Shown: piece after piece, positions 1 to 64,000 of the stretch
Layout of the letters: every line of letters starts with the position of its first letter
Numbering within the stretch: the stretch's first letter is position 1
Source of the DNA: Daphnia pulex
Taxonomy: Eukaryota; Arthropoda; Branchiopoda; Diplostraca; Daphniidae
NCBI RefSeq assembly: GCF_021134715.1
Contig: NC_060019.1
Location: 8,060,001-8,124,000, forward strand
Direction of reading: 5' to 3'
DNA length: 64,000 bases
Made by a program: the position numbers and the translations under genes
The notes under the pieces: generated by a model
What the model saw: the letters and a program-made list of their open reading frames with translations, nothing else
Told to the model about the DNA's origin: nothing
Databases searched by the model: none

Positions 1-93
1 TCTTTCCTATCTCATGAATCGTTTAAGACGATTCAAAAACTGATTTCAAATACCGATTTGGCAGAGTTTTTCGATACATTGGAGCCATCTTAA
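1..93 (+). CDS. C-terminal end of an unidentified gene (partial)
   Basis: Frame 1 is open from the first base to a TAA at 91-93 and reads 30 residues ending FFDTLEPS, with an upstream SFLSHESFKTIQKL stretch that looks like amphipathic helix. The start lies outside the window, so the frame could also run out of an intron. It would lie tail to tail with PSMG1, whose stop is at 211-213. No family is recognised. The call rests only on the open frame at the edge and on the spacing to the next gene. Confidence 0.35.
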   Translation, partial: SFLSHESFKTIQKLISNTDLAEFFDTLEPS

Positions 94-210
94 AAAGGGA
101 GAAAAATAGTTTTGCTAATTGTTTTTAGACTTGTGAATGAACTTGCAGGACAGAAATCGTGTAAGTTTACAGCAAACGTTTCATGTATTTGGTTTGCGGT
201 TTAGAAAATA

Positions 211-1292
211 TTAGATGTACAAGTTTCCAGTCTTTGCGCTCTGAATACGAATTGGGAAACGTCCAGTCCGGCTGACTGGCAGTTGACGGGTAGATTCAAC
301 CGAGCCTAAAAATTTTGTGAATCCCTCCACCATATCTGCTTCTAGGTTAAGAGTGGAGGAGAAAACAACACAGGCTATGGCTGGAACTTCTTTTATATCG
401 CACACCGTCAATACTGGAAACAATTTTTTTTTAAACGTTAAGGTTTGCTTCTTTCAAAACACCGAAAATTATTTAATACTTCCTGCTGCAACTCCTCCTA
501 AGATATTGGGCTGCTCGAGTCTGGTACCTTTCAAAAAGTCAGAGCAACTGTAGTTTGAAGTTGCTAATGTTCTCATCAATGGTGTCTCCATGAAAGTTGG
601 ATGGTCATCACTTTTGAAATTTGAGCTGGCAGATACTGTTAATATCAGCACTGTTGTGGTGCTCTTGAAGCTATTTATAACCTGATGCAATGAACAGCAA
701 AGATTGCAATCTCACAATACAAGACCATCATTGGAGAAATTATTATACTACTTACAGTTTGGGAAAACAGATAAAAATCTTCAGAGGACATTGTTGAACT
801 ACAAGTGCAGAGTAAAATGTCCTGACTTATTTGGAAAAACAAGGACGGCTCAGGCTCCTTGTACTGCAAGCCCCAAATCTCAATATCAGATTTATCCAAC
901 TGTGTTTGTTTAATCAGTTTCCCAATAGGATCAGGGCTAACAAGAGGAAGGTGATTCTTAGCAAACTCTAAAATACAAAATATTAAATAGATTTGAATGT
1001 GAAAAAATAGCTCAACTTTCTCACCTGTCGCCTGTAATCCTTCAGAGAGGATAACTGTTTTACATTTTTCACGTATGTTTTCATCTAATTGAATTGTGTA
1101 AGTTGGTATTCTAAAATTGAGAAATAATGTCATGAGAATAACACAACCACTGATAAAGAATCAAAGCAATATTCTATTACTAAATCAATATTACTTTGTA
1201 GTGGCAAATGAAATGAAACCTTCATCATCATCGTCTTCAGGAATTTCTTCGGTTTTGGGATCCTCAAGGATTCGAAGTGATGTTGATTCCAT
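211..1292 (-). CDS. PSMG1: Proteasome assembly chaperone 1 (PSMG1/PAC1)
   Basis: PSMG1 pairs with PSMG2 and helps assemble the 20S proteasome alpha ring in the cytosol. Five exons on the minus strand, 1292-1195, 1110-1025, 967-756, 681-480 and 413-211, join in frame to 266 residues, close to the vertebrate length. The start (MESTSLRILEDPKTEEIPED) gives the acidic N-terminus usual in the family. The diagnostic segment is LEQPNILGGVAAG followed by CDIKEVPAIACVVF, which matches the conserved 'LEQPNIV...PAAVLSYC...IPAILY' region of vertebrate PSMG1. The C-terminus KTGNLYI resembles the vertebrate end. The fourth exon must use the acceptor before GTTATAAATAG to stay in frame. It is head to head with intersectin; about 580 bases separate the two start codons. 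Confidence 0.85.
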
Positions 1293-1870
1293 CTCAAAAA
1301 CTTCTGAAAAGTAAGCAAATCACAGCTGAATTTCAGTGAATTGCGTGAAATTAACGTTTACACTATTTATAACGCTTTAAGCTTAAGGCGTTTAAAAATT
1401 CAATAATTTTCAACCTACAATTCAAACTTCTCACGACTTACGTCACTTTCAAAGCAGACGACTTTACATTACTCGACATCTTTCAAGTTATGTTTTGCCA
1501 ATTTTTATTTTATTTTACGAATTGCATATTTTCCCGATAAAATCCATACAATTAATATTGAAAACGTTAACTAAGCTTATTTCTGATTTTCCAACACATT
1601 TGTTTATTATTTATTTGGTATTATGTTGAAATTTGGCGTCGTTGATTGCTATGGTAACAACGTCAATCGATTGAGAAAAAATTGTCAAATTTTATCGTCA
1701 TACGGTCATTCTCGTGCAGTTCGGCCCACTGATAAATTGTGTGTGTAGTCTAATTTTGAGTTATGTTGGAGTAAGAATCTGAATTATTCAATGTTCAATA
1801 ACTGCTAAAGTCCTTTAAGGTCACAGAGTGTATTACGATTTGCATAGTGTCAAAACCTGTGTTGCCGAAC
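1293..1870. promoter_or_regulatory. Bidirectional spacer between PSMG1 and intersectin
   Basis: The 578 bases between two divergent start codons must hold the 5' UTRs and promoters of both genes. The sequence is AT-rich, with no reading frame or recognised repeat. I see no convincing TATA box or named motif, so only the layout supports the call. Confidence 0.5.
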
Positions 1871-4800
1871 ATGGATCCGTTCGTCATTTTACCACAAGAA
1901 AAAGCTCGTTATGTAGAACAATTCAACTCATTGAAACCGGCTGGTGGATTTGTTAGCGGCGACCAAGCCAAAGGGTTTCTTTTGCAATCTCAACTCCCAC
2001 CTGTAATCCTGGGACATATTTGGTACAATGTTAAAGACATTGATGATAAAAACCAACAACTAATCCATTTGTTTTCATGTTCAGGGAACTTGCTGACATA
2101 AATTCTGATGGCAAGCTTGATTTCACTGAATTTAGCATTGCTTGCAAGTTGATAAATGCTAAACTTCGAGGATTTGATATTCCAAAAGTCTTGCCACCCA
2201 ATTTGAAAAATTCTGCTTCTGCTGGTGTTGGTTAGTGGAACATCCCTACTCTCTATTTGTATTTACCTGGGTATTTCATTCTGATTTTTTTTTTGTTTTC
2301 TTTATTGTAAGCTTCATCTGCTGGAACTCCTCCTTCATCTATGATGGGTGCTCCACTAGTCCCACTTGGAATGGTTTCAACTGGAGCAGTCCCTCCCATG
2401 ACCATGCATTCAGCTGCACCAGTTCTGGCTGCAGGGCCCCAGCCAACCAATCAACCTTTGGTTCAGCCTATGATGCAGCCATTGATGCAACCAATGATGC
2501 AGCCAGTAATGCAGCCAGTAATGCAGCCCATGATGCAGAATATGATGCAGCCAACGATGCAGCCCGCTATGCAGCCCTCTATGCAACCCACGATGCAACC
2601 CACGATGCAGCCCATGATGCAGCCCATGATGCAGCCTATGATGCAGCCTATGATGCAACCCATGGTGCAGCCAATAATATCATCAAATCTTCCACTACTT
2701 ATGCAAGGCGCAGGGTCTCCTGTTGGTTTACCTTTAATGGCAACCAATATGCAAAGTCCAACTGGAATGATTTCACCTCCTTCGGCTAATGCCGCTGCTG
2801 TTATTGGATCAGGATTTCCCACTTCGGCAGCAAGTTTCGACGGTTCGAAGCCAAGTACTCCTGACTCGTCAAAAACAGTGGTTCGGGCTCCATCAGTCGC
2901 TAGCAGAGAGTCGTAAGATCAATTCGACAACTATTTCAGTAATTTCACTTTAAATTTTTATTTTTATCTGAAAAATCCGAAGGTCAACTGAATGGGCAGT
3001 TCCGCATTCCTCAAAGTTGAAGTATGCCCAAGTTTTTAATAGTCATGATCGAGGAAAAACGGGCTTCTTGACAGGTGTTCAAGCTCGTGGAATTCTAGTT
3101 CAAACTCAGCTGCCACAGCATTTATTGGCCCGCATCTGGTAATAATACTTTTGATATGTTACAACTTGCAATCACAAATTTGACGCGCTTTCAAACAGGG
3201 GATTGTCGGACATTGATATGGATGGGCGCTTGTCGTGCGACGAGTTCGTATTAGCTATGCATTTATGCGACGTTGTACGAGCTGGAGATAAATTGCCAGA
3301 TACATTACCGCAAGAACTCGTGCCGCCAACGTTTCGTCGTCCTAGTTTAGTGAATGCGGCATCCGGTTCGCTAACCAGTCCAAAAGGACCATCAACACCC
3401 GAGTCCAATGTACAAGGTTTGATCGCCACGTCACCACCACCTACCGACGACATGAAAATGATGTCTCCAGTTTCTTTCGAAGACAAGCGAAAAGAGAATT
3501 TCGATAAAGGTGTGTTTTTCCATTAACTTTGGCACGTAGCAAGACTTAAAAATTGTGGAATATCTGGTTGGTTTTAGGGCAAGCTGAGCTTGATAAAAGA
3601 AGAAAAGCTTTGGCTGAACAGCAGCGTCGTGAGCAAGAAGAAAGAGAGAGAAAGGAGCGCGAAGAATATGAAAGAAAAGAGAAGTTGCGGCTGGAACAAG
3701 AACGCCGCCAACAAGCCGAACTGGAGAAGAAGTTGGCCAAACAACGCGAAATAGAAATGGTGAGTTGGTTGTTTTTCAAAGAAGAAAAAAGCATTTGATT
3801 TGATTGGTCATCACCGACTGCTGTAACAGGAAAAAGAAGAGCAGCGTCGTAAAATGTTGGAGCAGCGCGAAGCCGCAAGAAAAGAGATGGAAAGGCAAAG
3901 GCAGTTGGAGTGGCAGAAACAGAGACTTCAAGAACTTCTACAGCAGAGGCAAAAAGAGCAGGAAAAAGTGGCGCTACTTCGGGCGAACCACCAACGTCTT
4001 CAGACGGAACTCTCTGTTCTGGTAATAACTGGCCTTCTGATTGTTTTCTTTTGGCTTTAACTCAAATACATTTATTTTTTTCAGGATGACAGAGTAATGG
4101 AATTATCTTCCAAGATAATTGAAACTCGAACAGGCGTTGCCGAGACTAAGAATACAATCGACGGGATGCGTACTACTCGTGACACACAAATGGCTCAACT
4201 TTCGACACTAAAGACGCAGCTTCGTGAGCAAAATCAACGTCTTCTTACTGTTAGCCAAGAGAAAGTAAGGTTGGAAGCTAAAAATCGAATGAATGCAGCC
4301 ACTACACCTAACGCCAGTACGAACAAGCATTGCCATTATAATTTTTCTCTCTTAAAAGTTTAGTTACTAAGCGTTTACCTTTGGTTTATGCTAGATGAAG
4401 CTGAAACGATACAGAATACTACTGCTCGTCAAATTGCGTTGAATCAGACAAAAGAGAAGCTCGATGCATTAACAGAAGAGGTTTGTTTCTGGGAAAATAA
4501 TTTTCAAAACGATCAAAATAACAATGTTTCACGTTGTTCGATTATACAGCTGAATAGTAAGCTTGAAGATTCTGAAAATAACAACGCCCAATTAAGCAGT
4601 TTGAGAACGGAGATGTCCATGCTAGCTCGTACCTGCCAAGAAACTCACAAGTCATATCTTAAGAAGCGAGAGGAAGTTCTACTATTGCGTGCCACGGGTG
4701 GCAAGCAACAGTCTTGGAGTAACGATTCCTGGTCTGATTCAACTAATAGTTGGCCAGTTAGTGCAGGAACAACTCCTGCCATAGTAGACAACAGTTCCAA

Positions 4801-7800
4801 GTCAGGTCTCACTCGTTATCGGGCATTGTATGAGTTCGTGGCCCGTAATGGAGACGAAATCTCTTTCCAACCGGGCGATATAATCATGGTAATCGTTCAA
4901 TTTCATTCATTTTCTTCGTTTAACTAAGAGTTTTATCAAAATCAGGTAACGGAGTCACTTTCAAACGAACCTGGTTGGCTGAGCGGTGAAGTGCGAGGCC
5001 ATGTCGGTTGGTTCCCAGAGGCCTATGTGGAGAAAATGGATCAAGCAGGATGGTCAGATGCTGGTGGTACTGTAGCTGTCAGTAGTATTGATAGTCCCAT
5101 GGCTGGAGCAAAACGACATCCCCTGGAAGGTATTCAGGAACTGCCAGAAAATGTCAGTGACAACGGATCCATCGCGGATGCGGGTGCAGCTGTATCTTTG
5201 GCATTAGAGGCGGCTCATTCCGCTTTTATGCCAGTTACAACTAAAGTATCGGAAGAATCATCTTCTCCCATCCTTGGCCAAGTATGCGATTGTTCATTTT
5301 TTGGTTTTTTGCAAACGAATACTAATGCAGTTTGAGAAACTCTTTAGGGAGAAATCGTCGATAATTTGAAAGCGGAAGCCATTTACGTTTGGCAAGGCAA
5401 AAAGGACAACCATCTCTCCTTCAACAAAGGAGACGTTATTCTTGTTCGCGAACAGCAAGACCTTTGGTGGTTTGGCCAGTGTAATGACCGAAGTGGTTGG
5501 TTCCCCAAGTCATTTGTTTCACTCTTCCACACCGATACTGCCCCACAATCTCCAAAGGCAGTTATTTCTGCGCAAAATAGCAAAGGTATAGTTGGAAAAT
5601 TTCAAATGATTGAAATTTAAATAATTAACCATATTTGTAATGCATTATTCAGGTTTAGAAGAAAATTACTACATTGCTATGTACCCATACGAATCGAACG
5701 AGCCTGGAGATTTATCTTTCGTGGCTGGCGAAATGGTGACCATCATTAAAAAGGACGGAGACTGGTGGACTGGAACTATTGGAGCTCGAACCGGTGTGTT
5801 CCCTTCCAACTACGTGCAAAAAGCTGAGCTTCAATATGAAGCGGCAGCTGATTCCGAAGTTGAAGCTGCCTCAGCCGCTGCTGATGCTGCCGCGGCCGCT
5901 GCTGTTGCCAAAACAGTTGCTCCGGCAGTGAAGACAACGACTCAAGCAGATTCCAAGCGGCCTAATACTGCTCCAATCGATAGCGAATTTGAGGTATTTC
6001 ATTATTGATATTTGTACCTTTAGCCACGTAAAGTATCAAACTGCTAGCGCTAATGCTCCCTTCGACCCATCTCCCCTGCAAATGTCAATGTGCATATGTC
6101 AAGAAGTCGTTTTTTGTGTGTTGTTTCCATGTATTCCCGGATGAAATAGTCGTCTGTTAGTGGAATTCCTCGAGCCGCTTCCGCAGCTTCTAGCGGTGCA
6201 CCTTCACCTTCTAATATGGTATTCTTTCATCAAGCCAATTTACCAACCCATATCTCTTTAATGAGATTTCTTGCCATGAATGTATTTACTGATAAGTTAC
6301 TACTTCAACAGGGACGGGGAAGCAAAAAGCCTGAAATTGCCACAGTAATAGCCCCTTACTCGGCAACTAGTAGTGAGCAGCTATCGCTACAACGAGGACA
6401 ACTTATCATGATCCGGAAAAAATCTGCTTCTGGTTGGTGGGAAGGTGAACTTCAGGTACTACAATGTTATTTCTGAATGTCAACGCGGCTTACGCTTAAC
6501 TCATTAAATCGTCATCCTAGGCAAAAGGTCGAAAACGTCAGTTAGGATGGTTCCCAGCGTCGTACGTTAAAGTATTGAGTAGTTCGGGAGGCAGTAGCCG
6601 CACTACACCTGTGCCCGCCGAAATGGAGGATGAAATGCCGCAAATCCCTCCTGCCGCTCCAACTGAAACTGAAATTAGCGCAGCGTTTGAAGTCAATAAT
6701 GGTTCTGCGTTAGGTACAACCTCGTGCAACAACTATAGATAACATCCCATTTGTATTAATATTTCTTTTTCTCGCATTGCAGATCAAGTAGTAGCTCTGT
6801 TTCCATATACTGCCCAAAACGAAGATGAACTGAGCTTCCTTCAAGGCGATGTCCTGATTATAATTGATCGTGAAGACCCGGCTTGGTGGCGTGGGGAATT
6901 AAAGGGCCAGGTATTATTTACAGAAAGTTGCATGGACAAATTTAGCCTTTTCATCATATATGTTTTATCGCAACAGACCGGACTCTTCCCGTCTAACTAT
7001 GTGGAAGTCATGGGTAGTTTGGCTGCCTCAGCAGCTCTTGGAGCAGCAGCTAGTTCTGCTAGTTCCAACATCACTTCCACCTCTACTTCTCAGTGTAAGT
7101 GAGAGCTTCAGAGCTCGGACGCTTCAATTCTATTCCTTTCTATAGTGGGAAACTTGTTCTTCCATTTTCTCATTACTAGTTGTCCTTTTTTGTCCTTGAT
7201 GCTTTCATATCACCTCTCTTGTTATCTGTCTATTCCTGAGACTATGGGTAGAGCTTTCACAGGAACGGCAAATCAATTCACCCTTCTTTTCTCTTCTCTA
7301 CACTGAAACATTTAAACATTGCATTGATGGATAATGTTACTCTATTTTATGGTCGTTTTTGTTTCTCTTGATTTCATTAATTTTCTAATGAAATTTTCAT
7401 CTTTTACTTACATTCTTGCCTTTTCTTTCTTTATTTATTGTTTTGTTGTCGTTTACTTTATACAAAACTTTACTTTTTGTGGTGTGGGCGGCTTTTTAAG
7501 TAGAGTGTATTTGTCCTTATTGTAGGAAAGAGAAAGGACTGACGCGATGAGCCATCCATCCGGGGGGAAAGGGCAGCCGCACACCACGCCGTGCTTCCGT
7601 GTTAAAGGAAACTTAGGAAAGAAAATCAGCCAGAAACGCTTCTGTTTTTTTTTCCCCCTTTTTCTAAATTCTGTTTCTTTCTCAATTAATTTCTTACCAC
7701 TTAATCAACATCAAACTTCAGTTTTGTAGGTGTGCACTCCTTAAAACTAGTTCTGACGACGTGCCTTTCTTTTTTCCCCCTCTTCAATAAGTCTTTGAGT

Positions 7801-10800
7801 CCATTTCACAATTCATTCAGTTCTCGTCGATGCAGTCTGCCCTCATGGACTATATTCAATTTCTTGAGTTGCGTTTCGACTTTCTGATTTTTAAGTTTGA
7901 CTCGGCTTTGAATGGCACGGTGTGGTAGCGAGTCAATATTCCTTTTGTCGTCGTAAGAAACCCTCGTGATGTTACATCTTACCTGGGATCATGGATTCCA
8001 TGCTAGCGATTCTTACTAGCGTCTTGTACTCATCCTCCGATTGATGTGCACTTTAGGTTCGTTGTTTTTCTACACTGCAGAAGGAAAAAGAGATAGCTCT
8101 GTACAGCATTTTGCTTGCTCCTTCCTTATTTCCGACTTGTGTCGAATTATCATTAGTAGTAGCTTGTCTGTCCTTTTTTTTTTGGCTAGTATCTGTCATA
8201 CTCATCCGTAACCCATATAAAATCGCCGCACACTCTACGTGTGCATCTTTACTCTTATTCTTGTAACTTGAATCCATTCGATGCTGCTTTATGGCCATCG
8301 AGCGATTCAGCAAGAATAAGCTGTTTGAGCGAATCATCGTTCATCGTCTTCTTAGTGACCCGAAAAAGCATAAGAGCAAGCATTATTTCCCACAGTCTCC
8401 TAGTCTCTCTGTGCTAAAAAGACATAATCGATCGTCAGTTGCACTGAGCCGAGGAACGACGTTTCTCGCGCCTTAGTTTTGTTGTGTTTTCGATAGAGAG
8501 AGAGCGTCTAGTGTCGTTGTTACCTTTAATCTCCTTTCTCGGTAGTTGGACTACGCAACAGAATCTCTTTTTAAAATTAGTTTATTTCACTCGTTTGTGT
8601 CACCTTTATTTTCCGTTTAAAGTAATTTGAATACTCGTCGGTGGTTTGTGTCATCTATTTCCCCCCCTGATCGCTGGGTGTCCTCCGTTTCCAGTGCTCT
8701 TTTGGATTTTCATAATACTTTAAAAAAGTCTTAGAAAACGATTAGCTTTTCATCTGATCCGTGTGTGTTTTACTTGTTCATCATTGCAGTGCAGTTTTCC
8801 TTACTGTTAGTCTGTAATGAACATCTGGCAAGGTCGAATGTTTTTCTCTTTACTTATTATCATTCTTCGCTATGGATTCCAGTAGCTGAAATACATCGTT
8901 TGTCTTTGTGAAACACGAAACAGTTTTCTACGGATACATTTCTTGGTACCTTATACAACAGTTCTTGTGCTGTTTTGATCACCACACTTGTTTTTAGACA
9001 CACATTCTTTTAAATAGTGCACTCAACGCAACTTCCGATGAATGTCCTTCTTATGTCGATACAAGATTATCTAATATGTCAGAAAATAGCTCGATTTTGT
9101 TTGTATGGTCGAGATTATTTCTGAGCTGCTGCTGCTTCATCTTAGGGGCGACAATGAGGAAGGCCGAAACTGCAGACCTTTCCAGTCTTTCTCCTACTGA
9201 GCAAAAGCGACAGATTGTCATTCAAGAACTAATGAACACAGAGGAAAACTATATGGAGGACATGTCAATCGTCAATGAAGTAATGCACTTTCCTTCAAAG
9301 TCCCAATTTGTTTTGCTAATTCATTCTCTTGTTTTATTAGGTGTTCCAAAAACCGATGGTAGAATCGGGTGTCGTCAAGTTGGAAGACGTTGAAACAATT
9401 TTCGTTAACTGGAAGGATATTATCGCTTGTAATAATACTTTCTTAAGGTATAGTATTAAGCAAATGTGTCTCACAAAGTCACAATAATTTTAATCAACTC
9501 ATTGAGATGGAAATATTTTGTGTAGGGCACTTCGTATCAGGAAGAAAATGAGTCCTGGCGGAATAGTTCAAGCCGTCGGTGATATTCTGGTCGATTGTGT
9601 AAGTGTCAAACGCTTTAAATAGTCTTCATTTTATGCTGTACCATCTCATTTAGATTTTTTGTATTTATGATTTTCTAAACTTCGGACCCGCATGATCATT
9701 CGAAAGCTTCCGCACATGTCGCCTTACATTCGTTTCTGCAGTAGGCAGCTTAACGCTGCCGCTCTAATTCAGCGACGCCACGAAAGTGTTCCAGAATTTC
9801 GCGCTCTATTGAAAAAATGCCAACTGCATCCAAAAGTGAAAGGGATGCCGTTAACATCGTTTTTGCTAAAGCCCATGCAGAGGATTACCAAATATCCCCT
9901 GTTGATCAAAAAGGTAGACTTTGGTTTCTTCATCACTAAATTTCATCATTTGAATCACATTTTGGCTAATTTCAATTTGCGATAGATTTTAGAATCGACA
10001 GATGAAAGTCATCCTGATAGATTGTTGTTGGATGAAGCTCTTGTAAAGGCCGAAGAACTTTGTAATCAGGTATTAAACATTATTTAGTGCTGGCTAGGTA
10101 AATAACTTATGATCCCGGAAGTTAAATTCAAATTTTGCTTTCACTATTAGGTAAACGAAGGCGTAAGGGAGCAAGAAAATTCAGATCGACTGGAATGGTT
10201 ACAGCGAAGGGTTCAAATTGAAGGGTTAGACGAACAGCTTGTTTTTAACTCCATTACAAACATGCTGGGTCCTCGCAAACTCATCCATTTTGGTCCTTTA
10301 AAAAAAGTAAGGCATTGAAACGCATCTCATAGATTTTGTACTTTTATGAAAAATGATTTTCTCATTGAAACTAATTCAGATCAAAAGCAACAAGGAACTG
10401 CTGGCCTTCGTGTTCAATGATTTTCTAATGTTCACTACCGTCAACAAACCTTTAGCATCCATCAATCTTCAGTTTCTTTTTGATAAGAAATCGAGTGTGG
10501 CGTTGAAGATGTACAGAAAGGTTAGCAAATCTTTTCTTTCGTCAAAGATAATGAAATTCATTTTCTTTCTGTTTTGTCATGAGTAGCCTATATTTCTCAG
10601 AGAAATGACAGTGGTGCCAGGGGAAAACCATCCCGCCGATGGTGGTAATGAAAATGACACAGTGCCGACGCGCTTCACCATTCAAGACACGAATTGTAAG
10701 TTGTTGCTGACGTCCACCAGTTCGGCCGAACGGATTCTGTGGTTGCGGAAACTAGAGGAAGCACGAAAACACTGCTTGCTGACGGAGCGAGCTGTCCTAC

Positions 10801-12168
10801 AACGCCAAAGATCAAGTAGTCAAAGTTTTCTGTTTTTAATTAATTTTTGGGTTTCAATACCGCCTAAGATATACTGGTGCTTAATGTTTAATTATAACTG
10901 TCGCGCTTGCTTATTGCACAAGTGCATTAGTATGTCTGACAAAATCTATAAGATTTAATATGATAATCAAATAGTTAAAAATTTTAAATGGACATTGCCG
11001 CGTTATGCGTGGCCAATTCGCTCGTCTAACTCAAAATCCTTTAGAACAAAATGAAGGCAATGTTTGCGGACGATTGCTGGTTTTGGTCATGGAAGCTGAA
11101 AATCTACAGGCCAGTTCGGAAACGGGTAAGATGTACATTGAATTGAGAATAGTGGACTTCTGGATACGCATGCTCGGACGCACACAAACTTCACTACGAA
11201 AAGCTTTCCCCGCTTCTCTATCGTTTATTTGAACCTATACTAACGATTCAATCTTCAATTGCACATATTTATTTGGCTAATAGGCTTTGATTGAATTACG
11301 ATTCTCCTTAGTTACCATCGTTTTTCGGCAAAGTATTTTGTTGCTCTTATCTTTATCCTTCTTCCTTACTATAATGAATGCTAGTTTGGTGTTGTAACGA
11401 AACTCCTTTCATAATAATCTAACACGCATGATACTATTGATGATTTCTTGGCTTTCTCTGCCGTTTTCTCTTCACTTGCACACAGTAAGGCAAAGGCCCC
11501 CAGTAGGCAAGTTGCGAGTCGTCGTCGCCGAAGGCCTCGCTCTTACTTCACGGGGTAACTTAAAAGGTACAACCGTTTCTATGAATGATGTGCTTTCTGA
11601 TGTAGCACCATTAAATTCACATTTGAATGGCGTACCTGTTTTCTCATTTGAATTGGAACCACCTGCTCAGCACAACTAACTCACGCTTTCTCTGACTTGA
11701 AAAACTGTTTTGTCACAAATGGATGTTTGCCTCGACGTGGCATTGAAATTAAATTTCTACAGGAAAAAGCGACACTTTCTGTGAAGTCTATCTTGGATCG
11801 CAAGAACATCGAACCAAAGTGGTGCCTAAATCTCTCAACCCCAAGTGGAATGCGTCGATGCAGTTTTTAGTGAAAGACCTTCAGCAGGATGTCCTTTGTG
11901 TCACCGTGTTAGACCGCGATTACTTCTCACCAAACGGTATGCTAAAATATAATCATGCGTCTATAATCTAATATCTCCAAAATAACTATTCTGTTTCACG
12001 CATTTAACTGGGACAGAATTTCTGGGACGAACCGAGATTCGCATTGCTGATGTGCTGCAGGATTCAAAAATATATCGCGGCCCGCTCATCAAGCGGCTGC
12101 CTTTGTATGAGGTGGAATCGGGAGAAATCGTCCTCAAACTCGACCTTCAACTATTTAACCGCCGTTGA
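1871..12168 (+). CDS. ITSN: Intersectin, long form (endocytic scaffold and Cdc42 GEF)
   Basis: Scaffold of clathrin endocytosis and synaptic vesicle recycling; the C-terminal DH-PH unit of the family activates Cdc42. Exons: 1871-2022, 2085-2230, 2312-2912, 2983-3138, 3199-3509, 3578-3759, 3830-4021, 4085-4316, 4395-4480, 4550-4888, 4946-5281, 5348-5585, 5653-5993, 6150-6218, 6312-6455, 6521-6713, 6783-6910, 6977-7094, 9146-9279, 9341-9447, 9526-9598, 9707-9913, 9986-10069, 10151-10306, 10380-10520, 10587-10815, one of 11045-11125 or 11486-11566, 11763-11936, 12017-12168. All phases agree, giving 1,833 residues. Order: EH1 ([13 protein letters not shown]), a Met-Gln-Pro repeat, EH2 ([13 protein letters not shown]), an E/R/Q-rich coiled coil, five SH3 domains (ALYEF, AIYVW, AMYPY, VIAPY, ALFPY), DH ([15 protein letters not shown]), PH, C2. 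The upstream GTG in the same frame is not needed; the ATG at 1871 has a good context (AACATGG). AATAAA lies at 12487. Confidence 0.93.
2470..2673 (+). repeat. 12-base coding minisatellite, 17 units of xMQP, in intersectin
   Basis: Seventeen back-to-back 12-base units of the form NNN-ATG-CAG-CCN encode xMQP, where x is M, L, V, T, A, S or T. One unit ends in Asn instead of Pro and the last reads MVQP. The array sits between EH1 and EH2, where vertebrate intersectins have a proline/glutamine-rich linker. Because the unit is a multiple of three and has no stop in the other frames, several long false reading frames appear over it on both strands. Copy number is likely to vary between individuals. 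Confidence 0.9.
7095..9145 (+). other. Large intersectin intron between SH3E and DH; possible short-isoform 3' end
   Basis: This 2,051-base intron is far longer than its neighbours (mostly 60-80 bases) and falls exactly where the vertebrate short and long intersectins part. If the donor at 7095 is not used, the frame reads two more residues (Cys-Lys) and stops at TGA 7100-7102, giving a 1,323-residue EH-EH-coiled coil-5xSH3 protein. The intron is T-rich with several pyrimidine runs and no protein of recognisable family. I found no AATAAA in it by eye, so a short transcript with this tail is inferred from position only. Confidence 0.5.
11045..11125 (+). other. Alternative C2 exon A of intersectin
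   Basis: An 81-base exon with acceptor cctttag and donor ACGG|gtaag. It enters in phase 1 and leaves in phase 1. It encodes [20 protein letters not shown] and then LQASSET, the linker and first beta strand of the C2 domain (vertebrate equivalent: the GRLMV strand). Exon B at 11486-11566 has the same length, phase and structural role, so one or the other is presumably chosen. Confidence 0.75.
11486..11566 (+). other. Alternative C2 exon B of intersectin
   Basis: An 81-base exon with acceptor cacacag and donor AAAAG|gtaca, phase 1 in and out, encoding [20 protein letters not shown] and then [20 protein letters not shown] aligns with [13 protein letters not shown] of exon A, and both run into the shared [14 protein letters not shown] of the next exon at 11763. 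Using both exons together also keeps the frame but would duplicate a beta strand. Confidence 0.75.
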
Positions 12169-14151
12169 TCGTAGTCTTTCAATATTAGTGATGCATTTTC
12201 TCATCGATTTACATTTAATCTGTGTATAACTGCCAAGACAAAATGAATTTTCATAATCCTGTATATAACTGTATGTTTTCAGTCTATTGGTTATTGGTTT
12301 TTGTTGTCTGTTTTAGTCTTCGAACGTATAAATGTAGGAAAACCGTTACTCCCTACGTGGTCGAAACAAAAGCAGTGGGTTGGAGACTGGGAGGCTTTCA
12401 ACGAAGGCTTGAGTTAATTGGCGACAACGCCAAGGTTTCGCGTGTCATTTATAAATAGTAGTAGCCTTCCCCGATTGGTAAGTTCAAATAAAATTAATTA
12501 CCGTACACGGAATGTCGATACCGAAAAAAGATCGCAACTTTTTTTTATTGAAGCCACTTAGATTTCTTATGGCCTTTGCCATGTAAACGGAAAAAACTAC
12601 AAAACGCATGCGTGCCAGATTTCTGGAAGTCAGATTTTCGCGATCTAAAAAAGCCCTATATCTGTGAACTCCACGAAATATGGGGAAAAAATGAAAGCTT
12701 TTTTATTAAAACCTAAATTTTGCCAAAATCGTAAAGTTTCCTGAACTAGACTTCGCGTTATTTTTCAAATTTCAGTGATGTTTCGATATTTCTCAAGGAC
12801 ACATCAAATCGAACATAAATTTGATGAGGATCACGAAATGTAGGTTCATTTTTGCGTCATAGTAAGATTTACCAAGCTCGGAACTAAATTAGAAACCGAA
12901 AATAATAAAATGGCTATATTGGCACCCGGAATCCGGGATTTTTTCCTCTGTTGACAATTGTCAGGAATCTAAATTTTCAAATAAAATTGCCGCAATCAAA
13001 GTCTTTGCAGAATTTCAGCTCTAGGAAATCTGCGAAATAGAAATTATCTTTCCAACCCCCAAAACGGACAATTCCCCGAATAACTCCCGTCAAATATGCT
13101 AGAATTCACAAGTTTGAAAAAACAAACCATATCCGAGTCCATAGTTATTTACGAGTATTATAGCGGTATTAGTGAAAAGGACGATAAATAAACAAAACTT
13201 TCAGCGAATTATCAATGCTGGCCGGTCGGATTTGAATAGTCAGAATCATAAAGTATTAGGGCCTATATAATGCATGATTGCATTTGCCACATGCAATTGA
13301 AAAGTGAAACAACTTCAACATGATATCACTTAAAACGGGCACACTTAAATATTACTACTCAACAAAAACACCAGAGATATTTAACAATATTGTCTTGTCC
13401 TCTTCAGCTGATGTCAGGCAGCAAACACTGAGCAAACATAAGCACATAACAGCAACACCAAACTGCTTGCTTGAATACCACGTACCTGGAATAATCACTG
13501 AAAGAAAATTAATAAATTATCATGCACAAGTTAGTCAGCAGGTGAAAAGCAAGCAAACAGGAAAAGAGCTGAACAGAATTACTTCAATAAGTCGTTAGAA
13601 TATACTAAACCAAAAGTGTGTAAATTAAGTTCAGGAATCAGAGCGAATGCGGAGTATTGTAACAAAAAATAACTTTTTTAAGGTAGACGAATGAAGCAAT
13701 AAGGATACCCTCAAAAGCTAAAACATTCTAGAGTTTCCTGAAGACAAATAAAATTATAATTTACCTCTGTTCCAGGAGTCTTCTCATAGTAATGGATGTC
13801 GATTCTAAATTAGAAGTAACCAGACGTGCAGATATTCCAACTTAAAGATGTCGAAACATTAGGAACAACTTCACCTACTTCTGATTTGATAATGTGCGCC
13901 GAAATTTGTTGTTTGTGATGGATTCGGCTTGCCATATGACGCGCAGACGAACTCAGTTTAGGAACAATAACGTTGGAAACTTTCCAACGGAAAGAAAGAA
14001 TTAAATCTGTTTTTCTATGTCTCAAACCAGTAAACAAGAAGTCTTTGAAAAATTACAAATCCAAAAAAGAAAAAGAATAAGGGTAAAAAAAAATTAACCA
14101 CATATTTAAACACCATATTCTGGAGGAAACAGAGGTTGATGCGGGTTGATG
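12169..14151. other. Intersectin 3' UTR and gene-poor AT-rich stretch
   Basis: The intersectin 3' UTR probably ends soon after AATAAA at 12487-12492. From about 12.5 to 14.1 kb I see AT-rich sequence with only short frames. The longest is a 92-codon frame at 13320-13598 (+) rich in Lys, Thr and Ile, which matches no family I know. A minus-strand frame at 13810-14037 could be an exon of the SENP-like gene but has no recognisable domain. Confidence 0.5.
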
Positions 14152-14319
14152 ATGAGGTTGAAGATGAAGAGGAATGGAGATGAGAAGAATGGAGCTGAGA
14201 ACTATGGTCTAGTAGGAAATGATGTTGACGAAATGGGGCTCACAGCCAGAACAATTGATGGGAGATTCAGACAGCAGCAAATATGGGAAGAAACAGTAGA
14301 TATGTACACAAGCTTTTAA
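14152..14319 (+). other. Short open frame of unknown status, 55 codons
   Basis: An ATG-to-TAA frame reading MRLKMKRNGDEKNGAENYGL and ending EETVDMYTSF. The end has protein-like composition, but there is no Kozak context worth noting, no family match and no visible splice partners. It could be a transposon fragment, an exon or chance. It lies downstream of the SENP-like gene on the opposite strand. Confidence 0.15.
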
Positions 14320-14557
14320 CACATTTTATCCAAGGTATTAACCATTATTTCCTCTCTACAGTAGTTTTAAAGAAGAAGTTGAGGAATAGAGGTTCAAAAG
14401 AAATAGCAGATGATACTTGTTACTAGAAACTTTGGAGCTGGAAAGATTTACTTTGGTCATTCGTATCTTGAAAAGTATGAAGACTGATTTTATGCTTGGG
14501 TTCAGATGCAAGAACTACGCATTTAACCAGAAGTGTAGTTGGGTGTATTACGACTAC

Positions 14558-16343
14558 TCACTTCGACTTTGGTAACGTCTTCTGCGCCACCATGGTTACA
14601 GTTGTCAAAACACTCCTTTCCGCTGATACCGAAGTTCCGGCGCGGAGACGATTGAGCGCATCACGAACTTCTGGAGGTGCAGAAAAAACCAAGAGTCGGT
14701 TGGCCTCGGAATGGTCAATTTCGTCATAAACACCTTGAGGAAAGAAAACTTGTCTGATTGCGTTCTTCTCTGCATATTCCAAATTAACGAGCAGCAATAT
14801 CAATCGTTGTTGACTTTCGTCTTCGCTAGCAGAATCCCAATATGGACCACTTTTGGTTAACCCCAATTTTGACGAAAGCTGGCGACAAAATTTTGGAAGA
14901 CAGTTTAAGAAGATGACTTTAAGCTGTTGGCTGAAATGAGCATCCACTTTCATTAGTTGCTGAGTTGGGATAGCTACATTGACCCATACAGCACTCTTTT
15001 CTGATGACTCGTTATGGTTGTGAAAAACTGGAGCTTGTAGCATAATTCCTTTGGACGAGAATAACACCTGTCCCACTGGAATAAACTTATATGATCCTAT
15101 ACGAACAAACCGGCAGTTTACGGCAACGAAAGGTCCCTTCAATCCACTTTCCTTCCAACGGAGAAACTCATTTGATCCAATTTTCTCTTCTGCATCAATA
15201 GGTAAATCTATCAAACAGCATTAGGGGTAAACAAAGAATTGAAAATAAAAGTAATAAGATAAATCCGGATATACAAACAACAACAAAAAACAGCAATGGA
15301 AACAAATGTGTTTACATTCTTTAATATTTGGCTCACCTTTAATAGCATCTTCTTTGTCACCAATCACATCTGGCGAATCTATCGACGAAACACTCGTTTC
15401 TGCTGGTACCGAAGTTCCTGCGTGGAGACGATTAAGCGCATCACGAACTTCTGGAGATGCAGAAAAAACCAAGAGTCGGTTGGCCTCGGCATGATTAATT
15501 TCATGATAGACACCTCGAGGAACGAAGACTTTTTTTATAGCGTTCTTCGTTGCATAGTTCAAATTGCCGGGAAAAAGGGTTAATCGTTTTTTACTTTCGT
15601 CTTCGCTAGCAGAATCCCAGTATGGACCACTTTTGGGTAACCCCAATTTTGACGAAAGCTGTCGACACAAGCTTGGAAGACAATTTAAGAAGATGACTTT
15701 AAGCTGTTGGCTGAAATGAGCATCCACTTTCATTAGTTGCTGAGTTGGGATAGCTACATTGACCCATACTGCACTCTTTTCTGATGACTCGTTATGGTTG
15801 TGAAAAACTGGAGCTTGTAGCATAATTCCTTTGGATGAGAATAAAACCTGGCCCACTGGAGTAAACCTGTATGATCCAATTCGAATAGACTTGCAGTGTA
15901 TGGGAAAGAAAGGTTCCTTCAATCCAGCAACTCCATTCCAATGGAGAAAATCATTTGATCCAAGCCTTTCTTCTGCATCAATACCAGGTAAATCCATTGA
16001 AACAGCATTTGACGCTGCACCTACAGGTAAACAAAGAATTGAAAATAAAAAGTAAGACAAATCAACAAGAAAAACCAGCAGCTGAAGCAAATGTGTTAAA
16101 CTGACATTCTTGAATGTTTGGCTGTTCTTTGTTCAAAGAGTTGCCATCCAATTTTTCAGAGGATTTGTGGATACCATCAGATTTGAGTTTTTTGGTTTCG
16201 TGAAAGGAATCATCATCTTCATTGCTACTCAGTGTTACACCACAGACTACAAAGTGTGGCTCTTCTAACTTGGCTGTAGTCCTAGTCTGTCTAGAAGGTT
16301 GAGCTTTTTTTGCCTTTTTGAGTCCGAGGGCGTCGGTTGCCAT
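14558..16343 (-). CDS. SENP6/7-like protein (SUMO-protease N-terminal domain) with a duplicated exon
   Basis: Modelled as three exons: 16343-16106 (start MATDALGLKKAKKAQPSRQT, basic), 16020-15337 and 15207-14558, together 523 residues. Exons 2 and 3 are homologous copies. Each carries the pattern IRIGSY(R/K)F.PVGQVLFSSKGI, then MKVDAHFSQQLKVIFLNCLP, then SGPYWDSASEDE and NRLLVFSA. I read this as the beta-rich N-terminal region that precedes the Ulp1 protease in SENP6/7 (Drosophila velo); the family call is from memory of this pattern and is only moderately sure. No Ulp1 catalytic His-Asp-Cys region was found downstream, so the protein is either truncated or continues past the strong GTGAGT donor at 14561 into exons I could not place. 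The stop used here lies inside that donor. Confidence 0.5.
14562..15207 (-). repeat. Duplicated exon, copy 2 (3' copy)
   Basis: Homologous to 15337-16020 at a constant offset of 780 bases over the central part. It starts after acceptor tttgatag in phase 1. At its 3' end it is about 10 bases shorter than copy 1 between AGTGTTT and the GGTG..GAAGA block, which shifts the frame. It now reads QKTLPKSK and stops at TGA 14560-14558, inside what looks like the old donor (GAA|GTGAGT). Confidence 0.7.
15337..16020 (-). repeat. Duplicated exon, copy 1 (5' copy)
   Basis: A 684-base exon, phase 1 in and phase 1 out, so it can be skipped or included without changing frame. Acceptor ttacctgtag; donor ATTAAAG|GTGAGCC. 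It encodes the IRIGSYRFTPVGQVLFSSKG domain and a Ser/Asp-rich tail. From 15684 to 15835 it is nearly identical to copy 2. Confidence 0.7.
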
Positions 16344-17323
16344 ATGATGAATATGACATCTGAGATTCCTGATGATTTGTTTCCAGGTAATGACCTGAGA
16401 TTTGAAGTGAGATGTACCGTTTTTTTTTCTTTCAAGGACGTGCAGGCCCCTCAAACATGTATATTGTTGGGGCAATGATAGCTAATATTCTAATTTGGTG
16501 ATGCAATATCAACAGATGAACAACTTCAGGCTGACGTTGCTCTAACCTCTAAGCCTCCAAGGGGTATTTTGGCTATGACAACGTCGAACCGCTAGGTGCG
16601 CTACAGTCTGACGTTGCGCTATCCTAGTTCCCAGCGTACCCGAGTCCCGCGCGGAGAAGTTGGTCAATGGCATAATTAAAATAACACGACTTAAACTCTT
16701 AATTATTTGAAGTATTGACACAGAAACATTAGAAATGAGTTTGAACTCTTCGGAAAACGTGGCGGTGAAGTAAAACAACCACAAACAAAAAAAAAGACAA
16801 AACTTCTCTTCTCAACTTTAGTGGACAAAAGCATAAGGCAAAAGATAAAACAGGCCAGCAATTATATATTAAACACACAAATTTGTTTCTGCTTTCTTAA
16901 TATGAACACAAAATTTTAATCGCTTTCTGTTTGAGTAAATTGGAAATGCACTGACATAATGTCGTAATCGTTGCACAATTCACCCCAAGCGGCCATATTA
17001 CGCACTATAACGATCGGCGCGAATTAACTGAACGAATCTTGAATCGAAACGATAATCAAATAAAATTTTATTACTCTGCCTTAAATAAAACAACTGATTA
17101 ATATTTGAATAATTCAAACGGAATCACTGCAACAAAATTCAAGTTAATTGGTTGACACAATTTCGAGATATAGTCGTAATTGTAGGAGGAAGTCGACTTG
17201 CAAACAAAGATTTGCCCTTCTTTTTCATAAATAAGGGATCGCCACCGCATATGATCCCATTGTACACCATCTGTAAGGTACGCCTTCTAGATAAAGTTAC
17301 TGTGATTAAAACCAGCAAGCAAA
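16344..17323. promoter_or_regulatory. Spacer between divergent SENP-like and FEM1-like genes
   Basis: About 980 AT-rich bases between the SENP-like start (minus) and the FEM1-like start (plus). An upstream non-coding exon of the SENP-like gene is possible here, since its frame stays open up to 16475. I see no other gene, no repeat and no named promoter motif. Confidence 0.35.
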
Positions 17324-19486
17324 ATGGAAGCGAATGTTGAAATGGTAGTGAGAAAGGTTTGGAAAAGATTCTGGTACGACGACGATGATATGGGAGTGGT
17401 CAAGAAATGGAGAAGAGTGTTGACACAAGTTCCGAAAAATTATTCGCCACCATCCTCGTACCCGCACCCCGCGACGAATCCTCAGCTGATAACTTACGCG
17501 GACTGCGAGGCATTTTTCGAATCTGTAACCAGAGGCTCCAGGGAGGATTTGATTAAAACTCTCAACATCCACGGACCGAAAGTGACTACCGAATTGTCAA
17601 AATCGTACAACGAACATGGGCAGACCCCTCTTCTGGTGGCCATCCGCCGAGGAAACTTGGACATGGTCAAATTCTTGGTCGGCAAACTGGGCGTTCCCAT
17701 CGAGCAAATTGGACGAATGGTGTGGAATGGTGTCGAATACCTGGACGTTCCAGCACTGTACGCGGCTATCGTTTGCGGAGAATTGGACATTGCCGCCTAT
17801 CTTCTTTCCATGGAAGTGGAATCGGATCAGCAAACCGCCCAAATGATCGAATCCATCGTCTCAAGTCCCAACGGCCGACAGGAAAAGATCAACATTCTGG
17901 AACTGATGGGTGCAGTCAATTTTTACTTTTACGAAACGCATCCAGCCCCGCAAAACGGCCTCATGTACTGGAGGGCAGCCACGCATCTTCGCCAGTCGAC
18001 GGTCGATGGTGAACCGGACCTAATACCTAAAACGATTCTTCCATCGGACGCTTATGGCACGGCTTTCGGCTTGACTTCCGAGTTTACCACATTAGAACAA
18101 CTGGAGCAGCTGTCTAGACTCGAGCTCTTCACCCAAGCAGTTTTGGTCAGCCAGCGAGTCCTGGACATGGTCCGTCCTGGTGTCCATATCTTCAATCTCA
18201 CCTTCTTGTCCCAATGGGCTTCGATGTGTTCCTTCCGCCAAGGGCAGAGCGGCCGCGCCATCCACATACTGACGCTCGTTCTGCAGCAATCGCAATCACT
18301 TGAGTGGAAGGGATTAAAGACGAGTCGAATCATCAACTGGGCCCTGGACATCATGTTGTCGAGCATCACCAATCTGCAAGAGGATCCGGAACAAGACGAG
18401 TTTCCGTTTGTCAATCTGATGGCCACCTTCGATTTTGCCACTCAGTACATGGCGCATCTCCAAGAAAATCCCCGACAGCAAAAGATTGACCCAAGCACTC
18501 GGCTCGGTCTGGCAAGTTTCATCGTGGGATTGATTTATTGGGCCCACCAGCTGGTGCCACAATGGAGTGTCGTGGATCGTCAACAGTTCCAGCGCAGCCT
18601 GTCCCTTTTCATAGCCAAAGATCACCGATGGGGAAACGCCAATCAGAATCTTCTCCACGCGATTTGCCATCTGGAGAGTACGAGTCACGCGTTCGCTGAA
18701 ATTCACGAGTTGATGTTCAGAGACAGCGACTCTGTGACTAGCGACGACATGGGCAGCAGTGACCTGGATGAAACAAGCGACTTGGATCATGGCGAATTTG
18801 AAAACAACAGCGACACGGTGAACGATCTGCTGGACAGCAATGACGACTTGATTGATGACCCTGCCGGCGAGAGCCAATTTGACTTTGACATCATTTGTGC
18901 GTCGAAGGATGAAGATTGCTTCAGTGATTACAGTGACGACAGTAGCGTGTGGGGATGTCCGTCGTGTGGACACGGCGAAGACGAAGTGATGTCTGCGGAC
19001 GAAATGGACGACGTGGACTTTGAACTGATTCGAGATTATCGCGACGAAGACGACGAAAGCGACGATGATTCAGACGAGGATTTCCAGCTGTCTGTGACCG
19101 AGTGGATCCTTCGACTCGGAGCCGATCCTAACGCGGCCGACTCGCACGGAGCGACTCCTCTCCACTTGGTGGCCTTAAATCGTGGCAGCGTTGCTCAAGC
19201 TCGGCTGTTGCTGGAATACGGGGCTCACATAGACCAGACGGACAACAGAAGTACGACCCCCTTGATGACCTTCCAGGAATGGCAAAGCCTGCTCTCCCAG
19301 GAACGGCCAGACCGAATAATCGACCGTGATGAGGATAACGAGCTTAACCTTCATTCGCTCATCAGAGACGCTCTGCCACTGCCTCTGAGCTTCTTGGCTG
19401 CTCGAGTCGTACGCCAAAGTGGAATTCCATTCGACGATGCAGAGAAGGTTCCACCGACTCTACAAACCTTCATTCGGCGACATTAA
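17324..19486 (+). CDS. FEM1-like ankyrin protein, intronless, with acidic insert
   Basis: A single 720-codon exon starting at ATG 17324 (AAAATGG). FEM1 proteins are CUL2-ring ligase receptors that recognise C-terminal degrons. Ankyrin-like units: GQTPLLVAIRRGNLDMVKFL near residue 100 and ALYAAIVCGELDIAAYLL near 150. Next comes the FEM1 segment ILELMGAVNFYF...YWRAATHLRQ with FPFVNLM farther on. Residues about 470-590 are strongly acidic (DDESDDDSDED). The end returns to ankyrin: LRLGADPNAADSHGATPLHL and RLLLEYGAHIDQTDNRSTTP. Compared with neighbours it has no introns and is visibly more GC-rich, which suggests an old retrocopy or a lineage expansion. The usual N-terminal FEM1 run of six to seven clean ankyrins looks degraded, so ligase function is unsure. 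AATAAA lies at 19579. Confidence 0.75.
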   Translation: MEANVEMVVRKVWKRFWYDDDDMGVVKKWRRVLTQVPKNYSPPSSYPHPATNPQLITYADCEAFFESVTRGSREDLIKTLNIHGPKVTTELSKSYNEHGQTPLLVAIRRGNLDMVKFLVGKLGVPIEQIGRMVWNGVEYLDVPALYAAIVCGELDIAAYLLSMEVESDQQTAQMIESIVSSPNGRQEKINILELMGAVNFYFYETHPAPQNGLMYWRAATHLRQSTVDGEPDLIPKTILPSDAYGTAFGLTSEFTTLEQLEQLSRLELFTQAVLVSQRVLDMVRPGVHIFNLTFLSQWASMCSFRQGQSGRAIHILTLVLQQSQSLEWKGLKTSRIINWALDIMLSSITNLQEDPEQDEFPFVNLMATFDFATQYMAHLQENPRQQKIDPSTRLGLASFIVGLIYWAHQLVPQWSVVDRQQFQRSLSLFIAKDHRWGNANQNLLHAICHLESTSHAFAEIHELMFRDSDSVTSDDMGSSDLDETSDLDHGEFENNSDTVNDLLDSNDDLIDDPAGESQFDFDIICASKDEDCFSDYSDDSSVWGCPSCGHGEDEVMSADEMDDVDFELIRDYRDEDDESDDDSDEDFQLSVTEWILRLGADPNAADSHGATPLHLVALNRGSVAQARLLLEYGAHIDQTDNRSTTPLMTFQEWQSLLSQERPDRIIDRDEDNELNLHSLIRDALPLPLSFLAARVVRQSGIPFDDAEKVPPTLQTFIRRH

Positions 19487-21118
19487 TAAGATATTTCCGA
19501 TGGAAGATGAAATTTCATGTGTTTGATTCTTTTGTTTCACTTTTGATACTTGTCGCCACTGTTCTGTCAGTTGATTTCAATAAATTTCATTAAAATAAAA
19601 AAAATTGTTTCGCCTATTCATTTGTTTGATTGTTTAAGGGCTTTTTTTGCCAAGTACCAAGTTGATTTTAGGTTGTAGGACCAAGCTGTTGAGCTAAAGC
19701 AAGGTTCAAATTCGCTGCTTTGGAACGCTGTTGGCTAAACAGAGTGCCAGCAACTTCATTTTGATCATCACTCACCAGATGTCTTTTTCTTTTTCATAGC
19801 TTCAGCCTTCATGACGTCATAAATTAGAGATACTCTGTCTGATAATAAAATCACTTTTTTTAAAATCAATTAGCAATATGACGATCCGTTTTACTTTTAA
19901 CCCAATAAAAAAAAATGTTGTCTGCTCCATGTCAGCTCTCCCTTTTTCTTGTGTCTCGGATTCATTACACGAATTTTGTATTTTTACCGTTTTAACTTGA
20001 TTTGGATGCGGTTTACAATTTACATACGTAGACGTAGACAGACGTGTTCTCAGACCCTCGACTAGACGAGTCTCAGACTGACAGACGTAGACACGAGACT
20101 GTCCTACCCGGAAAATAAGGGCGAATTTTCTCCCAGCATATCCCAGCATCTCGCGTTTGTTGACTGTTTCCTTTCTTATTTCCTTGTAGAGATTTTGATT
20201 AATTATTCGATCGTGTCGGCCACTGCAACGATCATACCACGCACCAGGCGGTAGTTTATCGCAATCAAGATACGCGGAAATATGAAATCGTATGAAATAA
20301 AAAACAGTTACAACAGATTTTAAAAAAGAATTCTCTTAACTTAACAGGTTCTAAAAAATTTAAATTTAGTTACAACATCCTAGTTTAACCAAATAATTAT
20401 TCTCATCAAGCAAGTTGTAATCGCAAATTAGCTTACATGCTATTTAAAACGAAGCATAGTAATGTTTTCTGAATGTTACCTATTTGACATTTACTTAACG
20501 ACGAGACCAGCCACGTAATACAGTCACTTTTGTTACATATTTTTTGTGGGAGTGGTTTCGGAGTACGAAGCGGGGAGAATAATTTGTTTTTGACAGTCGG
20601 CACCGAAAACATTAAACAAGCGGCTCATACTCATCGATCACGCTAAAAAAGAAAACGATACGGGTCGGAATGTGTCGTCGTTAAAGAGCCGTTGCATACG
20701 CGCCGACAAGAAATAGTCACATCGTTTTGGCTCTAGCTTATGGACTCTTTTTCGCCTTATCGGCGGTGGGGAACAAACAAGTGTCTCCCCACCCCTGCAC
20801 CAAAACGTTTTTAAAGGATTGGCTTTGACAATTCGTGTGAAAACCAATAGCTACCGAAGAAGATAATATATGTGACTGATAGCTGATGCATACGTCATTA
20901 CTCTTACGAGAGGATTTGAAAAGAAAAGAAAAGGGACCGACTGATGCACATCAAACTGAGAACTGTTCTTCGCATCACCGACAGTTGTCAGTGCTGACGC
21001 GTGCCTAAAATAGGTGGTTCTAAAAAGAAGTCTAGACCAACAAAGATTTACAATCGTATTACGAGGCAAATCGAAATTGTTTAAAGTGAAAAAAACTAAA
21101 TTTTACGCCTCACAGGTG
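19487..21118. other. Intergenic stretch before the T-box gene
   Basis: Holds the FEM1-like 3' UTR (AATAAA 19579-19584) and the upstream region of the T-box gene. Around 20020-20110 there is a cluster of AGACG/CGTCT words that includes the palindromic core CTCGACTAGACGAG. Otherwise it is AT-rich with only short frames. A possible non-coding first exon of the T-box gene ends near 21115 (cacag). Confidence 0.4.
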
Positions 21119-23841
21119 ATGTCTAGTGGTGATCTGTCTGTTCGAGCTCGGGCCTTCTCCGTGTCAAGCTTAATAGGTTCTACTCAGCACTCGGACGACG
21201 AATCCAGCCCGAATACAGATGCAACCAAATTGCAATCGTTCGCTTGCCCCCCGACGAATAAAACTGATGGGGAACCTACGTCGATCCAAAACGCAGCAGC
21301 TGACCTTCTTTGTCGCGAATTGTGGTTAGAGTTTCACGCCCTTGGAACTGAAATGATCATCACGAAAGCTGGAAGGTAATAAGCCATTACAGAATTTTTC
21401 TATCATTTTGGAAGTAGATGAAAAGAAGACTGCCGTTATCGTTAAACATTTTATAAAGACTTGTTTGTTGTAACCCCTAATAAATATAAAGGAGAATGTT
21501 CCCGTCGCTCAAGGTTCGACTAAGCGGTTTGGAAGACGATGTATTGTACATCGTATACGTTGACATGGATTTAGTTGATGACAAGAGGCACAGATACATC
21601 TATCAAAGGTATCTATAATAATTTTAATAATCTATACTCTGCTTCTACTTGTGTGAGGAACGATAGAACAAATGCGTGTTGCAGAAGAAATAGAAATTCG
21701 AGTTATTAGTTTTGTATGTCGTTGCTATTTCTCTATAGTTCAAAATGGGTTCCTGGAGGTCCAGGTGATGTTCCTCACCAGGAACGACACTTTTTACATC
21801 CGGACGGCCCACAGCTTGGAAAATTCTGGAACAAGCAAAGCTGTGTGGCATTCGATAAACTTAAATTGACTAACAGCCGTAAGCCTTCTCAACGTGACCA
21901 GGTATTTTCTATTTTTGAATCAACCTTAACACTATATATACCATAGCGACGTAACAAAGGAATTGGGTTGTAATAAAAAGAGGGTCGATTAAATTTGAAT
22001 TCATTGAATTTCGTCAGATACCCCTGCATTCCATGCATCGTTACCAACCAACATTATACATCCAACCGATTCCTAACGACTGCCGAGAAGCTCTAAGCAA
22101 TTGCTCTGAATGGTGGAAGACTTTCTGTTGGAAATCCAGTTCAGCCGCATCGTTCACCTTTCCGGAAACCCAGTTCATCACTGTTACTGCCTACCAGAAC
22201 CAACAGGTAAATCAATTGTGAAGCTTTTCGTGTTTTTGAAGAAAAAAAAAATAAATATTGTACATTTTTAATTCATTCAAATCAGATTACTAGACTGAAA
22301 ATCGCCAGTAACCCCTTCGCTAAAGGTTTTCGTGATTCTAACCGTGAGCCAAGGTAAGGATTTTTTTTTTACTGTTTAGATGCAAATAGACGAGTTAATG
22401 TTAGGTTTAAAAAATCATTCATCTTATTTGATTGATATTTCTGTTGAACCCTTATTGGCGATTATAAAAACCAAAAGGAAGCTAATCAGGTTTCGGTGAG
22501 ACTACAGTTTTCAACAGTGTCTTTCGAGAGTGGTGCATGGAGTACTCATCATATTAGCATATTTTTGGGCTTGAACGCACGTCGGTACAAATTCTACCGT
22601 CACGTTCAGGCGCCTTAGCCCACGTACTGTTTGGGTGACGATTTTGATGGGGTTATTTATTAGGAATAAACAGAACAGCTGGAAGGACCATCCAGACATG
22701 AATTCTATGTGAATTCAAATATCAAAAATTAAGCTGATCAGGGTTTGGTGAGACTACAGTTTTCAACAGTGTCATTCATGAGTGGTGCATGGAGTACTCA
22801 TCATTTCAGCTTTTTATAAGACTTGAACATTTAAGGGCTATCGTCACTATCTAGTGCTATGACCACTATACCGATTGGTTGTTAATATTTACGCCCAACA
22901 ATAGTAGTGCTGGATCCTTGGGTATACTAGATATTGCCTATAGTATTAATTAGCAAAGTTATATCCTCATCCTGAATCCTGAACACATAAATTATAGGGA
23001 GGCTATATCTATACTACTTGCAAGTGTCCTCTGTTATTTTTCCTTAGTCATAGCAAATAGCCGCAAATAGCGGTGTCTCTTTGACAGTCGTCGCCGATAG
23101 GCTCCGAAAGCTTGTCTTGGCTCCTACCTCGAAATCTGCCGATTGACTTAAGCTAACTGAAGACAGACGTTGGAACAGGGAGCATGTTGCCGTGGGACAG
23201 ATCAAAGGCGCAAACGTACATTTTTTGTCCCAGACTGGCGCCATCGGGAACTTTTATTCCAAACTGTCTGGCGGCGATAACAGCACGTGTGACTATGTAA
23301 ACACGAGCTGCTACTTGCAGGTTTTCTTTTCGTCCAAGTTTTTCGTGTTCGGCAAACGCGGCAACTGCCGAATTGGCAAATATGTATAGTATAGTTATAT
23401 AGGCCAACGACAAACTTGTGTCCACACTAAAGATCCGGTAGATCTATACAAAATTTAATCTTTGCTTAACAAACAAAACTAAACTTCCGGGAAGAGTTTC
23501 TCAAGTCAAACAAGCACTATTTAAGACTATTTGACTCTATTATTTGTCAATCATTTTGAAAACAAATTTTCCATTAAATATTTAATTAGTCATTTTGGTT
23601 GAATTTTCACAGAAATTTTGAAGCGAGTGAGGATGAAGAAGGAGCGCATCGGAATCACAAGAAAATCCGGAATTCATTGAGTAACAAAGACAACAACGCA
23701 GGAAGTTTTCCGTTAGTGGACATCAGTGCATGGAATGCATTTCATCACGCAACTTTCCAACCAGTTCACCACTGGTGGATCCAACAATATTCCATACTAC
23801 ACCCTTTCCTGCCTGCAGTTCAATCATCGACTCACGAATAA
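21119..23841 (+). CDS. Divergent T-box transcription factor
   Basis: Nuclear DNA-binding regulator of the T-box family. Exons 21119-21375, 21492-21608, 21739-21901, 22018-22206, 22286-22353 and 23613-23841 join to 340 residues. The T-box is complete and in order: LWLEFHALGTEMIITKAGRR, MFPSLKVRLSGLEDD, KWVPGGPGDV, HPDGPQLGKFW, AFDKLKLTNS, MHRYQP, FPETQFITVTAYQNQQITRL, KIASNPFAKGFRDSNRE. The GTEMIITKAGRRMFP and FPET signatures fit the TBX6/Dorsocross or TBX1 groups, but the VDDKRHRYIYQ loop and the CWKSSSAASF stretch fit none closely, so no subfamily is claimed. Regions outside the T-box are short. AATAAA copies lie at 23902, 23933 and 24011. The last intron (1,259 bases) is unusually long for this gene. 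Confidence 0.85.
22479..22577. repeat. Direct repeat copy 1 in the T-box intron
   Basis: Shares a block of about 95 bases with 22731-22829. The common core is GGTGAGACTACAGTTTTCAA, then CAGTGTC, then GAGTGGTGCATGGAGTACTC. No coding potential. The core contains a small GAGT...ACTC inverted pair. Confidence 0.75.
22731..22829. repeat. Direct repeat copy 2 in the T-box intron
   Basis: The second copy starts 252 bases after the first in the same orientation. Differences are scattered single bases, and both copies end near CTTGAAC. Its origin is unknown: it could be a mobile-element remnant, a small RNA unit or a regulatory element. Confidence 0.75.
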
Positions 23842-24986
23842 ACCGGAGAGGCCTATAATAACAATATTGTCATCTATTCTCCGACTCAACATTCGTTTAA
23901 TAATAAATTCGGTTGTATTTTTGGTATATACAAATAAAAATGTATGTTGGCATTCTGTTAAGATTTACGATAACTATTATTATATAGTGTTGTAGACTGT
24001 GTGTGCACTCAATAAACTGTAAAAAAAATTGAATGTTTCAACAGTGACACAAAGGGGAGATAAATTTAATTTCAAAACCTTTCTTCGGTTCCTGTCCTCG
24101 CGATGAAAAAAGTCTGTAAAATTGCTATACATTAAATGCGGTTCGAATTCCGATAAAACAGCTTAGATGTTTTCAAAGCCGCTGTGTTATCAATCGACGC
24201 CGGCAGGGAAATATCTTTGTCGGCTCATGTACTATATCTATCTAGACACATAAATAATCAGTAGAAAAAGAAAAAAAGAAAACATAAGAGTCTTCCCTAT
24301 TCTAATAAGGCGGTTCACTTCAAAAGGCCATGCAATATGCCACGTTACATTTTTCAGCTAAAACGCCGATGCGCGTTAAAGTAGTCGGCACCCGGCCATT
24401 GAAGTTCACACGTTCGTGCTTTGGCTATCTATATACCAGCATATTTGTCAATGCTGTCGTCGGACAACGCCACTACCTTAAGTGTGACACAATAGTTCCG
24501 CACTTTCAATGCAATAACTGAAATCCGTGAGAGGACGATTTAGAATAGAAAAAAAAAGAAAAAAAACCTGTGCATCGATAAAAAAGAAATATTGACATAC
24601 ATGATTGCGCATGTTGGTCCGTCCAACATATGGCGTTGCACCATCATCGCGTAGAAACCACATCGCGATATAATAATATTGCAAATAAACCAACAAATGT
24701 CTTATCGTTTAATTGAAATGTCATTTGATCAACATCGCAAGGGATTGTTTATACGCTGATGCGTATTTAAAAAAAAAGTTGCACACATTGCCGATCCTCA
24801 TTACTAATGCAACGGGCACGCGCCCCCTTTACGACGCGTGCGTATAGAAAAGCGATCGATTATACCAAGCCCAGTAAAACCTGGTTGAATATACGTTTTT
24901 TTTGTCACGTTGAGCCAACGTCAGATCACGTAGAGAATCCTTGTAGGAAAGCAGGATCGCTTTTTAGTCAACAACAAGTGCCTGAG
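23842..24986. other. Spacer between T-box and Popeye genes
   Basis: Holds the T-box 3' UTR with three possible poly(A) signals and the upstream region of the Popeye gene. A frame in phase with the Popeye start stays open from an ATG at 24807, so a longer N-terminus is possible. No other gene or repeat was seen. Confidence 0.4.
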
Positions 24987-26586
24987 ATGGATTCTTTGTA
25001 TTTGTTGCCATCTGAAATGGGTGGCGAAAATGTGACGGAAAAAACTGATTTTGACATCATACCCGTTTTCAAGACAGTCTTGGCTTATCCTCACAATGAC
25101 AGTTTACAGTTCAACGACATATTCAACATGTCATGGGGACGTAAGTTTGAAACCTGTATTAGTTAGATTTTAACAAATATTTCATGCAAATTGATTTTTA
25201 CGCAATTGTGTACACAACAGGTTTCTTCATGCCTTGCGAAAATTGGCATGAACCGCAACACATCCTTTTCCAGTTGGCCTACGGTTGCTTCTTCATCTCG
25301 TGCTTGACTCCAGATAATTCGATTGGCATCCTTGTTATGCACGCCGTTCTTCTATTAGGTAAAACCTTTTTTAAAATATTGGATGAATCTTATTTATTTC
25401 TCCTATAATAATAATAATAATAACTGGTTTGATGATAACAGGTGGACTGTTGTATTCTACATGGGCTTGGAACATGATGTGTGCCCCTGACATATTCTCT
25501 TGGACTTTTGGGTTTGTCTTCCTTAACTTTTGCCAACTACTCTACGATCTCTACCGTATAAGGCCTGTTCGACTGGACCCGGAAGTGGAAGCAGTTTTTG
25601 CTCTTCTCTTCCAACCTCTTGGGGTAAAATAGAATTGAAAAGAAAAAGAAACAAAGATTTTTACTCAAGAGATTTCGTAATTAGATTAGCCGAACTACAT
25701 TCAAGAAGTTGGTGGGTCCTGAGTATGCAGAGATTTTTACTCTACACCCTGGTAAATAATTTGAGACTTAAAAAAAAAATTAATTTAATTTTGTTTTTAA
25801 CTTCTTAGGGGATTTTTATGCTCTGCAAAATCTCACACGCATTGACCGGCTATCGATCGTTCTTTCCGGAAAAGTATAACATATTCTCTTTTTATTTATG
25901 TCAAGACAATTTTTTAATCTGATTTAATCACTTGAATTTTAAAAAAATACAGGTTCAAGTAGTATCAGATGGAACGACACTACACACGATAGACGCAAAT
26001 GAATTTCTTGACTCTCCTGAATTTGAATCCAGCCGCGCTTCCGTTGAAGATAAATTTCGGGTAACATTAAAAATTCAAATTCTAATTTTATCCGTTGTAA
26101 AAATATTTTCACGCCCACGTATAGGTATCAATTATCGCTACCGGAACGAGTCGTTACATCAGTTGGCAGAGATCGACCCTCGAGTACCTTTTTGTAAAAG
26201 AAACTGTATTGGCCAACGTTTTTTGCGTTCTCGTAGCTAGAGACGTAATCAACAAAGTATTTGCGATGAACAAAAAGGTCCGTCATTTTATCTCAATTAT
26301 TATATAACTAACGATTTGTTATCATCTCAAATTTATTATAGTTAGCATCTCAGAGAGGTCATCTATTGGACATTCGCCTACCGGGAATCGCCAGCTGTCT
26401 CTATGATTCATCTCGAGAAACATCCCCGACTAATATTTCGTCTGACTTAAGTAATTAAATCTTTCGGAACTTCAATCTCATCTTGTAATCGGATTTTTTT
26501 ATCCAACAGGTCCTCCATTAAAATCTCATCAAAATGGAGGGATGAGCATTCTATCTGCTGAATCGCACCAAACTTTCTGGAATTAA
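24987..26586 (+). CDS. Popeye-domain cAMP-binding membrane protein (POPDC/BVES family)
   Basis: Popeye proteins are three-pass membrane proteins with a cytoplasmic cAMP-binding domain, acting in muscle and heart and in vesicle traffic. Exons 24987-25140, 25221-25358, 25442-25623, 25685-25751, 25809-25873, 25953-26060, 26125-26277, 26342-26450 and 26510-26586 join to 350 residues, typical for the family. Three hydrophobic segments follow the extracellular CENWHEPQHILFQLAYGCFF: that one, IGILVMHAVLLLGGLLYSTW and FSWTFGFVFLNFCQLLYDLY. The Popeye domain starts at RIRPVRLDPEVEAVFALLFQ. Both cAMP signatures are present: DSPEF, and FRVS in place of FQVT/FQVS. I chose the ATG nearest the conserved region; an in-frame ATG at 24807 would add 60 basic residues. 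AATAAA lies at 26697. Confidence 0.9.
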
Positions 26587-27019
26587 AATCAAAGCACAAT
26601 ATTTTTTAGGTTTATGTATGATTTTTAATTGATTTAACGGACGCATTGATTGCACATGTATATAAAATATGAAATTAAACTAAATTTAAATCCAAAAATA
26701 AATTTATAGACACGTTAAAATGCCCTTTTTAAATGTAAAATGCGTAAAATGCGGTAAAATGCGAAAGCGGACAAAAATTTCTCCAAATTAATTCAAACAC
26801 GACATTTGACAACACTGCTTGTAGTTTCGTCTGCTCTAGTTTGTGGGAATCTGAAAGCCCGGTTCTGTTTGTAAACTTTACAGATATTCAATTTTGCCCA
26901 AATTTATTCTGGCAGTACAGAATGAAAATTCCCTGGCAAATAGACTTCAACGTACCGCCTTACTGTCTCAAGTGATAAAAACAGTTGTTTTCTTACTTTT
27001 TTGCAAAAAATTTTTCACC
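26587..27019. other. Spacer between Popeye gene and REV3
   Basis: A short head-to-tail gap with the Popeye poly(A) signal (26697-26702) and the REV3 upstream region. A run of near-repeats of TAAAATGC occurs at about 26715-26765. I see nothing else in it. Confidence 0.4.
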
Positions 27020-30000
27020 ATGAACACATCGGTAAAAACTGATAAAGAATCAGTTCCTGTTGTTTCTGTACGTTTAGTTAGTGCTGATTATTACATGAGC
27101 AGTCCCATTCCTGGATTGGATTTTGGATACTCAACATATAGGGGGTTAGAAATAAAAAAAGTCCCAGTTATTAGGATATTTGGTTCAACATCAACAGGTA
27201 CGTAAATTTACCTAAAATGAAACTGGATTATTATGCATAGATATATTTTTTTTGCATATAGGGTATAAAGTATGCCTGCATGTACATGGGGTGTTTCCAT
27301 ATTTATATGTCCCTTATGATGGATCAGCTCCACCTGATAAAATGGGCCATCAGATTGTTATAGCTCTTGATAGAGCTGTAAATATTTTACAAGGCCAGGT
27401 TAACTCATCGTCTCATCATATTTTCAAGGCTGTACTTGTTAGTGGTATTCCAATTTATGGATATCATGGGAAAGAACATCAACTTTTCAAATTATATTTT
27501 TACAACCCCAACACAAGAAAGCATTCATATGACCTTTTGTTGGTAAGTTATACTGTCATTCATCCTTTCATCATTTTCAAAATTAATCATTCTCAATTAC
27601 ACTCATCAGAATGGAGTTGTACTGAAAAAAATTCTCCAACCTTGTGAAGGTCACATACCTTACATTCTTCAGTTTCTCATGGACTTTAATTTGCAAGGAA
27701 TGAATTTCATCCACTTGAAAAAAGCATTCGCACGGCGGAAACCTGGTGAGCCTGAATCGTGTTTCATGTGGCATTATAATGTGTTTCATCAATTCTACTG
27801 TGTATTTTGTTTTTACGGATAGATGACAGTGTCGAGAATTTATGTCCAAGTACGGCAGAGCCCGTGAGTTCGTGTGAAATGGAACTCGATTGTTTTGCCG
27901 GCGATATTCTGAATTCTTTAGATGTTCAAGGTAAATCAGTCCTATATTTACTTTGCTGTTGTTTTACTTTATTTCCCTTACTTGCTAGACGGAATCCAAA
28001 TGAATCCCGGGCTGGCCGCCTTGTGGGAAGAAGAAATAGAGCGTCGAAAGATAAAGAATATCAATTTAGAAAACATACATCCACCTGCTTCACCACCCAG
28101 ATCACGTGCTGTGCCAACCTCTAGTCATGTCTTTTACAAAACAAACTTAAGCAAGCAGTTGCGTGAATGCGCTAGTGAAGCGGTAACTTCAATTCAAAAC
28201 CAAATGCAGATTCGTTTAAAAATAGAAAACTATTTTCGTCTGTCACAATTATAGGGAGATGTATCGTTGTCATTTTGCGAAGTAAATGAGCAGATGGAAA
28301 CAAGCTTAGCAATTGAAACACCAGAAGGAGTTGAAAAGACGTTGCTGTCAGCTTCGAGTATTGATTTCCACGATTCAGCAGATAGAAGGAAACCGATGGC
28401 GACTCCTATCGAAGAAGAATCTGATCTGTTGGATGTTCTCTGCGATTTAGCTGACGAACACGGATCATTTATCAGTTCACCATCCAGAATTCCAAGTTCC
28501 AGCATTGAGGATAGAGCTGTAGGATCACAAAATTCCAGATCTTCAAGGCTTACTGTTACAACCCCAATATTGGATATTATTTCCAGTAGTGATTCGGTTG
28601 AGGATTTACCTTTTGATGACGATAGTATCTTAGGGACCCAGCATTCCAGAACTTCTCCGGATGATGCGGATGCAAGGAATACTGGCATAAATGATCCTAC
28701 AAGTGATAGTGACGAAGAACGCGAGACTTTGGAAATGTCACAGATATTTGAAGAATCAGATCACGCTGTTGATTCTTTTCACTGTAAGTTTTTTTTTTTT
28801 CAGTAAATATCTAATTCAATTACCCAATTTTTTTAAATAATGTAAGGCGGACAGAGTCGGACAAAAGACATTCGATTTTCTTCAGCTTCTCACACTCTCG
28901 ATCAAATAATTGAGCAAGAAGAGCTTGACGAAGAGAGTTCTAGTTCGTCGTTTACTGAACATTTTCTACCAAATGTCGATGGAGCCAATGATGACAGTTC
29001 GGATGATGAATCGAGTGATTGCGGAGCTTCTAAAAGGAGTAAAAAGGATACCAAATATAAACCTTTGGTATTTCGGTCGACGAATTCAACAGCTGGTAGT
29101 GTGCAAAATAAGGCCGGCACCACCCTCAAACTGACGTCACCTTCCTCTAGCTCTCAACGTTTTCCTAGTGCTTCATTTTCTACATCGACAATGCCTCAAG
29201 TGAATAATTCGATAAGTAGCGATACGCAATCAGAAACCCGTAATGTGTGCAGCAAATCAGCTTCGACTACAAGTCCACAAACGGAATCCATTGCAATGCC
29301 AAACAACTGTGAATATGCGGATGCCTTATACGCAATGAGCTACTTAAGCCCTCTTCCCCTCGATGCGCCGGAATCGCCTCCAAAGCCTGGAACTCCAATC
29401 AAAGATGCGCGAGTAGCAATAGGCCCACTGTTGGAAGATATTTCAGCTTACGAATGCGCAAGCGGTGGTAAAATCAAGTTCAATTCCAAACGGGTTTTAT
29501 TAAAAAGTCTAGAAGAAGAAATTAGCACTTACCAAAGCAAAAACAATCGAAAGCTGCGACTGCCACCAAGTATTTCTTATCAACCGACTGTCAAGAAACA
29601 AACTGGTAGAAAACGTAAGAAAAAATCGGATGCGGATGTGGAAGAGAAAAGGGTGCCACAAATGGAAGGAGCATATCAAGATGTGAAAAGTTCTTTGATA
29701 GATACCACCCTATTGCTTTCACAGAAACTGAAATCGAGCCAGAATATGAGCCAAATAGAAAGCTCGATGACAGTTCTAAAGGAGAGAATAGTATCAGAAA
29801 TCCAATCGCAAGAATCTGAACAAATTTCAGATGGAGAACCAACTGAATGTGTATTGCAAGAAATCGGGAAAGAAAACGAAGATGTTAAAGAAGATGAAAT
29901 GGCCAGTGAAAAAGTTTATAGCAGCTGTTCAATGACTGAGGAAGACGATCAAAAAGTAATAGCAGATTCCCAATGTAAAAACATGACGAATGAAACAAAA

Positions 30001-33000
30001 AAGGACGAAGATGACATAAAAGATGAGGCATCCGTAAGCGACGCTGAACTAAATTTCTCCTCTCAAACTCCCAATAATTTACAGATGTCCCAAATTCCTC
30101 CGCCATCAAGTGCCGACAGTTCTGGGAATTGTGAAAGATTATCTGAGTCTATTTTTGAAATCAAATCTTCTCATTCGACAACAGCGAATCCCTCGCGTGC
30201 TTCGAGCAGTCTCATCTATTCTACAGATCACTGTGATTCGTCCAATTCGACTTGGGACGGTGACAATAGTGACGTTCTTCAAGACAATGATGAAATTGAC
30301 CGACCAGAGACGCCACCTACCCCGCTGACAGAATGTTCAGAGATCCCACCGCAAGTGCTAAATCCAGCAACAGCTTATACTACCGCCACTGACGGCCCAA
30401 GTTTGGAGCGGGTGACGTCAACCATGTCGATTTACGACATTCCATCAAAAGACAATTGCAAAGCGTTTTGGGGCGATGCAAATGACCTGCCGTCCATAAT
30501 CAAATCAAAAGACATTCGCCGCCAGTCCGTACTGATTGGCTCCAATTTAATTTGCCACTTACCAGAATTCGGAACGACTTCACAACAGGTAGGCGTATCG
30601 TGAAATAGCTAGATTTTGTCCAAAAGTGTTTTAATTGATATTAACTATGACTGTTACCATAGATTGATGAGGTGAATTTAAATGAGGCAAATCTTCCGGT
30701 CGTTCTGACGTCACTTACCGACCCTCCAAGTAGACAATCCGTCGTTCAATGGTTAAAAGAAAAAAATGCCCGGGAATCTTCTGACGTGGCCAGCTCATCG
30801 GAAGTCACAACGAAAAAACGTGAAAGAGCAGAAAAACAAAAAAATGCTTGTGATCGATCTCAGTTAGAAGCGGCATCTTTAAACAATAGTTTCGGCTTTC
30901 GAGTATCCTTTGGAAATTGCCTCGAAGCAAAAGCTGTCCATCAAGTATTAAATTTTCTTTTATATTTATTGGTCTTAATGACTGTGATGTGAGCAAAATT
31001 TTATTCATTTTAGTACCAATATTTGACCATTTTGAGCGTGGAACTTCACATTGAAACGCGGCAAAATTTGCGACCCGACCCAGAATTTGACGCTGTTATG
31101 GCTTTGTTCTACACTATTACAAACGACGTGCCTTTGGAGAGTCCAACACCTGAGATGGTGACTGGCGTGATTATTGTTGACCCCGAAGACGTTCCAGGAC
31201 CAAACCAGAGGAGCAGGCTTTTGAATCGCACAGCTATTGTTAACTTTGAAGTCATCTCGGTCACTAGCGAATTTGACTTGTTTCAGGAACTAGCAAAGCT
31301 CGTCAACTTTTGGAATCCCGATATCGTGGTTGGCTATGAGGTTAGTTGTTGTAATGTTTGTTTAACTAGTATCTGGAGACTCATTTCACATTGGAATTCA
31401 TGCAGATTGAAATGCTGTCTTGGGGCTATTTACTGCAGCGTGGAACCGTTCTCGGAATACACGTTCAGAATCAACTCTCTCGAATACCGGGAGCATTTCC
31501 AGACCGCCATGGGGGAATTCCCGAAGATATAATTGAAGGAGATTATATGGTAGAGAAAAATTCTGACATCACTATAGGTGGCCGCATCGTTCTTAACTTG
31601 TGGCGGATTCTTCGAGTCGAGGTTTGAAGTCTCTTACAATAACCAACATGAAATGTTCAATGTCACATTTTCTCTTTTGGTAGATTGCACTCCAAAGTTA
31701 TACGTTTGAAAACATGGTTTTTCATATTCTTCATCGTCGAGTGTCCACTTTTCCATTTGAAAAACTGACTCGCTGGTGGAAAAGCAATCATGACCGGTAA
31801 GTAAATTGGGCTGACAGCTTTTAGGTAGAATTATGCTAAATATTCCACTTGCACAGATGGCAAGTAGTTGAGCACTATGTCTCTCGTGTCCGGGGCAATA
31901 TGGAGCTTATGGAACAATTAGATGTTATCGGCAGAACCAGTGAACTTGCACGTCTCTTCGGCATTCAGTTTTACGAAGTTTTTACTCGTGGATCTCAAGT
32001 AGGAACGTTTAGTAATTTAATTGAGAATATTAGTCTAACTTAAATTTTTAATAATTCTTTAAAGTATCGTGTTGAATCTATGATGCTTAGATTAGCTAAG
32101 CCGAAAAATTTCATCGCAGTTTCTCCATCGGTTGTACAGCGTTCAAGAATGAAAGCGCCTGAATGGCTTCCGCTGATCCTGGAACCCGAATCCAAGTACG
32201 ATTTTTTATATTTTATTTCTTTCGAGAATGGCTTATTTTAATCTGACTGGTTTGTGTAATGTCAAACAGATTTTATACGGATCCGGTGCTGGTTTTAGAT
32301 TTTCAGTCGCTGTACCCGTCGATGATTATTGCATACAATTACTGTTATTCCACATGTCTGGGCCGAACTCAACTACTGGGCAAGTACGCTTCGAATTTTG
32401 TATCATATCATTTCACAACTGAAAACTTGACGAGATTTTCTTGTTAGAAACGAACCGTTTGAATTCGGATGCACTCAGTTACTCATTCCACCCGCCGTAG
32501 TCCGAAAATTGGTTAAACAAGATTTAGTAAATATATCACCGGCCGGAGCAGTTTTCGTTAAACCGGAGGTTAGAACAGGCATCATACCTCAGATGTTAAG
32601 CGAGATTCTCAATACGCGTATAATGGTATGTCCAATTAAACGTTTCTAAAATTTCCTTAAATTAGTAAAAAATAATTTCAAATTTCCCACCAAATTTTTA
32701 TCCGTTCCCATTTTATAGGTTAAACAATCTATGAAAGAATATGAAGGCGATACAACCCTACGTCGAGTCTTTGAGTCACGCCAATTGGGGCTCAAGCTGA
32801 TTGCCAACGTTACCTACGGGTACACTTCAGCCAACTTTTCGGGTCGCATGCCGTGCGTGGAACTGGGTGACAGTGTAGTCAGTAAAGGTCGTGAAACCCT
32901 GGAACGGGCGATTCATTTAATCGAGGAGCGATCGGAATGGAAAGCGCGTGTGGTTTACGGTGACACGGATTCCGTCTTTGTTTTACTGCCCGGCCGAAGT

Positions 33001-34302
33001 CGGGAAGAAGCATTTAAAATCGGGGACGAAATTGCTACTTTAGTTACTCAAGCCAATCCTCAACCAGTCAAACTTAAGTTTGAGAAAGTTTATCAGCCCT
33101 GCATTCTTCAGGTAAAGAAACAAAAATTCATGAAACGTTTGCGTCAAATTATTTCGAAAATTCACAAAACATTTTCTGTTTGGCATCCCGCAGACTAAGA
33201 AGAGATACGTCGGTTACAAATACGAATCAGTCAATCAGAAAGAACCGGTATATGAAGCGAAAGGCATCGAGACTGTGCGTCGTGACGGCTGCCCTGCTGT
33301 CGTCAAGGTAAAATAGTAACGCTTTTGTCTGTTCTGCTGATTAATAAGTAGGACTGACATTTTTTTGTTAACGAAACAGCTACTGGAACGTTCATTGCGT
33401 GTGCTCTTTGAATCGTGCGACGTCAGTAAAGTGAAAGTTTATGTGCAGCGCCAATTCACCAAGATTCTGCAAAACCGCAACAGCTTGCAAGATTTCATTT
33501 TTGCTAAAGAATTTCGCGGACGTGAAGGCTATAAACCAGGAGCGTGTGTTCCAGCACTGGAGATTTCCAAGTCAGTAATTTGTGATGGATTCATTCATTT
33601 TCAAAATTCATCTTTTAATTTCTTGTTTTAGACAGCAGTCGAGGATTGATCGGCGCTCCGAACCGCGGATCGGCGAGCGTGTTCCATATATTGTTGTTTA
33701 CGGATCACCTGGAGTCCCTCTTATTCGTTTGGTAGTTCCAGCCAATCAGTTACTGATTGACACTTCCCTTCGATTGAACGCCCATTATTACATCACTCGA
33801 GCTATTATCCCTGCGCTGCAGAGATGCCTGGGACTTTTGGGTGTGGACGTCCTTTCGTGGTAAGTTGATGGAATTCTAGAAATACAATTTTTTATCAATC
33901 ACGAGACCTTGTCGAAATCGCAGGTACCAAAGTCTTCCGCGAGCGTGTGCACCGCCAACTTCCGCTGTGCCAAGTGAACACAATAACTCGCGAAAAGCCA
34001 CAATTTCCCAGTATTTTGGCTCGTCAGTTTGTCTCCTGTGCGACGATCCCATCCTGACGAATGGCCTGTGCGCCGCGTGTGGTTCCAGTCGCCAGACTAG
34101 CGCCTTCTCGCTGTCAGCTATGCAGCGTCTCAGGGAGAAGGATTACACCGAATTAATCAGCCTTTGCCAGAGCTGCACAGGCAACACTCGCATCGAGCGA
34201 GATTGCATCTCCATGGACTGTCCAGTACTTTACAGACGCGTCAAGGCCTTCCAAAATCTACAACTTGTGTCCAAGTGGCGTGACGCCTTGTCCCTCCTGT
34301 AA
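27020..34302 (+). CDS. REV3L: DNA polymerase zeta catalytic subunit
   Basis: Translesion B-family polymerase that extends from damaged or mismatched primers, working with REV7. About twenty exons give roughly 1,980 residues, shorter than human REV3L but like other arthropods. N-terminal domain: YKVCLHVHGVFPYLYVPYDG and PDKMGHQI. A long Ser/Asp/Glu-rich middle (28.2-30.6 kb) carries a basic patch KKQTGRKRKKKS. The palm motifs are intact: DFQSLYPSMIIAYNYC at 32298 (motif A), ANVTYGYTSANFSGRMPC (motif B, zeta-specific wording) and VVYGDTDSVFVLL at 32955-32972 (motif C). The C-terminus has two zinc/Fe-S cysteine clusters: CLLCDD...LCAACG and CQSCTG...DCISMDCPVLY. The exonuclease region lacks the acidic residues of proofreading enzymes, as usual for zeta. 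A DPPSR motif near 30720 resembles the REV7-binding site. AATAAA is only 39 bases after the stop (34341). Confidence 0.93.
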
Positions 34303-35661
34303 TTATACGACTGGTAGGAGCCGACTGGAACTCTCGACGCAATAAAAGCAATCATCAGTTACCCTGGATTCAGACCACAGAGAATATTTGTTGGTAATTG
34401 ATATGGAAGGGGGGCCATAAAGCGAGACGGAGAAAAATATTATCGGGCTGTTGAGCTGTTTGGTTTGGCCTTGATGTGCTTCAAATGAGGTTTCAGATGA
34501 TTGCTTTGGGTCACCTTGGATGATGCAGCACATCTCGTAACCAAATAATGCGTCTATTCTTCGATCTTCCAGGTATGAAAGGACTATTGATGTTGTGGTA
34601 ATCCTCTTTGCTCCAATCCCCACTTCCTCATAGAGAAAGAAAAATCCGATTCTCCGAATTCCAAGAAGCCAATTTTGAAGAAAAAAAAGTTCTCCTTCAC
34701 GTCCAATTATTGACCAAAATTGCGCATTAACTTTGGAGGTTTTCCTTTCTTTACACTTAGAAAAACCACATTGGGTCTTTGGGGACGGAATAAACCTGTT
34801 GGTAATCTTCAGTCTACACTTGATACCATCAAATATGCAAATCAGCTTTCTCAATGACACATCGTGGGAAAACTGAAGAGCACCTGGCGAGCCTCATTGG
34901 ACTATAGCAAACAAGGAAACGGAAAAGACTCCTCCGTGGCCGATGACTATGTGTAAACTGAAGACGAGCAGACCAATCTTCCGTCAAGGTCGAAACGGCT
35001 GGATTTTCCGAACCGTGACACATCAGAAAACCGAAACACCTTTCGCACCTCGATGCTTCCGGCCATGACCTCGTTCTGTTTCTGGTTCTTTTGACCGTAG
35101 AGCCGACTTGTTATTTGTCGCACAGGTTGTTTTTTTTTTCGCCGAGAAAACTTTCTCAAATTCAATGGATGAGTGTCTTATTCAGTTAGAAAAGTGGGGA
35201 AATTTCAGCGACACGATGATTGCGCATATTTTTCTAAATTCTAGAATTTTGTAGTCCAATGTATAATGGTCGATCAAGGACACCTTGCCCGTTTAATTGA
35301 ATCGAGTCGTGCTATCGTCGACAAAACTGGTTAGGCAGCATCTAAAATAGCCGCTATTTTAACGTGTCAACTTGTATACGCGAGAACTGGAAAGTCTTTA
35401 CCCTCACCGAATTTGGGGTCTTATTCATTTCGGTTTTGGAGGATTACATTTTTACCAGTTAAATTGAAAGGGATTTTGGTCAATTAAGGAACCGGTTATT
35501 TCCATCCTCCGCGGGGGGGAACTTTTCGAGAGGGAGGTGACCAAGAAAAAAGGGGGAGGGAAAAGAAATTGGTATATTTTGTCCTCTGGGTTGGTGAGTT
35601 AAAACATCAGTCTTGTGGACGTTGGCAACCGAGTAAGACAGAAAATTAAAAAGTGTTCAAC
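34303..35661. other. Spacer between REV3 and takeout-like gene
   Basis: Contains the very short REV3 3' UTR and more than 1 kb with no supported gene. A 185-codon minus-strand frame at 34303-34860 and others near 34830-35165 show no domain, no splice sites that join them and low-quality composition. The last 200 bases before 35662 should hold the takeout-like promoter. Confidence 0.4.
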
Positions 35662-37724
35662 ATGTGGACGTCGGCCGCTATTCTTTTCGCTTCTCTTTTC
35701 GTATCAATCTCTGCTGGAAAATTCGGTAAGTTAAATTTTTCAAATCATTTGTATTCGGCCTTGTACTTATGTCACATTATCTGCATAGCAATTATAGTCT
35801 TAACTAGCTAAAACACCTGTGGTAGAGTAATTTGTTCGTTTATTGTTTACCTTGTTACCAGACTGTCATAACATTTGTGTTAAACAATTATCCCCGAATA
35901 ATTTCAAAAGATAACAGAACATTTAAAAAACTACCAAGTGATAGAAGGTTTTGCATTAGGTACTAAACTCAAAGGAAAATCCAGTCTATCGAAATATTAA
36001 ACACTGAATTAAAAATTAGTAATAATAATTTTTTTATGAGAGTCGAGAGTGAAAGAAAGTGAGTGGTAATTTCCAGAATGAAGTTATATAACAGATTCGC
36101 GTAATAAAATAGTCCGACTTTCTCAAAAAAAAAAAAACAAGCAAAAAACGGAGCGAATGGAACAGGACAATGCAGACAGTTTTTAATTTACGCAATAAAA
36201 TTACTTAAAATATTTTGTCCCCCTTCTGTGGAATGATGATATTAATACATTTATTTGTTTTTTACTTTGAAGGTGATTCTCTGAAACAATGCGATTCCAA
36301 TAACCGGAATGCGCTCAACACTTGCCTTTTTAAGATCGTCGAAGACTTGAGACCTTTTATGCCCACAGGTAAAACTTATTTTTGTAAAGTAAATTTCCAA
36401 CCAATTTTCTTTAGCCTTTCACTGAGAGTGGGGTGATTTTTAACAAAGAAATTGCATATACTGTTTCTCCTCTGTGCTTTCCCAGTGTGGAAAGGGAGTA
36501 GAAGAAAAGTTTCGCATTTGGCATGGAGAATGAATATTGGGGATGAAAGTGAAAGTTGTTTTGTCAGCTGCCACGTACTGTTGTAGTAGAAGTCAGCATT
36601 GTTGACTGGTTGTAATGAATCATCCGTTTTCCATTTCTAAACTTTTTCTCTTCATTTTCTCGCTAGCGTCTTCACTTTTTCCTTACTTATACTAATAGCT
36701 ATTTTCTTTTTTTTATTCTGACGATATGTAGGCATTCCTGAAATTAATGTTCCCGTTCTGGTAAGTCCGCAAAAAATTTGTATTCTCAACGTTCATTTAT
36801 TGATTCTCGATTTATAAAATGATTAAATTTTTTTCTGAAAATCAGGACCCAATGTTTATCCAAAGCGTCAACTTAGTGCAAGGCGAATTCAGGTCAACTT
36901 TCTCCCAGATCCAGGTCCGTGGATTGTCCAAGTTCACCACCATCAGTGTGACGTAGGTGGCTTGAAGTGAAAACCGCTTCATACCGGTGTTCATTTCTCT
37001 AGATACAAATGTAAACTATGTGTCATCCATTCTAATATCGATGTTTTATAGGGCCGATCCAGATACCATGGTCATGAAACTTCGACTTTCGATCCCTGAG
37101 CTCCGCATCACAGGTCAATACAAAATATCGGGTCGGATCTTTGTTCTAGCTGTCGAAGGAACTGGCACATTTTGGAATATTCTGAGTATGAAACATTCTT
37201 TTCCCCCTGGCATTATTATTGCTTATACAGAAGATAGAAATCTAATTCACTGAAATGTTTTGTTCAGATAACGTCACCGTCGATGCGACGAGCAATTTGG
37301 TGTTGAAAGGAAACGCACCGAACCAAAACCTCCAGGTGGCAAACAACGTCCTTGATTTGAATGTTAGCAAAATGCGCATGAGGTTGAATAACCTTTTCAA
37401 TGGTGATCCCATTCTCGGTAATAATCGTATTTTATTATTTTTTACGTAAGCGCAGTTAATTGCGCGTTTTAAATTGCGCAAAATGTTTAATCGGCTCAAC
37501 CCGTTGAAACTCTATTGGTCTATTATTAACGTTTGATTTTGCTGAATGGCCGAAATTTAGGTGAAACGGTCAACAACTTTTTGAATGAAAATTCACAAGA
37601 GGTTTTCGCTGAAGTCAAACCAGAAATGGCTAAACAAGTCGGCGAACTTGTCATCAAGGTTATGAACGACGCTCTTGGTGCCCTCCCAGCCGACAAATTT
37701 GTCTCGACCAGAACGCGATCATGA
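35662..37724 (+). CDS. Takeout/JHBP-family secreted protein
   Basis: The family folds into a long hydrophobic tunnel and carries juvenile hormone-like or other lipophilic ligands in haemolymph. Exons 35662-35725, 36273-36368, 36732-36760, 36846-36952, 37052-37185, 37268-37417 and 37561-37724 join to 247 residues, the normal size. The start encodes a signal peptide, MWTSAAILFASLFVSISAGK. The mature part begins with the family cysteine pair QCDSNNRNALNTCL, then LRPFMPTGIPEINVPVLDPM, which is the hallmark segment. Beta-rich wording such as LRLSIPELRITGQYKISGRI follows, ending with a helical tail rich in Glu. AATAAA lies at 37957. Ligand and tissue cannot be read from sequence. Crustacean members exist, so this does not point to an insect. 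Confidence 0.85.
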
Positions 37725-40043
37725 GAAGTGCTCGTCAGCACTCACATCTTACATTACTCCCATAAAACTCCGTCCGTGACAAGAGATTCTTGATCGACCT
37801 CAATTCGGAGGATTTTATATACAAGTTTCAATTTCAGACAATATTTTTTTTTCTTCTTTTTTAAAAATAGAAGTATTTCTTTTTGCTCGTGTTTTCGATG
37901 TTCTGGTTCATTTTATCGCGTCGCACAAAAAGTTGTGAAATGTCCTTCTTTTGATAAATAAAAATCGTCCCCGGAATATGCTTTAAACAAATACAACGTC
38001 AAAGAAAATATCTACATGGAACGATTTAATTAGCAGTGTTAAGTAATTACCCGCATTAACCTTCTATTCCACTTTCTTCGCTATCTAAACTAATTTTTTT
38101 TAAATAACAATATGGGGTTTCCCCTCAGGTGGCAATCATTTCAGAATAACGTATACTTATTTCTTCCTAGAAAAATTACAGACGAATGTTTTTTTTTTTT
38201 CAAGTTTTTTATTGTAATGTTTCCTTCAACTTCAATCCACTTCTCTTATCTACTCATGGTTTGACGGTTAATATATATGTAGAACAACAGAGGGGAAAGT
38301 ACGGATAAAACATTTAGTGATAGGCTCCATCTAAGCACAAAAAGAAGAAACCATGAAACATTGCCAGCGCTGTAACACAGGTTCGGAAGGAGAAAAAGAA
38401 AAAAAAAAATAGTCAACACAGAAAGGACAGAAAGAGAGAGAGTGAAGGAAAGAAATATACAACACTCAGAATGGTAGGTTATGAAAAATACTGCGGGAAA
38501 AAACGAAGAAAGAAGGGAAAATCTGAATAAGATGGAAGTCTTTCCTAAACATAGCTGGGAGATAATTGTGATAATGTTTAACAGTAAGAGAGAAAAGGAC
38601 ACAGAGGGAGGTTTGGAAGAGAAAGTGTATAACTACATAGTACGCACCGTCATGACCGACACGCTGAGATTTTAGACAAATTGAAAAGCTCTGCTTGAAG
38701 CATTTCATTTACAGTAAAAGGATATTTAGGTATCGGGAGCTAGATAAGGTGTATCAATCAATGTACAGGAAAGCAGATCCAACACTCTCTGGCGGTTATT
38801 GCTTTGTTAAAACGGGATTTCAGAGAAGATAATTATCCACTGACATCACACGCAGAAGAAAAAAAAGTGGGGCAAACGCAGAATCTATCAAAACCCATGA
38901 TTTGATAGGTCAAGACGGAAAAGACAAAGGAATAAAGAATGAAAAGATGAAAAAAAAAGACTCCCGATATGGAATCGTAATAAGCCCACAGGCAACCAGT
39001 CCACCGAATGAATGAAAAATTCACAATTATTTAACCAGAGAACGAGAGATAGTAGGATACGACGACTTTGTTTTCCCCCTTCAAAGTAGAAACCAAATGT
39101 GTGGCCATTCAGAACATCGACGATCGTCATATCAGCCCAAAAAAAAAATTAATAATAAGGAACCAAAACCAGTGAGAGAATCACAACTATCTTTCATAGG
39201 TGGAAATAACAACTCTGGATGTACAAACCACTGATCACATGTGATAGGGGCAGTGTTCACGTTGAATTTCCACAAAGAACCGCGTCGAGTGGATCTCACT
39301 TTCTTCTTCATCTCCTTTTTTCTTTGTTACATAAAAACAGAGAGAAACACACACAAAAGACAGGGGGAAGGAGAAAACCCACCGAAAAATAAGACGTAGT
39401 GATAACAGTGACAGCAAATCGTACGCAAAGAGACGAAGCAAATAGAAGGCAAACATACACAAAGACCACCATTTATCAAATGTTTTTTTTTGTTTTTCGT
39501 AAATTCTCTTCATCAGCACACGCCATCCATTTCCCGGCGTCAAGAGTCGTCGACAAAAGTCTCAGCTGTTTAGAGGTGCGTCTGTAAACGGTTCAATGTA
39601 CAAAGTCCGAAATCAACACAACTATTTTTAGTAGCTAGTAGAAACATTGAGAACTGCGGGGGACAACCATTCTCTAGAGTGGAAGGATCTTTTCTTAGCT
39701 ACTTGACGCGAGGGGCAAGAAGATATCCATCGATATGCAAATTACTAACGAAGGGAGGGTCGAGGAAATTGTTTTCTCTCGTCCGAATGCCATAAACTAT
39801 TAGAGGAACAGTAGCAGTAGCAAGCAAAGTGGAGGCTTGTGATATATATGAGGTTGCAGACCAAGATGGAAAATTAGGCTTTAAAAATCTGAAAAAAGGG
39901 GTTTTGGGGGTCCAGGAAGACGTATTGAAATTCGCAAGGACGATCCGTTTGATCGGAACGTGCAGTCTTTCTTTAAGGTTCGTTGTTTTTTTTTTAGCTG
40001 GTTCTGATGCTGGTCCGTTTTTATTTTGCCGGCGGAAAAGCGT
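37725..40043. other. Convergent 3' region, probably long PIP5K 3' UTR
   Basis: Lies between two converging genes. The takeout-like transcript should end after 37957-37962. A minus-strand AATAAA (plus-strand TTTATT at about 38207) could end a PIP5K transcript with a 3' UTR near 1.8 kb. The stretch is purine-rich on the plus strand, with short A-runs and GA-rich patches. Several short frames exist on both strands but none looks coding. Confidence 0.35.
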
Positions 40044-43000
40044 TCACGGAATGCGAGCGGAACTCACCATTTCATGATCCTGATGAAACTCGGAGGATGT
40101 TTCTTCGTGGACGACTCTCGCGCGGGAGCGGACAGAGCTGCTAGACGCTTGGTTCATTTTCGGCGATCCTGAAAACCCTTCAAAAGCAATGACGACACAA
40201 CCATACATACGGGTTCCGATGCTAAACCAATAAAAATCGATTTTCATTACCTAGTTCACCCGAGGAAGACGATTCAGTGAACGAAGGCGTTCCTTCGGTC
40301 CATGTCGGAGTTGGTGTGTGGCCTCCGGAAATGACACCGCTGGCCATTCGTAGTATTTCCCCGCTTCCCAGCGATGACGCTTTGCTATTCGACCGTACCT
40401 CCAGCTGGACTTCCGACATGCTGCTTATGTAACCAGGCGCGCCGAGCACAGGCATTGAAGTGGAAAAATCGCCAATACAAAAATTAGATTAGAGACAACA
40501 CGCAAGGAGTCAGCGAGCACAACTTGAAAGCCTTTGGTTCACTTTCTGAGCTATTATTAGACATCGTTAGTAAAATTATGACCAGTACCTCAATACTTTG
40601 CCAGTTCGTGCACACAATCCACCAAAACCCTCAAGACGAATCCCCAAAAAATTTTCCACGTATATGCACAACATATCGATTCGTGTTAATAACATGCAAA
40701 TGCCAAGGGATTCCGGAGTACTGTTAGCCTTTTCCTCAATGAGCTAAGAGAAAATCGGAACTTGGCGCTTCGATTTCTAACCTGAAGACATGATGACTTG
40801 TCAAACAAACAAGCTCTTGGGTATGACTGATAACTGAAGTTTCGATTTCTTTTCCGGAACGTTCACCTTGCGGATTCCTAACCAAAGATGTCTTCGGTGT
40901 CTTTTAAATTGATCGCCCTCTACTTTTGAGGAATATAAAAACAAAACCATTTCAAGATGGAGATCTCACCTGATGGCTTCGGCGTGGGAATTCCAAGTTC
41001 TAGTTACAGTTGTCTCGGTGCTCCTCTTCGCTGGAGCACTAACAGATTTGCTGCCGGTTCGTCCCTGAACGATGGATGGCTGATCTCGGGATCTTTCCGC
41101 CGGCCCGGAACGAAGAACTTCCTCAAAGGCGGGAGGGGGAGTCGATGACGAAGAAGAAGATGAAGGGAGGCTTCGAGATTCTCCATCTTCGTTGCTGGCT
41201 CGTGGTCGAAAAGACACTGGTTGAGACAGAATTATGGCACGTTAGAGAAGTTAAGTAGCGACTCACGACGAGGTCGACATTTGGAAAACCGCAAACTACA
41301 TGCAAATATAGCAGAACAGCAAACTACGTGTCGCTGCATCGTAAGGGCATACCAACAAGTTTCAATGTTAGGCACAACAAACCGAACAAAAACAAAACCA
41401 AATGAAAAACACAATTTCACGGCAAACGCAGCAGTCAAAAAAAAATATTCAGGGTATCAACGATTAATTCTGGAAACGCGGTGGGAAATCAACGATACAA
41501 TACACGCGGGTTGGCACGACCCACGTGTAATAAAACGAAAAGAAAACTGGGGGGGGGGGGAGTGAGAAGGGATTGGATAAAACGCCGAAACGAACTGAGC
41601 GACACTAACATTTACCGAACAAAATAACGTCATGCTCAACTCGCAAAAATGGATCAAACCAAAGAAGAAGAAGAAAAAAAAATTCCATCGATGCGTGATG
41701 GTGTATAAATACAGGAGCCGATGCTTTTTTTTTTTTTTTGTCACCTTTAGTCGGACCAGCCGACACACCTCCTTGAGACGTTGGCACGGCAATGTTAACT
41801 CGCTTAGGCGAACGCGGAGGAACAGGTGGAGGTGGACCCCTGGAGCCTGCTCCGGCCCCCGAACCCAACCTCAAGTTGCTTGGCACACGATCTTTAAGGA
41901 CAGCTGGCAAATTGACGGGCGTACTGGAACTTCCGCCAGCGCCAGCGCCACCCCCGACACTATTTCCGGCAGCGCTGGAACCACCGGATCCGCCCACTGA
42001 ATTGTTGAACGTAACTGCAGGTGCTGGTCCTGACAATGAATTCGCTCCTGTCGGATGTGGCAAAGCTGAACCAGTATCCGACGCTGGGCGATTCGAAAGC
42101 AGACAACAATAACAGCAAACTTTCTCTGAAGTTTTTTTTTTTTTTTTTAACTATAACTCTGAAAGCGCCTACGCTGTTCACTAAGGCTGGAGAGAGAAAG
42201 CACTCGGGACAAAGTGAAATCCACGGCAAATTCGCGTGGGCATCAGTAAAGTACAACACAGCCATATTTGGAATAGAGGCAGATTTCGCTAAGTTTGGAT
42301 TGTGTGGGCTGGTTTGCAATGACGATGTAGGTTACCTGATTCCTGGCTGATGGCGAGCTGGTCGTAATTCGCCGGAGCTGCACTATCCGTGACGGAGGTT
42401 GCTCGTGTCCGAGCTGTCAGTTTCTTCTTAGAAGGTGAGTGTTTCAAAGCTGAGATCGCAGACAGACAAAAACAAAAAAATGAGGAAAATTCAAATGCAT
42501 CAGTCGTTCGAAAATATTCAATCGTCGCTATGATGACTCAGAAGTAAGAGAGAGAGAGAGAAAAAAAGGTCACTGAAACCAACCGAAATCAGAGTTCAAC
42601 AAGGAAAATATAAAGATAATAATAAAGAAAAATAAAATTGTTGCGGGAACGATTTTTAGACTCTATGTTCAAAGTACGTAAATTCGACTTTAGAAATCAA
42701 AAGTCTACTAATAATAAGCAGGATATCGTAATATCAAAAACTACTGAAGGGACTAAGAAATCGAGTTCGACTAAAAACTTAGGAATCGCTTAGGAATCGA
42801 AATCAAGACCTTTCGCCTCGGATACAATACGAAAAAAAACGAAAGGAGGGAGGAAAAAATCAAGAAACGAATGCTCGTCGATAACGTAACGTAAAAAATT
42901 ATCAGTAACTGACACATCGAAGTGAAAAAAAAATGGAATGTTGTCGAAATCGGCATATTCATAACACGAACGCGATCGAGAACAAAGTGCAAGAAGTTGA

Positions 43001-46000
43001 ATGTTCGGGTTCCATCGAACGGCAAACGAAACGAAAAAGAAAAAAATTACATGCGAAGTGCACTGTGCGACGAATCTGGGAACACTAACCATGAACGCCA
43101 AACGAAAACGAAAATATTTTTTGATAGATTTTGAAAAAAAAAATAAGTGCGGAATAGATGAGTAGAAAACTTCATAACGCTGGAATTTTTCTGAACGGAG
43201 CATTTACCTAAGTAGCTGGATACCAAGTTGCGGAATTTACGATGTTTGCCTTTAAATTCTGGCAAATCCACTGCGAGCCGATTTTTGTAAATTGATTCGG
43301 TATTTTTTCGAGCAATAAGTTAGAGGGGCAGAAAACGAGAAAAGAGTATGAAAGACATAAAGTTGAGAAAGGCCGTGAAAACGTAAGAGCAGACGGAATG
43401 CCACACATTTAGGCAAGGAGGAGGATAACGATACAGTTCCAAAACCCATCACGGAAACTTGAATAGGACCGAGAAAATCAAAGAGACAGGAGGACAAATC
43501 GAGAACGACACAGAGAAATCCCGATCGACAGAAATATTTTCATAAAAGGAATAAGCTGCTTCGTTTTTACGTTTGCTAATTAAAATTGTCTCTCAAAGAC
43601 AACTGGAAACCCCATCTTTCATTTGGAGTTAATATCGTTACATTAGAATAAAAGATAGGTAAAGAATTCCAAACATCACATTCGAGGTATGAAATCTTTG
43701 GATGAGGTTCTGTTACTGACATTTAATAGCAATTTCGACTTACGCGAGGGCACCTTTCTGAAGACCTGTTTGGCCATGAAGTTTTGAAAACGCTGCGAAT
43801 AAAAGCCAGGACGGTGAACTGAAACTGTGTCCTATGAAAATGGAAGACAAAATAAAGTTTGAAATAAAAAAAATGTTTTGTTCACAAGAAAACTTTATAA
43901 TGAGAAAATCAAAAGTCAGAACATACCCCGTCATGAATCATAGCCTTGAGTGTATGTTCAAGCTTTTTCTTCAGTCGATAGCTCTGCAAAATATCGATAA
44001 TACCTAGAAATACGAGAAGCCTTTCACCTTTGGCGTTACGAGCTGGGATGCCTCCGGGTCTGTTTTATTTTAAAATAGAATGTTAAATAAACTACTGATA
44101 AATTATATAATGAGCTCTGAAATATTTACGGAACATCATCTTCCTCATCAATGGGTTCACTTTCTGCCTGGATACTTTCTAAAGCAGTGGAATGAGCCAC
44201 CAATTTTTGACGATTGATGGAACGGCTACGAACTAGAGGTGGTGGATGAGCCGTCGCTCCAGAGGATGTCCCAGCCACAGCTCCATTCTCTTCTCCACTA
44301 TCTTCCTCGCCAATTGAATTGTTGCGACGGCGCTCGGCTTCTTCTTTAGCCGCCAGATCCAGATTGTGAATTGCAACCAAAAGACTGTAGTCCATAATTT
44401 TAAAGCTTTCCAGAACACGACAGTCTCGTTGAATGGTCTTAATCAGTGCGGTGTATGTATCTGCTTCTAACATAATTCCGTCGGGATGCAATTCCAGAAA
44501 ATCCAAATCCTTATAAGTTGGAACTGTTTTACTTCTTTCCGATTTCGAGGCCTGCAAAAGGGAGAAAATTGTCATTATAAAAAATAGATTTAAAACTATT
44601 TATCAAAGGTCAAAATTCGTACTTTTCTCTTGTAGGTAGAACCCTTGAGATCGTATTTTTCATGTAGTTTAATAGAAGACGGTAGTAAATTGTTCATTAC
44701 TACCATCCGCACGTTTTTCGAGTTACATATGTAGCAATATAAACCGAAAAATTTTGGCAGTAGCGTCCGAGGATTCTGATTGAGGTTCTAGAAAAATAAA
44801 ATAAGAAGAGATAAAAGATTTTGCACTGATATATATAATGAAGATGTATATATTACCATGTAGTAACCAAGTAGAAGTTTCATAAGAAATTCTCCTTCTT
44901 TATGTTGTACAGTTTTTATGATAAACTCATCGTCGGCGGACAGATAGAAAATAGATCCACTAGCTCCCGGATTAGTCAATTCTCTTAACGGCTCGTTACA
45001 GAGCGATAACTGTAAAAAAAATCACAATAAGTATCAGGGCAATTAATAATAACCAATTGCATCATTTTAACTCACCAGAAAGTCATCGGGCTGAATACCG
45101 AAGAGATCACGAAAATATCGGAAGGCGATGGGAGCGAATGACTTGAAACGAAAATCTGAGTAATGATGTGCTGGAGTCAGTTGTGATCCTTGGGAATAAA
45201 AGTTTGTTGTTTCAATGGTCATGAAATCTTGCATCAAGAGATCTCTTTCAGGTTTCGATGCCAGGCCTCCAACTGCATGACTGATACCCAATTGGATGGA
45301 GCCCATAATTTGTGAAGTGTGTATCTAAATAATTAATAAGTAGCATGTAGTTATATTATTGTAGGCAATACAATTGTGGTCACTTACTTTTTTGTAGGTG
45401 ACTTCACCACCCTCTCCTACTCTCCGATGGCCAAGTTTCTTTTCTCGATCTGTTTTTAATGTACCAGCAGATCTAGCTCGTGGAGATAGGGGAGTTTTAG
45501 GACCATCCCCTGCTGCGAGGCTAGGATCTTGGGCCATCTAAGTATTTTAATGAATAAAATATGTTATTTTAAAGATTCCATGTATACATGAAGGGACAGT
45601 TAGTATCTATGTCAGACCAAGGACATTGCAACACCCTGACTGTGTGTTCATTAATACTGGTATTGCACAATTACCCAGATCCAAAAATTTGCAGATCTCA
45701 ACAATTTGAAGGTATAAATATGTAACATACCTCAAGAGGAGGTGGTCTCTTATCCTTATTACTAATGCCTGCAGCAACATCTTCAGAACCGAGTTCATCA
45801 TCCTCAGGAACACAATCGTTTGGATCAGATGATTGATTAGGCTTGTTCACAGGAGTTGAACTGCTGGCAGATTCCTTGATATGATTGTTCTCCATGAGAG
45901 AAGAGCCTTCTTGCTGTATTGATGTATCATGTTCTGAAGGTGTGTGTTTATTTTCTTTTCTTTCACCAATCTCCAAGATTGAATGTGGGCCTGACATGGA

Positions 46001-46042
46001 CGAAACGGCACCCAGTTGTACGACGGATGAACTTGTGCTCAT
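40044..46042 (-). CDS. PIP5K1: Type I phosphatidylinositol 4-phosphate 5-kinase
   Basis: Makes PI(4,5)P2 at the plasma membrane. Minus-strand exons: 46042-45731, 45537-45388, 45324-45076, 45009-44857, 44786-44633, 44551-44130, 44059-43927, 43831-43744, 42449-42336, 42083-41745, 41216-40970, about 40423-40251 and 40168-40068, near 880 residues. Kinase landmarks: [78 protein letters not shown] and [20 protein letters not shown]. The activation-loop region [20 protein letters not shown] is that of type I, not type II. The long tail is Ser/Gly/Pro-rich with [12 protein letters not shown] and a [17 protein letters not shown] block typical of arthropod PIP5K. The N-terminal MSTSSSVV exon is acidic. 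The true C-terminus is unsure: reading through the last donor gives [10 protein letters not shown] and a stop at 40044. Confidence 0.88.
42450..43743 (-). other. Long PIP5K intron before the C-terminal tail
   Basis: An intron of 1,294 bases splitting the kinase core (ending VFRKVPS) from the tail (beginning [17 protein letters not shown]). It is A-rich on the plus strand, with short purine repeats such as a run of AG at 42550-42562. Tail exons beyond it are the usual site of PIP5K splice variants. I saw no further exon I could defend inside it. Confidence 0.4.
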
Positions 46043-46409
46043 TCCACTAAGAATGGGTTTGAGGATTTAAAGACTATAAAGTTAAGTTACATGGAATACT
46101 TGTGAATTTCTCTTAAACAAGTTCACTGTGGTCTTCAATAACCGAATAGAAGTCTTCGACTCAACGCCTCACACACAAACTAGGACAAATTAATGTACAA
46201 GTCGGATCAGCTGCTTTTCTACGAGAGGTTGCCGAGGCAACGTTCGTTGTTATTTAGCCTAAATATGTTTTCTGCTCTCATTTTATATCAGATATTAGAA
46301 ATTCTCTGCATCTTTCTTTTTAGTTAGTTTGTACTTGCAGATAATTTTGAGTTTTTTTTTTATCTCCAATCCCTCGTAATTTATAAAGAAGTAAGAAATT
46401 TACGTGAAA
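46043..46409. promoter_or_regulatory. Bidirectional spacer, PIP5K and coiled-coil gene
   Basis: Only 367 bases separate the PIP5K start (minus) from the coiled-coil start (plus), so both promoters overlap here. The centre around 46190-46260 is GC-richer than its surroundings (CGAGAGGTTGCCGAGGCAAC), as expected of a housekeeping bidirectional promoter. The PIP5K side begins right after an acceptor-like CTTAG, so its 5' UTR may be spliced. Confidence 0.5.
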
Positions 46410-47585
46410 ATGCCATTATTACGAAACAAACCACTTGCAGACTGTGCTGATTTCGAAGCGAGCATCCGACACTACCAAAACCTTAGTACGCTTGTTAAAT
46501 GTTAACTAATATAAATTAATTATGATCTCAGTGGTTTCTGTGTGATATTAAATCTTTCCTTTATCCAGATCAGCAGATAGAACAAAAAACGAGTGCAGTG
46601 TTCGACTTAGTGAACAAACTAAATAATTCAAAAAATTCCGAAAGCGTATGTAAATTTTGTTATCGAGTATTTAATTGATTCTCTTGATCAATTACACAAT
46701 TTAAAGTTTTTTTTATTTTTGTCGCATAGTATTTTTAAGAATAAAATGTGAATCCCTTATTAGATTTTTTGCATATTTACATGAGAATTTAATATTTCGA
46801 TAATTTTTTTTTTCTTTTGTACGATTGTAATGATGCCAGTTCACAGAAAAATCCCAAACAGATGCATCGTATCAACTACATGATCGCAATAAGAACACAT
46901 CACAGGACGCATCAGTCTCATTGGCGCGATCCGAGCCTCGGGAAAAATCTGCAGTAAACAAACATCAAATCATAGTAGATTTAACTCAACGTTTGCGCGA
47001 CATTCAAAATGAACTGGAATCAGCAAGGGTTCAACAAAGAAAAGCGGTTCGTTTATTAATTATTTGTTAGTATATTTTTTTTTTTTTTTTGTGTGTAATT
47101 TTGTGACAACGGTCTATCTACAGGAAGAAGAACGAGATCAACAGAAACAAGAATTGAGTCAACTCAGGGAAAATTCGAAAAAAATGAAAAGTGCAATTCA
47201 ATCGAAGCAATTGCTTCATGAAGCTCACAAGAAAGAAATGGCCGCTGTATTGGAGAAGCTGAAATCTGAAGAGCAATCGCGGAAATCTTTCCAAAAGGTA
47301 CCGTGTAATAGGCTTGTTAAAGAAAAAGTAATAAATTATAACTATTCCGTCTATTAGGAAATCGAGAGAATCTCGAAACAGCTGAGCGTTGTTACATCGG
47401 ATAAGGAGAAACTGGCGGAAAAGTTAGAACATTCCAAGACGGACCTGCTGCTATTAAAACAACATAAATTAGATGACCACCCTAGCAATAAAGTCCCTAT
47501 AATGCTTAAATGTATTAGAAAACAGTCACTTTTAATCGAAAACTTACTGAAACAGATTGCGTGTTTGGAGCAACTAAAGAACTGA
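46410..47585 (+). CDS. Coiled-coil protein, possibly TEX9-like
   Basis: Exons 46410-46485, 46569-46645, 46840-47046, 47124-47297 and 47358-47585 join in frame to 253 residues. The start is MPLLRNKPLADCADFEASIR. From about residue 100 on, the protein is one long coiled coil (DLTQRLRDIQNELESARVQQ; EEERDQQKQELSQLRENSKK). The C-terminus reads IMLKCIRKQSLLIENLLKQI, which resembles the conserved end of TEX9, a testis and cilia-linked coiled-coil protein. That match is from memory and weak. The third exon must start at TTCACAG (acceptor gatgccag) because the nearer acceptor breaks the frame. No enzyme motif is present. Confidence 0.6.
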
Positions 47586-48766
47586 TACAGCGATCGATAG
47601 CGATGGTCCACATTCCTAAATATAACTTTGTTTTGTCCTAAAACTTTAATCCGTGTCAATTTTATTAGGCCGAAGTACATATCTCTTATCTGCCGGGTTA
47701 GAAAGATGACTACATCCTATCCCAATATCGTTATTATTTCTTTCGATTTCTTTCATCTTTCGTATTTTTTTTACCGTAAGAATTGCTCAACCAGCAAGGG
47801 AGCTTTAGGTTGGAATGTTCGAAAACAGATGAAACAAGGATGAAAATACTGCGAAAATAACCGAAATGTTAGGCCTACATTTCACAACGCAGACAATAAA
47901 TTCAAAGGAATACTTCTATCGAAAAATTTATTTGGGGATTCCCCTGTGGCAGAGTTATTGGACTTTCTCGACGCCAAACTAGGAAAAATATGTCAATCCG
48001 GCTTGATTTTCAATTCACCTTTTTATAAAAATGTGCACTACCCGCATACGGCATTACTAAACGTATTAGCCTAAGTAGATAAGAAACCGTTACCCTTCAA
48101 CACGAATGTTGCTTCACCGCAAATCCGCAATGATCAGGACGTAGTTAAGCAAAAGTCGGAAATGATTTCGATATATAGAATTTAGATTGCCTGCTTTACT
48201 CCGTTTTTTTCTATGGCGATTTGTTTTTCTTTTCTCCTTTGTGATATTTGCAAAGTGACAACGCTGTATGTAATAATTGAGGAAGAGGCTGAAAACTCGT
48301 CAAGTTGGGAACAATCAGCGTAGATCACTTGCAGCTAATTATTTTCAATTTAACGTAAGTTATAACATATCGATAATATTAAATAAACAATAGCAAATGC
48401 AGGTAGTTATGATTTATGTTGATGTACGAATTAGTGACCAGTTGTATAACTGAAGTTCCATGGTGAAAGCCTGATGCTTTGCCATGAGTTTCTAAGGGAA
48501 TTTCTGCTGCTAGAAACTTGAACGACTGTTTTTTTTTTATCTTTTAAAAATCGTCAACTGTTTGAATTCAAATCCTTTGTCAAATTTTTAAATTATACTT
48601 TTTAATTTCTGGAATAAAATTCTGAGAAAGTCAAGTTATATTCATATGTAAACATTACTTAATGATACCAGTTGTTAGTTTCTCCTAAATACAATTTGTT
48701 GCATTTAAGAAATGGGTAGAGTTTCAGTTAATAAATTACATTGTACTCCTTTCTGTAGGTGCAATC
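47586..48766. promoter_or_regulatory. Spacer and CUL1 5' region
   Basis: AT-rich sequence after the coiled-coil gene. An acceptor CTGTAG at 48754-48759, eight bases before the CUL1 ATG, implies a spliced 5' UTR, so a non-coding first exon should lie somewhere upstream, perhaps near 48240-48360. I see no other gene. Confidence 0.4.
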
Positions 48767-52035
<3,269 letters not shown>

Positions 52036-53068
52036 CTTCTCAGTCCTGTGAGCTTTTCCTTAACTTTTGCCATTTTTTGCGTGTTACTTATACACTAGAA
52101 AAATGGAAGTAGAGGAGAGAGACAGAGTTTTCACGGTTGTTGCCGCTGGTCAACAGCGATTTTTGTACAAAGGATAAGAACCGTGACCAATTCTAGGAAC
52201 AAAAGACGCTCACAGAGTTGATCATATGACTCTTGTTTAGCATACCCATTTCTGTCTTGACTCCCCATCTTATATTTACTTTTTCTCGTTTTCTGTTCTA
52301 CTGCACTTTAAAATTCGGCATTTTTTTTTCTCTCAGCTGCTCATCTTGTCCATCTGGCTAAAAACTCTCTTTGTATATATATATACTCCTCCGATCTGAG
52401 CGATAGAAAGAGAAGAGACCCTATGGGAAGCGGAATTGTTGCCTTTGCTGATGGGGTCTCCTGTCAAAAGGCTGTGCTGTACTAAATGATTGAAACCTTG
52501 TGAAGCTGCCGCAACACTTTTCTTTCTTTCTTCCGCAATGAATGATAAGTGTGTTTCGAGTCCAGAGGTACATACTTTTATCGCTCTCCGGAGGTTATCA
52601 TTTTTTCGATTGTTAGTGGGTGCGAATGGGTCTATGTGTGAAGTCCTGCTAATTATCACAAATAAAAATGAAGTTATTTCATACTGGAATTTCCGAGCAA
52701 ACGAATGCCATTACCTTTAGTCCTTTACGCTTTTTTAGAATGTTACACATAACATCGATGCATAATTTACAATTCAATAAGCTTTTGCCTAAAAATCAGA
52801 GTGTTTAAATTCATTAGCTATCATCACTCTATAAGTCATTACCTAGCCTAAAGTAGTAAAAGCTAAAACATAAGTCAAAAATAAAAACCAACTTGAAATA
52901 AAAGTAGCGGCAACACTTTAGCAGACAACTTTAGTTTCGTAAACATCTCGGACTTCATAGTTCGGACTTTTTGATTGCGATTGTGACTAACATTTTTCTA
53001 GCTTCTAGGTGAAGTTAGAAACATTACTGCAATAGAAATTTAAACAAGGAAATATTGAGACAAGGAAG
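52036..53068. other. CUL1 3' UTR and mTERF upstream region
   Basis: The CUL1 3' UTR runs to about 52680 and includes a TATATATATATA run at 52375-52386. Beyond that are about 380 AT-rich bases holding the mTERF promoter. Frames here on either strand show no family signature. Confidence 0.45.
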
Positions 53069-54782
53069 ATGATATTGAGATCTCAACTATCGAGGATTTT
53101 TATTCGTTTCGGAAATGGGGCTAGAATGCAAAGCGTTAAAGCAAGTAATTTTCAGTTTCCATTACTTCGAGCCAAACTAGAAACGAATTTTTTAAAGAAA
53201 TTAATTACCCGCCGAATCCTCACATCACGTCAGTTATTAGAAATAAAGACAATCCAATCTCCCAATTTTGGTAAAGCTGTGGATGAGACCTATTTTGACT
53301 TCAAAGAATTGGAATGGAATGGAAGGTAAAATATGTGGGTTTATTTATTTTTTTAAGTTCATGTATGTGCAAATGATATTCATTGCAGATCAAGATTTGT
53401 ATAAATAACTAGGTATTTTTTGTATCAGTTACCAGCAACGGGTTCAACATTTCATGGCATTAATGTGTGAAATATTTAAGCTTTCTGAGCAAGAGGCAGA
53501 GCATATTGTAGAGTACTACCCATTTTTGTGGAAAGAATTTTTTCACAAAACATTTGCATATTTAAAATCTAAAGGGTTGGAAAAGGAAACATTTATGCAA
53601 TACCCATGGCTTATATCCATATCTCCTGGTAAGTGTTAAAATCAAGAATAAAACAACACATTTTTTTTTAACTTTTTTTTATATGCAGAGGAAATAAATT
53701 CAAAGATAGACATCATCTCAAAGACCTTCAATGACTTACAAAATGTCAATGCTTGTGCATGCTTGTTGAAGTTTCCAAATGTAAAAATTGAGAAACTTGT
53801 GTCTAATTGGAAAGTGGAAGCTATGGAGTGTGAACATCCATCAAAATTTCATTTCTTGGCACATGCTTTGAAGGTTGAGTAATTCAAAATTTCATTCACA
53901 ATTATATTCTATCAACAATTATATATATATGTCCTTTAGGTTCCAATTGGGGAAATTATGAATCAACTAGAAACTAAAAGCTTCCTTATGAGTATGTCTT
54001 ACTTGAGAATTCAGGAAGGAGTAAATATTTGTCTGGGTGGGTTACAGAGAAAAACAATTAATTTCCAAAGACTTTGTAATGAGGTCAATTTCAAACTAAA
54101 TTTTTAGAAGCTGGAGTGGAGAAAGAGGATCTTTTAAATGATTTGTGGGTACTGCGAAACCGCCCTGTTAAATTACGAAACCGTATCGAGACTCTACAGC
54201 AATCCAAGATACCCGTAAAACCGTGGGTTCTTAGAGCGCGCATCGAGTCTTTTAAAACGTAAAGCATATGCTAAATAATTTTTCATAATAAAAATATATT
54301 GAAACCCAAATTCTTGTAGTCATATTCAGGAATATTGGAAAGAGAGGAAGGAAATTGAGCTTGATCACAACTTATCTTCATACTTGGTCACCCGACTTAA
54401 GTGTGACCCTTCGGTTGTTGCAAGAATGATGAAAGTTTTCCCTAACTTACAGAGAGCTACAATAAGAAAGGTTAAACCTAATATGGACTTTCTTTTGATA
54501 GGTAAGAAAATAGAGTTCGATTTAAAGCAAAAACCACGAAAAAAATAAGTAAAAATGTTGATGTTAAATAGTAACTTTTTTCTTCATTTCATAGATAAAT
54601 GTGTAGATCCAAGCCTCATTATTATGACCCCGCGACTGCTGTGTATAAAACTTGATACCTTGAAAGACCGCTTGGAGCAGTTAGAAAAAAATAACATCCA
54701 ATATTCTTCACTATGGATGATTGTTAGATGTCAGCGTCACTTCGATGATTATATAAAAAGATGGGAACCAAAGCGAAATTAA
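53069..54782 (+). CDS. mTERF-family mitochondrial protein (mTTF-like)
   Basis: Members bind mitochondrial DNA or rRNA and control transcription termination or ribosome assembly. Exons 53069-53325, 53429-53628, 53689-53873, 53940-54036, 54108-54258, 54320-54501 and 54595-54782 join to 419 residues. The N-terminus MILRSQLSRIFIRFGNGARM is basic and hydroxylated with no acid, as expected of a mitochondrial presequence. The rest is built of helical mTERF repeats marked by Pro-Trp/Pro-Phe turns: YYPFLWKEFF, YPWLISISP, LLKFPNVKIEKL, LRNRPVKLRNR, VFPNLQRATIRKV and MTPRLLCIKLDTLKDRLEQL. The overall plan resembles insect mTTF and vertebrate MTERF1/2. Its stop is only 80 bases from the stop of the convergent MKRN2OS gene. 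Confidence 0.82.
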
Positions 54783-54862
54783 AAAGAATATTGAAAAAAA
54801 AAATCAGAATTCGTTTATTCAATATACATCAAATACCGTGGCAATAGACATCAACTGGTTAT

Positions 54863-55907
54863 TTAAGGCTCTTCAAAATGGTTACCTTGGAGAAAGAAAC
54901 CGTTTTGCGATACATTTCTAATGATAGAAAGTAAGCGGATGGTTCTGTTGATAGCTGGGGAGATGATCTCTTGTGTTAATTGAATTTTTGTCAAATTGGA
55001 ATTGTTATTGGCCGCATTTAACACAGATATCACGTAGTCGAAACAATTGTTGTTAACTTCATCATATCTAGGTGCACATAAATGGCGGATTGATAAATTA
55101 AATGTTTGTAAGAAATCCCTTTTTTACACGGCATTGTATAAATAAAATATTACCTTTCTGCCGCCCAAGTATCCATTGTAATGGTATTTTCCAAAACTTT
55201 ATCTAATTCCGAAAATGTGTAAGGTAATGTGGCAAGGCTGACAGAAAGAAAATTTGTCCAGTTCAAATAGGAACCAAAACTAGAGGAGCTTATTCCATTT
55301 TCATTGAATTCAAATATTTTGCTCTCTGAATTAGAAAGAGCAATATGCAGCACATCACCTCTTTTGAAATCTCTGCAATAAAATGTAAATAGTGAGAATT
55401 TTGTAGCAGTAGAAACAATGCAGTGTCTTAAAAATGTAATTCTGCCTTATTGCCTCAGAGGCTCAGAAATAAATATTTATCATTTGTAGGGCATATTATA
55501 CATGCAATTTTGAAGTCATTAAACAAACCTGATGAAATTTCCAAATGTTGGCTTTATCAAAAGACTGCAATTTTTAGCTTCTGATGTTAGAGGACTTGGA
55601 ACTCTACATTAACACAGAAAAACAATAAAATTTTTTGAATTATTAATAATTGCACTGTTTTTACTAGCATAATGAAACTAATTATTATTCTTTTACAATA
55701 TTCTTAGTATTATTCATTTTATATTCAAGTAAATTTTAACTTACTTAAGGAAACAAAGAATTCACTTTACCGAAAAGGTGGTATGGTCAAATCTGTATTA
55801 GACAACTCATTTTCACATGCTGGACAGTTGTTGGGTATGGTAAAACAGAACACATTAATTTTACTGCAATGCTGAAAACACAGTAAAGAATCTGAAAGTG
55901 TTGACAT
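54863..55907 (-). CDS. MKRN2OS: MKRN2OS-like protein of unknown function
   Basis: Exons 55907-55771, 55603-55529, 55372-55154 and 55067-54863 join to 211 residues, close to human MKRN2OS. Matching landmarks: a cysteine pair in FTIPNNCPACENEL (human CPLCQQDL), CSLLIKPTFGNFIRDF (human CSFLLRPTQGTFLRE), DVLHIALSNSESKIFEFNEN (human DLHVGITNTNGVVYNY) and RYDEVNNNCFDYVISVLN (human RYEDNHHNCYSYALTFIN). The conserved Asn-Cys in NNNCFDYV hints at a papain-like or NlpC-type fold, but that is speculation. A minus-strand AATAAA at 54814-54819 lies just past the stop. The name is positional in vertebrates, where it lies opposite MKRN2; no makorin gene is visible here. Confidence 0.78.
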
Positions 55908-56816
55908 GGCATGCAAAATATCACTCTCACGACGCCAAAGAATAACAAAATATGAGCACGTCGCAGGTCTTTTCGCAAATTCACTCGTTTATTCCAAAAT
56001 CGACTATACCGCCAACGCCAAGTACAAAAACATAAACATAAAAAATGGCGGATCACCAAATTAGGCAAATAGTTGACATATGATTTTGCTTCACATATTT
56101 GCCGATAGATGTCGCGGATTGTGTCAAGGAATAAATATCATGAAATCCAAGAACTGTCAACGTAAGCGAATGGCAACGTCTGGCGTACAGACGTCAGTAG
56201 AGAAGTCATCAGAACAGCTGCTTTCCAATCCTTCCAACTTTCACAATCATTTCTAAAGTGACTCAAAGAGTTGAGCTAGGTAATTGTAAGTTGTTTTTTC
56301 ATACACTGTATAAAGGAAATGGCAAAATAGATATAGTTGTATGTTCTTGTTATGTTGCTTTGAGTAAATCAGATTGGAAAGTACTATAGAATAAGAAAAG
56401 CAAAATCTTTATTGTAGTAAACAGAAGATTAATGTAACTAATAAAGTAATAAGGTTAACGAAAAGTCATCGCGACTTTTTGAGAAGACACACTTACTTTT
56501 ATTAAGTTTTTAAAGGTTTAAAAACATGTCACTGTTATTGATTTTAATTGTAAAATTTAAATTGTTATGACTAATATTGTCCCAATAAGGTGCAAGTGTG
56601 ACTCGAGTTTGACTTATGAATCTGTTGATAAGACAGTTGAGTAATCACTACAAAATTTAGCATTGTGTACATATAGGATAGGATAGATAACAAAACTGAT
56701 AAACCTAGTGTAAGTTCTTTAATCAATACCTTTGTTTCACCATTCAGGAAGTGAGTCAAGTGACTGCTAGTCGTGTGCAGAGTTAATTCAGAAATTTCCT
56801 CAACAATTTCATAAAA
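55908..56816. promoter_or_regulatory. Divergent spacer, MKRN2OS-like and tetraspanin genes
   Basis: About 900 bases between divergent starts. The stretch 56080-56280 is likely the shared promoter area. A non-coding first exon of the tetraspanin may end near 56288. Frames here are short and unconvincing. Confidence 0.4.
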
Positions 56817-58424
56817 ATGTGTGGTGGATTTAAGTTCTCCAAAAATGCACTTATTGCTCTCAATATCCTCTACATTGTAAGTTTTATTACATCATCATGT
56901 TATGTTCAAATGGTAAAACTTTTCTTTTTTTAGTTAGTTGGGTTTATCCTAATTGGAGTAGCTACCTATGGGAAAGCTGCCAATTTGGTAACTAGCTTAC
57001 CTATTATTGGTGGGATAGTAGCATGTGGCATATTTCTCTTGGTAATTGCCATAATGGGTTTGATTGGAGCTGTAAAACATCATCAAGTGCTTCTTTTCTT
57101 CGTAAGTTTATAAATTTGTTAGTATTGGTGTCTTTTGGGTATGTATAATTTTATATTATTTATACTTTTCAGTATATGGTGGTCCTTTTCATCTTGTTTG
57201 TCATCCAATTTGCCATAGCCTGTGCTTGCCTTGCTGTGAATTCAGATACTCAGGTAAATTGTAAATATCTTGTTTTCATTAACAACATATGTTAGCCTTT
57301 TTTCTCTCCCCACAGAAAACTTTAGCTGTAGCAGGTTGGAATAGTGCTGACAATGCCACTAAAACAGATGTTCAGAACGCTTTTAATTGTTGTGGATTCC
57401 ACAATACCACTGATTCGGGTACCGAATGCGCGGATAAATGCCCTACTTGTCTAACGTGTGAGAGTGCACTTGAAAATATGATCAATTATGGTTTCCGTGT
57501 GTCAGGTGGAATTGGTCTATTCTTCAGCTTCACTGAGGTATTTTGAATTATGAATTATAATATTGCCTTTTCTTTTAGTTTATATATAAGTAACTCCTAC
57601 ATGTTTACTAACACTTAACTCAGATCTCAACATTGCTTATGTGATATGTAAATAGCATTAAGTATTCAAACGTAATATTGTAAGGAGAAACATGCTTATT
57701 TTTCACAAACGAAGGCTCCCAATGAAATTCCTTCTGAAATCGTAGTTATCATTACTTAATTGATATCGAATTAGAGGCATCATAGCTTAATTAAAATTGC
57801 ATGAACTGTCGCAATACTTTGTACACCCTATTTTATTTGGGGGCTGCACATTAAACTGTTGCCGAAGTCTTAACGTAAAATAATTTTCGGCCTTCGATAG
57901 GTGGAATTAAATCTTTTTTCTTGTGTGTCATTGTCTCCATGTTGCGTTCTACAGTTCGTTGGAGTGTGGTTGACCGTACGCTATCGCAATCAGAAAGACC
58001 CAAAGGGCCACCCCGGTGCTTTTCTCTAAATTCTTCCTACGAATCCATCTGCCGTTGATCCCCCGTTTGTTCTATTCCATTTTACCGTACCCTTTTTTCT
58101 CCTTCACACTTACCATCTTTGCATAACACTCATTCCTAGGACTCAAGGTACTGGTCTCCTCCATAACTAACATGTTCATCATTTTATGGCTTATGTGTTG
58201 TTTTGCTTTGAGCTTATTGGACACGGTTCTTTGAATTCATTTTTTGTAGGTGCTTTACCGTAGCTAGGCCTAAATTTAGCGTTATTATTATTGCCTTTGT
58301 TTTCTTAAGTTTTATCTAAATTGTTAAATTTAAATAATTTTTGTTTTATTTTCTGCAGCTTGTGGGATTCTCAGTCGCATATCGCTTCAGACACATGGCT
58401 GCTGGAATGAACGAGGTGCAGTGA
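56817..58424 (+). CDS. Tetraspanin of the TSPAN13/31 group with two alternative last exons
   Basis: Four-pass membrane organiser. Exons 56817-56876, 56934-57101, 57173-57253, 57316-57537, then either 57955-58029 (201 residues) or 58359-58424 (198 residues). The start [20 protein letters not shown] is the classic TSPAN13/31 N-terminus. Membrane segments: [55 protein letters not shown]; and a fourth beginning [10 protein letters not shown]. The short extracellular loop carries NCCGF plus [12 protein letters not shown], matching the group's small EC2. The first end exon gives [22 protein letters not shown], nearly the vertebrate tail; the second gives [20 protein letters not shown] and Q. Both join in phase 0. 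Confidence 0.9.
57955..58029 (+). other. Tetraspanin terminal exon A (vertebrate-like tail)
   Basis: Acceptor gttctacag, phase 0, stop TAA 58027-58029. It completes the fourth membrane segment and ends in the conserved [16 protein letters not shown] tail. Confidence 0.8.
58359..58424 (+). other. Tetraspanin terminal exon B (alternative tail)
   Basis: Acceptor ttttctgcag with a good pyrimidine tract, phase 0, stop TGA 58422-58424. The first ten residues ([10 protein letters not shown]) align with exon A ([10 protein letters not shown]), then the tail differs ([11 protein letters not shown]). It looks like a duplicated and diverged last exon. Confidence 0.75.
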
Positions 58425-58746
58425 TTTTCGAAGACATGATTGGAAACTGTGTCAAAGCGCTCCCTACACTAGAATTTTCATCAGCTCCCATTCCACAATT
58501 AATTTTTTTTTATTATTTCGTCATGTGTGCTCATCGTCCTTATTGGACTTCAGTTAGCAAAAGTTTTATGTTTTCCTTTTTTCTCGGAATGATGCAATGC
58601 CGAAGTGGTGCGGGATATGCGTAATATAATTGATGTGGCAATAGATGTTGTTCAGTTAACTGAAATACATTATAAATCTAACTATCAAATCGTGCTTTCC
58701 GGTATATTTAACATCAACATTTTGCAGGACGTTTGTGGACAAATGA

Positions 58747-59716
58747 TCATGTAGCCTTCGATCGCCAATCAAAGAATTTGTCCATTTCAGCGTCGTCCTC
58801 GTCGCTTGAACTTGTCTCTTTCTCCTCTACCATCGATTCACGAATAGCTCGAACACGCTGGCCATACAATTCTTTCTTTTGTTCCAGCTCAAGAACTCTC
58901 CCCCACTTTATCATTTGCTCTTCAATTTCTTCCAGCTGTCTTTCAGCTGTAGATTCTTCCTGATCTTCCTCTTGGATGGCAACTGATGCTGTAACTTCAT
59001 CACCAATTTCTTTCTGGAACTTGTTCCACTCTTCTTCTACAGGGTCTTTGAATTCAATTTGGCGAACCTATAAACAAATATCAAGATATTAGGTTAAATA
59101 ATAAGTAGAAATAACATTAAAGTCTTTGGCATTGAACCTTGGCATCCATCTTAGGGTCATCAAAAAATCCTTCAGGTATGGCATTAGAAGAAATAGCATC
59201 TCCTGGCTGTGAAGTGGATATTTCAGTTCCACTTGGTGTTTGAGAGGACACTTCAGGTGCATCGTCAGTTTCCATGTCCTCAATTAAGGTAGGTGTTTCA
59301 ATTTTGACTACATTAGAATCATACTTGGGTTTTGTTGAGTTTTTTAGGATGCTTTTTATTGGCATTGGGGCAATGAAATTAGGAGGTTGGTTATCAAAAA
59401 AATCTTTCGGAACTCCTTTCTTGGATGGTGAAGCTGAGGAACCATTAGTAGTTATTGAGTCTGCTTTCCGTTTGACAGCAGGAATAATTTGAGGCTTGGT
59501 GAACTGTGCTTCAACTTTGGGATTTTTCAAAGAAAGCACTTTTTCTCGGTGTAGTCTTCCATTGACGTGGGCAGTCCAGACCAATTCATTTTTGACAACG
59601 CTATTACACACGATGCAAGTCAGCTGTCCAGCACTGTTGTACTTAGCTAGCGGTGAATCTATTTTCTTAGCAGATCCCATTAGCTTTAAGGACGATTTTG
59701 ATGAACTCGATGCCAT
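58747..59716 (-). CDS. ZNF830: ZNF830 (CCDC16/Omcg1) homologue, spliceosome-associated
   Basis: A nuclear protein linked to pre-mRNA splicing and genome stability. Two exons, 59716-59138 and 59067-58747, join to 299 residues. One U1-type zinc finger: CIVCNSVVKNELVWTAHVNG followed by RLH (Cys-x2-Cys-x12-His-x5-His). The middle is basic with KSILKNSTKP. The diagnostic segment is IPEGFFDDPKMDAKVRQIEF, equivalent to the vertebrate IPEGFFDDP, then a coiled coil (QLEEIEEQMIKWGRVLELEQ) and an acidic SSSDEDDAEMDKFFDWRSKA end that matches the family's DWR terminus. It converges with the tetraspanin gene: only about 320 bases separate its stop from tetraspanin exon B. Confidence 0.9.
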
Positions 59717-62269
59717 TTCAATCTTATGTAGAGCAACAACAAAGTTTAAAAAATTCGGTTGTACAGTTATTAATTTCGTCCAATTTTGCTCTTTCAAGTT
59801 TTAATCAAAACAACAGTTGTCGACAACTGCAGAAGCACCACCTGGTGAAGGAACTTGAGCCTATCGACCTGTCATCTGGTAACCAAAAGTTGCAAATAAA
59901 TTTGAAAATAATTTATCAATTTCACACTTGAGCTCAAACACGGCTATTGTTTTATTCTTCAATGCATGCCTAATCATTGTCTCCGTGTCTCTATCCTACC
60001 ACATATGCAAAAAGAAAAAAACTCAAACAGACTGACAATCCAAAAATTAAGACAGCCATTGGGTAGTGTTCATGCTTCGTGGTTTGACAAGAACACTTGT
60101 CTGAGAACGAAAATATGATCAAGAATGTTACGCCAGCCAATCGCTTGAAAAAATTTTCAAATTAAAAAAGAACTATTTGATATACGTGTTTGCTCTAGAT
60201 TTCCCTGTTCCACTTTCCCCGACTCACTCTTTATTAGTCCACTCAACCTTTATTACCTCTGTCCCAAAAATCCCACTTTTTTCGCCCTGTGAATAAATTT
60301 AGGAATAAATCACGAGGAATAAAGTCTTTTTACCCAAAATATAAACATATTAATTAATTTTTGATCCATATAAAAAATATTATTATTCAGCCATTTTCAG
60401 TTTTCAAGCATCAAGTTTTCAAAACATATTATTTGAGCGGTATCTGGAATGCCCATGTGCCATTCAGTAAATTAATTAATCCCAATAGCTTTATTAACAT
60501 GCAAGTGTCCAGTCTGTATCTAGTTATACCTTCACCAAGCCTTTCACTTTTGTACGAGATCGTTTAACTACTGATGTTTCGATTAAATAACACACTAATG
60601 TACAGAATTCCATAAGATTTAAAATTCTTATAGATTGAGATTTCTGAATTTGGCTCGGAAAAATTGGATTGCATTTTTTACTTGAATTTGAATGGCTCAA
60701 ACGTTAACGCGCATGTAAATTTTTCTTAAATCCATGAAGTCCTGTAAACAGAAAATAGTTACCAACTCCCCGACAAAATGTCGTGACCCGTGTGTCATGC
60801 TTTGTTCATTATTTAGTCGCTTACTTACGGACGTTATCAACGGTTTTCATGTCCGGTTCAGAATTTCGATGAGAATAATAGAAATGTAAAGAGAACCTTC
60901 TCCTTCTTTCTCTAACGTCCCATTTCACTAGAACTTAACTTGCCATTTTTTCATTCACATTTTCAATGAACGAGCTCAACGCTCCAGCTCATCCTCAGTC
61001 CTTTACTTTAAAGAATGGAAAAGGGACAGCTTAAGTAATCGTTTGCCACTTCCGGCATGTTGAAATCGGATATCTCGTTTGATTTCCTTATCACTCGTGG
61101 TAGATATAGTAGTCGTACGTAGATATCGCTGTATGAAGTGTACACAGGGATATTTCTCGACGTGAGGGACCTTTACTAGACCCAACGGTCATGACCTCAG
61201 AGAGGGGAAGAGATTGTTGTTATCTACGAAGATCGGGTTTCCAAATGTTCAGGAGATCGTTTATATAGAAAGCGCCTTTTGTGAACAGGCCTTTTAGCCG
61301 CACAGCTCCATCGAGCGCATCAGGTTGCTGTGCTTTTGCCGTGAGAGTAAAAAAGACGTACGTACTATATACTGCGCGAGAGAAACCTGAATAGCGAGCA
61401 TCTATTTCCTCGTTCCTTACTAGGCTACTTCCATTTCCATTCTTTCATTTAAAGCAATGGTAGTGTTTAGGAGAATTATGGTTTTTCGAGAGTTGAGCAC
61501 CAGAGTTATTTTAAAAATATGTTTAAAAAAATTAAGCATTAAAAGTGAATGCCAAAGGATGATTACCGTAGGCAGGAGAGTTATGTCATATATTATGTAG
61601 AAACTTCTAGTGATAACACGCTGGCCTTTTTTGTTATTTAAAGAAAAAGTCAAAATTATTCAGTACGTAAGAAAACTTGATTGTGACCTACGAATGTTAT
61701 ACACATTACGATTACGTTTCCTTGGCTCACTACAGAATGAATTCTGTAGATTAGATTTATTGTACAGAGTAAAGATCGACATCGTTAACCCGAGAAAGCT
61801 CAGTGCGCATTTAATAAATTCAGCTGAAATTTCTATATACAGCATCATAACTTGTTCTCCCTTATATGCGAATGTATAAGCCAGTGTAATGCCAGCGCTG
61901 ACTATATAATTGAATTGTATCAATATTAATATTAGCTGTTGGCTAAGTTAGCGTAAATTAGGTTTGACTGTGCCGTCTTTCCCAGCACATCCAGCGTAAA
62001 CACCATTCATGCGGAACTGCAGCTATCATTATATATCAAAATGTCCCGGAAAATTGAAAAATCACTGTTGACAGTATATCACTGCATTTCAAACTAGGAC
62101 GGAATAACATGAAACTTCGTTTGAATAACATGGCATATTATTTATTATCCTCATTTATGTACAATTCATGAATCACGATTATGAGTTATTTTTGTTCGGT
62201 AAGAAAGTAAACATACAATTAAATCAAAATCAAATCAAGACACCCATTATCACGTAGTTTTACCGAGTT
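59717..62269. other. Gene-poor interval upstream of ZNF830 and downstream of the HES gene
   Basis: About 2.5 kb with no gene I can support. The first few hundred bases should hold the ZNF830 promoter. A minus-strand AATAAA (plus TTTATT at 62141-62146) likely ends the HES transcript. The 60.8-61.4 kb part is more GC-rich and mixed than the rest and could be regulatory. Frames at 61610-61879 (+) and 61660-61923 (-) overlap each other and show no domain. Confidence 0.4.
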
Positions 62270-63542
62270 TTACCAAGGTCTCCATACTTTCATACGATCC
62301 GCATCCGATTTCAAGGAAGGTGATGAAATATGATCGTCATACAGGCTGATTTGATGTCGATAAATAACTTCGGGTGAATGTTGGTAGTGTTGGTTGGAAG
62401 TCAAAGAGCTGGAAGAACAATCTGATGGAAAAGCGCTGGTTGATGGGACACCACATGCAAAAAGTTCCACGATATTGGCATCGCTCGTCTTCCATTTTCT
62501 CTCGCATGACATTGAAGAAGGGACCACCTGATGATTTTCCCACTTGTTGCCTTGATTCAAGTTCTCAGCTGACAAATCAGGAGATCCGAAGAATGGAACG
62601 GACTTGAAACCGCAAGTCCAGCGAGACGGTATCACGTTGAGCGCATTGCTCGGTGAAGAATTCGGCGTTGATGTTAAATCAGCAAAGCTGTTGATTTCGT
62701 TTGAAAATGACCGTCGAGAGCACGAGTCCCGACTTTCCTCCGATGTTGAAGGTGATGAACAAATACGATTTGCAGGTGAAGAGCTGTCCATGACAAATTC
62801 GGAAGGGTCCATGTATTTTTCTTCAAACGATGTGCATGAGTCGCTTCCGAGCGAAGGTGAAAGCGATTTTCGGTTGGTCAGTAGTTCGGGAACTAAATTA
62901 GTTAAGCATCGGTCAAGATATTGGCCGACTCTTTTTTGCAGGTCTCCTTCCATTGCTTGCTGGGGTTGATTGTGTAAAACTTCTCGAACGATGCGAGCGC
63001 ACTCGATGAACCCATCTTTAAACCTTGACGATTGATTAGATCTTGGCGAAAAACCATTAGGGATCGGGCAGCTAGTGCTTCCATCATTTGAATTGTCCCG
63101 CATGTTATTACGTCGTTCCTTGTGAAGCTTCTGGACGTAGTTTACAGTTAGTTCTAAAACGTCGGCCTTCTCCAGTTTAGCCGGTCGGGAACCCTGAAAT
63201 TTAAAATTTTTATTTAGTTCCAGCTTCGTTTTTAATAACACTTTAAACAGTTAAAATATAATGTAAACGAATGCAATATGTATAATACACACCTCTTTTT
63301 TTACGCTGTCCGTTTCCATGAGAAGATCTTTCAAATCATTTAGGCTCTGGTTGATGCGTGCTCGACGCTTCTTTTCCATTAAAGGTTTGCGCACCTATAA
63401 TTCAATTTTTTTTAAAGGCCAAAGTTAACAACTATTTTATTTGCGAAATTCAAATGTCCATTTCTTTTACCTTTCTGCTTTCGGAGCCACGAGCTTCAAA
63501 ACATTTACGATCTGTTAAACACGAATCACTTTTTCGGTTCAT
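62270..63542 (-). CDS. Hairy/HES-type bHLH-Orange repressor with WRPW
   Basis: A DNA-binding repressor that recruits Groucho, usually downstream of Notch or in segmentation. Exons 63542-63471, 63394-63293 and 63193-62270 join to 365 residues. The basic region and helix 1 read VRKPLMEKKRRARINQSLND with the Hairy-type proline (RKPLMEK); helix 2 follows at KLEKADVLELTVNYVQKLHK. The Orange domain is FKDGFIECARIVREVL...VGQYLDRCLTNLV. The long Ser-rich tail ends exactly in WRPW, the Groucho tetrapeptide. The loop DLLMETDSVKKEGSRPAK is split by an intron, as in hairy/deadpan genes. Placement between hairy, deadpan and HES1/4 is not attempted. Confidence 0.93.
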
Positions 63543-64000
63543 TTTTATTTGTTAAGTGCAATCAGGGAACAGAAGTGTAAGACTTGTTAGCTCAAAAACC
63601 TACAGACGAGTACTGCGCAAGTTTAAAGAGTAAACGGATCGTTACAGTTGAGGTGTATGCGTTACAACAGTTTGAATCCAACTGAACTGGATGATCACGA
63701 GGCTTACTAGGATAGGATGGTCTAAATATTCCGTGGTACACCCTGGGAACCTACGAAAAGAACAGGTTCGCAGGCCTTTAAATGCCGACAAACTGCCATT
63801 GAAAAACTGTTGAATGAAGGACAGTGGCAACCGTAAACCAAGCACCTCCCATTTCTTCCCCCCGCCCTCAATATAATCGTATACGCTTAAAGCTCGATGA
63901 ATGTAATTTTCAAGCCCTCTTTTCACTTTTCCTCTCAACCGCCCCTCAGAAAAAGAACAACTTAGTCTCTGCAGAAGAAAAAAACACTTTCGCCCCGTGG
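63543..64000. promoter_or_regulatory. Upstream region of the HES gene
   Basis: The first 458 bases upstream on the minus strand. It includes a C-rich patch at 63855-63870 and TATAAT at about 63872, but no perfect Su(H) site (YGTGRGAA); the closest, CTGGGAAC at 63744, is a mismatch. No other gene is seen. Confidence 0.3.

Follow-up and report, generated by a model that had tools for sequence, protein, structure and literature searches.

Candidate alternative exons for the first C2 strand of an intersectin long-form gene in Daphnia pulex

Does the intersectin gene of Daphnia pulex carry two interchangeable exons for the beginning of its C2 domain? The question arises from a stretch of 64,000 nucleotides of the D. 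pulex genome, hereafter the window, in which an earlier note had pointed to two exons of exactly 81 bases that were said to share their phases, to encode aligned versions of the first C2 beta strand and to splice to the same next exon. The note had seen in this the hallmark of a mutually exclusive pair that arose by tandem duplication. We refer to the two exons as A and B. Judging from the genomic sequence, we give slightly better than even odds (roughly 0.52) to the reading that A and B alternate as the exon for one C2 piece of intersectin-L, with normally one of them joined between the last PH exon and the common C2 exon that begins at 11763.

The intersectin gene was assembled by hand from open frames, and the final version is without an internal stop. 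Three introns were re-placed or added in order to obtain an open frame, so the openness of the model is partly by construction. Each isoform has 29 coding exons, with the ATG at 1871 and a stop codon that ends at 12169. The protein is 1833 aa long with either A or B, 1860 aa long with both and 1806 aa long with neither, and all of these versions are open. Pfam detects, in order, two EH domains, five SH3 domains (in stretches of three and two), RhoGEF, PH_13 and C2, which is the ordered set of two EH, five SH3, DH, PH and C2 that marks the long form. The DH-PH-C2 end matches the intersectin 2 structure 3JZY (E 1e-147). By its Pfam domain set and its match to 3JZY, the predicted product of the locus is a full intersectin long form (ITSN-L). 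One review ascribes a short-form layout to invertebrate ITSN (PMC3753573). Another review tabulates a long form for Nasonia, Acyrthosiphon and Apis and for none of the tabulated flies, mosquitoes and nematodes; its main text makes no mention of Daphnia (PMC3645719).

Two other traits of the gene were observed in passing. Between the two EH domains, at about 2455-2670, lies a long run of QPMM-type four-residue repeats, which Pfam reports as a PT disordered repeat. The intron of 2051 nt that precedes the DH exon (7095-9145) opens with an in-frame read-through stop (...TSTSQCK followed by the stop, frame open to 7099), a layout that we take to be that of the short/long intersectin switch of vertebrates. 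Neither AATAAA nor ATTAAA was found on the + strand within this intron. The features that bear on the exon pair are collected in the table.

Table. Positions in the window of the intersectin coding region, of exons A and B with their neighbors, and of the inverted pairs that link the outer introns (a slash in the donor sequence marks the exon end)
Feature	Position	Strand	Description
Intersectin long-form coding region	1871..12169	+	Hand-built model; Pfam; 3JZY match
Last PH exon	10587..10815	+	Common upstream partner; donor CAA/GTAGTC
Intron before A	10816..11044	+	229 nt
Exon A	11045..11125	+	81 nt; phase 1/1; encodes the canonical beta-1 and loop 1 of C2; charge -2
Intron between A and B	11126..11485	+	360 nt
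Exon B	11486..11566	+	Candidate alternative C2 beta-1 and loop 1; 81 nt; phase 1/1; charge +5
Exon B, 69-nt form	11486..11554	+	Uses a weaker in-frame donor; loop 1 shorter by four codons
Intron after B	11567..11762	+	196 nt
Common downstream C2 exon	11763..11936	+	GKSDTFCEV...; alone 60.7 bits in C2 score
Last C2 exon and stop	12017..12169	+	
Inverted pair	10869-10881/11604-11616		Intron before A / intron after B
Inverted pair	10932-10944/11708-11720		Intron before A / intron after B
Inverted pair	10852-10861/11739-11748		Intron before A / intron after B

Exons A and B are each preceded by AG and followed by GT, and each takes over phase 1 from the exon ending at 10815 and passes it on to 11763. 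The coordinates and phases given by the earlier note proved right, both exons are stop-free, and their peptides align as versions of the first C2 beta strand in the way that it had described. Joining of either exon to the common next exon is predicted from the compatible phase and open frame, and we infer that both are used in splicing. The two beta-1 strands lie one residue out of register within their exons. The length of exactly 81 bases depends, in the case of B, on the sites chosen, since B also has the in-frame donor of its 69-nt form (score 2.0, compared with 7.5 for the donor of the 81-nt form) and inner AGs that are in frame, such as the one at 11503. By eye, the donors of A and B are ordinary GT sites; they beat 24/26 and 19/26 of the leave-one-out donor scores of the gene, respectively. 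The acceptors of A and B beat only 5/26 and 3/26 of the gene's acceptors, as scored with a small matrix. At position 11485 the acceptor of B overlaps a donor-like site (ACA/GTAAGG), the score of which (4.9) is within the donor range of the gene. Binding of U1 at this site could compete with the use of exon B.

The introns around the pair stand out by their length. The other 26 introns of the model have a median of 69.5 nt, with 24/26 no longer than 108 nt and the shortest at 57 nt. Those of 229, 360 and 196 nt are among the five longest of 29, and only the 2051-nt intron is longer; the corresponding chance is 0.003, for a cut that was picked after the introns had been seen. The long introns are not proof of B by themselves, because A would, in the absence of B, be followed by an intron of 637 nt, which is likewise long. 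GC content is 0.556 in exon B and 0.37 and 0.39 in the adjoining introns.

Each exon was then judged by how well it completes the C2 domain. The Pfam C2 score is 74.6 bits with neither exon, 91.2 with A, 84.5 with B and 82.6 with the 69-nt form of B, and it is 86.3 when A and B are joined, in which case the strand of B is the one used. Alignment to human ITSN2 (3JZY) gives 132.5 bits with A and 120.3 bits with B. In this stretch A aligns to ITSN2 without gaps, and the alignment of B requires the insertion of a single residue in loop 1. By these comparisons A is clearly the canonical exon. As in the C2-recoding alternative exons of invertebrates, one and the same C2 domain is completed by either exon, with the qualification that the background control for B was only moderate.

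That control consisted of all 1098 AG...GT pieces, in phase, free of stops and 60-105 nt long, that both strands of 12301-64000 offer, each of which was spliced in silico at the position of A/B. With the ITSN2 query, the gain in C2 score was at least that of A in 0/1098 pieces and at least that of B in 26/1098. With a C2 profile of 51 sequences built from the D. pulex genome, the corresponding counts were 0/1098 and 13/1098. When the residues of each exon were shuffled 2000 times, none of the shuffles scored as high as A and 23 scored as high as B. Similarity to A equal to that of B occurred in 18/1098 background pieces, by local and global alignment alike. Four top background pieces were also run through Pfam in a longer upstream context and reached 85.4, 78.1, 79.6 and 77.8 bits, compared with 83.7 for B and 77.7 when the exon is skipped; one of the four (85.4) thus beat B.

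A motif for the beta-1 strand was defined by the eight identities that human ITSN2 and exon A share over 13 residues, a length taken from the peptide quoted in the earlier note, and independently of the residues of B. At least six of the eight were matched at 3 of the 66,438 stop-free positions in the six-frame window, namely in A (8), in B (6) and at 843 (6). The last of these, at 843-881 on the + strand (GRLRLLVLQAPNL), lies upstream of the gene, and its 6/8 match to the C2 beta-1 13-mer is probably due to chance. The log-odds of codon use are 16.5 for A and 11.8 for B, values reached by 0.1% and 3%, respectively, of 912 overlapping stop-free non-coding windows; the median over 65 coding windows, which come from the training set, is 14.0. 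No single test on exon B is strong, and the background and shuffle tests alone do not carry it. Taken together, the codon use, the good donor, the beta-1 motif in frame and the long introns around the pair suggest that B is probably a real exon.

Whether the two exons are mutually exclusive tandem duplicates is a separate matter. The description of WebScipio (PMC3228551) asks for exons that differ in length by no more than 20 aa, that have compatible splice sites, the same reading frame and no stop, and that reach a global BLOSUM62 score of at least 15% of the self score. A and B agree in length (81 and 81 nt) and in splice sites and frame (GT-AG, phase 1/1, open). Their relative similarity is 0.029 with the 81-nt B and 0.05 with the 69-nt B, compared with the 0.15 required, and we therefore do not class them as a tandem duplicate of the WebScipio type. 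Candidates as similar to A were present in 18/118 background chunks of 866 nt when measured against the 81-nt B and in 10/118 when measured against the 69-nt B. In register, 21/81 bases of A and B are identical, and the likeness is restricted to the 13-residue motif; on this base identity we reject a recent duplication. Moreover, all four A/B splice combinations are in frame, and since this includes both the joining of A to B and the skipping of both, the reading frame enforces no exclusion. In view of the base identity, the similarity score and the open combinations, it is not established that A and B are a mutually exclusive pair born of tandem duplication.

In a search for a third copy between 10816 and 11762, 16 stop-free candidates (30-300 nt) were scored, and the best 15 were versions of A or B, except for 11671-11736. 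This candidate lacks the beta-1 motif; with the ITSN2 query its gain is 4.4 bits, compared with 4.9 for B. Under the WebScipio rule there was one candidate before A (-0.295), and there were 19 after A, the best 8 of the 19 all being versions of B. A DNA search of the D. pulex genome with 11045-11566, in which common words were skipped, matched the query itself and nothing else. A search for relatives of the downstream C2 exon gave 8 pattern matches in viral contigs and 80 in genome contigs, with none confirmed in either set and no animal relatives.

RNA pairing of the docking/selector kind, which the earlier note had proposed to look for, received no support from whole-intron comparisons. Intron-intron pairing was no better than in shuffled sequences (20/100, 100/100 and 43/100 shuffles were at least as stable), in a duplex test that joins whole introns and that a single short element could escape. 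The fold of the whole region was likewise unremarkable compared with shuffles (z +0.44; 15/20 shuffles equaled or exceeded its stability), and no Rfam family passed its cut-off on the region. Repeats in 10816-11762 are short and comprise six direct families and seven inverted pairs. Three of the inverted pairs (10-13 nt, 85-90%) link the two outer introns, that before A and that after B (see the table). With no safeguard in the frame, and with pairing and folding that do not go beyond shuffles, any exclusivity of A and B must, if it is real, come from trans-acting factors or from short pairing that is invisible in one species.

Three other explanations have to be weighed. One holds that A and B arose by tandem duplication in the recent past and are strictly exclusive, kept so by frame or by docking/selector RNA pairing. 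The equal lengths and phases of the exons and the three short inverted pairs would fit it, whereas the few identical bases, the relative score of 0.03-0.05, the four open combinations and the unexceptional whole-intron pairing and folding do not; with "recent" and "by frame" already contradicted, we consider it very improbable. Another explanation dispenses with exclusion and makes B (or A) a cassette exon, with both exons sometimes or always joined, so that the linker between PH and C2 would be longer by 27 aa and B would form beta-1. The joined form is in frame and earns its C2 score through the strand of B, and the intron between A and B is far longer than the shortest of the gene, so no steric block between the two exons is expected. 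In such a protein, however, A would carry a beta-1 motif without a place in the fold, and the C2 domain scores higher with A only; we regard joint use as improbable.

It may also be that only A is real and that B is an exon-like part of a 637-nt intron, cryptic or seldom used, its likeness to beta-1 being due to chance or left over from a decayed old copy. The homology signal of B is indeed moderate and that of A far stronger, as the two background counts indicate, a stretch such as 11671-11736 gains nearly as much, and the similarity of A and B is below the published cut-off and is equaled in a part of the 866-nt chunks. Set against this are codon use, GC content, donor, phases, the motif in frame and the long introns, weak signs that all point towards B. 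We find it rather unlikely on these grounds that B is no exon, and we retain the reading in which A and B are alternative exons of intersectin-L.

If A and B are alternative exons, the choice between them would be either/or and regulated, and the region exchanged would extend from the linker that follows PH through strand beta-1 to loop 1. In beta-1, both A and B retain the alternating core residues (L-x-V-x-V), so the C2 fold should survive the exchange. A would give the orthologous, slightly acidic form, and B a basic form in which loop 1 is longer by one residue. The net charge of the peptide is -2 for A and +5 for B, and that of the matching human ITSN2 stretch is +3, which is closer to B. 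The exchange would shift the surface near the lipid/Ca2+ loops by about +7 charges, and this may alter how the Cdc42-GEF end binds membranes or partners. In comparison with synaptotagmin, neither A nor B supplies an aspartate at what we take to be the usual first Ca2+ position of loop 1; the shared exon keeps the aspartate at the second (GKSD). B would favor acidic membrane or partner surfaces and would have less need for Ca2+. Given the charges of -2 and +5 and the lack of the first Ca2+ aspartate in both exons, the likeliest effect of the choice between A and B is an electrostatic one.

A more far-reaching hypothesis is that the pair forms an old, conserved switch of C2 beta-1/loop 1 in crustacean intersectin-L, which takes a 28-residue surface from -2 to +5 and so provides two GEF proteins that differ in membrane or Ca2+ responsiveness where endocytosis takes place. 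We put this forward tentatively and think it doubtful. To our knowledge, little is understood of what the C2 domain does in intersectin. It may be key in the coupling of exo- and endocytosis, as one review proposes (PMC3753573). If the switch is true, protein versions that differ only in beta-1/loop 1 would be a ready-made test of the contribution of this surface to Cdc42 activation and vesicle recycling.

Splicing has been said to act on C2 domains in several other proteins. In dysferlin C2A, work by Fuson et al. in 2014 reportedly describes an alternative exon that replaces the start of the domain and alters Ca2+-dependent lipid binding, which is like the ITSN pair; it is said to be an alternative first exon, unlike the internal pair of ITSN. 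Piccolo C2A, in a 2004 study by Garcia et al., is likewise said to be retuned by splicing, as proposed here for ITSN, reportedly through a short optional insert, unlike the swap of beta-1 in ITSN. In invertebrates, mutually exclusive exon use is described as having arisen on several occasions, altering C2 domains in Syt1, Syt34 and Esyt2 (PMC2823689), and a true switch would add intersectin to these published C2 domains retuned by exon swapping. In arthropod Esyt2, the same account assigns the mutually exclusive exons to the first C2 domain, and the legend of its exon alignment names phase 0 and +2 introns (PMC2823689). What these exons share with the ITSN pair is the recoding of one portion of a C2 domain by alternative exons in arthropods.

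An Esyt2-like gene of the D. pulex genome, named from the SMP match that adjoins its C2 exons, allows the comparison to be made within one species. Its alternative C2 exon pair is located at L027 1934-2022 and 2494-2591 (G000 C10 near 14.56 Mb), with introns of about 265 nt before and about 471 nt between the exons. At the best of six boundary choices, the exons are 89 and 98 nt long, phase 0 in and 2 out, with a similarity of 0.226/0.198; the other boundary choices gave 0.01-0.20. Joining or skipping both exons breaks the frame, since their lengths leave a remainder of 2 at every boundary choice. The Esyt2-like pair is thus enforced by frame, whereas the ITSN pair is frame-neutral and more diverged. 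The two also differ in the part recoded, which is that with the FDRD/WDYD loop in the Esyt2-like gene and beta-1/loop 1 in ITSN. Elsewhere in the same genome, at G000 C5 303776-326284, we observed three C2-bearing frames with identical scores, spaced about 11.1 kb apart, which suggests a recent tandem gene array.

Vertebrate ITSN1 and ITSN2, which belong to the same family as the D. pulex gene, are described as having a short/long switch and variants in EH, SH3 and DH, and no C2 variant is named for them there (PMC3645719). Among the titles and abstracts listed in our literature search, none reports a C2 exon pair in ITSN. The novelty that the earlier note had claimed for the pair accordingly holds for ITSN as far as these sources go, and does not extend to the principle, as exclusive exons that alter C2 domains were already published for invertebrate Syt1, Syt34 and Esyt2 (PMC2823689). 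If B is used, the D. pulex gene would have alternative C2-recoding exons of a sort known from other invertebrate genes and, as far as we found, new for ITSN.
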